Assembly (NCBI GenBank): GCA_025356015.1
Contig: JANXYO010000082.1
Span: 1 to 44,060 of the forward strand
Reading direction: 5' to 3'
From: Spirochaetaceae bacterium
Lineage (GTDB): Bacteria; Spirochaetota; Spirochaetia; Treponematales; Rectinemataceae
DNA: 44,060 nt
Part shown: positions 1 through 44,060 of the stretch, in pieces
Layout: every line of letters begins with the position of its first letter
Position numbering within the stretch: the stretch's first letter is position 1
Program-made: the position numbers and the translations under genes
The notes under the pieces: generated by a model
The model's input: the letters and a program-made list of their open reading frames with translations, nothing else
Database searches by the model: none
Told to the model about the DNA's origin: nothing

Positions 1-19
1 GCCATACAGGCAGTATGGC
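1..19. other. Small hairpin at window edge
   Basis: A 7-bp inverted repeat (GCCATAC / GTATGGC) with a 5-base loop opens the window. No U-tract follows on either strand as far as can be seen. It may be the tail of a feature cut off by the window edge. Bases 20-105 hold nothing recognisable. Confidence 0.25.
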
Positions 20-100
20 CCTCAATCCTCACCGTTTTTCTGCTCGAGGCTCGCTCGCTCCCCGCCCGCATCCAAAGGCCGACAGGCTCCTAGGGGCGAC

Positions 101-136
101 AAAAGAAAAGACCCGGTCTTTTTGACCGGGTCTTTT
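101..136 (-). terminator. Rho-independent terminator after the tRNA genes
   Basis: A perfect 13-bp inverted repeat (arms 106-118 and 124-136) with a five-base loop lies 7 bases beyond the 3' end of tRNA-Glu. The arms end in A4/T4 runs, so read on the minus strand the hairpin finishes in a T-run. It should end transcription from the tRNA-Gln/tRNA-Glu unit and could also stop transcripts arriving from the other side. Confidence 0.85.
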
Positions 137-142
137 CTTCCA

Positions 143-214
143 TAGCCCCTAGGGGAGTCGAACCCCTCTTTAAAGATTGAGAATCTTTTGTCCTAACCGA
201 TAGACGAAGGGGCC
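143..214 (-). tRNA. tRNA-Glu (anticodon CTC)
   Basis: The minus strand folds into a full cloverleaf of 72 bases. The acceptor stem GGCCCCT pairs with AGGGGCT (first pair a G-U wobble). The D-arm contains GTCT/GGAC, the anticodon stem AAAGA/TCTTT encloses the loop TTCTCAA (anticodon CTC), and the T-arm has the GGTTCGACTCC pattern. CCA is not encoded. It reads GAG codons, which are frequent in this window. Confidence 0.95.
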
Positions 215-372
215 AGCGCTAAGGAAGGGATCTCCTGGGAAATCCTTTTCTTCGCGTCGCGGGTTTCGCAGGGGAAAACCGCGTTCGGAAATCGTCTACG
301 GCAAGCTCAGGTTCTCCAGAAAATGCGAGGCTCCTCGGAACGGGACGGATCCGGGGAGCAGCTCTTCTAAGA

Positions 373-443
373 TTCCCCAGGGAGGATTTGAACCCCCACA
401 AGCAGATCCAGAGTCTGCTGTGCTACCATTACACAACCGGGGA
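373..443 (-). tRNA. tRNA-Gln (anticodon CTG)
   Basis: A 71-base cloverleaf on the minus strand: acceptor stem TCCCCGG/CTGGGGA, anticodon stem GCAGA/TCTGC, loop CTCTGGA giving anticodon CTG, and T-arm with GGTTCAAATCC. CCA is not encoded. It starts 21 bases after the recJ stop codon on the same strand, so it may be co-transcribed with that operon or use a promoter inside recJ. The 158 bases between the two tRNA genes show no other feature. Confidence 0.95.
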
Positions 444-464
444 GCGATACTCGGTACGCGTACC

Positions 465-2630
465 TTATCGAATACCGAGCGGCTTCGTCAAGGGGTTTTC
501 CTCGGCGGCGCCCGACTTGCGCGCATCGAAGGCCTCGAGCTGGGGCTGCTCCATCCCGTTGAAACGGTTGAGGGTGACCTTGAAGACAAGGTCTATCTTG
601 TCCCGGTTCTTGAACGAGAAATCCCGCTCCAGGCGCTGGGCCCCGTCCCAGAAGAGGACCGGCCACTTGTGCTTGCCAAAGTCGAGGGTGAGCTTGAGGT
701 GGTTCTGCTCCTTCTTGCCCATGATCTGGGCGTCGAGGATGCCGACGTTGCGCGCCATGAAGACCAGGGGGCCGGACTCCTCGCCATAGGGCTCGAAACG
801 CTCGGTGAGCTCGGAGATCTCGGGCTTCAGGAACTGGTGGGGGAGCTCGGCGTCTATCTCGATGACCTCTTCGGCCTTGTCGAGCTCGAGGGCGACCGCG
901 TAGAGACGGGTCCGCTCCCGGAATACAGGCCAGTTTTCGGATTTCAGGCTGAATCCCGCCGCCTCGTCGTGGCCGCCGTAGTCGATGAAGAGGTCGGCGC
1001 AGGCTTCCAGGAAGGAGGTGATTGGGAAGCCGCGGGCCGAGCGTATCGAGCCCACGACGGTGGCGCCCTGAAATGAGGCGACGATGGCCGGGGTCTTGAG
1101 GGTGCTGGTGAGACGGGCGGCGATGAGGCCGGTGATGCCGCGGTGGACGCTCTCGCTGCCCACGATGGCCAGCTTGTCCCCGTGCTCGGCCAGGCTTTCC
1201 CTGGCCAGTGGATAAACAAGCTCCCAGTCCTCCCCGCCCAGGCGGCGCCTGTCGAGGTTCATCTGGATGACCCGGTCGGCGAGGCTGTCGCGCTCCTCCC
1301 TGGTCTTCGCCAGGAAGAGGGAGACTGCCGTCTGGGGCTCGCCCATGCGACCTGCCGCGTTGATCACCGGGGTGACCTGCCAGGCTATCTCCCCGGCGCT
1401 CAGCTTCTTCCCCGCGAGGCCCAGCTTGACGACGAGCTCGGACAGGCCCGCTCGTGGCCTCTCGTTCAGCGAGGCGAGGCCCCGCTTAACCAGGATCCGG
1501 TTCTCGTTCCGCAGAGGCATGAGGTCGGCGATCGTGCCCAGAGCGACGAGCTGGAGCCGGCTAAGGTCGTCCTCGCCAAACCAGTCGGCCTTCTTCAGGG
1601 CGAAGGATATGAAGAGGTTCTCGAGGACGTCGATCTCCTCGAGGGGCTCCGAGCGGTACTTGCCTATGCGCGAGAGCTCCTTGAGCCTCAAGAGGCTCTG
1701 GCCCCTGGCCTGGGGGATATGCTCGCCGACATCGGGGGCGACGTCGTAGAAGTTGACCTCGGCGCCCTTGCCCAGTGCCCGCTCGAGTAGGCGCTTTTGC
1801 AGCTCCCCGTCCCAGACGAAGATCTGGCGGTCACGGAGGAAGGGGACAAGGCGGGTCCGCTCGAGGTCGACCACGCCGGGGACGATGGTCTCCCTGATCC
1901 TGCCGGTCTCGACGAGGTTCGAGAGCCGGACCGCCTCGACGATGTAGGCATCGTTGGCGGGGCGGACGTTGAGGAGGGCTACCTGCTGTTTGTAGACCCC
2001 CGATCGGGCCAGCTTGAGGGCGCAGATGAGCTTGTAGACCACCCCGCAGCCTGCCAGGTCGCGGAAAGGGTAGCCGGAATCGGGGAGCTTGGGATTGATG
2101 ACGGCGACTGCCGCGGGGGGCTCTCCCGTCTGGAGACGGTGGTGGTCGAGGATGAGGACATCGACGTAGAGCTCGGCGGCGCGGTCCACCTCGGCGTGGT
2201 TCGAGATGCCGCAGTCGACGGTGATGATGAGGGTTCCGCCCTCGGCCGCGAAGGACTCGACGGCCTGGATGCTCAGGCCATAGGGCTCGGAGGCGACGGG
2301 CACCCTCCAGCTTGCGTCGATCCCGATCTCGATGAGGGCCTCCACCATGAGGAGGGTGGAGGTAACCCCGTCGGCGTCACGGTCGCCGAAGACCAGGACC
2401 TTCTCGCCCTCGTCTGCAGCGAGGAGGATGCGATCCACGGCATCCTCCATCTGGTTGAACATGAAGGGGTTGTGCAGGTAGCGCGGGTCGTCCTCGAGGT
2501 AGTACAGGACGTCCTCGGGGGCGGTCAGGGAGCGCCTGGCAAGGATAGAGGCTGTGAGGACATCGGTGTCGAAACGTGCGGCGAGCTCCTTGACGAGGGA
2601 TGGGGGGAGCTCCTTCTTGGTCCACTTCAT
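465..2630 (-). CDS. recJ: Single-stranded-DNA-specific exonuclease RecJ
   Basis: A 5'-3' exonuclease acting on single-stranded DNA in RecFOR recombination and mismatch or base-excision repair. Visible motifs of the DHH phosphoesterase family are FGDRDADG (residues 81-88, metal-binding Asp83, 85 and 87), VDCG (Asp139), LDHH (162-164) and the later NAAGRMG and GGHDEAAGF (DHHA1 part). At 721 residues it is clearly longer than the usual 560-580; extra sequence lies between the DHH core and the conserved TIADLMPL segment. The open frame extends upstream through the previous gene, but ATG 2630 fits the RecJ N-terminus and overlaps the pdp stop codon as ATGA, so translation is probably coupled. It is the last protein gene of recO-thpR-pdp-recJ. 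Confidence 0.93.
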   Translation of the reverse strand: MKWTKKELPPSLVKELAARFDTDVLTASILARRSLTAPEDVLYYLEDDPRYLHNPFMFNQMEDAVDRILLAADEGEKVLVFGDRDADGVTSTLLMVEALIEIGIDASWRVPVASEPYGLSIQAVESFAAEGGTLIITVDCGISNHAEVDRAAELYVDVLILDHHRLQTGEPPAAVAVINPKLPDSGYPFRDLAGCGVVYKLICALKLARSGVYKQQVALLNVRPANDAYIVEAVRLSNLVETGRIRETIVPGVVDLERTRLVPFLRDRQIFVWDGELQKRLLERALGKGAEVNFYDVAPDVGEHIPQARGQSLLRLKELSRIGKYRSEPLEEIDVLENLFISFALKKADWFGEDDLSRLQLVALGTIADLMPLRNENRILVKRGLASLNERPRAGLSELVVKLGLAGKKLSAGEIAWQVTPVINAAGRMGEPQTAVSLFLAKTREERDSLADRVIQMNLDRRRLGGEDWELVYPLARESLAEHGDKLAIVGSESVHRGITGLIAARLTSTLKTPAIVASFQGATVVGSIRSARGFPITSFLEACADLFIDYGGHDEAAGFSLKSENWPVFRERTRLYAVALELDKAEEVIEIDAELPHQFLKPEISELTERFEPYGEESGPLVFMARNVGILDAQIMGKKEQNHLKLTLDFGKHKWPVLFWDGAQRLERDFSFKNRDKIDLVFKVTLNRFNGMEQPQLEAFDARKSGAAEENPLTKPLGIR

Positions 2631-3937
2631 AGGGCGCTGATTTCCTTTATCACGAGGGGGCGGCGTTCGGGTTTCGCTGGAGAATAGGAGAGGGCGGTCT
2701 CGACCAGGGGCCTTGCGGCCTCGAGGGAGGCGGGATCCCTGGCGAAGACGGTGCAGACAAGGTCCCCGGCCCTGACCTGGTCTCCCGTCTTCTTCTCGAA
2801 GACGAGGCCGACGTCGGGGAAGACGGGGTCTGTCGTCTTGTTCCTGCCTACCCCGAGATTGACGCCCGCGAGGCCGATCTTGTAGGCGTCGATTCCCGCC
2901 ACGTAGCCCGGGCTGCTCGCCTTGAGCTCGAAGACCTCGCTCGCCCGGTAGCGGCCGCGGAGGGCGAGCATCTTGTCGACGTCCCCGCCCTGGCTGCGCA
3001 CGTTGGCCATGAAGAGCTCGAGGGCCCTGCCCGAGGCGATGGCCTTCTCGCACTTCGCTGTCGCTTCCTTGAGGTCGCCGGCCAGGTCTGCGGCTATGAG
3101 CATCCAGGCTCCGAGGCGGTAGCTCAGCTCCATTATGTCGGCGGGACCATGGCCCTCGAGACAGTCGAGGGATTCCTCGACCTCGAGGAAATTGCCCACC
3201 TTGAGGCCAAGGGGCTCGCCCATGTCGGTGATGACGCCGACGATGCGCTTGCCCATCGCCTTGCCCGTGCGCACGAGGCTCTCGGCGAGGGCCTCGGCCT
3301 GCTCGAGGGTCTTCATGAAGGCGCCCGAGCCCGACTTGACGTCGAAGATCAGGGCCTCTGCCCCCTCGGCCACCTTCTTGGAGAGGATGGATGCGGTTAT
3401 GAGGGGTATGGACTCGACAGTCGCCGTCACGTCCCGGAGGGAATAGAGCTTCTTGTCCGCGGGGACGATCTCGTCGGTCTGGCCCGTCATGGCGAAACCG
3501 TCTCGGGCGATGAAGACGCGGAACTCGGCCTCGCTGAGCGAGGTCCTGTAGCCGGGGATCGATTCGAGCTTGTCGAGGGTGCCGCCGGTGTGGCCGAGGG
3601 CCCTTCCCGACATCATCGGGTCCCTGACTCCGCAGGCCGCGACCATCGGGGCGAGGACGAGGGAGATCTTGTCCCCCACCCCTCCTGTGGAGTGCTTGTC
3701 CACAAAGGGACCGGGAATCCCCGATAGGTCCATGGTCTTGCCCGAGCGGAGCATGAGGTCGGTGAGGTCGGCCGTCTCCCGGGGTGTCATGCCGCGGAAA
3801 TACACGGTCATGAGCCAGGCCGAGACCTGGTATTCCGGGATCTCCCCGGAAACATAGCCCTGGATGATGCAGGCAATTTCCTCGCGAGAGAGCTCGCCAC
3901 CGCCCCGCTTCTTCAGGATCACATCGACGGCACGCAT
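2627..3937 (-). CDS. pdp: Pyrimidine-nucleoside (thymidine) phosphorylase
   Basis: Phosphorolysis of thymidine, uridine or deoxyuridine to base and (deoxy)ribose-1-phosphate, in nucleoside salvage in the cytoplasm. The family signature SGRALGHTGGTLDKLE is present, as are VDKHSTGGVGDK (phosphate-binding region) and ADKKLYSLRDVT. The 436-residue length is normal for bacterial Pdp/DeoA. Two ATGs are possible. The second (3937) has AGGA seven bases upstream and gives MRAVDVILKKR, matching the family start; the first (3943) is only one base from AGGA. Whether the substrate range is thymidine-only (DeoA) or broad (Pdp) cannot be decided here. It overlaps recJ by four bases. Confidence 0.92.
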   Translation of the reverse strand: MRAVDVILKKRGGGELSREEIACIIQGYVSGEIPEYQVSAWLMTVYFRGMTPRETADLTDLMLRSGKTMDLSGIPGPFVDKHSTGGVGDKISLVLAPMVAACGVRDPMMSGRALGHTGGTLDKLESIPGYRTSLSEAEFRVFIARDGFAMTGQTDEIVPADKKLYSLRDVTATVESIPLITASILSKKVAEGAEALIFDVKSGSGAFMKTLEQAEALAESLVRTGKAMGKRIVGVITDMGEPLGLKVGNFLEVEESLDCLEGHGPADIMELSYRLGAWMLIAADLAGDLKEATAKCEKAIASGRALELFMANVRSQGGDVDKMLALRGRYRASEVFELKASSPGYVAGIDAYKIGLAGVNLGVGRNKTTDPVFPDVGLVFEKKTGDQVRAGDLVCTVFARDPASLEAARPLVETALSYSPAKPERRPLVIKEISAL

Positions 3938-3985
3938 GTTCATGTCCTTTCAGCCTCAGCAACGCGGGTCCTGAGGCGTTTCGAT

Positions 3986-4603
3986 TCAATCACGGCCGGC
4001 GAAAGCCACCGCGTCGATTACTTCATAGACGGAGCCTGATGGCCTGAGCTCGGACTTATATAGCACACAGCGGCCTATCGTCCATTCCCCCTGGGGTAGC
4101 TCGGCCAGGGCGTTCAGCTCGGCCGGCGAGGGGAGGCCAGCCTTGCCCCCGCCGCCTTCCGGTCTCGGCGCGCGGGCCAGGGTGATATGGGGGGAAAAGG
4201 GCCGGCCATTGGGCCACTCGGGGTTGAGCGGCCCGAGGCCGGCCCTCCTGGCCTCCTCGGCAAGGGCCTCGTTTACCAGACGGTGGACCCTTTCGCTGGC
4301 TCCCGCCAATCTCTCAGCGCAACGGGCGTACAGGACCCTCCAGGAGGAGCTCCTGCCCTCGGGGAAGACCCCGAGCCCCGAAAAGCCGAAGCGCAGGGCT
4401 GTCTCGGCCGCGGCAGCTGTGAGTGAACGGCGCGCGCAGGTGATTTCCCTTTCCCCGATCTCTCCCAGAAAGGCGAGGGTGAGGTGGTAGCCCTCGTTCG
4501 AGGTCCAGCGCAGCCGGGGAAGTCGCGCCTTCAGGGCCGAGCCGCCTCGGGCCAGCCCATCCCTGACCTCGGGTGGAAGGGGAAGGGCGATGAAACAGCG
4601 CAC
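3986..4603 (-). CDS. thpR: RNA 2',3'-cyclic phosphodiesterase (2'-5' RNA ligase family)
   Basis: A 2H phosphoesterase that opens 2',3'-cyclic phosphates on RNA and was historically called 2'-5' RNA ligase. Both catalytic HxTL motifs are visible, HLTLAFLG and HITLARAP, with the N-terminal RCFIALPLP typical of the family. The 205-residue length is normal (about 180-200). The start is GTG 4603, which shares one base with the recO stop codon (TAGTG), so it is translationally coupled. The open frame continues upstream inside recO, but that part has no family similarity. A 48-base gap separates it from pdp. Confidence 0.88.
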   Translation of the reverse strand: MRCFIALPLPPEVRDGLARGGSALKARLPRLRWTSNEGYHLTLAFLGEIGEREITCARRSLTAAAAETALRFGFSGLGVFPEGRSSSWRVLYARCAERLAGASERVHRLVNEALAEEARRAGLGPLNPEWPNGRPFSPHITLARAPRPEGGGGKAGLPSPAELNALAELPQGEWTIGRCVLYKSELRPSGSVYEVIDAVAFAGRD

Positions 4604-5394
4604 TAGAGCCCCGCTCCCTGCGAAAAGGAGGCCAGCGGGCTCTCGACGGCGCGTCGGGCGAGTCCGAAGGCCAGGTCCTTGAGTGAGGCCAGGGAGGAAG
4701 GATCGAGCTCGATGGCCACGGCCTCGCCAAAGGGCAGGGAAGCCGTCACGTCGAGCCACCGGAGGGCGCTCGAGCCGAGGACCAGATTCGGTCCGTGACG
4801 CTCCCTTGCCTCCTCTCCCTGCGAGTGAGCCCCGCGGGACCTCGAGCTGCAGGCTGGGCAAAGGAAGCCCTCGTGGGCGAAGGAGTAGGCTCCTCCTCCA
4901 ACGAGGCTCTCGCCGCAGGAGACGCAAGCGTCGGGGTCGGGCCCGAGGCCGAGGAGGTAGACGAGCCTCCAGCAGAAGAGGACGATCGGGTAGGCGGCGC
5001 GGCCCGGGGGAGCGGTGTCGAGGCCCCGCAGGGTGTCGCGGGCGAGGGCGAAGACCCTGGGGTAGTCCCCGCCACCTCCCGAGGTCTTGATGAGGATCTC
5101 GGCCATGAGGCATGCAGCCCAGAGCCTGTCGAGGTCCTCCCGGAGGGCCGGGAAGGAATCGCTCACCTCGAAGTCGCTGAGCTTGCGGAAGTCCTTGACG
5201 GGGTCGAGATAGACGAAGGCCCTGCCCGTGGCATAGGGCGAGGCCAGGGAACGCAGCTTGCTCTTTGGGCCGCCGAACACGAAGGCGTCGAGGAGGCCGA
5301 GTTCCGGGGTCATGAGCGTGAGTATCCGGTCCCCTGCGGGGCTTTCCCTCGCCCGAAGGACGATGGCTTCGTAGACGGGATTCCGGTTCGGCAC
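4603..5394 (-). CDS. recO: DNA repair protein RecO
   Basis: RecO works with RecF and RecR to load RecA on SSB-coated DNA. The N-terminal OB fold (YEAIVLRARESPAGDRIL, then FGGPKSKLRSLASPY) and the C-terminal zinc-binding pair CVSC ... CPAC are visible; 263 residues is normal. An upstream TTG (5430) keeps the frame open, but it lies inside a good -35 box (TTGACT) whose -10 (GATACT) ends six bases before GTG 5394. GTG 5394 is therefore preferred, and the mRNA should be leaderless. It is the first gene of recO-thpR-pdp-recJ; having recO and recJ in one operon is functionally sensible. Confidence 0.87.
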   Translation of the reverse strand: MPNRNPVYEAIVLRARESPAGDRILTLMTPELGLLDAFVFGGPKSKLRSLASPYATGRAFVYLDPVKDFRKLSDFEVSDSFPALREDLDRLWAACLMAEILIKTSGGGGDYPRVFALARDTLRGLDTAPPGRAAYPIVLFCWRLVYLLGLGPDPDACVSCGESLVGGGAYSFAHEGFLCPACSSRSRGAHSQGEEARERHGPNLVLGSSALRWLDVTASLPFGEAVAIELDPSSLASLKDLAFGLARRAVESPLASFSQGAGL

Positions 5395-5400
5395 GATCGA

Positions 5401-5430
5401 AGTATCAGGCGCGCCGGGAGCCAGAGTCAA
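5401..5430 (-). promoter_or_regulatory. recO promoter (predicted leaderless start)
   Basis: Read on the minus strand: TTGACT (5430-5425), an 18-base spacer, GATACT (5406-5401), then six bases to the GTG start at 5394. The -35 matches consensus at 5 of 6 and the -10 at 4 of 6. The expected transcription start coincides with the start codon. Confidence 0.6.
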
Positions 5431-5501
5431 GTCGGGCCCTCTCGCGCGTATTGCGCGCGTCTCGGGCCGAGGCTAGGCTAGTGTCCTAGGGGGCTTAAGC
5501 C

Positions 5502-6290
5502 ATGCTCATAGTCGCTATCGTTCTTGCAGTCGTCGCCGGGGTTCTGCTCGTCATCGGGCGGGTCATGGCGGGTAAGGCCGCCCTCATCGCGGGTACCGAG
5601 ACGGTGAAGGCCGCCGTGATCGAGGCCGACGCCAAGGCGGTCGCGGCCGAGATCGGGGGCGGGTCCTTCTCGAAATACCTCGAGGTGAAGGGCACGGCCC
5701 TGTGCGACTCCCCCCTCGAGGCCGAGTTCAGCGGGACCAAATGCGTCCACTACGAGACCTCTGTCGTGCGCGAGTACGAGGAGAACTATGTGGAGACCGA
5801 CTCAGGCGGCAAGAGCAGGACGGGCACCCGCCGCGGCTCGGAGACGGTGTCCTCGAGCTCCCGGAGCTGCCCCTTCCTGGTCGAGGACATTTCGGGCCGG
5901 ATCGAGGTCGACCCCACCGGGGCCAAGTTCCACCTCGAGACCACGATGTCCCGCTTCGAGCCGGGCGAGGGTGAGAGGACTGTCGGTTCCTATGTTCTCC
6001 GCGCGATACTCGCGGGCGGCGGCGGTCGAAGGACCATCGGCTACCGCTTCGAGGAGAAGTGCTTCCCCGTGGGCAGACAGGCCTATGTCCTCGGCGAGGC
6101 CACCGACGCGGGAGGGGCCCTGCGCGTGAGAAAGCCCACCGAGAAGGGCAAGCGCTTCATAGTGTCCCTCAAGAGCGAGGAGGAGCTCATCCGCTCCGCC
6201 CGTCTTTGGGCCTTCTGGCTCACCATAGGCTCCGGGGTCTCCCTCGCCGCCGCCATCGTCCTCCTCGTCCTGGACCTGCTCTGGAAATAG
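5502..6290 (+). CDS. GIDE-domain membrane protein (MUL1-like, no RING finger)
   Basis: This 262-residue protein has an N-terminal membrane segment (about residues 1-20), a soluble middle and a second membrane segment near the C-terminus (about 238-260). The middle resembles the GIDE domain of the mitochondrial E3 ligase MUL1/MULAN: CDSPLEAEFSGTKCVHYE, a central CPFLVED segment and the YRFEEKCFPVG strand region. Unlike MUL1 there is no C-terminal RING. The bacterial function is unknown. A weak promoter (TTGCGC at 5451, TAGGCT at 5474) and a G-rich stretch precede ATG 5502. Divergent from recO. Confidence 0.7.
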   Translation: MLIVAIVLAVVAGVLLVIGRVMAGKAALIAGTETVKAAVIEADAKAVAAEIGGGSFSKYLEVKGTALCDSPLEAEFSGTKCVHYETSVVREYEENYVETDSGGKSRTGTRRGSETVSSSSRSCPFLVEDISGRIEVDPTGAKFHLETTMSRFEPGEGERTVGSYVLRAILAGGGGRRTIGYRFEEKCFPVGRQAYVLGEATDAGGALRVRKPTEKGKRFIVSLKSEEELIRSARLWAFWLTIGSGVSLAAAIVLLVLDLLWK

Positions 6291-6297
6291 GGCCTCC

Positions 6298-6327
6298 TTG
6301 CCCCTCGCGTGCGCGCCGTGGTATCAC
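6298..6327 (+). promoter_or_regulatory. Promoter of the HAD phosphatase gene (predicted leaderless start)
   Basis: TTGCCC (6298-6303), 18-base spacer, TATCAC (6322-6327), then exactly six bases to ATG 6334. Both boxes match consensus at 4 of 6. No Shine-Dalgarno sequence is present. Confidence 0.45.
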
Positions 6328-6333
6328 GGCGGC

Positions 6334-6999
6334 ATGCTCCGTTACCTCCTCCTCGACCTCGACAACACCCTGTACGCCGACGAGCTCGGCATGGAACGCG
6401 ACATCCTCAGGCGGATGAACGAATTCGTCGCGAAGGCCCTTGGCTGCTCCCCCACCCAGGCGAGGGAGATCCGCCACGAACGCGTGCGGCATTACGGGAC
6501 CACCCTCGAGTGGCTCATGGCGGAAAAGGGATTCTCCGACCCCGAGGGCTTCTTCGCCGCCATCCATCCCGAGGGCGAGGAGTACTGCATCAAGTCCGAC
6601 CCCAGGCTCGGCTCGATCCTCGACTCGATAGACCTGCCAAAGGCTGTCTTTACAAACTCGCCGCGGGAGCACGCCGAGCGGGTGCTGCGCAAGCTTGGCG
6701 TCGGCGACCGTTTCGAGGCCGTCTACGACATCCGCTTCTGCGGCCTCAAGGGCAAGCCCAGGGCCGATGCCTTCCAGAGCGTCCTCGCCGCCTGCGGCGC
6801 GAAGCCCGAGGAGACCATCTTTGTCGACGATCTTCCCAAGTACGTCCAGGGCTTCCTCGCCATAGGCGGCCTTGGCATCCTTCTCGATGAGCACGGCCGC
6901 CACGGCGATTCGGGGATCAGACGCATCCACAGCCTTGCCGAGCTGCCCGACCTCCTGGCCGAGGAGGCCGCCGCGGCGAGCCAGCTCAGCCTGTTCTAG
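6334..6999 (+). CDS. HAD-family pyrimidine 5'-nucleotidase-like hydrolase (SDT1 type)
   Basis: A 221-residue haloacid dehalogenase superfamily phosphatase. Motif I is DLDNTLY (nucleophile and acid/base Asp), motif II TNSPREHAERVL, the motif III lysine lies in CGLKGKPRADAF, and motif IV is IFVDDLPKYVQGF. The DxDNTLY start and cap layout match the SDT1/PHM8-like pyrimidine 5'-nucleotidases, which dephosphorylate UMP/CMP or related phosphates; the real substrate cannot be read from sequence. The start ATG 6334 fits the family N-terminus; an earlier in-frame start would add 12 residues and lie inside the -35 box. Confidence 0.82.
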   Translation: MLRYLLLDLDNTLYADELGMERDILRRMNEFVAKALGCSPTQAREIRHERVRHYGTTLEWLMAEKGFSDPEGFFAAIHPEGEEYCIKSDPRLGSILDSIDLPKAVFTNSPREHAERVLRKLGVGDRFEAVYDIRFCGLKGKPRADAFQSVLAACGAKPEETIFVDDLPKYVQGFLAIGGLGILLDEHGRHGDSGIRRIHSLAELPDLLAEEAAAASQLSLF

Positions 7000-7117
7000 G
7001 CCGGGTAGCCGTCCAGGAAGGCCGCGATCTCTGCTCCGAAGCCAGCGAGGGCGTGGCCGGCCGAAGTCAGGAGCCCTACCAAGGCTGCAGGCCCTGCCAG
7101 GCACATGAGTGGGCACG

Positions 7118-7148
7118 GAAAAAAAGGCCCGCTGGAACAGCGGGCCTT
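7118..7148 (-). terminator. Rho-independent terminator of the propeller hybrid kinase gene
   Basis: Arms AAGGCCCGCT (7124-7133) and AGCGGGCCTT (7139-7148) enclose a five-base loop. On the minus strand the hairpin is followed by a run of seven T. It sits 20 bases past the stop codon of the kinase gene. The 118 bases between the HAD gene and this hairpin show nothing else. Confidence 0.9.
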
Positions 7149-7168
7149 AAATGATTATCTGTGAATGA

Positions 7169-10100
7169 TTAAGAGCTCAGGTCCCCGGGACTGCCCGTCC
7201 CGGTCCCGGCCCCCATCGGGGCGGCAAACCTTGCAGACAGGGCGCGAAGCTCGGTTTCAAGCTGGGCGAGCTCGCGGTCGAAACCCTCGAGGCCCTTCAA
7301 AAGATGGGCAAGGTCGGGGCTGCCGGCATTTCCCCTGGCCTCAGACATCAGGGTTTCGGCGGACTCGGCGAGGGCCAGGGCCCCGATCGCGCCAGAGCTG
7401 CCTTTGAGCCTGTGCATGACCGAGCCAAAACCCTTCAGGTCGGCGGCGGCGAGGGCTTCCTTGGCCTGTCTTAGCTGGGGGCGGGCCTGGGCCATGAACA
7501 GGCCGATGATCTCGGCCCCGACCTCATGGGCGTCCTCGTAGGCCGAGACGAATTCCTCCGGATCAAAGCCCCCCGCCGTCGTCCTGCCTGTCTCGGGCAG
7601 GAGCTTGGCAAGCACGTCCTGGAGACCCTGGGTAGTGAGCGGCTTCGCGACATAGCCGGCCATGCCGGCGGCCAGACAGCGGTCCCTGTCCTCGGCCTGG
7701 GTCCTCGCGGTCACGGCGACGATGGGGACTCCCGGCTCGAGTGCGCCCATCGCGGGATCCCTGATGCGCGCGGTAGTCTCGAAGCCGTCCATGCCCGGCA
7801 TCATGTAGTCCATGAGCACGAGGTCGAAGCGGCGGCGACCCAGTTCGGCGATGGCGGCATGGCCCGACTCGGCCTCGACCGCCTCTCCTCCGAGCTCCTC
7901 GACGAGGCGTGAGGCGACCCGGCGGTTCACCGGGTCGTCATCGACGACGAGCACGGAGACCCCGGGTATCCTGAGCTGCGAGGGAGGGGAGAGGTCAGCC
8001 GCCGAGGCCGCCACCGCCAGCTTCATCTCCAGGGCGAAGCCGAAGGTCGAGCCCGCGCCTGGGGAGCTCTGGACCTCGAGTCTCCCGCCCATGAGCTCCA
8101 CGTACTGCCTTGATATTGAGAGGCCGAGACCGGTTCCCCCGTAGCGCCGTGTGGTTGACTGGTCCTCCTGGGTGAAGGGGGCGAAAAGGCCGGGGATGTG
8201 GTCGGCCTGGATTCCCACTCCTGTATCGACGACCCTGAAACGGACAGCGACCGAGTCCTGGAGGCCGGCCTCTGCCTGTGCCCCTGTCCTGGTCTCGGTC
8301 CTGTCGCGCTCGACGAGGATCCGCACGTTTCCGCAGTCGGTGAACTTCACCGCATTGCCGACGAGGTTCGAGAGGACCTGGCCGAGGCGAAGGGGATCGC
8401 CCCTGAGCCATCGGGGGACATCGGCGGCGATCGAGGTCTCGAGGGCGATGGACTTGGCCGCTGCCGCGTAGGCGAAGGATGCGCGGACCGAGTTGACCAC
8501 AGCGTCAAGGTCGAGGACGGTGTCCTCAAGTTCGACGCGGCCCGCCTCGAGCTTCGAGAAGTCCAGGATGTCGTTGATTATTCGAAGGAGGGTCGCCCCG
8601 CTTGAGCGTATGGTTTCGACCAACTCGTTCTGGTTCGCGTCGAGGCCCGAGCGCGAGAGGAGCTCGGCGATCCCGATCACACCGCTCATCGGGGTCCTGA
8701 TCTCGTGGGTCATGGTGGCGATGAACTCGCTCTTCGCGCGGTTGGCGCTTTCGGCCTCGGCGGCGAGCCTGCTTGATTCCCTGCCCGCCCCCTCGAGGGC
8801 GACCTGGACCCGGGTCAGCTCCTTCACCTTCAGGGCGAGGGCGTGGCTCGAGCGCATCTTCGCGACGCCGTATCCCGCGAAAGCGATGGCGATGAGGTAG
8901 AGGATGATGGCGGGGAGGCTCAGGAGGGGAGAGATCGCCACATTGAAGGGGAAGGAGGCGCCCTTCTCGTTCCAGAGCCCGTCGTTGTTCGCGGCCTTGA
9001 CCCGGAAAAGATAGGAGCCGCCGGGGAGGTTCGTGTAGGTGGCGAAATTGCGGGAGGAGTAGGTCCAGTCCTTGTCGAAGCCCTCGAGCTTCCATGCGAA
9101 CTGGCCTGCGATCGGATCGCGGAAGTCGAGGGCGGCGAAGAATATCTCGATCGAGTTCTCCCAGGTGGCGAGCTTTATGGGGACGGCCGGCGCCTCCGCC
9201 GTCGGGACAGAGTAGCGCACCCGGTTCGCGGCACGCAGCTCGGTCACAAACACTGGCGGCACGTGGCGGTTGGTCTCGTACTTCAGGGGATCAAACTTCG
9301 CGACCATCCCCACCGAGCCGAAATACAGCTCGCCGTTCGGGCCCGCGCATGAGCCGGCGTTGAAGGATGCATTCGCGAGCTCCTTGAAGAGGGTGACGCG
9401 CTTGATGGTGCCGGCCTCGCGGTCGTACAGGGCAATCCCTGTCTGGGTCACGATCCAGAGGTCGCTCGAGCGGTCCTCGAGGATGCTGTAGGCTATGTTG
9501 TTTGGCAGGCCGTCCTTGCGCATGTAATGGCTGAAGCCGTCGGTCTCGCTGTGGTAGCGGTTGAGGCCCCCTCCCCTGGTCGTGATCCAGAGCACGCCCT
9601 TCGAATCCACGAGGAGGCGCTGGACGGCGTTGCTCGAGATCCCGTCCTGCCTCTCGGGAGTGTAGTAGTAGCGGATGAAATGCCCGTTCTCGAAACGGTC
9701 AAGTCCGTTGTTCGTGCCCACCCAGAGCCTTCCCTTTGTGTCAAAGGTGAGGTCGTTGACCAGGTTGTCCGATATGGACTGGGAGTCCTTCGGGTCAAAG
9801 CGGTAGTGGGTGAACTTGCCGGTCGAGCGATCCCAGTAGTCGAGGCCGTCGGTGTAGGTGCCAATCCAGAAATTTCCGGAAGCGTCTTCCTTGAGGCAGT
9901 AAACGATATTGGAGGCGAGGCTGTCGGGGTCCCCTTCGCTGTGCTTCCAGGTCCTGAAGCTGCCGCTCGCGCGATCGAAAAGGGAGAGGCCGTCGTTCGT
10001 CGCGATCCACAGCTCTCCCTTGGAATCCTCGTAGATGTAGTTGCAGGTGTCGTCGGCGATGCTGGTGGGGTCGCTCGGCGAGTGCCGGAAATGCCTCCAC

Positions 10101-11347
10101 TTGCCCGTCGTCTGGTTGAGCATGTGGATACCGTTGCTGTAGACCGAGGCCCAGAGATTGCCAAGCGAGTCGACGCGGGCCGAGATGACCTTGCCGTTCG
10201 GCAGGGCGCCCGGATCGCCCGAGTCGGCCACATAGGCCACGAAGCTCCGCCGGGTGCGGTCGAGCCGGGCCAGGCCCCCGCCGTTCGTGCCGACCCAGAG
10301 TTCGCCCGAGGCGTCCTGGAGCATCGCGTAGACGACGTCGCTGGGGAGGGTGCCCGCGGCCTTCGAGTTGCGGTAGGAGGAGATCGAGAGGCTCGCCTCA
10401 TCGAGGATGTGGAGGCCGCCGCCCCAGGTCCCGACGCGGATGCTGCCCGCCTCCTGGGTGTTCACAGCGTAGATCCGGTTGTCTGGCATGGGGAAGACGG
10501 TGGAGGTCCCGTCCCGGGGCGAGAAGCGCACGAGGCCCGTGCCCCAGGCGCCAAGCCAGAGGAAGCCATTGGCATCCTCGGCGATGGTCTGGAGCGAGAG
10601 CGAGGGAGGGACGCCGGGGCCGGTCGTCCCCGCGTCCTGCTTTCCCCTGACCACGCGGTTGTCGAACCGGTCCTGCTCGTAGTCATAGGAGGCCAGGCCC
10701 CCTCCCGTCGTCCCTACCCAAATCCTGCCCTTGGAGTCCTTGAACAGTGAGCGGATGGTGTTGTTCGGGATCGAATGGGGTTCGGAGGGATTGTTGAAAT
10801 AGCGCTGGAAGGTCCCTGTCTTCTCGTCGAGGCGGTTGAGGCCGTTGAGGGTGCCCACCCAGAGCGAACCCCGGGCGTCGCGGGCGATCGCGATCACGAG
10901 GTCGTTCGAGAGGCTGTCGCTCCTTTCGGCCGAGTAGCGGAAGTGGGAGAAGCGATTGGTGCTGGTGTCGAGGCGGTTGAGGCCATTGTAGGTCCCGATC
11001 CACAGGGTGTCGTTCGTATCGAGGAAGAGGGTCTGGACGAGGTCGCCCGAGATGCTGTTCTCGTCGAAGGGTTCGTTTTCGTAGGTTTTAAAGCCCGTGC
11101 CGTCATAGCGAGCGAGGCCACCCTGGGTCGAGACCCATATGAAGCCCTTCGAGTCCTGGACGATTCCCGATACCGAGGCGTTCGGAAGCCCATCCTTGAT
11201 CGAAAGGACGGCGAAGGCCGCCTTGTCGTCGGCGCCCTGCTCTGATGCCTGGGGGAGGGCTCCGGCGGGAAGGGCGCAAAACAAGATGACGGCGGCGAGC
11301 GAGGCGCGCGCGATCGGGCGGTGCCGGGATTGGCTGGGAAGGGGCAA
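7169..11347 (-). CDS. Two-propeller hybrid sensor histidine kinase (Reg_prop-Y_Y_Y-HisKA-HATPase-REC-Hpt)
   Basis: A 1392-residue one-protein phosphorelay. A signal or anchor segment (about 12-33) is followed by 14 propeller blades, each marked by a W-[VIL]-x-T-like strand end (e.g. residues 71, 116, 163, 210, 351, 447, 494, 542, 587, 631). That suggests two seven-bladed periplasmic propellers. Next come a Y_Y_Y domain (about 725-805), one membrane helix (about 808-828), HisKA with His881 (THEIRTP), HATPase with NAVKF, DTGVG and GGTGLGL, a receiver with Asp1180, and an Hpt domain with His1312 (HRLKGSSG). It resembles the Bacteroides HTCS sugar sensors but ends in Hpt rather than an AraC output, so a separate response regulator is expected. 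The start codon is TTG with GGAGG five bases upstream. Confidence 0.93.
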   Translation of the reverse strand: MPLPSQSRHRPIARASLAAVILFCALPAGALPQASEQGADDKAAFAVLSIKDGLPNASVSGIVQDSKGFIWVSTQGGLARYDGTGFKTYENEPFDENSISGDLVQTLFLDTNDTLWIGTYNGLNRLDTSTNRFSHFRYSAERSDSLSNDLVIAIARDARGSLWVGTLNGLNRLDEKTGTFQRYFNNPSEPHSIPNNTIRSLFKDSKGRIWVGTTGGGLASYDYEQDRFDNRVVRGKQDAGTTGPGVPPSLSLQTIAEDANGFLWLGAWGTGLVRFSPRDGTSTVFPMPDNRIYAVNTQEAGSIRVGTWGGGLHILDEASLSISSYRNSKAAGTLPSDVVYAMLQDASGELWVGTNGGGLARLDRTRRSFVAYVADSGDPGALPNGKVISARVDSLGNLWASVYSNGIHMLNQTTGKWRHFRHSPSDPTSIADDTCNYIYEDSKGELWIATNDGLSLFDRASGSFRTWKHSEGDPDSLASNIVYCLKEDASGNFWIGTYTDGLDYWDRSTGKFTHYRFDPKDSQSISDNLVNDLTFDTKGRLWVGTNNGLDRFENGHFIRYYYTPERQDGISSNAVQRLLVDSKGVLWITTRGGGLNRYHSETDGFSHYMRKDGLPNNIAYSILEDRSSDLWIVTQTGIALYDREAGTIKRVTLFKELANASFNAGSCAGPNGELYFGSVGMVAKFDPLKYETNRHVPPVFVTELRAANRVRYSVPTAEAPAVPIKLATWENSIEIFFAALDFRDPIAGQFAWKLEGFDKDWTYSSRNFATYTNLPGGSYLFRVKAANNDGLWNEKGASFPFNVAISPLLSLPAIILYLIAIAFAGYGVAKMRSSHALALKVKELTRVQVALEGAGRESSRLAAEAESANRAKSEFIATMTHEIRTPMSGVIGIAELLSRSGLDANQNELVETIRSSGATLLRIINDILDFSKLEAGRVELEDTVLDLDAVVNSVRASFAYAAAAKSIALETSIAADVPRWLRGDPLRLGQVLSNLVGNAVKFTDCGNVRILVERDRTETRTGAQAEAGLQDSVAVRFRVVDTGVGIQADHIPGLFAPFTQEDQSTTRRYGGTGLGLSISRQYVELMGGRLEVQSSPGAGSTFGFALEMKLAVAASAADLSPPSQLRIPGVSVLVVDDDPVNRRVASRLVEELGGEAVEAESGHAAIAELGRRRFDLVLMDYMMPGMDGFETTARIRDPAMGALEPGVPIVAVTARTQAEDRDRCLAAGMAGYVAKPLTTQGLQDVLAKLLPETGRTTAGGFDPEEFVSAYEDAHEVGAEIIGLFMAQARPQLRQAKEALAAADLKGFGSVMHRLKGSSGAIGALALAESAETLMSEARGNAGSPDLAHLLKGLEGFDRELAQLETELRALSARFAAPMGAGTGTGSPGDLSS

Positions 11348-11470
11348 GTCGACCTCCAGAAGTATTGCAGAATCACTATAGACCCTTCATGCCAAACGTG
11401 GAAGCGGAAGCTCGCCAAAAACCTCCAAAACAACAGAAATCTTCATGTCGACCGGCTCAGTTGAGGCCGC

Positions 11471-11504
11471 TTGACCCGGGCCCGCGGCTGCGACTACATT
11501 GTAG
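11471..11504 (+). promoter_or_regulatory. pduL promoter with a palindrome over the -10 box
   Basis: TTGACC (11471-11476), 18-base spacer, TACATT (11495-11500). An 11-base palindrome CTACATTGTAG (11494-11504) covers the -10, as a repressor site would. The transcript would carry a leader of about 84 bases ending in a strong ribosome-binding site. The rest of the 243-base divergent region (11348-11590) shows no clear promoter for the minus-strand kinase. Confidence 0.45.
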
Positions 11505-11590
11505 CGACTCAACGACATTCGAAAGCCGCCCGAGCTTGGGAAATGCGGCCCCAATATCCCCCCGAAGTGCCCCCATACTAGGAGGAACCG

Positions 11591-12172
11591 ATGCCCGAGA
11601 CCCGTGTCATAGTGAACCTTTCCAATCGCCATATCCATGTCTCGAAGGAGGACCTCGCGGCCCTCTTCGGTGCGGGAGCCACGCTCACGAAGACCAAGGA
11701 TCTCATGCAGCCCGGGCAGTTCGCCTGTGATGAGTGCGTGACCATCAAGGGGCCCAAGGGCTCGATCGACAAGGTGAGGATCCTTGGACCCGAGCGCAAG
11801 GAAACCCAGTGCGAAATCCTCTCGAGCGATGTCTTCAAGCTCGGGGTTCCCGGCTGCCCCGTTCGCGAGTCGGGACAGCTCGCCGGCTCCTCCCCCTTCG
11901 AGATCATCGGTCCGGCAGGGACCGTCAAGAAGCAGCAGGGCCTCATCATCGCGAAGCGCCACATCCACTTCGACCCCGCGAGCGCGGCGCGCTTCGGTGT
12001 CGCGGACAAACAGCTCGTGAGCCTTCGCGTGGGCGAGGAGCGATCAGCCATCTTCGAGAACCTGGTCTGCCGTGTCCACGAGACCTATGCCCTCGAGTGC
12101 CACCTCGATTTCGACGAGGGCAACGCCGTGGGGATCGCATCGGGCGCCTTCGGCGAGGTGATGCGAAAATGA
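11591..12172 (+). CDS. pduL: Phosphate acyltransferase, PduL family
   Basis: Transfers acetyl or propionyl groups between CoA and phosphate; with acetate kinase it yields ATP from acyl-CoA in fermentation. The two internal-repeat zinc motifs are clear: NRHIHVS (His14, His16) and KRHIHFD (His124, His126), plus the C-terminal [10 protein letters not shown] histidine. At 193 residues there is no N-terminal encapsulation peptide of the microcompartment-targeted forms, and no shell genes are nearby, so it is probably the free PTA-replacing type. AGGAGG lies six bases before ATG 11591. Its stop overlaps the next start (ATGA). Confidence 0.9.
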
Positions 12173-13245
12173 ACAAGGTCATCCTCAAGGCCCAGGACCT
12201 CGACGGCTACCTGACCGAGGGCGACAAGTCCAACCTGGAGCGCATGGACGCCCTCTACCGCCAGGCCATGGTGTCCTTCAACATCCTCGCGACCTCGGCC
12301 GCCCCCGGCGAGCTCAAGAAAGAGGAAAAGACCCTCGTCGAGCTCTACAACCGCATGGGCTCCCTCATGCAGGAGATCTGCCGCAACGAGCCGCGGATCC
12401 AGGTCTACTCCTTCGTGACCCCGCCCGAGAGCCACGGCGAGGCGAGCCGCCTCATCGCCAAGCTCCGCGACCTGAAGACGGGCCGGCAGGAGTTTGTCTA
12501 CTACACCCAGCGCGCCTTCGAGCTCCTGTTCAACCTCGCCTTCGGCGGTGCCCAGGGAGGGGCCGCTAGCCCGGACAAGAACTACCTCATCATCAAGACC
12601 CCGGTGAACGTCCCGGTCCAGAACTTCGCCGTCCACAAGATCCCCGATGTCGACGCCGCCATCGGGAACATTGTCATGTGCGTGATGCTCCGCGGAGCCC
12701 TCCTGCCCTCGATCATCATGTCGAAGGAGATCCAGGAATACTCCTCCATGGGCTATGTGACCCCTTTCGCCCTCTTCAAGATCAAGCGCGACGACACGAA
12801 GAGCGAGACGACGATGGAGTACATCCTCGACCTCGAGCGCTCCTACTTCCATCCCGAGGACCTCGACGGCAAGGACCTGGTCTTCGCCGACCCCATGAAC
12901 GCGACGGGCGGGAGCCTTGTCACGATCGTGAAGTACCTCCTCGAGAACGGGGTCAGGCCCAAGTCCGTGAAGTTCCTCAACGTGATCTCGGCCCTGAAGG
13001 GGGCCCTGCGCATCACTCGCGCGATCGAGAACGTCACGGTGCACACCCTGTGGATGGACCCCGTCCTCAACGACAGGGCCTACATCATGCCGGGCCTTGG
13101 CGACGCGGGCGACCGCATCAACGGCAAGGACGGGGAGGAGAATCCGAGGGACATCCTCCAGCTCATCGCCGACTATGGCACCAACGTCACCGGCCTCTAC
13201 CGCTCCCAGCTGCGCATCATCGAGGAGACCGTCCTCAGGCGCTGA
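12169..13245 (+). CDS. upp: Uracil phosphoribosyltransferase with N-terminal extension
   Basis: The C-terminal ~215 residues carry the features of uracil phosphoribosyltransferase (uracil + PRPP to UMP). The PRPP loop is [11 protein letters not shown] (239-249) and the uracil-binding segment is [12 protein letters not shown] (305-316), the latter nearly identical to classical Upp. The first ~140 residues, rich in charged and predicted helical sequence, have no counterpart in the 208-residue classical enzyme and I do not recognise them. ATG 12169 overlaps the pduL stop by four bases, with GAGGTG upstream. The partnership with pduL is unusual; the link may be metabolic (UMP salvage and acyl-phosphate) or simply transcriptional. 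Confidence 0.78.
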
Positions 13246-13272
13246 CGAGCCGCCGGATTGCAGGCGAAGAGG

Positions 13273-13309
13273 AACCACGGAGGCACGGAGACTCTGTGTC
13301 TCCGTGGTT
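13273..13309. repeat. 37-base near-perfect palindrome between convergent genes
   Basis: Arms 13273-13290 and 13292-13309 are built from CCACGGAG/CACGGAG units and their complement, with only two or three mismatches. It lies between the stops of the convergent genes upp and the flavodoxin gene. It has no U-tract but could still form a strong hairpin in either transcript. The CACGGAG unit resembles dispersed palindromic repeats seen in many environmental genomes (from memory, not checked). Confidence 0.7.
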
Positions 13310-13324
13310 GCCTTCTATTGGTCC

Positions 13325-14125
13325 CTATCTCAGCAGCACATCGCCCAGGCTGACTTCCCCGTTGTGGCGTCCGGCGGGCGCGGCGCTCCCCTTCATGGAG
13401 ATGGCGTGCTTCGAGCACCAGGTCGAGCAGGAGCCGCAGAAGTCGCAGTCGTGCTTCCACGAGGGGCGGCTCCCGGCCATGACGAGGTTCTCTCTCGGGC
13501 AGACCCGGACGCAGATTCCGCAGCCGTCGCAGCTTTCGGCCACCTGATAGCCCGCGTCGAGGCCGGGGAACTGGGCCGAGGCCATGCGGTTGAGGAAATT
13601 CCCGACTAGGGTTCCGGCCAGGGCGCTCCTCTCGGGTCTTGACCGCTTGCCAGTCTTCACAGCCTCGATGATCTCCTGCAGGCGCTCGGCCTCGGTCGCA
13701 GGCAGCTTGCCAGAGAGCTTACGCACCAGCTCTATCATCTTCGCCTGGCTGCCCTTGGGATCCCCCGCGTCGAAGTAGCCGGGTGAGCGGACGACGAAAC
13801 CCGCGTGGAGATCGCCACCCGAGGCCCGAAGGAGCTTTCGAATGCGGGGCAGGGTGCCGGCCGGTGTCCCTCCGCAGCTCGCGACCGCGAAGACATACTT
13901 CAGCGCCGAGCTCTCGAGCCGGGCCACGAATTCCCCGACCGTGCGGGGCGCTCCCCATGCGTAGACCGGGAAGACCATGCCCACGCGCTCGGCGTCGGGT
14001 CTGAATTCGGCGGAACGGAAGCCAGCCATGGGCCTAAGCTCCGCATCCCCGAGACCTTGAGCGATTTTTCTGGCGAGGGCGATGGAATTCCCCGTCGCCG
14101 AATAGTAGTAGATCGCCGTCCTCAT
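13325..14125 (-). CDS. EFR1-type flavodoxin/ferredoxin protein
   Basis: A 266-residue fusion of a flavodoxin-like domain (YYYSATGNS phosphate loop near the N-terminus, FPVYAWGAP, ASCGGTP) and a C-terminal pair of 4Fe-4S clusters (CDGCGICVRVCP and CDFCGSCSTWCSKHAI). Proteins of this make-up are named EFR1-family ferrodoxins and are thought to shuttle electrons in anaerobes; the partner enzymes are unknown. The start ATG 14125 has GGAGG eight bases upstream; the longer open frame upstream has no family similarity. It lies 122 bases downstream of padR on the same strand and may be under PadR control. Confidence 0.85.
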   Translation of the reverse strand: MRTAIYYYSATGNSIALARKIAQGLGDAELRPMAGFRSAEFRPDAERVGMVFPVYAWGAPRTVGEFVARLESSALKYVFAVASCGGTPAGTLPRIRKLLRASGGDLHAGFVVRSPGYFDAGDPKGSQAKMIELVRKLSGKLPATEAERLQEIIEAVKTGKRSRPERSALAGTLVGNFLNRMASAQFPGLDAGYQVAESCDGCGICVRVCPRENLVMAGSRPSWKHDCDFCGSCSTWCSKHAISMKGSAAPAGRHNGEVSLGDVLLR

Positions 14126-14197
14126 TCTGGAAACCTCCACAACGGTATTTCGCTTCACCGGATCGGCCCCGTGCCGGCGCCGTCCCAGAACGACAGA

Positions 14198-14236
14198 AGA
14201 AAACGCGAGGCGGGAGCCTGCTTTTGGGAGCCCGCC
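14198..14236 (-). terminator. Possible hairpin attenuator/terminator after padR
   Basis: GGCGGG (14209-14214) pairs with CCCGCC (14231-14236); on the minus strand a T-rich stretch follows (complement of 14198-14203). The stem is short and interrupted, so this may end only part of the padR transcripts before the flavodoxin gene. Confidence 0.3.
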
Positions 14237-14247
14237 TTTTGGAGCCT

Positions 14248-14823
14248 TTAGGAGCCCGGTCCAGCCTCGAGCTTGGCAAGGCACTCCTCGGCCCAAAGGA
14301 TCTGGGCTTCCGAGACCAGGACAGCCCTCCTGCGGATGAAATCGCAGTAGGGGTCCTCGCGGCAGATCTGGTCTGCCCTCGCCATGACCTGATCGCCGGG
14401 GAAGCGCTCGGCCAGATTGGTGTATTTCTCGGCGCCCTTCCTGAGCCCTCGCATATGCTCGATATAGCGCCTGAACTCCTCTTTCATCAGCTCTTTGTCG
14501 GTTCCCGACCCGAAGAAGATCCTCAGGGAGAACTCGTCACGCTTGGGCGTTGCGAAGGAGTCGGGGATGGTCGTCGCCCACTTCTCGAAGGCGAGCCGGC
14601 CAGCCTCGGTCACCTGGTAGAGCCTCTTGCTCGGGCGGTCGCGCTGGGGCTCGATCGTCGAGCAGAGGAGACCCTTCTTTTCCAGTGATTCGAGCTCGCG
14701 GTAGATCTGGCTCAGCTCGGCCTGCCAGACGAAGTTGATCGCCTCGTCGAAGAGAGCCTTGATGGCGTAGCCGTTGATGGGCGAGCCGCGGAGCAGTCCG
14801 AGAAGGGCGTAGCTGAGCGACAC
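14248..14823 (-). CDS. PadR-family transcriptional regulator
   Basis: A 191-residue PadR protein. The N-terminal winged helix starts VSLSYALLGLL, continues with GYAIKALFDE and the recognition region SQIYRELESLEKKGLL, then the wing with RPSKRLYQVTEAGRLAFEKW. A long C-terminal helical dimerisation domain (VirR_like/PadR C) follows. PadR proteins are usually repressors released by small aromatic or other ligands. The start is GTG 14823 with GGAGG five bases upstream. An inverted repeat of two CAACATGTTG sites lies across its own -35/-10 region, so it should be autorepressed. The adjacent flavodoxin gene is a probable second target. Confidence 0.92.
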   Translation of the reverse strand: MSLSYALLGLLRGSPINGYAIKALFDEAINFVWQAELSQIYRELESLEKKGLLCSTIEPQRDRPSKRLYQVTEAGRLAFEKWATTIPDSFATPKRDEFSLRIFFGSGTDKELMKEEFRRYIEHMRGLRKGAEKYTNLAERFPGDQVMARADQICREDPYCDFIRRRAVLVSEAQILWAEECLAKLEAGPGS

Positions 14824-14845
14824 GAGTGCCTCCTATCCGACGAAG

Positions 14846-14885
14846 ATAATATCCAACATGTTGAGTATTAGTCAACATGTTGGAT
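14846..14885 (-). promoter_or_regulatory. padR promoter with PadR operator
   Basis: On the minus strand: TTGACT (14875-14870), 18-base spacer, TATTAT (14851-14846). Two arms, 14851-14864 and 14872-14885, form a perfect 14-bp inverted repeat, and each holds the palindrome CAACATGTTG (14854-14863 and 14873-14882), centres 19 bp apart. One site covers the -35, the other fills the spacer. The ATGT/ACAT core is the known PadR recognition theme. Confidence 0.8.
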
Positions 14886-14920
14886 AGCTGCGGTTTTTCT
14901 GCTCATGAACGGACCGGCCG

Positions 14921-14949
14921 TTGATTCCTTCCCCCGGCTGTGACAAGAT
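14921..14949 (+). promoter_or_regulatory. Promoter of TPR lipoprotein gene (predicted leaderless start)
   Basis: TTGATT (14921-14926), 17-base spacer, CAAGAT (14944-14949), then six bases to ATG 14956. The -10 match is only 3 of 6. No Shine-Dalgarno sequence precedes the start. Confidence 0.35.
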
Positions 14950-14955
14950 GCCCGC

Positions 14956-15969
14956 ATGAAGCGGGAGTGCAGGGCCTGGATCCTCCTTGCCATGGTCGTG
15001 GCCCTCGTCACGCTCGGAGCCTGCGCAAGCCGGCCCGAGCCCCTCCTCGCCAAGGAATGGTACGAGCTCGGGAACGCCTGGTTCGACAAGGCCGACTGGA
15101 AGCGCGCGGGGCAGGCCTATTCCAAGGCGATAGCCCTCGATCCCTCCCTGGCAGGGGCTTCCTTCAATATGGCCCGCGCCCTCGCCGAGTCGGGCGACTA
15201 CGATTCCTCGCTCAAGATCCTCGAGTCCATCCTTGCCGAGGATCCCAAAAACCTCCGCATCCTCTCGGCCAGGGCCTATGTGTTTTACAGGAAAGGTGAT
15301 GCCGAGAAGGCACTCGCCGCCTACGGAGAAGTCCTCGCCCTCGATCCCTACGCCCCCGACGCCGTCTACAACTCGGCCCTCCTGCGCGCCGCGGCCGGCG
15401 ACAAGGAGGCCGCGGTTGCCGAGCTCAAGCGCCTGATCTCCGCCCGGAGCGAGGAAACCGGGGCCATCCTCCTTCTGGGACGGCTCCAGGACGAGCTTGG
15501 GTTGGTGGACGAGGCGATCGCCTCCTACCAACAGGTCAGGGCCCTCGGCAAGGCCGACGCCCTCGCCCTCGAGCGTCTCGGCATCCTGTACTCGAAGCAG
15601 AGGCGCTTCAGCGATGCCATCGAGTGCTTCGACGCCGCCACCAAGTCCGACCCCAAGCTGGGCGAGGCCTGGTTCCAGCTCGGGAGGCTCCGGCTCACCG
15701 TCGCCGAGGACAGCGAGGGAGGGCTTTCGGCGCTGAAGAAGGCCCTGGAGACGGGTTTCGCCGACAGGACCGAGGCCGCCGCGCTCATGGACGAGCCTGT
15801 CCTTCCCGAGCGCGAACAGATCCAGGCCCTCCTCGCCGGCAAGGGCCTCTATGGCCCGGCCCCGGCGGCAGCCCGAGGCGCCGCAGGCAGCGGCCCTGCA
15901 GGCACGGGCCCCGCGAGCCCCGCCCCCACCGTCCCCGGTGCGGCCAGCCCGGCCACGCGGGGACCCTAG
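14956..15969 (+). CDS. TPR-repeat lipoprotein
   Basis: A 337-residue protein with a lipoprotein signal peptide (hydrophobic 7-20, lipobox LGAC, lipidated Cys23). Tandem tetratricopeptide repeats span about residues 33-270, each with the W/A-x-x-LG and A-x-x-DP pattern (e.g. AYSKAIALDPSLAGASFN, AYGEVLALDPYAPDAVYN). A low-complexity Ala/Gly/Pro tail follows from about residue 297. It is probably an envelope scaffold for protein-protein contacts; no specific partner can be named. It ends 10 bases before the P-type ATPase start, so the two are probably co-transcribed. Confidence 0.85.
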   Translation: MKRECRAWILLAMVVALVTLGACASRPEPLLAKEWYELGNAWFDKADWKRAGQAYSKAIALDPSLAGASFNMARALAESGDYDSSLKILESILAEDPKNLRILSARAYVFYRKGDAEKALAAYGEVLALDPYAPDAVYNSALLRAAAGDKEAAVAELKRLISARSEETGAILLLGRLQDELGLVDEAIASYQQVRALGKADALALERLGILYSKQRRFSDAIECFDAATKSDPKLGEAWFQLGRLRLTVAEDSEGGLSALKKALETGFADRTEAAALMDEPVLPEREQIQALLAGKGLYGPAPAAARGAAGSGPAGTGPASPAPTVPGAASPATRGP

Positions 15970-15979
15970 GACAGCAGCC

Positions 15980-18538
15980 ATGGCGGGTGCGCAGATGGAA
16001 AACTGGCACGAGAAGACGGCCACCGAGGTCGCCCTTGCCCTGGGAACAGATCCCGAAAAGGGTCTGAGCTCACAGGAGGCGGGACGGCGTCTTTTGAGCC
16101 ACGGCCCAAACCGCATGGCCGAGAAGAAGGGCAAGGGCCTCCTGCGCCGCTTCATCGACCAGTTCGCCGATGCCCTGATCTACATCCTGCTGGCCGCAGC
16201 CCTGGTCTCCGTGCTGCTCGGTGAGATCTCGGACTCGATCATCATCCTCGCCGTCGTCCTCATAAACGCCGTGGTCGGGCTCGTCCAGGAGTCCAAGGCC
16301 GAGAAGGCCATCGCCGCCCTCAAGAAGCTCTCCTCCCCGCGGGCCCCTGTCATGAGGGACGGGATCCAGCGCGAGATCGACACCGAGGCCATTGTCCCCG
16401 GAGACCTTGTGGTCGTTGATGCGGGCAGGATCCTCCCCTGCGACCTTCGCTGGTCCCTCGCGGTAAACCTGAGGGTCGACGAGGCCTCGCTCACCGGCGA
16501 GTCGGTCCCGGTGGAGAAGGACGCGTCACTGGTCGCGGACGAGGCCGCCCCCCTCGGCGACAGGCTCAACATGGGCTACATGTCCACGATCGCCAGCTAT
16601 GGCCGAGGCCACGGGATGGCGGTGGCGACGGGCATGGGCACGGAGCTTGGGCGAATCGCCGCGATGCTCGAGGCCGAGACCCAGGAGCCGACCCCCCTCC
16701 AGAAAAAGCTCGAGACCCTTGGCAAGCGGCTGGGAGCCATCATCCTCGCCCTTTGTGCCCTGCTCTTCGTCCTTGGCCTCGGCGAGGAGCTCCTCCGATC
16801 CGGGGCCATGGCCCGCGGGAGCCTCTTCGAGCTCTTCCTGACCTCGGTCTCCCTCGCCGTCGCGGCGATTCCCGAAGGTCTCCCCGCCATCGTCACCATA
16901 GTCCTCGCCATCGGTGTCCAGCTCATGAGCCGCGAGCAGGCCATCGTGCGCCGTCTTCCCGCTGTGGAGAGCCTCGGCTCGGTGACCATGATCTGCTCGG
17001 ACAAGACCGGCACCCTCACCCGGAACAGGATGGCCGTCGTGGCCTTCTCGGCCGACGGCTCCTCGGGCCCTGCGAGCGGGATCGATCCACCCCATCCCGG
17101 CATGAGGCTCTTCCTCGAGGTCCTGGCCCTCTGCAACGACGCCTCCCTCGGGTCTGTCGGGGATTCATGCGAGGAGCCCCAGGCGACGGGCGACCCCACG
17201 GAGATCGCCCTCCTCGAGCTGGCCAACGCGAACGGGGTCTGCGTCGACGACCTCATCGACGTCGCCCCGAGGGTCGGCGAGCTCCCCTTCGACTCGGCGC
17301 GGAAGATGATGAGCACGTTGAACGCGAGGGGAAGCGAGCGCCTTGTCATGACCAAGGGGGCTGTGGACATCCTCCTTGGCCGCTGCGACAGGATAATGGT
17401 CGGCGGCAGGGAGCTGGCCCTGGACCGCGAGGGGCGCTCGCCGTCCTCGCCGAGGCCGACGCGATGGCTGACCGCGCCCTCCGCGTCCTTGGCGCCTCGT
17501 ACCGACGCCTCGGGCCCGACGAGGAGGCGGGGGGCGCGGGCCTTGAGCAGGGCTTGGTCTTCCTTGGCCTGGTCGGCATGATCGACCCGCCGCGTCTCGA
17601 TGTCCGCGACTCGGTCGCATCCTGCAGGGCCTCGGGCATCGGTGTCGCGATGATAACCGGGGACCACAAGGCGACGGCCTTGGCGATCGCGAGGGAGCTC
17701 GGCATCGCCTCGGAAGAGAGACAGGCGCTCTCGGGTCCCGAGATCGAGCTCCTCGGGGACAGTGAGTTCGCCGGGAGGGTCAGGGAGGTCCGGGTCTTCG
17801 CCAGGGTCTCGCCCGAGCACAAGGTGAGGATAGTCAAGGCCTTTCGCGCCAACGGCCACATCGTGTCGATGACTGGGGACGGGGTGAATGATGCCCCGAG
17901 CCTCAAGGCGGCGGACATCGGCGTCGCCATGGGTATCACAGGCACCGACGTCGCGAAGGGGGCCGCGGACATGATACTCGCTGACGACAACTTCAAGACC
18001 ATGGTCCGCGCGATCGAGGAAGGCCGGAACATCTACGCCAACATCCGCAAGGCCATCCTCTACCTCCTGTCATGCAACGCCGGGGAGATCGCGGCGGTCT
18101 TCTCCGCGGTCCTGGTGGCCGCGCCTGTGCCCCTGCTGCCGATCCACATCCTGTGGGTCAACCTCGTCACCGACACCTTCCCGGCCCTCGCCCTGGGCAT
18201 GGACCCCGGCGATCCGGAGATCATCAAGGAGAGGCCGCGCGACCCGAAGGAGAGCCTCTTCTCCCGGGGCGGGGCCGCTTTCATCGCCCTCAACGGCCTG
18301 CCTGTTCGGCAACAAATGGCTTGCCTGGGCCTTCGCCCTTGGTGCCATCCTCCAGGCCGGGGTCATCGCCATACCCGGCCTCGCCGCCTTCTTCAAGGTC
18401 AGATCCCTCGACGCCGTCTCCTGGGCAATCGTGGTCTGCCTGTCTGCGAGCCTTCTCGCAGTCAACGAGCTCGTCAAGCTGGGAGCCAGACTGGCTGCCA
18501 GGGCCAGGCGGAGCAGGGTGGAACCGGGCCGGCCCTAA
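15980..18538 (+). pseudogene. Calcium-type P-type ATPase, interrupted by two compensating frameshifts
   Basis: A type IIA-like cation pump of about 850 residues. Reading frame one carries the N-terminal cation ATPase domain, the TGES actuator motif, AAIPEGLPA in M4 and the phosphorylation motif CSDKTGTLTRN. The frame breaks at the G-run 17431-17434 (one G too few) and would stop at 17581. The next part (ITGDHK, MTGDGVNDAPSLK, and WVNLVTDTFPALALGMDPGD of M6, typical of Ca2+ pumps) is one frame off. A second shift near 18298-18304 (one base too many) restores the first frame for the last membrane helices, ending at TAA 18538. All catalytic motifs are intact, so this is either very recent decay or sequence error. 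Start ATG 15980 has AGGA eight bases upstream. Confidence 0.8.
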
Positions 18539-18596
18539 ATATGGGGGGCCGAAGGTATGGCCCTGCCCGGCCGCGGCGGTGTATCGTGCTCGGCGT

Positions 18597-19448
18597 ATGG
18601 ACACAGCCGATTTGATCTTCCTCTTCGAAGGCCAGGACATCCTCCTAAAGACCGGCTCCGGCGCTTCCGCCGAGCCCTCGGTCCCGTCCCCGATCGCCGA
18701 CGCCCTCCCCGCCGTCCTTTCCCGCCGCTTTTCCCGCGGCGGCCGTGGCTACGAGGCCCGCCTCCTCGACGAGGCGGGGGCCAAGGCGGCCCAGGGCCTG
18801 GGCCTCGAACGCGTCCCGGTGCGCCAGGTGATCGGCAGCTTCGAGACCGAGGCCATGCGGCCGGCCCTCACCGGTCTCGCCCTCATTCACTGGCTCTCCG
18901 GCGCCCAGCGCTGCGGGGCCTGCGGCAGCCCTCTCATCGATTCCAAGCCCGGGGCCGGGGGCGCCGGCGCGGCCGAGGGCACCTCTCCCGCCGCCGGGCA
19001 CGCGGCCGAGGGCGGGGGAAGCCGGGTCTGCCCAGCCTGCGGCAGGGAGCACTTCCCCCGCATCTCCCCCGCCGTGATCGTCCTCGTACGCAAGGGGGGC
19101 GAGGCCCTGCTTGCGCGCAACGCGCGCTTCCCGCCCGACCGCTTCGGTCTCCTCGCCGGCTTTGTCGAGCCGGGCGAGACCCTCGAGGAGGCTGCCATCA
19201 GGGAGGTCAGGGAGGAGTCGGGCATAGAGATCAGTGACCTCCGGTACGTGCGCTCCCAGCCCTGGCCCTTCCCTGACTCCCTCATGGTCGCCTTCACCGC
19301 CCAATGGTCGGGCGGAGAGGCGAGGGCCGACGGGGAGGAGATCGTGGAGCTTCGCTGGTGCAGGCCTGACAGCCTTCCCGGCATTCCTCCTCCGGGCAGC
19401 GTCGCCCGTGCGCTTATCGACGAATTCGTGAAGGGAGCCCAATCATGA
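18597..19448 (+). CDS. nudC: NAD(H) pyrophosphatase NudC
   Basis: Hydrolyses NADH/NAD+ to NMN(H) and AMP and removes NAD caps from RNA. The C-terminal Nudix box is complete (GFVEPGETLEEAAIREVREE), followed by the NudC signature SQPWPFPDSLM. The zinc ribbon CGACG ... CPACG is present, but a Gly/Ala-rich insertion of about 30 residues separates the two Cys pairs. At 283 residues it is slightly longer than the E. coli enzyme (257). No Shine-Dalgarno sequence is seen; a TATCGT hexamer ends nine bases before ATG 18597. Its stop overlaps the following lipoprotein start (ATGA). Confidence 0.9.
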   Translation: MDTADLIFLFEGQDILLKTGSGASAEPSVPSPIADALPAVLSRRFSRGGRGYEARLLDEAGAKAAQGLGLERVPVRQVIGSFETEAMRPALTGLALIHWLSGAQRCGACGSPLIDSKPGAGGAGAAEGTSPAAGHAAEGGGSRVCPACGREHFPRISPAVIVLVRKGGEALLARNARFPPDRFGLLAGFVEPGETLEEAAIREVREESGIEISDLRYVRSQPWPFPDSLMVAFTAQWSGGEARADGEEIVELRWCRPDSLPGIPPPGSVARALIDEFVKGAQS

Positions 19449-20089
19449 GTATCCGCGTGTCGGCCGTCGCCCTCCTCTGCCTAGGCCTCTCCGCCTGCGG
19501 CAGCCTGCCCTCGAGCTCCCCCCAGGCCGCGAAGAGTGTATCCGCCCTGAGCGAAGGCCAGCTCCAGGAGGCCTACATCGCCAGGCGGGACGAGGGCCGG
19601 AGGCTCCTCGAGTCGAAGCGCTTTGGTCCCGCCCTCGACTCTTTCCTCGCGGCCTTGAGGATCAGGCCGGCCTCGAGCGACGCCCTCCTGGGCATCGGCC
19701 GCTCATATGCGGGCCTCGAGTACTACGAGAAGGCGAAGGAGTACTTCGACCACTACCTGGAGATCGAGAAGGACCGCGACAGCGCGGTCTACTACTCTAT
19801 AGCCCTCGTCTATGGCGACAAGCTCTTCCTGGGCGAGGCCGCGGTCAGGCTCCTCACCAAGGCGATCGAAGCGGCGACGGCGAAGGCTCCGGTCAACGGC
19901 GACCAGGGCCTCCTCGCGATCTCCTTCTACCAGCGCGCCCAATTCCTCCAGCGCCTCGGCAAGCGCGACGATGCCGTCTCGGACTATGGCCGCGCCCTTG
20001 ATATCGCCCAACGCGGCAAGGATACGAGGCTCGTCGTCCTGTGCAAGGATGCCCTTGGCCGGCTCGCGGCCCAGAGCCCGGCCCCCTAG
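19445..20089 (+). CDS. Small TPR-repeat lipoprotein
   Basis: A 214-residue protein with a lipoprotein signal peptide (lipobox LSAC, Cys18) and about three tetratricopeptide repeats. Recognisable parts are ALDSFLAALRIRPASSDALL, AKEYFDHYLEIEKDRDSAVY and AVSDYGRALDIAQ. It is translationally coupled to nudC through a four-base overlap. Function is unknown; like the lipoprotein at 14956 it is likely an envelope scaffold. It ends 19 bases before the convergent Crp/Fnr gene. Confidence 0.82.
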   Translation: MSIRVSAVALLCLGLSACGSLPSSSPQAAKSVSALSEGQLQEAYIARRDEGRRLLESKRFGPALDSFLAALRIRPASSDALLGIGRSYAGLEYYEKAKEYFDHYLEIEKDRDSAVYYSIALVYGDKLFLGEAAVRLLTKAIEAATAKAPVNGDQGLLAISFYQRAQFLQRLGKRDDAVSDYGRALDIAQRGKDTRLVVLCKDALGRLAAQSPAP

Positions 20090-20108
20090 GAGACGCGAGG
20101 GAGCGCGG

Positions 20109-20831
20109 CTAGTGGCTGCGCAGGGAGCGCAGGCCAGGCTCGTCGAGGATCTCGATGCTCCTGCCCTGGACCCTTATGAGGCCGCGGCGCTCGAGCTCGC
20201 CAAGTTCCCGCGAGAGGCTCGGCCTCGCGACCCCGAAGAGGGAGGCGAGGCGCTCCTTGGAGGCCTCGAGGTGGATAGTGGAGATGGCCCCGAGCCCCTG
20301 GCCGCCGGCCTGGGCTCCCGAGGCCCGGGCGAGGCCGAGCCTGCGGAGTATCCAGTCGGCCAGCCTCTCCCTGAGGCTCGCGAACTGGATGGCGCGCAGC
20401 TTTTCGGCGAGGCTGGCGAGGCGGCCTCCCATGTCGGAGAGCAGGGCTTCGAGCAGGGGAAGGAAGCGGGTGCAGAGCGAGAGGAGGCTGGAGCGGGGGA
20501 TGGCGACGAGACGGCCAGCCTTCCTTGCGACGACGGTCACGGGGAGGATGGCTCCCGGGGCGAAGAGCACGGCCGTGGCGACGGCCCCGGGGGCGGCTAT
20601 GGTCTCGACGAGGAAGCTCTTGCCTTCGTCGTTGGTCATCTCGGCCCCCACTTCGCCCTCGAGGAGGACGAGGAGCTCGGTGTATGCCGAGCCGGCGAAG
20701 AGCAGGACGGCGCCGGCATCGAAGGACTGGATGCGGTGGGGGAGGGAAGTGAGGGCGAGCGAGAGCTCCCTCACGTCGATGCTGGAGAACAGGGGCGCCG
20801 AGGCCAGGAGGGCGAGGTCGCGGGATTCCAT
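20109..20831 (-). CDS. Crp/Fnr-family transcriptional regulator
   Basis: 240 residues: an N-terminal cyclic-nucleotide-binding-like beta barrel (about 10-120), a dimerisation helix, and a C-terminal helix-turn-helix (SKERLASLFGVARPSLSRELGELERRGLI). The barrel lacks the RxAxx cAMP-binding arginine pattern and has no N-terminal Cys cluster of Fnr, so the signal is unknown; it resembles the CooA/Dnr-like branch only in general layout. No Shine-Dalgarno sequence is seen. A weak -35/-10 pair (TTACCC at 20870-20865, CATAGT at 20847-20842, 17-base spacer) ends ten bases before ATG 20831, so a near-leaderless mRNA is possible. Confidence 0.88.
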   Translation of the reverse strand: MESRDLALLASAPLFSSIDVRELSLALTSLPHRIQSFDAGAVLLFAGSAYTELLVLLEGEVGAEMTNDEGKSFLVETIAAPGAVATAVLFAPGAILPVTVVARKAGRLVAIPRSSLLSLCTRFLPLLEALLSDMGGRLASLAEKLRAIQFASLRERLADWILRRLGLARASGAQAGGQGLGAISTIHLEASKERLASLFGVARPSLSRELGELERRGLIRVQGRSIEILDEPGLRSLRSH

Positions 20832-20884
20832 GATGGGGATGACTATGCCCCGGCCCAGAGGGTCGGGTAAAGAGGAGGCGGCAG

Positions 20885-21166
20885 GTGAAGCGTTTCGGCA
20901 TCGTGGCCCTCGTCCCGCCCGAGGCGGCCCGGAAAAGGATGAACAGCATCATATTCGAGGAGCTCTGCAGGGGCCGCTTCCTCGCGGGATCGATCCTTGA
21001 GCTCTCCGGGATGATCGAGGCAATGAGGGACGAGGGGATCGAGGGGGCAATCCTGGGCTGCACCGAGCTCCCCCTCGTCATCAAGAGCGGATCCCTGGGC
21101 ATCCCCTCCTGGGATACCCTCGGCCTCCACGCCGCCGCCGCTGTCGATTTCATACTCGGGGACTAA
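20885..21166 (+). pseudogene. C-terminal half of an aspartate/glutamate racemase
   Basis: The 93 residues align by eye with the second half of aspartate racemase (YgeA-like). They include the segment with IIFEELCRGRF, the second catalytic cysteine motif GAILGCTELPLVIK and the closing DTLGLHAAAAVDFIL. The N-terminal ~140 residues with the first catalytic cysteine are missing; upstream sequence in all three frames to the divergent Crp start shows no racemase motif. Half the active site is absent, so racemase activity is not expected. A strong AGGAGG lies six bases before GTG 20885, so the fragment may still be translated. Confidence 0.7.
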
Positions 21167-21281
21167 AGGCCGCGGGCGCGGCGGGGACCTTAAGGCTCCC
21201 TTCCCCCGACCCGAGGAATGCGGTCATTTCCCGATCATGACGAATTTTATTCTGTAATATCGCAAATATGCCAAAAAATAT

Positions 21282-21310
21282 TTGACTATCTCGTGAAAAT
21301 TCAGAATACT
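21282..21310 (+). promoter_or_regulatory. Promoter of the Lrp/AsnC gene (predicted leaderless start)
   Basis: TTGACT (21282-21287), 17-base spacer, AATACT (21305-21310), six bases to ATG 21317. The promoter sits in a conspicuously AT-rich patch (21240-21316) in otherwise GC-rich DNA, which may also hold binding sites for the regulator. There is no Shine-Dalgarno sequence. Confidence 0.6.
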
Positions 21311-21316
21311 ATTCGT

Positions 21317-21805
21317 ATGATAGACCAGATAGACAGGAAGCTGCTCGGACTCCTGCAGGGAGACGCCAGGCTTTCCAACGCCGAGCTCGCCGAGGCCGTG
21401 GGCCTGACGGTTTCCTCGGTCCACGAGCGGGTGAAGAAGCTCGAGAAGAAGGGCATCATCACCGGCTATGTCGCGACGGTCGATGCCGAGAAGCTTGGAA
21501 AGCCCCTGCTCGCCTTCATCAGGGCGACCATCGAGGCCGAGGACCACGAGGGAGTGGCCAGCGCCCACGACAGGATCCTCGAGGCCTGCGCTGCCGAGAC
21601 CGACATCCTCGAGTGCCACAATGTCGCCGGGGAGGACTGCTTCATCATCAAGGTCAGGGCCGAGAGCCCCAAGGACCTCGAGCGCATCCTCCAGACGGTC
21701 CGCTCCTCGATGAAGAGCTCCCGATCGGTCACCAACATCGTCTTGTCCACATACAAGGAATCGACAAGGGTAGAGCCGGCCCCGCCGGAGCTCCCCGAGG
21801 CCTAG
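21317..21805 (+). CDS. Lrp/AsnC-family transcriptional regulator
   Basis: A 162-residue feast/famine regulator. It opens MIDQIDRKLLGLLQGDARLS, has the helix-turn-helix NAELAEAVGLTVSSVHERVK, then the RAM ligand-binding domain from about residue 65 with GEDCFIIKV. Members sense amino acids and form octamers or dimers. The in-frame ATG at 21218 would extend the protein by 33 residues across the AT-rich promoter and is rejected. It lies upstream of and in the same direction as the DUF2917 and transporter genes (33-base gap), so it may control them. Confidence 0.92.
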   Translation: MIDQIDRKLLGLLQGDARLSNAELAEAVGLTVSSVHERVKKLEKKGIITGYVATVDAEKLGKPLLAFIRATIEAEDHEGVASAHDRILEACAAETDILECHNVAGEDCFIIKVRAESPKDLERILQTVRSSMKSSRSVTNIVLSTYKESTRVEPAPPELPEA

Positions 21806-21838
21806 AGCAGATCTCGTTTCCAGGGAGGTCCTAAAGCC

Positions 21839-22120
21839 ATGAGCAGTGCCACGATCAGTCTCAGTTTCAACGACTTCGCGCGGACCGCAGACAGCGGCGA
21901 GCCTTTGCATACCCTGCGCATCGCCCTGCTGTACGGTGAGCAGCTCCGCATCCCCAGCTCCTCAGAATGGCTGCGCATCCTCGCGGGGAAGGCCTGGGTG
22001 AGCTTCGCCGGTGAGGACCATGTCCTGGAAGAGGGCGAGGAGCTCAGGTTGCCCAGGGCGAAAGGAGGGGCGGTCATATCCCCCCTCGGCCGCGGCTCAC
22101 TTTTCTTCGAAGTCAAATGA
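21839..22120 (+). CDS. DUF2917-domain protein
   Basis: A 93-residue protein with a small beta-rich domain like DUF2917 (LRIPSSSEWLRILAGKAWVSF, then EDHVLEEGEELRLP). The family is uncharacterised; the fold resembles a short cupin-like barrel. GGGAGG stands ten bases before ATG 21839. It sits between the Lrp/AsnC gene and a DMT transporter, all on the plus strand with short gaps, so the three may be one transcription unit. Confidence 0.65.
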   Translation: MSSATISLSFNDFARTADSGEPLHTLRIALLYGEQLRIPSSSEWLRILAGKAWVSFAGEDHVLEEGEELRLPRAKGGAVISPLGRGSLFFEVK

Positions 22121-22145
22121 TCAACACAAACAACATGGAGCAGCA

Positions 22146-23075
22146 ATGAGCATCGTGAACCTCGGAGCCGTCGCCGCCCTGGCGACGGCCATGTCCTGGA
22201 CAATCACCGCGATCGCCTTCGAATACGCCGGCAAGCGCATCGGCGCCTTCGCCCTCAACTTCCTCAGGCTTGTCCTGGGCATGGTCTTCCTCGGCCTCTA
22301 CTGCCTCGCCACGCGGGGCTCCTTCTTTCCCCTCGACGCTCCGCCTTCGGCCTGGCTCTGGCTCTCCGCCTCGGGCATCGTGGGACTCGTCATCGGCGAC
22401 CTCCTGCTCTTCCAGGCCTTCATCGACATAGGCTCGAGGCTCTCGATGCTCCTTTACGCGAGCGCCCCCGCCCTCACCGCCGTCCTCGGCTTTGGCATCC
22501 TGGGCGAGCGCCTGGCCGGCCTCGCCCTCCTGGGCATGGCCCTCACCCTCGCTGGCATATGCATCGTCGTGCTTGGGCGCGGCGGGGCCGCTCTCGCCGC
22601 GAACTGCCCCGATGGGAAGCAGGACTGCGTGCCCAGGGCGAAGCGGATCAGGGGCCTGCTGTGCGCCCTCGGCGGAGCCCTCGGCCAGGCCGGCGGCCTC
22701 ATGCTGAGCAAGGTCGGGGCGGGCAGCATGGACCCCTTCGCGGGCACTCAGATCAGGGTGAGCACGGCAGTCCTCGGCTTCGGGATCATCCTCCTGGCCT
22801 CGGGGGCATGGAAGGGCACCTTCCGCGCGCTCAAGGACAGGAAGGCCCTCGGGAGCCTGGTGCTCGGCTCCTTTTTCGGACCCTTCCTGGGCATATCCTT
22901 GAGCCTCCTGGCTGTCCAGTCGACCAAGCTCGGGGTGGCGGCGACGATCATGTCGATCATCCCGATCCTGATCATCGCTCCCTCGGCCTTCTTCTACAAG
23001 GAACGTGTCGGCGCGAGGGATGTCCTGGGCTCGGTCGTGGCCGTCGCCGGAGTCTTCGTCCTCTTCATGGCTTAG
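22146..23075 (+). CDS. EamA/DMT-superfamily transporter
   Basis: A 309-residue inner-membrane protein with ten predicted hydrophobic segments in two EamA repeats. Segments such as LATAMSWTITAIAFEYAGKR and the second-half GALGQAGGLMLSKVG mark the repeat starts. A hydrophilic loop with Cys-rich NCPDGKQDCVPRAKR separates the halves. The substrate is unknown (the superfamily exports amino acids, metabolites or nucleotide sugars). ATG 22146 has GGAG five bases upstream; the longer frame upstream is rejected because it overlaps the DUF2917 gene. The 3' end overlaps the convergent plsC-like gene by 11 bases. Confidence 0.88.
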   Translation: MSIVNLGAVAALATAMSWTITAIAFEYAGKRIGAFALNFLRLVLGMVFLGLYCLATRGSFFPLDAPPSAWLWLSASGIVGLVIGDLLLFQAFIDIGSRLSMLLYASAPALTAVLGFGILGERLAGLALLGMALTLAGICIVVLGRGGAALAANCPDGKQDCVPRAKRIRGLLCALGGALGQAGGLMLSKVGAGSMDPFAGTQIRVSTAVLGFGIILLASGAWKGTFRALKDRKALGSLVLGSFFGPFLGISLSLLAVQSTKLGVAATIMSIIPILIIAPSAFFYKERVGARDVLGSVVAVAGVFVLFMA

Positions 23076-24291
23076 CCGCGGCCGGCAGGCCGGAACGGAG
23101 CAGCTCGATCCCTTTCGCCCATTTCCTCGCCGAGATGTGGCGGAAGGGAAACCTCACCTGGTAGAGGTCGTGTCCCACGTAGAACTCGAGGATGTTGCGC
23201 TTGAGCACCCCGACCCCGTCGATGCCGGCCAGGGGGAAGCTGAGCCGCTCGCCAAGGAGGGTGGCGAGCTCGAGCCTACCGGCATACAGGATAAGGGTGC
23301 CCGAGCGGAGGCTGCGTAGGGGGTTCATCTTGTGCCCCCTGAAGATCATCGCTCCCGCATCAGAGAAGAGCTGGGCCTTCGGCCTCTCCTTCAGAAAGTC
23401 CTCGAGCCTGGGCGCGAAAGCGAGAGCCTGCCAGCGGTCCCAGTCTCGGCTGTTCTCGAAGCGGGGAGCCGAGCCACGGAAGCTGCGGAAGCGCCCGTAG
23501 CCGTCAACGCGCAGGGCGAGGCCGCAGGAGATGCAGTGGAATCGGCTCCGCGAGCTGCGCAGGGTCCCGATGCCCCCGCACTCGGGACACATGAACAGGG
23601 CGAGCTCGAGGTGCTCGGCCTTGCGCAGGGCCTGGTAGGGCACGCGGGCCCCCTCCTGCCAGGCGTACTCGTCGTGGGCGAGGGATGCCGCCAGCCTCTC
23701 CTGGACCTCGGCGGCGTCGAGTGACTTGAGCTCCTCCCTGGTGAAGAGGAGCTTGAACTCGATCTCGATGCGTCCGCGGCGCCTGGCCCATGACCAGCGG
23801 GGAAGGGAGAGGTAGCCTCCCCTGATCACGGCGGCCAGGACCGGTGCCTTGAGGACCTTGAGCAGCTTGGCCGTGGCGGGGATGAGGGGGAGGGTGACCC
23901 CGTCCCAGCTCTGCTCACCCTCGGGGAAGATGCCCACGACCCCGCCGCGTTTGCGGATCACCTCGACCGTCCAGTTGACAGTCTGCATGTCGGGTATGGC
24001 CTTGGCCTTCGGTATCGAGCCGACGAGGCGGAGGAGGGCCCTCATGAGCCTGGTCCTCATGTTGCCGTCGCTCGTGATCCAGTAGACGGGCTCCTTGAGC
24101 AGGGAGCCGAGGATGAAGGGGTCGAGGATCGTCACATGGTTGCCCACCACGACGAAGGGGGCGCGCAGTGTCCTCGCGATCTGGAGCCCGCTGACGCTGA
24201 CCCGGAAGAAGGAGAAGAGCCATGCGCCGAAGGTGAAGCGCAGGAGCTTGTTGAACCAGCGGTAGTTGCGGGGGACGTAGCGCGCCGCCAT
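23065..24291 (-). CDS. PlsC-type acyltransferase with C-terminal zinc ribbon and extra domain
   Basis: The N-terminal ~200 residues form a 1-acyl-glycerol-3-phosphate acyltransferase-like domain: catalytic NHVTILD (His52, Asp57) and substrate-binding IFPEGEQS (Glu124, Gly125). Beyond it lies a rubredoxin-like zinc ribbon (Cys235, Cys238, Cys253, Cys256) and a C-terminal domain of about 140 residues with no clear family. At 408 residues it is much longer than PlsC (about 245). It probably acylates a phospholipid precursor or another envelope lipid; the ribbon suggests a regulatory or docking role. AAGGAG lies six bases before ATG 24291. Confidence 0.82.
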   Translation of the reverse strand: MAARYVPRNYRWFNKLLRFTFGAWLFSFFRVSVSGLQIARTLRAPFVVVGNHVTILDPFILGSLLKEPVYWITSDGNMRTRLMRALLRLVGSIPKAKAIPDMQTVNWTVEVIRKRGGVVGIFPEGEQSWDGVTLPLIPATAKLLKVLKAPVLAAVIRGGYLSLPRWSWARRRGRIEIEFKLLFTREELKSLDAAEVQERLAASLAHDEYAWQEGARVPYQALRKAEHLELALFMCPECGGIGTLRSSRSRFHCISCGLALRVDGYGRFRSFRGSAPRFENSRDWDRWQALAFAPRLEDFLKERPKAQLFSDAGAMIFRGHKMNPLRSLRSGTLILYAGRLELATLLGERLSFPLAGIDGVGVLKRNILEFYVGHDLYQVRFPFRHISARKWAKGIELLRSGLPAAAKP

Positions 24292-24357
24292 GCGGATCTC
24301 CTTTCATGGTGCGCCTCCCAGCCTAGCGCGAGATCGTCGCCGCGGCAACCCGAAGGC

Positions 24358-24387
24358 TTGCCCTTCGACCGCCCGGGCCGCTACTAT
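24358..24387 (+). promoter_or_regulatory. Promoter of the moxR-bat operon
   Basis: TTGCCC (24358-24363), 18-base spacer, TACTAT (24382-24387). The start would be near 24394, leaving a leader of about 29 bases that contains a strong GAGGAGG. Confidence 0.5.
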
Positions 24388-24422
24388 GGGGCGATCGTCC
24401 CGTTTAGCCTCGAGGAGGGGTC

Positions 24423-25466
24423 GTGGAGAGGAAGCCTGATTCGGGCCTGGTGCGCGAAGCCCATGGACTGTCAGCCCTGGCGCGCTCGGAGATAGCCAAG
24501 CGCATTGTCGGCAAGGATTCCCTGATCCGGGGCATCCTCATGGGAGTCATAGCTGGCGGCCATGTCCTCCTCGAGGGCGTGCCCGGCCTTGCCAAGACCC
24601 TCGCCGTCAAGACCTTTGCCGAGATCTCGGGCCTCCAGTTCAGCCGCGTCCAGTTCACCCCCGACCTCCTCCCCGCCGACATCACGGGCTCCCTTGTCTA
24701 CGAGCAGGGCTCGGGCCGCTTTGTCGCCCGCAAGGGTCCGGTCTTCGCCAACCTCCTGCTTGCCGACGAGGTCAACCGCGCCCCGGCCAAGGTCCAGTCG
24801 GCCCTGCTCGAGGCGATGGAAGAGCGCCAGGTCACCCTGGGCGACGCGAGCCTGCCCCTGCCCGAGCCCTTCTTTGTCCTCGCGACCCAGAACCCCATCG
24901 AGCACGAGGGGACCTATCCCCTGCCCGAGGCCCAGCTCGACCGCTTCCTTATCAAGGTCCTGGCCAACTATCCCACGGCCGAGGAGGAGTCCGAGATCGT
25001 CCGCCGGGTCGCCGCCTTGCCCCAGCTTCCCGTCAACAAGGTGCTCGGGATCGAGGAGATAGCCCTCATGCGCCGGGCGGCGGAGTCGGTCACGGTGGAC
25101 GAGGGCCTCGCGGACTACGCGGTCAAGCTCGTCCGCACGACCCGGCCCGCGAGGCCCGCCGAGGGCAGCCCTCCCGGCGGCGATGGCCACAGGGGGCTGG
25201 CCGCAGGCCGCCTCGTCGAGATAGGACGCGACGTCGCGCGCTGGGTCGAGTACGGGGCATCGCCCCGGGCCTCGATCCACCTCTACCGCTGCGCCCGCAT
25301 CTCGGCCCTCCTCGACGGCCGCTCCTATGTCCTTCCCGACGACATCAAGCTCTGCGTGGGCGAGGTCCTCCGGCACCGCCTCGTCCTCTCCTACGAGGCC
25401 GAGGCCGAAGGCATCACGGCGGATTCGGTCATCGCCCGCATTGTCGCGGGCAGCCCCCTACCCTAA
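24423..25466 (+). CDS. MoxR-family AAA+ ATPase
   Basis: A 347-residue MoxR chaperone-like ATPase. Walker A is GVPGLAKT, Walker B LLADEVNR, and the sensor segments ATQNPIEHEGTYPLPEAQLDRF are typical of MoxR; a C-terminal helical lid ends in KLCVGEVLRHRL. MoxR proteins remodel von Willebrand A proteins by inserting or removing metal or partners. A Gly/Pro-rich patch (about residues 242-256) interrupts the C-terminal part. The start is GTG 24423 with GAGGAGG upstream. First gene of the Bat operon; the next gene starts two bases after its stop. Confidence 0.94.
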   Translation: MERKPDSGLVREAHGLSALARSEIAKRIVGKDSLIRGILMGVIAGGHVLLEGVPGLAKTLAVKTFAEISGLQFSRVQFTPDLLPADITGSLVYEQGSGRFVARKGPVFANLLLADEVNRAPAKVQSALLEAMEERQVTLGDASLPLPEPFFVLATQNPIEHEGTYPLPEAQLDRFLIKVLANYPTAEEESEIVRRVAALPQLPVNKVLGIEEIALMRRAAESVTVDEGLADYAVKLVRTTRPARPAEGSPPGGDGHRGLAAGRLVEIGRDVARWVEYGASPRASIHLYRCARISALLDGRSYVLPDDIKLCVGEVLRHRLVLSYEAEAEGITADSVIARIVAGSPLP

Positions 25467-25468
25467 AA

Positions 25469-26368
25469 GTGGACAGGGACCGGCTCCACGACCGGATCCG
25501 GCGCCTCCTCTTCGCGTCGCCGGCCCTCGCGCGCGCCTTCGCGCGCGGGGACTACCGCTCGGTGTTCCGCGGCCGTGGCATCGAGTTCGACTCCCTGCGC
25601 GACTATTCCCCCGACGACGACGCCAGGCTCATAGACTTCCGCTCGACCTTGCGTCTGGGAAGGCCCTTTGTCCGGACCTACCGTGAAGACCGCTCCCTCA
25701 CCGTCTTCCTCCTCGTCGACGCCTCGGCCTCCATGGACATGGGCTCGTCCGAGCTCTCCAAGCTCGACATGGCCGTGCTCGCCACCTCCCTCGTCGCCTA
25801 CGCCGCCCAGTTCCGCGGCCTCCCGGTTGGCTGCCTCGTCTTCGCCGAGGGCCTGGTCAGGCGTCTTGCCCCGAAGCGCGGCAAGGCCCATGCCCTCGCC
25901 GTCGCCGAGGCCGCGGCACTTGCCGCGGAAGGGCAGGGCTCCCGCGGCCGGGCCGCCGAGGGAGGCCCGGGTGGCCTCGCCCAGGCTCTCAGGGCCTCGG
26001 CGCTCATCCTCAAGCGCAGGAGCCTCGTCATAGCCTTGAGCGATTTTCGCGGCGGCGACTGGGCCCGTCCCATGGCCGAGCTCTCAAGGCGGCACGATGT
26101 CGTCGCGCTGCGGATCTCCGACCGTCTTGACCTCGAGCTCCCGAGGCGGGGCTCCTTCGAGGCCGTCGATCCCGAGAGCGGCCTCGCCTCATGGCTTCCC
26201 CTCGGCTCGCCCACCTTCCGCGAGCGGTGGAAGGCCCGAGGAGCCCTCGAGCGCTCGGTTGCCGAGCGAGGCTTCCTTGACGCCCATGTCCCCCTCCTCG
26301 AGCTCGACACTGCCGACGATCCGGCCCGGAGGCTGCTGCAGTTCTTCGAGCGCAGGAGGGGAGCGTGA
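25469..26368 (+). CDS. DUF58 domain protein
   Basis: A 299-residue protein with the DUF58 signature (FDSLRDYSPDDDARLIDF, then RLGRPFVRTYRED). It is followed by a von Willebrand A-like fold with the MIDAS motif DASAS. DUF58 proteins always neighbour MoxR and are thought to be its targets. Here there are no membrane segments, unlike many DUF58 proteins with an N-terminal anchor. The start is GTG 25469; the four-base overlap with the next gene (GTGA) suggests coupled translation. Confidence 0.9.
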   Translation: MDRDRLHDRIRRLLFASPALARAFARGDYRSVFRGRGIEFDSLRDYSPDDDARLIDFRSTLRLGRPFVRTYREDRSLTVFLLVDASASMDMGSSELSKLDMAVLATSLVAYAAQFRGLPVGCLVFAEGLVRRLAPKRGKAHALAVAEAAALAAEGQGSRGRAAEGGPGGLAQALRASALILKRRSLVIALSDFRGGDWARPMAELSRRHDVVALRISDRLDLELPRRGSFEAVDPESGLASWLPLGSPTFRERWKARGALERSVAERGFLDAHVPLLELDTADDPARRLLQFFERRRGA

Positions 26369-27279
26369 CGATCCAGGCCCGGTTCGCGCTCGCCTTTGCC
26401 TCCATCGCCCTCGCCGCGCTGGCGGCCAACGCGGCCCCCTTGAAGCTCGATCACCTCGTCTTCCAGCCCGAGCGCTTCGTCGCAGGCGAGGAAGTCGTGG
26501 TCCTGGCCCAGCTTCCCGGGGCCGATGCCGCGGGCATCGCTGCCCTCAGCTACCGGCCCGGGCCCCCCGGACGGGAGGCCACCGAGGACCCCGAGCTCCG
26601 CGAGATCAGGGTGTACAGGACAGGCTCGCTCTGGGAGCTGCGCATCAGCTTCGTGCCCTGGTCGCCAGGCCCGGCCTCCCTGCCGGCCTGGCGCTCCAAG
26701 GGCATGCTGATTCCGCCCATCCCCTACGTCGCCGTCTCGAGCCTCGGCCCGGGCATGGGCGACCCGAGGGGCCTCGAGCTTGCCCCTCCCCGGCCCCAGG
26801 CCGATCCGCCCGGCACCTTCATCTACATCTACGGCTTCGCCGGCCTCATCCTCCTGCTCGTCTTCGCCGTCCTGGGCTCCCTGGCCTGGCTCGTCCCCGC
26901 GGCCAGGCGCATCCTCGCGAAGCGGCGCGCGGCCCAGGCCTTCAGGCGGCTCTGCCGCGACATGGACTGGCTGGCGTCCAGGGCGGCCGGCTCCGACCCC
27001 GTCTCCTTCTATTCGGCCATCGCGCGGGCTCTCAGGATCTATCTTGCCGAAAGGGTCGGCCCCATTGTCCCAAGCCTGAGCGCCTACGAGCTCTCGAGTC
27101 TCCCTCCTGGCTCCTTCCCCGGTGAGGGCGTCCAGGAGGCCGCGGCCTTCCTCATCTCCGAGACCGAGGAGGTGAGGTACGCGGGCCGGAGGCCCCTTCC
27201 CGAGGACATGGAGATGGCGGTGGCCAGGGCCCGGTCGGTCGGCTCGAAGACAGAGGAGGCCCTCGATGCTCGCCTTTGA
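26365..27279 (+). CDS. Membrane protein of the Bat operon, DUF4381-like
   Basis: 304 residues: a signal peptide (1-23), an exported beta-rich region with the FQPERFVAGEEV segment, one membrane helix (about 152-172, YIYGFAGLILLLVFAVLGSL), and a cytoplasmic part of about 130 residues. The position between DUF58 and BatA and the topology match the poorly studied proteins found there in many Bat operons; I assign it by context and shape rather than by a clear motif. GTG 26365 has AGGAGG five bases upstream. It overlaps batA by 14 bases. Confidence 0.6.
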   Translation: MTIQARFALAFASIALAALAANAAPLKLDHLVFQPERFVAGEEVVVLAQLPGADAAGIAALSYRPGPPGREATEDPELREIRVYRTGSLWELRISFVPWSPGPASLPAWRSKGMLIPPIPYVAVSSLGPGMGDPRGLELAPPRPQADPPGTFIYIYGFAGLILLLVFAVLGSLAWLVPAARRILAKRRAAQAFRRLCRDMDWLASRAAGSDPVSFYSAIARALRIYLAERVGPIVPSLSAYELSSLPPGSFPGEGVQEAAAFLISETEEVRYAGRRPLPEDMEMAVARARSVGSKTEEALDARL

Positions 27280-28255
27280 GCGGTCCTGGGTCCTCGTCTT
27301 CCTTTTCCTCGTGCCAGCCCTCGTCACCCTCCGCCTCCTGCTCCGCAGCCGTAAGGCCATCCTCGCCTTCCCCTTCGACCTCGGCAGCCCCCTTCGTCTG
27401 CCCCTCTTCCCGAAGCTCCTGCGGATCCTGCGCGAGGCCGCGCTGTGGGCGGGTCTCGCCGCCTGCGTGGTGGCCGCCGCCGGCCCGGCCCTTGTGACGA
27501 GGCGGCTATCCTACCTGGGAAGGGGCAACGAGGTCGTCTTCGTGCTCGATGTCTCCCCCAGCATGGCGGCGGCCGACCTGGCGCCAACCAGGCTCGATGC
27601 CGCCAAGGCGATAATCTCCGGCTTCCTGCGCGCACGCAGGAACGAGACCGTCGGCCTCGTCGCCTTCGGCCAGGAGGCCGCCCTCATCTGCCCGCCGACC
27701 ATGGACTACGCGGCCTTCGCCTCGAGGCTCGACGCTCTCTCTGCGGGAGTCTTCGGCGACGGCACCGCCCTCGGCGACGGAATAGCGACAGCCATCGCCC
27801 ACGCCGCCAGGTCCTCGGCTCCGGAGAAGCACATCATCCTCCTCACCGATGGCGAGAGCAACGCAGGTGCCCTCGACCCCGGCACTGCCGCCTCGATCGC
27901 GGCGCGCAACGGCATCGAGCTTTCTGTGGTCGGGGTCGGCAGCAAGGGCGAGGTGCCCGTGAGCTATGTCGATCCCGCGACGGGGAAGAAGCTGACCGGC
28001 ATCTACCGCTCGAGCTTCGAGAGCTCTGCTCTCGAGAGGATCGCCCTTGCCGGAGGCGGGCGTTACTACGCCGCCGAGAACGCCGAGGGACTCGCCTCGG
28101 CCTTCTCGGAGATCTCGGATCATTCGGTCTCGCTTACCAGATCGAGAAGCAGCAATGTGGAGGAGGCCCTCGGCGGGAGGCTTCTTCTCCTTGCCCTCGT
28201 CGCCCTGGCCTTCGCCCGCGTCCTGGGGATCATGGGCGGGGGGGCAAGGCCATGA
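27266..28255 (+). CDS. batA: BatA, von Willebrand A membrane protein
   Basis: 329 residues with two N-terminal membrane helices (about 8-25 and 58-76), a von Willebrand A domain with a complete MIDAS (DVSPS near 94-98, the Thr of GDGTALGDG, the Asp of LLTDGESN), and a C-terminal helix (about 303-322). The vWA domain should face the periplasm or be displayed by the membrane anchors and bind Mg2+ or a ligand. GAGGAGG lies six bases before ATG 27266. Its stop overlaps batB (ATGA). Confidence 0.92.
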   Translation: MLAFERSWVLVFLFLVPALVTLRLLLRSRKAILAFPFDLGSPLRLPLFPKLLRILREAALWAGLAACVVAAAGPALVTRRLSYLGRGNEVVFVLDVSPSMAAADLAPTRLDAAKAIISGFLRARRNETVGLVAFGQEAALICPPTMDYAAFASRLDALSAGVFGDGTALGDGIATAIAHAARSSAPEKHIILLTDGESNAGALDPGTAASIAARNGIELSVVGVGSKGEVPVSYVDPATGKKLTGIYRSSFESSALERIALAGGGRYYAAENAEGLASAFSEISDHSVSLTRSRSSNVEEALGGRLLLLALVALAFARVLGIMGGGARP

Positions 28256-29244
28256 TCCTTGCGCATCCTGAATTCCTGGCCCTGGCCCTCCTCGCCCTGC
28301 CCGAGCTCCTCTTCGCGGCGCTCAGGGCCGCCCGTCTGCGCTCCTCCCTGCTGTCGCTCGCCGGCCCCTCGAGGCGGGACCGAGCCGGCACCGTCTTCTC
28401 GGCCCTCTCCTTCGTCGGAAGCGTGGCCGCCACCCTCTTCATCGTGAGCGTCGCCTGCGCCCTGGCTGGCCCCAGCTGGGGAAGGCGTGGGGTCGCTACC
28501 GAGAAGTCGGGCCTCGAGGCCGCCTTTGTGCTCGATGTCTCCAACAGCATGGAGGCAAGGGACGGAAGCCCCACGCGGCTCGAGGCGGCCAAGGCCATGA
28601 TCAGGGCCGCGACGCGGGGGGTGGCGGGAGGCACGGTTTCCTTCGCCCTCGTCGCCATGAAGGGCCAGGGGATACTCCTCCTGCCCATGACCGAGGACCT
28701 CGAAGCCCTCGACGGGGCCCTGGACTACGCGAACCCCGACGTGATGACAGCCCGCGGCACGAACCTCGAGCGGGGGATCATCTCCGGCCTCGACGCCTTC
28801 ACCCAGACGGGAGGCAGCAATAGAGTACTCATCGCCTTCAGCGACGGCGGCGAGACCTCGGGGGCCTTCCGCAAGGCCGCCGAGGAGACGAGGAAGCGGG
28901 GGGCGCGCCTCGTCGTGGTGGGCGTGGGCGGGACTGAGGCCCTGAGCCTCCCCGGCCCCGACGGCTCGTCCCTGCTCGGCTCCTCGGGCAGGCCCGTGCT
29001 CAGCGCCCTTGAGCCAGGGAGGCTCAGGTCCCTCGCCGCCCTCGCCGGCGGCCGCTACCTGGGGGCCTCTGATCCCGCGAGCCCCGCCGCCCTGGCCGCC
29101 GAGCTCAGGCAGGCGAAGCAGGGCGGGATGAGGGTCGAGTACCAGGCAGTCGACCGCTCCGGGCTCTTCGCCGCATTGGCCCTGCTCTTCCTCGTTGCGG
29201 TGATCCTCGCCGAGACATTGTCCCTCACGGGGGCCAGGCGGTGA
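28252..29244 (+). CDS. batB: BatB, von Willebrand A membrane protein
   Basis: 330 residues, a paralogue of BatA: N-terminal membrane helices (about 5-22 and 49-70), a von Willebrand A domain with MIDAS DVSNS, ARGTNLERG and FSDGGET, and a C-terminal helix (about 305-322). The start ATG 28252 overlaps the BatA stop; the larger upstream open frame is an artefact of the GC-rich sequence. BatA and BatB probably form a heteromeric vWA complex served by MoxR. Confidence 0.92.
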   Translation: MILAHPEFLALALLALPELLFAALRAARLRSSLLSLAGPSRRDRAGTVFSALSFVGSVAATLFIVSVACALAGPSWGRRGVATEKSGLEAAFVLDVSNSMEARDGSPTRLEAAKAMIRAATRGVAGGTVSFALVAMKGQGILLLPMTEDLEALDGALDYANPDVMTARGTNLERGIISGLDAFTQTGGSNRVLIAFSDGGETSGAFRKAAEETRKRGARLVVVGVGGTEALSLPGPDGSSLLGSSGRPVLSALEPGRLRSLAALAGGRYLGASDPASPAALAAELRQAKQGGMRVEYQAVDRSGLFAALALLFLVAVILAETLSLTGARR

Positions 29245-29258
29245 GGGGGAGGGGGAGG

Positions 29259-29858
29259 ATGCCGGCGCGGTTCGCCCTCGCGTTGTGCGCGCTCGCCCTT
29301 TCGGGCTGCTCACGCATGGGAGACTACGCGGCGGTAGTGAGGGCCAATGGCCTCCACGACCGCGGCCTCTACCAGGAGGCCGTCGCCGCCTATCTTGGGG
29401 TTCGCAGCGGCAGCTTCGGACCGACAGTCGACTACGACCTCGCCAACGTCTATGCGAGGCTGGGCGAGGCCGAGGCCGCGGCTGCCCTCTACGAGCGCTC
29501 GCGCGCAGGAGGCGAGAGCGGCCTGCGCGCGGACAGCCTCTTCAACCAGGGCATCGTCCTCTACGAGAAGGGCCGCTTCGAGGATTCCTGGCGCGCCTTC
29601 CGCTCGGCCCTTGCCTCGGCCCGCGAGGCGGGGCTGTCCGACTCCTCGGACTTTGTCCTCGACGGGAGGAGGAACCTGGAGCTAGCGTGGAGGGCCTGGC
29701 AGAAGACCTCCCTCGCCCCGCCGCAGACCATCGCGCCCTCGAAGCGGGGGGCCGAGACGGGCGACGAGGCCGAGCTCAGGTTCCTGCGAAGGCTTGAGAC
29801 CGGGCGCTGGAGGCCAGGGGTGAAGAACAGCCCCGAGGCGGGCGGCGATGACTACTAG
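29259..29858 (+). CDS. batC: BatC-like TPR lipoprotein
   Basis: A 199-residue protein with a lipoprotein signal (lipobox LSGC, Cys17 counted from ATG 29259) and two or three tetratricopeptide repeats (YQEAVAAYLGVRSGSFGPTV; DLANVYARLGEAEAAAALYE; LFNQGIVLYEKGRFEDSWRA). GTG 29241 would overlap the BatB stop but has no ribosome-binding site; GGAGG six bases before ATG 29259 favours the later start. Its end overlaps batD by 11 bases. Lipid anchoring suggests a periplasmic scaffold. Confidence 0.82.
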   Translation: MPARFALALCALALSGCSRMGDYAAVVRANGLHDRGLYQEAVAAYLGVRSGSFGPTVDYDLANVYARLGEAEAAAALYERSRAGGESGLRADSLFNQGIVLYEKGRFEDSWRAFRSALASAREAGLSDSSDFVLDGRRNLELAWRAWQKTSLAPPQTIAPSKRGAETGDEAELRFLRRLETGRWRPGVKNSPEAGGDDY

Positions 29859-31716
29859 GTCCCGAGGCCAGGCCATGGCGCTTGCCCTCGGCCTTGGCCT
29901 TGCCTCCCTCCTGGCCCCGCCGGCATCGGCTGCTCCCCCTGTTCCGCCTCCCGGCCAGGGCCAGGGCCAGGGCTTCGCCCACCGCGTCAGCATGAATCCG
30001 GCCAACCCCGTCCAGGGAGAGGCCCTTGTCGTGACCATCGCGATCGATGGGCTCTCGGCCGAGGGCCTCGAGCTCGTGGACCTCGCCCTTGACCGGGGAC
30101 TGAGGCTCGAGTCGGAGTCCTTCAGGCCACGCCCCGTCCAGGCCGACAAGCCGGGCCTTCGCGGAACCGAGGTCAGCATCGAGATGACTGTCCTCGAGGC
30201 GGGGAGGAGGAGCATCGAGCGCATCGCGCTTGCCGGCAGGGAAGGGCGTTTCGTCGCGGGCCCCATCTACATACAGGCCCGCCCGCCGAGGACGCCGGGA
30301 AGCCCCGAGCCGCCCCCGTCTTGGAGCTGGTCGGCGCCTGCGACGATCAGGCGTTTCGAGGCCTTCGCTGTCTCCCTTGTCGGCGAGGATCCCCTCCAGG
30401 ACGCAAGCGGAATCGAGGCCTCTTTTCCCTCGGTGGGCGGGGCTTCTCTCGAGCCGGCGGCCCCCCTTGTGTGGATAGCGGTCGCCCTCGAGCCGGGAAC
30501 GCTCAAGCTTCCCGTCGCCCTCCTTTCCCGAGGCAGGAAACTAGTGGGGAGGGCCGAGGCCCTCACGATCCAGATCGAGCCCCTTCCCCAGTCCATAGCC
30601 ACGAGCCGCGCCATCGGGGACTTCGCTCTCCGCCTCGATGCCCGGCGCGAGGAGGCGGTCGCGGGCAGGAGCCTCCTCCTCCGCCTCGTCCTCGAAGGAA
30701 GGGGCAACCAGCCCGCTGTCAAGCTTCCCGAGCCCGTCGTCCGCCTCGATGGCCGGGTCCTTCCAGAGGGGAGCATCTCCGAGCGCCGCGTCGACGCGCT
30801 CCGGGCGATAGCAGGCCAGGAAGGCGGCCTAGGGGCCTACGAGGGCGAGGCGGCCCTCGAGCTTGCCATAGTCCCGCCCCGGCCAGGAAGGCTATCCGTG
30901 GCCTTTCCGGCCATGCCCGCCCTGGGAAGGGACGGGAGCCTGGTCGAGCTTTCCGTCCCGCTCTTCGAGGCCGAGGTGCGCAAGGGCGGGGAGGCCGCGG
31001 CCACCGCCAAGGGGGGCTTCGGAGCCTACCCGGCAGCCCTGGCGGAACGCCTCTCTCTCTCCTCGGCGGCCATGAAAAACCTGCCCGCCTTGTTGGCCAA
31101 GGGAAACCGGGAGTCGAGGGCCAAGGCCATCGAGCTCCTTGATCGCTCTCCACCGGGCTCGAAGAACGAGGCTTCCTTTCTTGAGGCCTCCCTGTACTGG
31201 GACGGAGGGGAGAGGGCTAGGGCCCTGGCCCTGCTTTATGGCATACTCCGCAGGGCTCCCGGGACCGAGGGGGTCGCCGAGGCGGCCCTCGCCTGCTCGG
31301 GAGAGCTCGGCTCGGGTCCGCCCATGCTCGGCTCCCTTCCCCCGCCCCCGCGCTTCTGGCTGGGCGCCTGCACAGCCGGCCTGGCATCCCTGCTGCTCCT
31401 GGCCCTCGCCCTGCCGGGCAGGAGGAGGCCTGCCAGGTCCCACCCCGTCCTCATCGCGGCGGCTGCGATCATGGCCGCGGCCGCCCTCTCCTCGGGCGCC
31501 CTCGGCCTCGCCTCGTCGCGCGAGCAGGCGAGGGTCTACGCCGTCGCCTGGACCGAGTCCCTGATCGCCGTGCCCTCGCCCCTGGCCCAGGGCCGGGTCG
31601 AGATCCGCAGGGGAGTCGCCGGACGGATCATGGGCGAGGCCCCGGGCTACGTGGGGATCGTCCTGGCCGACGGGCTCTCGGGCTGGGTTCCCCGGGAATC
31701 CGTATATTACTACTGA
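29848..31716 (+). CDS. batD: BatD with C-terminal SH3-like domain
   Basis: 622 residues. A signal peptide (about 1-28) leads into a Gly/Gln-rich linker and a large periplasmic region with the Bat-type oxygen-tolerance domain (MNPANPVQGEALVVTIAIDG, later RLDARREEAVAGRSLLLRL). Two membrane helices follow (about 513-530 and 542-560), then a C-terminal bacterial SH3-like domain ending VLADGLSGWVPRESVYYY. In other species the SH3-like module sits on BatE next to TPR repeats; here it is attached to BatD. Penultimate gene of the operon. Confidence 0.87.
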   Translation: MTTRSRGQAMALALGLGLASLLAPPASAAPPVPPPGQGQGQGFAHRVSMNPANPVQGEALVVTIAIDGLSAEGLELVDLALDRGLRLESESFRPRPVQADKPGLRGTEVSIEMTVLEAGRRSIERIALAGREGRFVAGPIYIQARPPRTPGSPEPPPSWSWSAPATIRRFEAFAVSLVGEDPLQDASGIEASFPSVGGASLEPAAPLVWIAVALEPGTLKLPVALLSRGRKLVGRAEALTIQIEPLPQSIATSRAIGDFALRLDARREEAVAGRSLLLRLVLEGRGNQPAVKLPEPVVRLDGRVLPEGSISERRVDALRAIAGQEGGLGAYEGEAALELAIVPPRPGRLSVAFPAMPALGRDGSLVELSVPLFEAEVRKGGEAAATAKGGFGAYPAALAERLSLSSAAMKNLPALLAKGNRESRAKAIELLDRSPPGSKNEASFLEASLYWDGGERARALALLYGILRRAPGTEGVAEAALACSGELGSGPPMLGSLPPPPRFWLGACTAGLASLLLLALALPGRRRPARSHPVLIAAAAIMAAAALSSGALGLASSREQARVYAVAWTESLIAVPSPLAQGRVEIRRGVAGRIMGEAPGYVGIVLADGLSGWVPRESVYYY

Positions 31717-31726
31717 AGGACCATGC

Positions 31727-32389
31727 ATGGATTTCGCGAAGATACTCGAGCAGTGGGAGAGGGAGCAGCGGTCCGCGATGGAAGCGAGGCGGCCCGCCCG
31801 GGAGGTGTCTTCGTCTCCCGGGGCCCGCGATGAGGGAGAGGCCCAGAGCGGCCCCCCTGCGGCAAAGAGCGCTCAGCCGGTGGCCAGGCCAGGCCAGGCG
31901 GAGGCCAGTCGGGCCCAGGCGGCCCGCGGCCCAGCGACCGGGCCGCGCCCCGGGCCGCCCTGCCCTCCGGCGGCACGGCCGGCAGCCCATGTCGCCACCG
32001 AGGTCTGGCTGGATGCCCACGGGACAAGCGACAAGGATGCGTTGGGCGACGCAGGCGATCCCAGGTCAGGGCAGCGCGCGGCGGCCGCCGAGGCGAGGCG
32101 CTTCGAGGCTCTCAGGCCACAGGCCAGCATCGACCTCCACGGCATGACAGCAAGGGAGGCCGAGGAAGCCCTGGGCCACTTCCTGGCCGATGCCGCCCAA
32201 CGCGGGCTTGAGAAGGTCCTTGTTATCCACGGGAAGGGCTACCATTCGGCAGGGGAGCCCGTGCTCGGGCGGACCGCGAGGCGCGTCATCGAGTCCAGCC
32301 CCTGGGCTGGGCGCTATGGCCAGGCGGATCGCTCTGAGGGGGGATCGGGGGCTCTGTGGGTGGCTGTGCGTCGCCGCCAGCGTCCGTGA
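31727..32389 (+). CDS. Smr-domain protein
   Basis: 220 residues: a short helical start, a low-complexity Ala/Pro/Gly linker (about 25-115), and a C-terminal Smr domain with IDLHGMT and the second motif VLVIHGKGYHS. Smr domains are nicking endonucleases of DNA or RNA; free-standing ones have been linked to ribosome rescue. The domain is complete. AAGGA lies upstream of ATG 31727, ten bases after batD, so it probably belongs to the Bat transcript without a functional link. Confidence 0.85.
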   Translation: MDFAKILEQWEREQRSAMEARRPAREVSSSPGARDEGEAQSGPPAAKSAQPVARPGQAEASRAQAARGPATGPRPGPPCPPAARPAAHVATEVWLDAHGTSDKDALGDAGDPRSGQRAAAAEARRFEALRPQASIDLHGMTAREAEEALGHFLADAAQRGLEKVLVIHGKGYHSAGEPVLGRTARRVIESSPWAGRYGQADRSEGGSGALWVAVRRRQRP

Positions 32390-32419
32390 CGTTGACGGGA
32401 CGAGATGGGGCGCTATCGG

Positions 32420-32638
32420 CTATTTTTCGCGGTAGATGATCCGACCCCTGTTGAGGTCGTAGGGGGATAGGGCGACCTTCACTTTGTCACCGGGGACTAT
32501 TCTGATATAGTGCTTCCGCATCTTGCCGGAAAGATGTGCGAGGATCATGTGGCCATTCTGGAGCTCCACCCGGAACATGGTGTTCGGCAGCGACTCCCTC
32601 ACTACGCCTTCAACTTCTATGGCTTCTTCTTTGGCCAC
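32420..32638 (-). CDS. infA: Translation initiation factor IF-1
   Basis: A 72-residue OB-fold protein that binds the ribosomal A site during initiation. The sequence matches the family throughout ([20 protein letters not shown] near the start; [38 protein letters not shown]). The start is GTG 32638 with AGGAGG four bases upstream; the open frame extends further but only this start gives the normal length. It stands alone, not in the usual ribosomal-protein cluster. It is convergent with the Smr gene. Confidence 0.95.
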
Positions 32639-32732
32639 GATTCCTCCTGGAATTCTGACTGCGATCGACTCTTGTCTCTGCCCTTGTTCTTGGTCCAGAA
32701 GCGCGCTTGCAATGCGGAGCGACGCGCGTAAA

Positions 32733-32761
32733 ATAGTATGTACTATCCGGGGGAATGTCAA
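32733..32761 (-). promoter_or_regulatory. infA promoter with inverted repeat at the -10 box
   Basis: On the minus strand: TTGACA (32761-32756, perfect), 17-base spacer, TACTAT (32738-32733). On the plus strand ATAGTA (32733-32738) faces TACTAT (32741-32746) across two bases, so the -10 is half of a 14-base inverted repeat. The leader before infA is about 88 bases. The remainder of the 244-base region to dksA shows a TTGACA at 32824 without a convincing -10. Confidence 0.75.
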
Positions 32762-32882
32762 CCGTGACGCGGGGCTATGCGGAATGGCGCACTATAGCGG
32801 CAGGTTTTCAGTATATTTCGCGCTTGACATTTCGGACGGCTTGTAGCATCGTGCCGGGCTTACCGGCCATAGGAGGTGGCGC

Positions 32883-33239
32883 ATGGACAAGGAAACAGTC
32901 GAAAAGATGAAGACCCTGCTCCAGAACCAGAAGCGGGAGATTCTCGACACCCTCGTCGCGACAAATGCAGATTTTCGCGCCATCGTCGAGGAAATGGATC
33001 CGAAGGATTTCGCCGACGTCGCGTCCGACGACATCGATCGCAAGATGATCGAGGCCCTCGGGACCCAGGACATCAAGCGCCTGCGCGCGATAGACGCCGC
33101 ACTCAGCAGGATCCAGCTGGGAAAGTACGGCCTGTGCATGAAGTGCGGCAAGAAGATACCTTCCGAGCGGCTTGGCGCGATCCCCTACGCCGTCCTGTGC
33201 ATCGAATGCCAGAAGGGCGAGGAGCGCCGCAATCGCTAG
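32883..33239 (+). CDS. dksA: DksA/TraR-family RNA polymerase regulator
   Basis: A 118-residue protein that enters the RNA polymerase secondary channel and, with ppGpp, represses rRNA promoters. The coiled-coil tip carries the functional DxxDxA motif (Asp42, Asp45, Ala47), and the zinc finger has four cysteines (85, 88, 106, 109: CMKC and CIEC). The length is shorter than E. coli DksA (151) but usual for spirochaete-type proteins. AGGAGGTG lies four bases before ATG 32883. A TTGACA at 32824 may be its -35. It converges with histidinol phosphatase across a 106-base gap without a clear terminator. Confidence 0.92.
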   Translation: MDKETVEKMKTLLQNQKREILDTLVATNADFRAIVEEMDPKDFADVASDDIDRKMIEALGTQDIKRLRAIDAALSRIQLGKYGLCMKCGKKIPSERLGAIPYAVLCIECQKGEERRNR

Positions 33240-33345
33240 AGGGATTCAAGCGATTGCGAGCGACCGCCAGGAATCGCGCAATGCCCCTGCCAGACTTGGG
33301 CGTTCATAGCAATTGGGACCTTATCGGGATTGCCGGTTCCCGGTT

Positions 33346-34185
33346 CTAGGTCTCCTGTATGCCCACCTCGACCCACTTCCCCTTTGTCAGTACAGCTACC
33401 GATCGGTAGCCCGCCGCCGCCGCCAGCTCCCTCGCAGTGTCCAGATGGGCGCCGAGGTGGGCCGGGGCGTGGGCATCGGCCGAGAAGGTGATGGGCACAC
33501 CGAGGGCGCGGAATTCCTTTAGCAGGGCCAGCGAGGGATAGGGCGAGCTTATCTTGCCCCTGGCCATGCTGCCGACGTTGATCTCCACCACGATGCCCCT
33601 CCCCCGCAGCAGGGAGGCGGCCCCGAAGGCGGCGTCGAGGTAGGCCTTGTCCTCCTCGTCGAAGAAGGGGCGGCCCCCTGAGTTGTGCCTCCTCACGAGG
33701 TCGAAGTGGGCGACTATGTCGAACCCGCCGGCCTCTATCATCTGCGACAGTGAGCGGTAGTAGGTCTTCCATATTAGGCTCCCTTCACCCCGGGCAGTGC
33801 GCTCAAGCTGGGGGAGGAATTCCCCGGCGGGCCCGTCGACCGTGAAGAGCCCTTGGCCTATGTCGATGAAATGCGTCGAGCCGATCCTGTAGTCAAGCTT
33901 GCCGAAGGCCGGGTCGCCCGGCGAGACCTGGCCCTCGATGTAGTCGATCTCCAGTCCGAGGAGGATCTCAAGCCTGCCTGCCCACTCTTCCTTGAGCCGC
34001 CCTATCTCCGCCACATAGGCGGGCAGTCTCTCAGGAGCGAGGTTCCAGTCCGTCGGGAAGGGCAGGGGAGCGTGGGAGGAGAAGCCGAGGACGGCATAGC
34101 CGGCCTTCCAGGCCGCCTCGGCCATCGAGGCGGCGCTCGCCTTTCCGTCGCAGAAATCGCAGTGCGTGTGGTAGTTTGCTCTCAC
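33346..34185 (-). CDS. hisK: Histidinol-phosphatase, PHP family
   Basis: A 279-residue PHP-domain enzyme that removes phosphate from histidinol phosphate, the eighth step of histidine synthesis. The trinuclear metal site is visible: NYHTH near the N-terminus, GLEIDY, STHFID, VAHFD and SADAHAP. The start GTG 34185 gives the typical MRANYHTH N-terminus; the longer open frame upstream overlaps the hybrid kinase and is rejected. There is no Shine-Dalgarno sequence. A -10 (TACACT) ends seven bases upstream, so the mRNA is probably leaderless. No other histidine gene is nearby. Confidence 0.88.
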   Translation of the reverse strand: MRANYHTHCDFCDGKASAASMAEAAWKAGYAVLGFSSHAPLPFPTDWNLAPERLPAYVAEIGRLKEEWAGRLEILLGLEIDYIEGQVSPGDPAFGKLDYRIGSTHFIDIGQGLFTVDGPAGEFLPQLERTARGEGSLIWKTYYRSLSQMIEAGGFDIVAHFDLVRRHNSGGRPFFDEEDKAYLDAAFGAASLLRGRGIVVEINVGSMARGKISSPYPSLALLKEFRALGVPITFSADAHAPAHLGAHLDTARELAAAAGYRSVAVLTKGKWVEVGIQET

Positions 34186-34192
34186 GCGCGCG

Positions 34193-34221
34193 AGTGTATG
34201 CGATCGGCGGACTTTAGTCGA
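34193..34221 (-). promoter_or_regulatory. Histidinol-phosphatase promoter inside the kinase 3' end
   Basis: On the minus strand: TCGACT (34221-34216), 17-base spacer, TACACT (34198-34193), seven bases to GTG 34185. The -35 overlaps the last codons of the upstream hybrid kinase gene, which stops at 34214. This lets the gene be made independently of the kinase operon. Confidence 0.5.
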
Positions 34222-36664
34222 CGCAGATGCGCTCGGCGGCCCTGAGGAAGAGCTTGAACTCAAGCCTGAGCAGGGCGAGGGAGGTCTCGGCCGACTCCGC
34301 ATCCCCGGTGCGCCCCGCCTCCTCGGCAGAGAGGGCTGCGTCGCCAAGGCGGCGGGCGCAGAGGTTCCAGGCCGCGCCCTTCATGGAGTGGGCGGTCTCG
34401 CGGAAGCGCAGGAAATCCCTTCCCTCGAGGGCGGCGGCGAGTTCGGCGACCTGTCGGTCGGCCTTTTCGGAGAAGCGGTTGATGAGGCGCAGGACGGTCT
34501 CGCTCTGGCCGAGGAAGGTGTCGACCGCCGCCTTCCAGTCGAGGACCTGTGGGTCGTCCTCGCAGGACTGCTCGCCAACGCGCTCGGGCATGCCGAGGCC
34601 CTGGCCGGCTTCGCCCTGGCCCGGGAGGGGAAGGAGGTCCTCGGGCGGGGCGAGGATCCGCCCCAGGAGCTCGGAGAGGTCCTGCTTCTTGAAGGGCTTC
34701 ACCAGGATGTCGTTCATGCCCGCCTCGAGGCATTTCTCCCGCTCGCCCTTGAGGGCGCTCGCGGTGACGGCCACGATGGGTCCGCTGAAACCCTTTTCGC
34801 GCAGGGTCCTCGTCGCCTCGTAGCCGTCCATGTTCGGCATGAAGATGTCCATGAGGACGATGTCGAAATGGCGGCTGGTGCCCAGCTTTACCGCTTCCGC
34901 TCCGTCCTCGGCGGTCACGACTCTGCAGCCCAGGCGGCCGAGCAGGATCGAGAAGAGCTCGCGGTTCACCTCGTGGTCCTCGGCGATGAGCACATCGACC
35001 TCGAAGCGCGGCTCGGGTTCGCCTGAGCCTTCCTCGGCCGCCCTCGTGCGGCCCACGGGGCCGGCGTCCCGCTCGGCGGGCTCGAGGTCGACCTCGGATG
35101 AGAGGGCGCGCTCCATCGCCTCGAGGAGGCCCTGGGGCTCTACCGGCTTGTAGATGTAGCCGTTGAACCAGCGCAGGAGCTTCATCTTCGCCTCGGCGCC
35201 GATCGTCCCCATCGGGGCCATGAGCACGAGGCGGGTGGAGTTGATTGTGGTGTCTCCCGTGATCTCGCTCGCGAGCCTCCAGCCGTCCATCCGCGGCATG
35301 GTCTGGTCCACCAGGCAGAGCGCGAAGGGATCGCTCCCCGAACCACGGAGGATCGAGAGGGCCTCCTCCCCCGATTCGACCTCTGATACCCGGTAGCCGG
35401 CGGTGCGGGCGACGCGCGCGGAGAAGGCCCGGGCGCCCGCGTGGTCGTCGATCACGAGGATCCTCGCTCCACCACCGGTCGGCAGGGGCCTTGGCGGGGC
35501 TGTGTATTCGGGTGCCACGAGTGGGACCTCGAACCAGAAGACCGAACCCTCGTTCGCGGTGCCGATTCGAGCGGCCGCAGGGGCGAGGCCGATCTTGCCG
35601 CCCATGAGCTCGGCGAGGTGGCGAGAGATGGCTAGGCCGAGTCCTGTGCCCCCGGCCTTCCGGGTCAGGGCGAGGTCACCCTGGAAGAAGGGCGTGAAGA
35701 GGCGGTCCCTGGTGTCGGCTGGTACTCCGGGACCCGTGTCAGAGACCTCGAAGCACATCATGGGCCCGGTTTTGCGCGCGACCTGCCTCAGGGTGATGGT
35801 GATCCCCCCTTCGGCCGTGAACTTCACGGCGTTCTTGAAGAGGTTGACGATGACCTGCCTGAGCCTGCCCGGGTCGCCGCGGACGAGGGCGGGCAGGCTG
35901 TCGTCGATGTCGACGATGATCTCGAGGCCCTTCCTGTGCGCGTCCATGACGAGGAGGTCGACCGAGTCCCGGACGCAGGAGCGCAGTTCGAAGGTCGAGG
36001 TCTCGAGGTCTAGCTTTCCGGCCTCGATCTTGGAGAAGTCGAGGATGTCGTTGATGAGGGCCAGCAGGACGTCGGCCGAGAAGCGGATCTGGTGGACGTA
36101 CTCCGACTGCTCGCTGTCAAGCTCTGTGTCCTTGATGAGGTCGACCACGCCGAGGATGGTCTGGATGGGGGTCCTGATCTCGTGGCTCATGTTGGCGAGG
36201 AACTGGCTCTTGGTGTGGGTGGCCTTCTCCGCCTCGTCCTTCGCGTCCATGAGCCGCTTCTCGCGGACCACCCTCTCGGTCACGTCCTCGACGGCGCAGA
36301 GGAGGAAGCGCTCGAGCTCCCGCGGGGGCGGGCCCATGGCGTCCTGGTCCTCAAGCAGGGAAAGGGCGAAACGGAGCCAGCGCCGCGATCCGTCGGCCGC
36401 CCTGATGGGCGTCTCCACGGCCGCGTCGCCCGCTCCTCCGAGGAGGATCTGGGCGGCGTAGTAGTCGAAGCGTACTCCCTCGCGCTCGGCGATGAATTCG
36501 AAGAGGGAGCCCATGAGCCTCTCGGGAGCGATGCCCGAGACCTCGAGGAAGAAGGCCTCGAAGGCCTTGTTCCACACGGCGAGCAGGCCCCTGCGGTCGA
36601 CTATCGCGATGGGGATCCTCGCGTTGTGGAAGGCCGCTGTGCGGAGGCTCTCGGGTATCGCCAT
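34214..36664 (-). CDS. Hybrid sensor histidine kinase (PAS-HisKA-HATPase-REC-REC-Hpt)
   Basis: 816 residues, cytoplasmic, no membrane helix. Order: PAS (about 8-135), HisKA with His161 (SHEIRTP), HATPase with NAVKF, DTGPG and GGTGLGL, REC1 with Asp453 (LVDQTMP), REC2 with Asp606 (LMDIFMPNMDG), and Hpt with His759 (AHSMKGAAW). This is a complete internal phosphorelay needing one more response regulator. The gene lies five bases after the REC-STAS-like-REC regulator gene; that protein is the obvious partner. The PAS may bind a cofactor or ligand, but no motif allows a guess. Confidence 0.93.
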   Translation of the reverse strand: MAIPESLRTAAFHNARIPIAIVDRRGLLAVWNKAFEAFFLEVSGIAPERLMGSLFEFIAEREGVRFDYYAAQILLGGAGDAAVETPIRAADGSRRWLRFALSLLEDQDAMGPPPRELERFLLCAVEDVTERVVREKRLMDAKDEAEKATHTKSQFLANMSHEIRTPIQTILGVVDLIKDTELDSEQSEYVHQIRFSADVLLALINDILDFSKIEAGKLDLETSTFELRSCVRDSVDLLVMDAHRKGLEIIVDIDDSLPALVRGDPGRLRQVIVNLFKNAVKFTAEGGITITLRQVARKTGPMMCFEVSDTGPGVPADTRDRLFTPFFQGDLALTRKAGGTGLGLAISRHLAELMGGKIGLAPAAARIGTANEGSVFWFEVPLVAPEYTAPPRPLPTGGGARILVIDDHAGARAFSARVARTAGYRVSEVESGEEALSILRGSGSDPFALCLVDQTMPRMDGWRLASEITGDTTINSTRLVLMAPMGTIGAEAKMKLLRWFNGYIYKPVEPQGLLEAMERALSSEVDLEPAERDAGPVGRTRAAEEGSGEPEPRFEVDVLIAEDHEVNRELFSILLGRLGCRVVTAEDGAEAVKLGTSRHFDIVLMDIFMPNMDGYEATRTLREKGFSGPIVAVTASALKGEREKCLEAGMNDILVKPFKKQDLSELLGRILAPPEDLLPLPGQGEAGQGLGMPERVGEQSCEDDPQVLDWKAAVDTFLGQSETVLRLINRFSEKADRQVAELAAALEGRDFLRFRETAHSMKGAAWNLCARRLGDAALSAEEAGRTGDAESAETSLALLRLEFKLFLRAAERICVD

Positions 36665-36669
36665 AGGCC

Positions 36670-37947
36670 CTAGAAGTTCGCCTTGAGGATCTCGAGGGTC
36701 TTCTTGAGGATCTGGTCGGGCTTGAGGGGCTTGATGAGGTAGCTCCTCACCCCGGCCTCGAAGGCCCTGTGGACGGCCTCGCGCTGCGAGACCGCCGAGA
36801 GGATGATCACCGGCACCTCGATGTCCTCGGCGTGGAGCCGCCCCAGGACCTCGAAGCCGTCCATGCCGGGCATGAGGATGTCGAGGAACACGAGGTCGAA
36901 GCTCTTGGCCTTGACCGCGTCGATGAAGTCCCGCCCGTTCTGGAAGGCGCTCACCGAGGCGCTGATGGCCGTGAAAGTGGTCTTCACGAGCTCCTGGATG
37001 ACGAAGTCGTCGTCCACCACCGCGATGCTGAGGCCAGAGCCTGCCTCGCGCATGGCCTCGATGCTGATGGTCTTCTTGCCTGCGATGTCGAAGCGCATCT
37101 CGACCGACTCGTGCCTGGCCTCGCTGGGCTGGGCCGCGAGGATGCGCTCGGCGACGATATGGGCCTTCCTGTCCCCGGTCTCGGCCTCGTGATCGTAGTC
37201 TGTGAGCAGGCCGTCGATCGCGTACTGGAGGTTTGCGAGGACCTCGATCTCGGCGAACTCGGGCCTGCCCCTCACAAACTCGCGCGCGAAGGAGGAGTTC
37301 GTGAGGAGCTTGACGTGGCGGGCCTTGCCCCGCGACTGCACGAGGAGGCTCCGGAGCAGGGTCTCCATGTTTTGGCCGTCGACGAAGCTGAGCTCGATGT
37401 CCGAGAGCATCACGAGGATGCGCGGGTTGCGGATGGCGTAGAGCTCGAGGAGCTCGGATAGCTTGAAGCCCAGGAGGTCGATCTTGTCGCGGTTGAGTCC
37501 CTTCGCGATCTCAACGAAGACGATGTTGTCGTTGACGTGGGCCTCGATGATGCAGGGAGTGGTGTCCACCTCGAACTTGATCCCCAGGAGCTCGGACAGG
37601 ATGGCGAAGAGTCCGTCCATCTTGATCGGCTTCATGAAGACCTTCTTGATGTTGTAGGCCACGAGCTCGAGGAGCCTGTTCTTGTCGATCTTCTGCGCGG
37701 TCAGGACAACGGGTATCGAGGCGGTGTTCGGGTTCCGGTTTTTCTCCTCGAGCACCTCCTTGCAGCTCTTGCGCGTGAGGTGGTAGTCGAGGATGACGAG
37801 ATCGGGAAGGCCGTTTCTGAGCTTGACGATGCCGTCGAGGCCGTTGATGGCCGTCTCCACGTCGACAGTGGCCGACTGTATCTTGCCGCGCAGGTACTCC
37901 CGGAAGAGGTCGGACTCGTCGATGATGAGGACGTTCTTGCGTGCCAT
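36670..37947 (-). CDS. Response regulator with two receivers around a STAS-like domain
   Basis: 425 residues with an unusual layout. The N-terminal receiver (1-125) has Asp10/Glu11, acceptor Asp54, Thr83 and Lys106. A middle domain (about 128-250) resembles STAS-type anti-sigma antagonists in length and pattern (alternating strand/helix, VMLSDIELSFVDGQNMETLL). The C-terminal receiver (about 305-425) has Asp312/313, acceptor Asp356 and Lys406. There is no DNA-binding domain. It starts two bases after the phosphofructokinase stop and ends five bases before the hybrid kinase, so all three are one operon. The middle assignment rests on shape, not on a clear motif. Confidence 0.78.
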   Translation of the reverse strand: MARKNVLIIDESDLFREYLRGKIQSATVDVETAINGLDGIVKLRNGLPDLVILDYHLTRKSCKEVLEEKNRNPNTASIPVVLTAQKIDKNRLLELVAYNIKKVFMKPIKMDGLFAILSELLGIKFEVDTTPCIIEAHVNDNIVFVEIAKGLNRDKIDLLGFKLSELLELYAIRNPRILVMLSDIELSFVDGQNMETLLRSLLVQSRGKARHVKLLTNSSFAREFVRGRPEFAEIEVLANLQYAIDGLLTDYDHEAETGDRKAHIVAERILAAQPSEARHESVEMRFDIAGKKTISIEAMREAGSGLSIAVVDDDFVIQELVKTTFTAISASVSAFQNGRDFIDAVKAKSFDLVFLDILMPGMDGFEVLGRLHAEDIEVPVIILSAVSQREAVHRAFEAGVRSYLIKPLKPDQILKKTLEILKANF

Positions 37948-37949
37948 GC

Positions 37950-39275
37950 CTATCTCGGGTTGACCATGGCGAAGGGCTGCTGGGTCGCGTCCACGGCGTC
38001 CCTCCAGAGCGAGCCTTCGGTGTTCACGAAGTTGCGGCGTGACACCGCGGCCTTGATGGGTATGTGGACGAACTCCCTGTTGACCATGCCTATGAGGAGC
38101 TTGGTCTTGCCGGCCATGGCGGCATGGGCAGCGTTGTTGCCGAGCCGCTCGCAGTAGACCGAGTCGGTCGGCGTGGCGGGGGAGGAGCGGATCATGTAGC
38201 TCGGATCGATGTACTTCACCGTCGCGTCCAGGCCCTTCTTCTTGAAGTGGGCGAGGATCCTGTCGCGGAGCAGGGTCCCGATGTCGCCAAGCTTCGCGTT
38301 GCCGGAGGCGTCGGTCCCTCCCTCGCCCTGGGCGAATTCCTGACCCGCTCCCTCCGCGACGACGACGACGGCGTGCGAGCGCCTCAGGACCCTGTCCTCG
38401 AGGTGGCGCAGGAAGCCGTTCGGTCCATCGAGGTCGAAGGGGACCTCGGGTATGAGGACGAAATTGGCGTCGTGGACGGCGAGGACGGTATGGACGGCGA
38501 TGAAGCCCGATTCCCTGCCCATGAGCTTGACGAGGCCGATGCCGTTCATCGCCGAATGGGCCTCCACGTGGGCGGCCGAGACAGCCTCAGCGGCCCGGGA
38601 CACAGCCGTCTCGAAGCCGAAGGTCTTGTCGACGTAGAGCAGGTCGTTGTCGATGGTCTTGGGAATGCCCACCGTGGCGATCTTGAGGTTCCTGCGCTCG
38701 ATCTCCTCGGCTATGGCGAGGGCTCCCTTCTGGGTGCCGTCCCCGCCGATTGTGAAGAGTATGTTGAGGTTGAGCCGCTCGATCGCGTCGACAATGTCGG
38801 CCGTGCGCTCCCCTCCGCCCCTCGAGGAGCCCAGGAAGGTGCCGCCGACCTTGTGGATCTCGTCCACCGCCTCGGGGTCGAGGGGGCGGATGCCAAGGTT
38901 GTACTCGGGCAGGAAGCCGCGGTAGCCGTAGCGGATCCCGGTGATCCTCCTGACCCCGTAGCGGAACCAGAGGCAGCGGACGATCGCCCTGATGACGTCG
39001 TTGATCCCGGGGCAGAGCCCTCCGCATGTGACGATGCCCGCATGGACATGGCTCGGGGCGAAATAGATGTGGCTCCTGGGACCAGCCTTCTGGAACAGGC
39101 TCTTTCGCTCGATGGCGTCCTGCGCGCCCTCGCGGGCCTCGACCTCGTAACGGACGAAATCCTCGTCGCCCACGTAGTTCGGCAGGGCGTCGCCCCGCAG
39201 GGTCGACAGGATGATGGGAGAGGAAATGCTGCAGGCGCCGAGGGCGTGCACGCTGAAATCATGTTCGTTGGACAT
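37950..39275 (-). CDS. pfkA: 6-phosphofructokinase, plant/trypanosomatid type
   Basis: 441 residues, committed step of glycolysis (fructose-6-phosphate to fructose-1,6-bisphosphate). Motifs: [19 protein letters not shown] (Gly180 where pyrophosphate enzymes have Asp), GIPKTIDND (Lys206, catalytic Asp209), [21 protein letters not shown]. Gly at the first site with Lys at the second is the pattern of ATP-using plant and trypanosomatid enzymes, so ATP is the likelier donor, but spirochaete relatives have been annotated as pyrophosphate-dependent too. ATG 39275 lacks a Shine-Dalgarno sequence; a -10 (TATACT) ends eight bases upstream. First gene of an operon with a response regulator and a hybrid kinase. 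Confidence 0.88.
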
Positions 39276-39283
39276 CAGGCAAG

Positions 39284-39312
39284 AGTATAGACGAGGGGGC
39301 CGTCCGGCGCAA
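39284..39312 (-). promoter_or_regulatory. Phosphofructokinase promoter (predicted leaderless start)
   Basis: On the minus strand: TTGCGC (39312-39307), 17-base spacer, TATACT (39289-39284, 5 of 6), eight bases to ATG 39275. The expected start is one or two bases before the ATG. Confidence 0.5.
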
Positions 39313-39320
39313 TCGCGTAC

Positions 39321-39350
39321 TTGACGGCGCACCCGCGCGGCCAATACACT
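39321..39350 (+). promoter_or_regulatory. Promoter of the HisKA_2 kinase gene (predicted near-leaderless start)
   Basis: TTGACG (39321-39326, 5 of 6), 18-base spacer, TACACT (39345-39350, 4 of 6), ten bases to ATG 39361. There is no ribosome-binding site. It lies back-to-back with the phosphofructokinase promoter, only eight bases apart, so the two could affect each other. Confidence 0.5.
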
Positions 39351-39360
39351 CCGACAAGCA

Positions 39361-40884
39361 ATGCAGCCGACAAGCGGGATACGCGTCATCTACGCCATCG
39401 AGGACGAAGATGAGCGCGCCGCCTTCGCCACCCTCGTCGAGGCCCTCAAACCCTCATTCGTCGTGCATTACCCGGACAACATAGCCGAGGTGGAGCGGCT
39501 CTACTCGACCGACGCGGCCGATGTGATTGTCACCGATTTCAGCTTCCACAACGGCACCCTCGCCGACTGGCTCACCCTCTGGCCCTTGCCCTCCGTCGTC
39601 GTCATCGGCAGGGAGGATGACCCCGCCAGGGTGGAGCGCACCATAAAGGACGAATCCTCGGTTTTCATAGAGAGGCGGCCGGACGGCGAGCACATCCGCC
39701 TCATCCCGGCCCTCATCCGCAAGGTCGTCAACATAAGGGAAAGCCTGCGCCGGCAGAACGCCCACCTCCAGATGACCGAGCACCAGTACATGAACCTCCT
39801 CCAGGCCGTGCCCGACATCGTCTATATACTCAGCGGCGATGGGCGTTTCATCTACCTGAACGAGGCGATCCGCAACCTCGGCTACGATCCCGCCAAGCTC
39901 ATCGGGAAGCATTTCAGTGAGATAATCCACCCGGCAGACGTCCCCAAGGTGTCGAAGATCGAGGTCCTTGATTCGATCAAGGGCTGCATAACCGGGCAGG
40001 AGGGGGCCCCCAAACTCTTCGACGAGCGCCGCTCCGGCCGCAGGATGACCAAGAACCTCGAGCTCAGGCTCCTGCCCGGCTCCGAGAACGCCGATTTCCG
40101 CTATGCCTCGGTGAACGCCTACGGTGAGGTCAACTGCTCTGGCTACCATCTGCCTGAGTACGAGGGCCAGGACCTCGGCACGGTGGGCGTCATCCGCGAC
40201 GTGAGCGAGCGCAAGGTCCACCAGCACCAGCTCGAGGCCGCCCTCGCGGCCCACGAGGTCCTTCTCAAGGAGATCCACCACAGGGTCAAGAACAACCTCC
40301 AGATCGTCTCGAGCCTCCTCAACCTCCAGGAGGCCTCGGTCACCGACGAGGCCTCGCGCAAGGTCTTCCTCGAGTGCCAGTCCCAGATCCAGTCCATGGC
40401 CATGGTCCACGAAGTCCTCTACCGGGCCGGTGACTTCAGGGGCGTGGAGATGCAGAAGTACTTCGAGCGTCTCCTCGAGTACCTCTCCGGTGTCTACGAC
40501 ACCTCCTTCAGCGCCATCAGCTGCGATGTCGACGCGCGCGAGACCGTCCTGGGTCTCGATGCCGCGATAGCCGTGGCCTTGATCGTGAACGAGCTGGTGT
40601 CCAACTGCTTCAAGCACGCCTTCCCCAATGGAAAGGCCGGCAAGGTCTCGCTCACGATGACGGCGATCGAGGGAGACTGGGTCCTCACCGTCGCCGACGA
40701 CGGCGTCGGCTTCGAGTCGACCAAGGCGGAATCGGGCTCCAAGGGGATAGGGACCGAGCTGGTCGAGGCCCTCGCGGCCCAGCTGCGCGGTTCCGTCGAG
40801 CACTCCGAGGGCATCCCTCCCGAGGGGGGAGCCCGGGTCTGCGTGAGGTTCCCGCGCGAACCCCGCCCAGAAGCCCTAGCCTAG
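39361..40884 (+). CDS. Sensor histidine kinase, HisKA_2 type, with pseudo-receiver and PAS
   Basis: 507 residues without membrane helices. An N-terminal receiver-like domain (about 7-122) keeps an acidic site (VTDFS, Asp59) but lacks the conserved Lys-Pro near its end. Then come a PAS domain (about 142-285; [20 protein letters not shown]), a HisKA_2 dimerisation domain with the phospho-acceptor in [11 protein letters not shown] (His306/307), and HATPase with [12 protein letters not shown] and DDGVGFES. Such kinases often act on general stress response or PatS/PhyR-like regulators. It is divergent from the phosphofructokinase operon. Confidence 0.9.
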
Positions 40885-40909
40885 CCGCTGGGCGCCCAGA
40901 ACTCCTCGC

Positions 40910-42484
40910 CTAGTTGCCCAGGGCCTTTGTCGCCATATCCAGATCAGACTGAAGGAGCCTGTCGCCGGGCACGAGGGCGAGGGAGTCCCTCGCCACAGCC
41001 GCGGCCCCGGCGTAGTCCCGCGAGTTGTAGCGGGAAGCGAAGCTGTTGTGGGCGGTCGCGATGAAATTGTCCCTGAAGACCGAAGCCTCGCGGGCAAGGC
41101 TCGCGTCGCCTGTCCTTTTCGCCCCCTCGCTGGCGAGGGCCGAGGCCCCCAGCCAGTCACCGCTCCTCCCAATCCGGTTTGCCTCGTTCCCGAAGAGGAA
41201 ACGCATCGCCTCCTGCCACCTTGAGCGCTCCAGGCTCGCGGCCGAAAGCAGGCGATCGGCGGCGGCGACGGCATCGCGGAAGGGGAGGGTCTTGAGGTCC
41301 TGTGAAAGCTCGGCGTCGCCGATCCTGAAGGCGATCGAGGCGACGGCCGCATCACCGGCCAGGGCACGCCGCTGATCCAGGAGCCTCCTTGCGCCCTGGA
41401 AATCCCCTCGTAGCAGATAGGCGTTCACGGCGTTGCCGAGGCTGGCCGAGATGAGGGCCTGGAGCTCCCCTCGTGGGCCGGGGTCGCCTGAGTCCTTGAG
41501 GAGGACGGAGGCCCTGTCCAGGGCCTCGTCCCAGCGACCGGCCTCGGCGAGTCCGGCGACGCGGTTGTAGGCCGTAAGCCTCGCGAGCTGGGCGAGGCGT
41601 GGCTCGTTTCCCAGAGCGGCGAGGGCAGCCGAGGCGAAGGCCTCGGCGCCCTCGAAGTCCCGCCTCCCGGTGAGGCCGGTGACGACATTGTTCACACGGT
41701 CGATTAGGAGGCTCCTCGATTCCCGGTCGGGCTGGAGGGCGTCGAGGTCGAGGCCGAGCCTCAGGGCCTCCTCGAACCTCTGCGAGCGCTCGAGCAGGGA
41801 TATCCGGTTGGACAGGACAAGGCCCACGAGCTGGTGCTCCCCGATCCTCGTCCTGCGGGCATAGTCGCCCGGGGGCACGTAGGCGAAGCCCGTCACCTTG
41901 CCGAAGGAATCGGTGAACTCCTTCTTGCTGCCCGGATCGAAGCCCCGGGCGTTTGTCGTCTCGACGTCGACCTCGCGGCCGGGCAGGCTCACCGTCGCGA
42001 AGGCATGGTCGGGGGTCTTGACCGCGGAGACCGACAGGCCGAGGCTCCGCGCCGCGATGAGATAGAGCAAGGCCGAGGAGACGCAGTTGTAGCTCCCCGT
42101 GTCGAGGATGCCGTCGATGGTGGTGGCGTTCTCGGAATAGGCGCGCAGGGTCGTGCGGTGGAGATAGGACAGGACGGCCTCGGCCCTGGCCGCCTGGTCG
42201 CTGACCTGGCCCAGCTCGGCGGCGAGGCCGCGCAGCATCGAGGCGATGCGCGACGAGTAGGAAGGCAGGCGGTCGGCCTGAGTCCCCGAGGCGAGCAGGG
42301 CCGATGTGATCAGGGCGTCGAGCGGCATCGGCTCGCCCATGGCCGCGGCTTCGGCGAAGCCGGGATCGGGGGCGAAGACGCCGCTCGAGGGGAGCCTCGG
42401 GCCGCCGGTCTGGGCCGGAGCCGAGGCCGCGAGGGCGAGGAAAAGGGCGAGGAGGAGTATGGACCTGGCTCTGGGACTCATCAT
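40910..42484 (-). CDS. Exported transglutaminase-like/TPR protein
   Basis: 524 residues: a signal peptide (about 8-24), a transglutaminase-like cysteine-protease fold with the catalytic triad candidates Cys134 (SYNCVSSALLYL), His160 (PDHAF) and Asp173/Glu175 (VDVETT), then a helical repeat region (about 230-524) resembling tetratricopeptide repeats. It is similar in plan to SirB1-like transglutaminase/TPR proteins. It may be a periplasmic peptidase or peptide-binding scaffold. Two adjacent ATGs (42484 and 42481) are possible. Divergent from trxB. Confidence 0.78.
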   Translation of the reverse strand: MMSPRARSILLLALFLALAASAPAQTGGPRLPSSGVFAPDPGFAEAAAMGEPMPLDALITSALLASGTQADRLPSYSSRIASMLRGLAAELGQVSDQAARAEAVLSYLHRTTLRAYSENATTIDGILDTGSYNCVSSALLYLIAARSLGLSVSAVKTPDHAFATVSLPGREVDVETTNARGFDPGSKKEFTDSFGKVTGFAYVPPGDYARRTRIGEHQLVGLVLSNRISLLERSQRFEEALRLGLDLDALQPDRESRSLLIDRVNNVVTGLTGRRDFEGAEAFASAALAALGNEPRLAQLARLTAYNRVAGLAEAGRWDEALDRASVLLKDSGDPGPRGELQALISASLGNAVNAYLLRGDFQGARRLLDQRRALAGDAAVASIAFRIGDAELSQDLKTLPFRDAVAAADRLLSAASLERSRWQEAMRFLFGNEANRIGRSGDWLGASALASEGAKRTGDASLAREASVFRDNFIATAHNSFASRYNSRDYAGAAAVARDSLALVPGDRLLQSDLDMATKALGN

Positions 42485-42494
42485 GCCTACCGTG

Positions 42495-42530
42495 TTCTCA
42501 AAAATACCCTTTGCGATGTATATTAACCAA
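42495..42530. promoter_or_regulatory. Overlapping divergent promoters of trxB and the transglutaminase gene
   Basis: Plus strand, for trxB: TTCTCA (42495-42500), 18-base spacer, TATATT (42519-42524, 5 of 6). Minus strand: TTGGTT (42530-42525), 18-base spacer, TATTTT (42506-42501). The two promoters occupy nearly the same DNA, so only one could be used at a time. Confidence 0.4.
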
Positions 42531-42562
42531 GCATCTCGCACAGCGATACCTCGAGGAGCCTC

Positions 42563-43498
42563 ATGGATACCCAGTACGAATTCGTAGTCATCGGTGCGGG
42601 GGCGGCCGGCCTCGCGGCGGCCCAGTATGGTGCCCGCGCCAACCTGCGCACCCTCCTGGTGGAGGAACTCGCGCCGGGAGGCCAGGCCCTCCTCATCGAC
42701 GGCCTCGAGAACTATCCCGGCATTGTCGGGCCCCTGAGCGGCTATGATTTCAGCGAGGCCATGAGGACCCAGGCCGAGGCTTTCGGCGTCGAGTTCCTCA
42801 CCGCGTCCGTGTCTTCGTTGCGCAAGGACGGGGACCGCTTCCTCGTCGAGACCACCGAGGGGACAATCGAGGCCCTCACCGTGCTGCTGGCCACGGGCGC
42901 CAAGCATCGCCACATCGAGGTGCCCGGCGAGGAGCAGTACGCGGGGCGCGGAGTCTCATACTGCGCCACCTGCGACGGGCCATTCTTCAAGAACCGCCGC
43001 ATGCTGGTGGTCGGAGGGGGGGACGCCGCCTGCGACGAGGCTATGTTCCTCTCCAAGCTCGCCGACTCCGTCCTCATGGTCCACCGCAAGGACCGTTTCA
43101 GGGCCCAGCGCGCACTGGCCGAGCGGGTGCTCAAGAATCCCAAGATCGAGGTGCGCTTCAACACCGCGGTCAGGGAGATCAAGGGATCCAAGAAGGTGGA
43201 ATCCGTGGAGCTAGAGGACCTGGGCTCCGGCAAGGTCTACGGCGAGGAAGTCGCCGCCGTCTTCGTGTTCGTTGGCTCCATTCCCCAGACCGCTCTTGCC
43301 GGAGACGCCGCGAAGGACGAGGCCGGCTACCTTATCACCAACGAGCTCATGGAGACGAGCGTGAGCGGGCTCTTCGCCGCCGGCGACGCGAGGGTCACCC
43401 CCTTCCGCCAGCTCGTCACCGCCTGCGCCGACGGGGCTGTCGCAGCCCACGCCGCCGCGAAGTACATCGACGCGCTCAGGGGAGAGGTCTACGCCTGA
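42563..43498 (+). CDS. trxB: Thioredoxin reductase
   Basis: 311 residues; reduces thioredoxin using NADPH and FAD. The FAD-binding GxGxxG is GAGAAGLAAA (11-20), the redox-active pair is CATC (Cys134, Cys137), the NAD(P)H-binding motif is GGGDAACDEA, and the C-terminal FAD contact is LFAAGDAR. Length is normal. GAGGAG lies four bases before ATG 42563. NADPH specificity is likely from HRKDRFRA after the second nucleotide fold, which matches the HRRDxFRA motif. Confidence 0.95.
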   Translation: MDTQYEFVVIGAGAAGLAAAQYGARANLRTLLVEELAPGGQALLIDGLENYPGIVGPLSGYDFSEAMRTQAEAFGVEFLTASVSSLRKDGDRFLVETTEGTIEALTVLLATGAKHRHIEVPGEEQYAGRGVSYCATCDGPFFKNRRMLVVGGGDAACDEAMFLSKLADSVLMVHRKDRFRAQRALAERVLKNPKIEVRFNTAVREIKGSKKVESVELEDLGSGKVYGEEVAAVFVFVGSIPQTALAGDAAKDEAGYLITNELMETSVSGLFAAGDARVTPFRQLVTACADGAVAAHAAAKYIDALRGEVYA

Positions 43499-43514
43499 GG
43501 CCGGGCCCGATGTC

Positions 43515-44060
43515 TTGACGCGGCGGGCCAGCCGGCCCCAAGGCCGGTCGGCTCCGGGCGCCCGCTCCGCCCGCCTCGCGAGCCTGCTCCGCGCCGCGGC
43601 AGTCCTTGTGGTCTCGGCCTCCTCCCTCCTCCTCGGGGGGGCGGCGGCGCCCAGCCACGACTTCTGGGCCGCGGGCAAGGAGGACGCCCTCGCGCTCTCC
43701 CTCCTCGACCGGATGAGCGACGAGGCCGTGCTCGGCCAGCTCCTCATGATCGCCTATCCGGGCGCCGAGCCTCCACCCCTCCTTTACAAGTGGATCGAGT
43801 CCAGGGGCCTCGGCGGGGTGAAGATATTCGGCTGGAACGCCGAGGACACCGACCGCCTCGCCGTCTCGGTCGCCGCCCTCCAGAGGAAGGCCCTGGCTGC
43901 CGGAGCGGGCATCCCCCTCCTCATCGCCACCGACCAGGAGGGGGGCTGGATCCGCCACGTCAAGGGCGCCACGACCATAAGCCCGGGCAACATGGCCATC
44001 GGGGCCTCGGGCCGGCCCTACGATGCCTTCCGCTCCGCCTACCTCATCGGCCGCGAGCTC
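43515..44060 (+). CDS. Family 3 glycoside hydrolase (beta-N-acetylhexosaminidase-like), partial
   Basis: The first 182 codons of a gene cut by the window end. A signal peptide or anchor (about residues 25-46 from TTG 43515: LLRAAAVLVVSASSLLLGGA) precedes the family 3 N-terminal barrel with QLLMIAYPG, GLGGVKIFGWN and the signature LIATDQEGGWIRHVKG, as in NagZ. It would cleave GlcNAc-type sugars from peptidoglycan fragments. The start is uncertain: no ATG is in frame, TTG 43515 is chosen as giving a complete signal peptide, and GTG 43608 is possible. It begins 16 bases after trxB. Confidence 0.72.
   Translation, partial: MTRRASRPQGRSAPGARSARLASLLRAAAVLVVSASSLLLGGAAAPSHDFWAAGKEDALALSLLDRMSDEAVLGQLLMIAYPGAEPPPLLYKWIESRGLGGVKIFGWNAEDTDRLAVSVAALQRKALAAGAGIPLLIATDQEGGWIRHVKGATTISPGNMAIGASGRPYDAFRSAYLIGREL

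Follow-up and report, generated by a model that had tools for sequence, protein, structure and literature searches.

A conserved tandem palindrome in a spirochaete padR promoter is a candidate operator for autorepression of a padR–ferredoxin operon

Results and discussion

A perfect inverted repeat upstream of a padR gene in a Spirochaetaceae bacterium is probably the operator of an autoregulated padR–EFR1 operon, on which two PadR dimers would block RNA polymerase; we place the probability of this reading at about 0.8. The repeat lies across the promoter of padR itself, and orthologues have retained it. The initial annotation had proposed a PadR operator and autorepression from this locus, and the proposal gains comparative support from the sites of orthologues, their position in the promoter and a matching recognition helix. 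The mechanism itself is most likely one already known for the PadR family, and our literature search found no paper on this operator. The regulator of this EFR1 ferredoxin is uncharacterised, and the locus supplies a concrete candidate for its operator. Coordinates below refer to the window, which is the whole stretch of 44,060 nucleotides that was analysed, and L005 denotes the orthologous locus in a genome (G099) of the same family.

14850–14886, no strand: operator dyad (perfect arms of 15 bp, loop of 7 nt)
14854–14863, no strand: spacer-site core CAACATGTTG; AphA-type site 14851–14866
14873–14882, no strand: upstream-site core CAACATGTTG, which reaches into the −35 (TTG); AphA-type site 14870–14885
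14870–14875, minus strand: −35 TTGACT of the padR promoter (consensus scan); L005 has the identical hexamer in the corresponding position
14846–14851, minus strand: −10 TATTAT of the padR promoter (consensus scan); L005 has TATACT
14829–14834, minus strand: padR ribosome-binding site AGGAGG (read from the sequence)
14248–14823, minus strand: padR, 191 codons, GTG start; PF03551 and PF10400; AphA-like PadR-s1 protein with helix motif SQIYREL
13325–14125, minus strand: EFR1-family ferredoxin gene (flavodoxin part plus 4Fe-4S; NF038196); gene order kept in L005
14956–15969, plus strand: divergent TPR-repeat lipoprotein-like gene, probably outside the module

The dyad and the padR promoter

The dyad spans 37 bp (TATCCAACATGTTGAGTATTAGTCAACATGTTGGATA), with arms at 14850–14864 and 14872–14886, and can alternatively be drawn with 18-nt arms that contain one mismatch and are separated by 1 nt. 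For a sequence of the same composition, 0.002 perfect-arm dyads (arms of at least 15 bp, loops of 0–10) are expected per window. Each arm carries one copy of CAACATGTTG, with a centre-to-centre distance of 19 bp, and no further copy was found in the window with one mismatch allowed (mean of 0.19 in shuffled sequences). The dyad with two palindromes described in the initial annotation is thus real and its arms are perfect, although they measure 15 bp rather than 14, and the limits given there (14846–14885) were a few bases off. A 30-nt inverted repeat near the window start (89–153; arms 87% complementary, 5 nt apart) is the sole other long perfect-arm dyad within the window.

An independent consensus scan recovered the padR promoter as minus-strand TTGACT and TATTAT hexamers separated by an 18-nt spacer and matching the consensus at 10 of 12 positions. 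It is the closest match to a promoter in the region and leads into AGGAGG and then the GTG start codon. One palindrome (14854–14863) lies entirely inside the −35/−10 spacer, as previously described; the other (14873–14882), which had been said to cover the −35, touches only its first half, TTG, plus the bases upstream. The same promoter scan found no plus-strand promoter-like sequence.

Conservation and genome-wide distribution of the sites

We then compared the operator with those of relatives, beginning with L005, where PadR is 68% identical. In the L005 operator the stretch TATCCAACATGTTGACTAATAC is identical over 22 bases and the second site reads CTACAAGTTG, with spacing and promoter position unchanged, while the upstream DNA past the operator and a few adjoining bases is unalignable. 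For the wider comparison, the pattern TAYYCAACATGTTGRRTA was derived solely from the two window sites to avoid circularity. With it we scored the 110 bp that precede the gene in each of 37 PadR homologues, the window among them, and took dinucleotide shuffles as the background. Twelve homologues besides the window scored at p values of 0.006 or less, one (L007) at 0.07 and the remainder above 0.3; homologues within a genus or family are related, so that these counts do not represent independent events. The site-bearing padR genes span several families of the phylum, and the sites upstream of padR orthologues, on whose conservation the initial annotation had staked its proposal, are therefore conserved.

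Position is conserved together with sequence. Under a simple promoter model a site centre falls in a promoter spacer at 12 of the 14 operator-bearing loci, and reading by eye showed that the family-f39 loci have a better TTGACA farther upstream, with which the site begins at the −10 (TATATGCAAC). Tandem pairs with spacings of 14 to 19 bp are present again in L005, L006, L009 and L016; others have a single clear site, and the tandem arrangement is therefore not essential. A scan of the phylum for TATNCAACWWGTTGNATA returned eight genomes (control, 0), with five sites upstream of PadR genes, two by a GntR-type gene and one before an unrelated gene pair in a genome whose YREL PadR is encoded at another locus. 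The scan of named genomes returned one distant relative only, Woeseia.

The genome, searched by sequence pattern for further targets, comprises 4.17 Mb in 150 contigs and is 99% complete. It most likely belongs to the Spirochaetota, as judged by an FlcA periplasmic flagellar collar protein that scores 562 bits (cut-off 300, exceeded in none of 14 control genomes). Both CAACATGTTG and the wider CAACWWGTTG occur in it as just the two copies at padR, and the search for site pairs that had been suggested at the outset, run with up to three mismatches, returned the padR locus alone. Sites with no more than three mismatches in 18 positions occur at four additional places, compared with two for a reversed control. 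Three of these lie inside open reading frames and the one intergenic site (C87:10149, core CTACCTGTAG) has a radical-SAM gene on one side and a class II ribonucleotide reductase gene on the other; we consider none of the four convincing as a target. The expectation that the regulator has additional targets thus found no credible candidate in the genome search.

The regulator and its known relatives

The 191-residue padR product scores 53.7 bits against PF03551 (cut-off 27) and 43.2 bits against PF10400 (cut-off 22.4). PadR-s1 proteins are taken here as those with a PadR winged-helix and a Vir_act_alpha_C domain in about 180–200 residues, and with both domains present the window protein is assigned to this subfamily. 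The closest solved chain is AphA (1yg2, E = 9.2e-20), followed by Bacillus subtilis PadR (5x11, E = 6e-14). The signature DNA-contact tyrosines of the latter are Y20 and Y42 (PMC6457526), with which Y19 and Y41 of the window protein align in comparisons with 5x11 and the homologues. The genome also has another PadR gene (L014, G000:C72:15381-15698), whose product shows 37% identity over 108 residues and the helix YPVL, and the operator is absent at this gene.

In Vibrio cholerae, AphA serves quorum sensing and regulates many targets; the window site, by contrast, occurs at its own operon alone. The sequence preferred by AphA is ATGCAA-N4-TTGCAT, and two such sites side by side can be bound cooperatively (PMC6855506). 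The window PadR shares with AphA the helix motif QxYREL, and the window sites share the 6-N4-6 geometry but match the AphA consensus at only 9 of 12 positions each (11 of 12 for the f39 homologues); they also differ in that their middle four bases (CATG) belong to the repeated core. Given the shared motif and a published site of the same geometry, the palindromes, initially described as half-sites, are better read as cores of AphA-type full sites, and the dyad as two predicted successive dimer sites, each complete and 16–18 bp long.

The canonical PadR operator, found for LmrR, LadR and PadR, is ATGT-N8-ACAT, and autorepression is common. At the window operator we did not find this pattern (best match 6 of 8, p = 0.5). 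B. subtilis PadR belongs to the same family and its 4-N8-4 half-sites fit the 6-N4-6 geometry, but the helix of the window protein has YREL where that of B. subtilis PadR has YPEL. In Clostridioides difficile, the promoter of cdPadR1 itself contains two sites with inverted repeats, one of them over the −35/−10 region, an arrangement read as autoregulation (PMC5050560). The window likewise has two sites in the regulator's own promoter, although cdPadR1 is of the PadR-s2 subfamily and its motif is TACT-N11/12-AGTA. Other PadR proteins also autoregulate through sites over their own promoters (PMC5050560; PMC6624303).

Recognition helix and operator type

All 14 site-counted homologues (the window, the twelve and the weak match L007) have Q[IV]YREL in the recognition helix, as does AphA, and the homologues without a site have YPEL, YPVL, YPTL, YGTL or others; the motif was spotted in the same homologue set after the sites had been scored, making this an observed association rather than an independent test. 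Among 26 more homologues, examined as a second set, only one, whose helix reads YRDL, has the site (p = 0.01), and a class-wide homologue search returned no new exact YREL homologue. Two loci with padR as the second gene agree with the association on inspection: in L036 (YREL) and L030 (YKEL) the gene ahead of padR is nitronate-monooxygenase-like, and it is this gene that has an AphA-like site upstream (TATGCACTTATTTGCATA, 11 of 12 by hand count, and TATGAAAATAGTTGCATA).

Some homologues with other helices have other dyads. In the YKEL homologues L053 (about 2046–2079) and L054 (about 1451–1484) these replace the CAACWWGTTG site, that of L053 reading AGTCTA-TAAG-TAGACT by eye, and ATGTTA-N4-TAACAT was seen, also by eye, upstream of YGTL homologues. 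Among YPEL homologues of one AT-rich genus, a perfect ATGT-N8-ACAT is present in four of nine (L018, L019, L020 and L034; p = 0.02–0.04), about 100 bp upstream of padR. A phylogenetic tree groups AphA with the family-f39 homologues (98/95) and places every YREL protein within one weakly supported half, so the link between helix and site partly reflects common descent. We therefore advance only as a tentative idea, which we hold to be rather doubtful, that PadR-s1 proteins follow a recognition code in which the residues after the signature tyrosine set the operator letters while the geometry is fixed. YREL would then specify ATGCAA/ATTCAA-N4-TTG.AT, and other helices (YPEL, YKEL, YGTL) would specify ATGT-N8-ACAT, AGTCTA-N4-TAGACT and so on. 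The association of helix motif and site is a possible route to PadR operator prediction, and were the code true, the operators of uncharacterised PadR proteins would be predictable from sequence.

The padR–EFR1 operon

The gene downstream of padR scores 168.9 bits against NF038196 (cut-off 75). It starts 122 bp past padR on the same strand, with its own GGAGG, and a scan of the gap found no operator site, promoter or ordinary terminator; in L005 the order of the two genes is identical and the gap is 96 nt. Because of the shared strand, the 122-bp gap without a recognisable site or promoter and the conserved order, the EFR1 gene is probably the downstream member of the padR operon and co-transcribed with it. 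The initial annotation had placed this flavodoxin/ferredoxin gene first among the regulator's other targets, but it would sit downstream in the same likely transcript rather than form a separate target. No divergent TPR gene was found beside padR in L005, and that of the window is probably not part of the padR module.

Alternative readings of the dyad

It is improbable, in our estimate, that some other regulator, such as a GntR-type protein, binds the palindromes while PadR acts elsewhere. In two genomes of one genus (G467 and G471), TATCCAACATGTTGCATA-type palindromes are flanked by a GntR-type gene and by one resembling dihydrodipicolinate synthase, and the letters alone therefore do not identify the protein. 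These palindromes stand around 1501 in L042 and around 1440 and 1501 in L043, and a second regulator family seems to use a near-identical site. Against the GntR reading, padR genes from several families of the phylum have the site, its presence goes together with the PadR recognition helix, and the only copies in the genome of the window are at padR.

We give a similarly small chance to PadR activating here, as AphA does at some promoters (PMC6855506), or mainly repressing the divergent TPR gene, whose start is 70 bp from the dyad on the opposite strand. Sites that overlap the padR −35 and fill the spacer are in a blocking position, which speaks against activation, and for the TPR gene neither a promoter-like sequence on the plus strand nor a counterpart in the L005 neighbourhood was found. 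Least likely of all, and very improbable, is that the dyad acts as an RNA hairpin (terminator or attenuator) instead of a protein site. Although a terminator scan flagged the dyad on the minus strand, the predicted padR transcript begins downstream of it, the conserved letters are those of the site cores and not of a long stem, and many homologues have a single short palindrome; we rejected the terminator reading on these grounds.

A model for autorepression

In the preferred reading, an autorepressed padR–EFR1 operon, PadR would in the absence of a signal occupy the two neighbouring AphA-type sites (6-N4-6, cores CAACATGTTG) as two dimers, one covering the upstream side of the −35 and the second sitting within the −35/−10 spacer. 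RNA polymerase would be kept off the padR promoter, silencing padR and the ferredoxin gene, until a ligand or redox signal freed PadR from the DNA; the redox protein and the repressor would then accumulate until repression resumed. The analysis establishes the two sites, that they are unique in the genome, how they are conserved and placed in the promoters of homologues, the conserved gene order, and the association of helix motif with site type; that PadR binds, does so as two dimers, represses instead of activating, controls a joint transcript and responds to such a signal is inferred.

The partner genes of the other operator-bearing homologues mostly encode flavoproteins, either flavodoxin-type FMN reductases or nitronate-monooxygenase-like enzymes, with exceptions that include L016. 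Since the partners are mostly flavoproteins and riboflavin weakens the binding of LmrR (PMC4534193), a flavin- or redox-linked signal is a fair guess; the signal is perhaps an aromatic or flavin-type compound. These loci most likely extend the AphA-type DNA site, known from Vibrio, to the Spirochaetota, a phylum in which flavin-dependent enzymes are mostly the regulator's partners. In genome G390, TATGCAACTTGTTGTATA lies upstream of a small SnoaL-like gene that is divergent from a phenylacetate-CoA-ligase-like gene (L044, 1501–1518), and with the YREL PadR of that genome on a different contig, it is a possible candidate target in trans.
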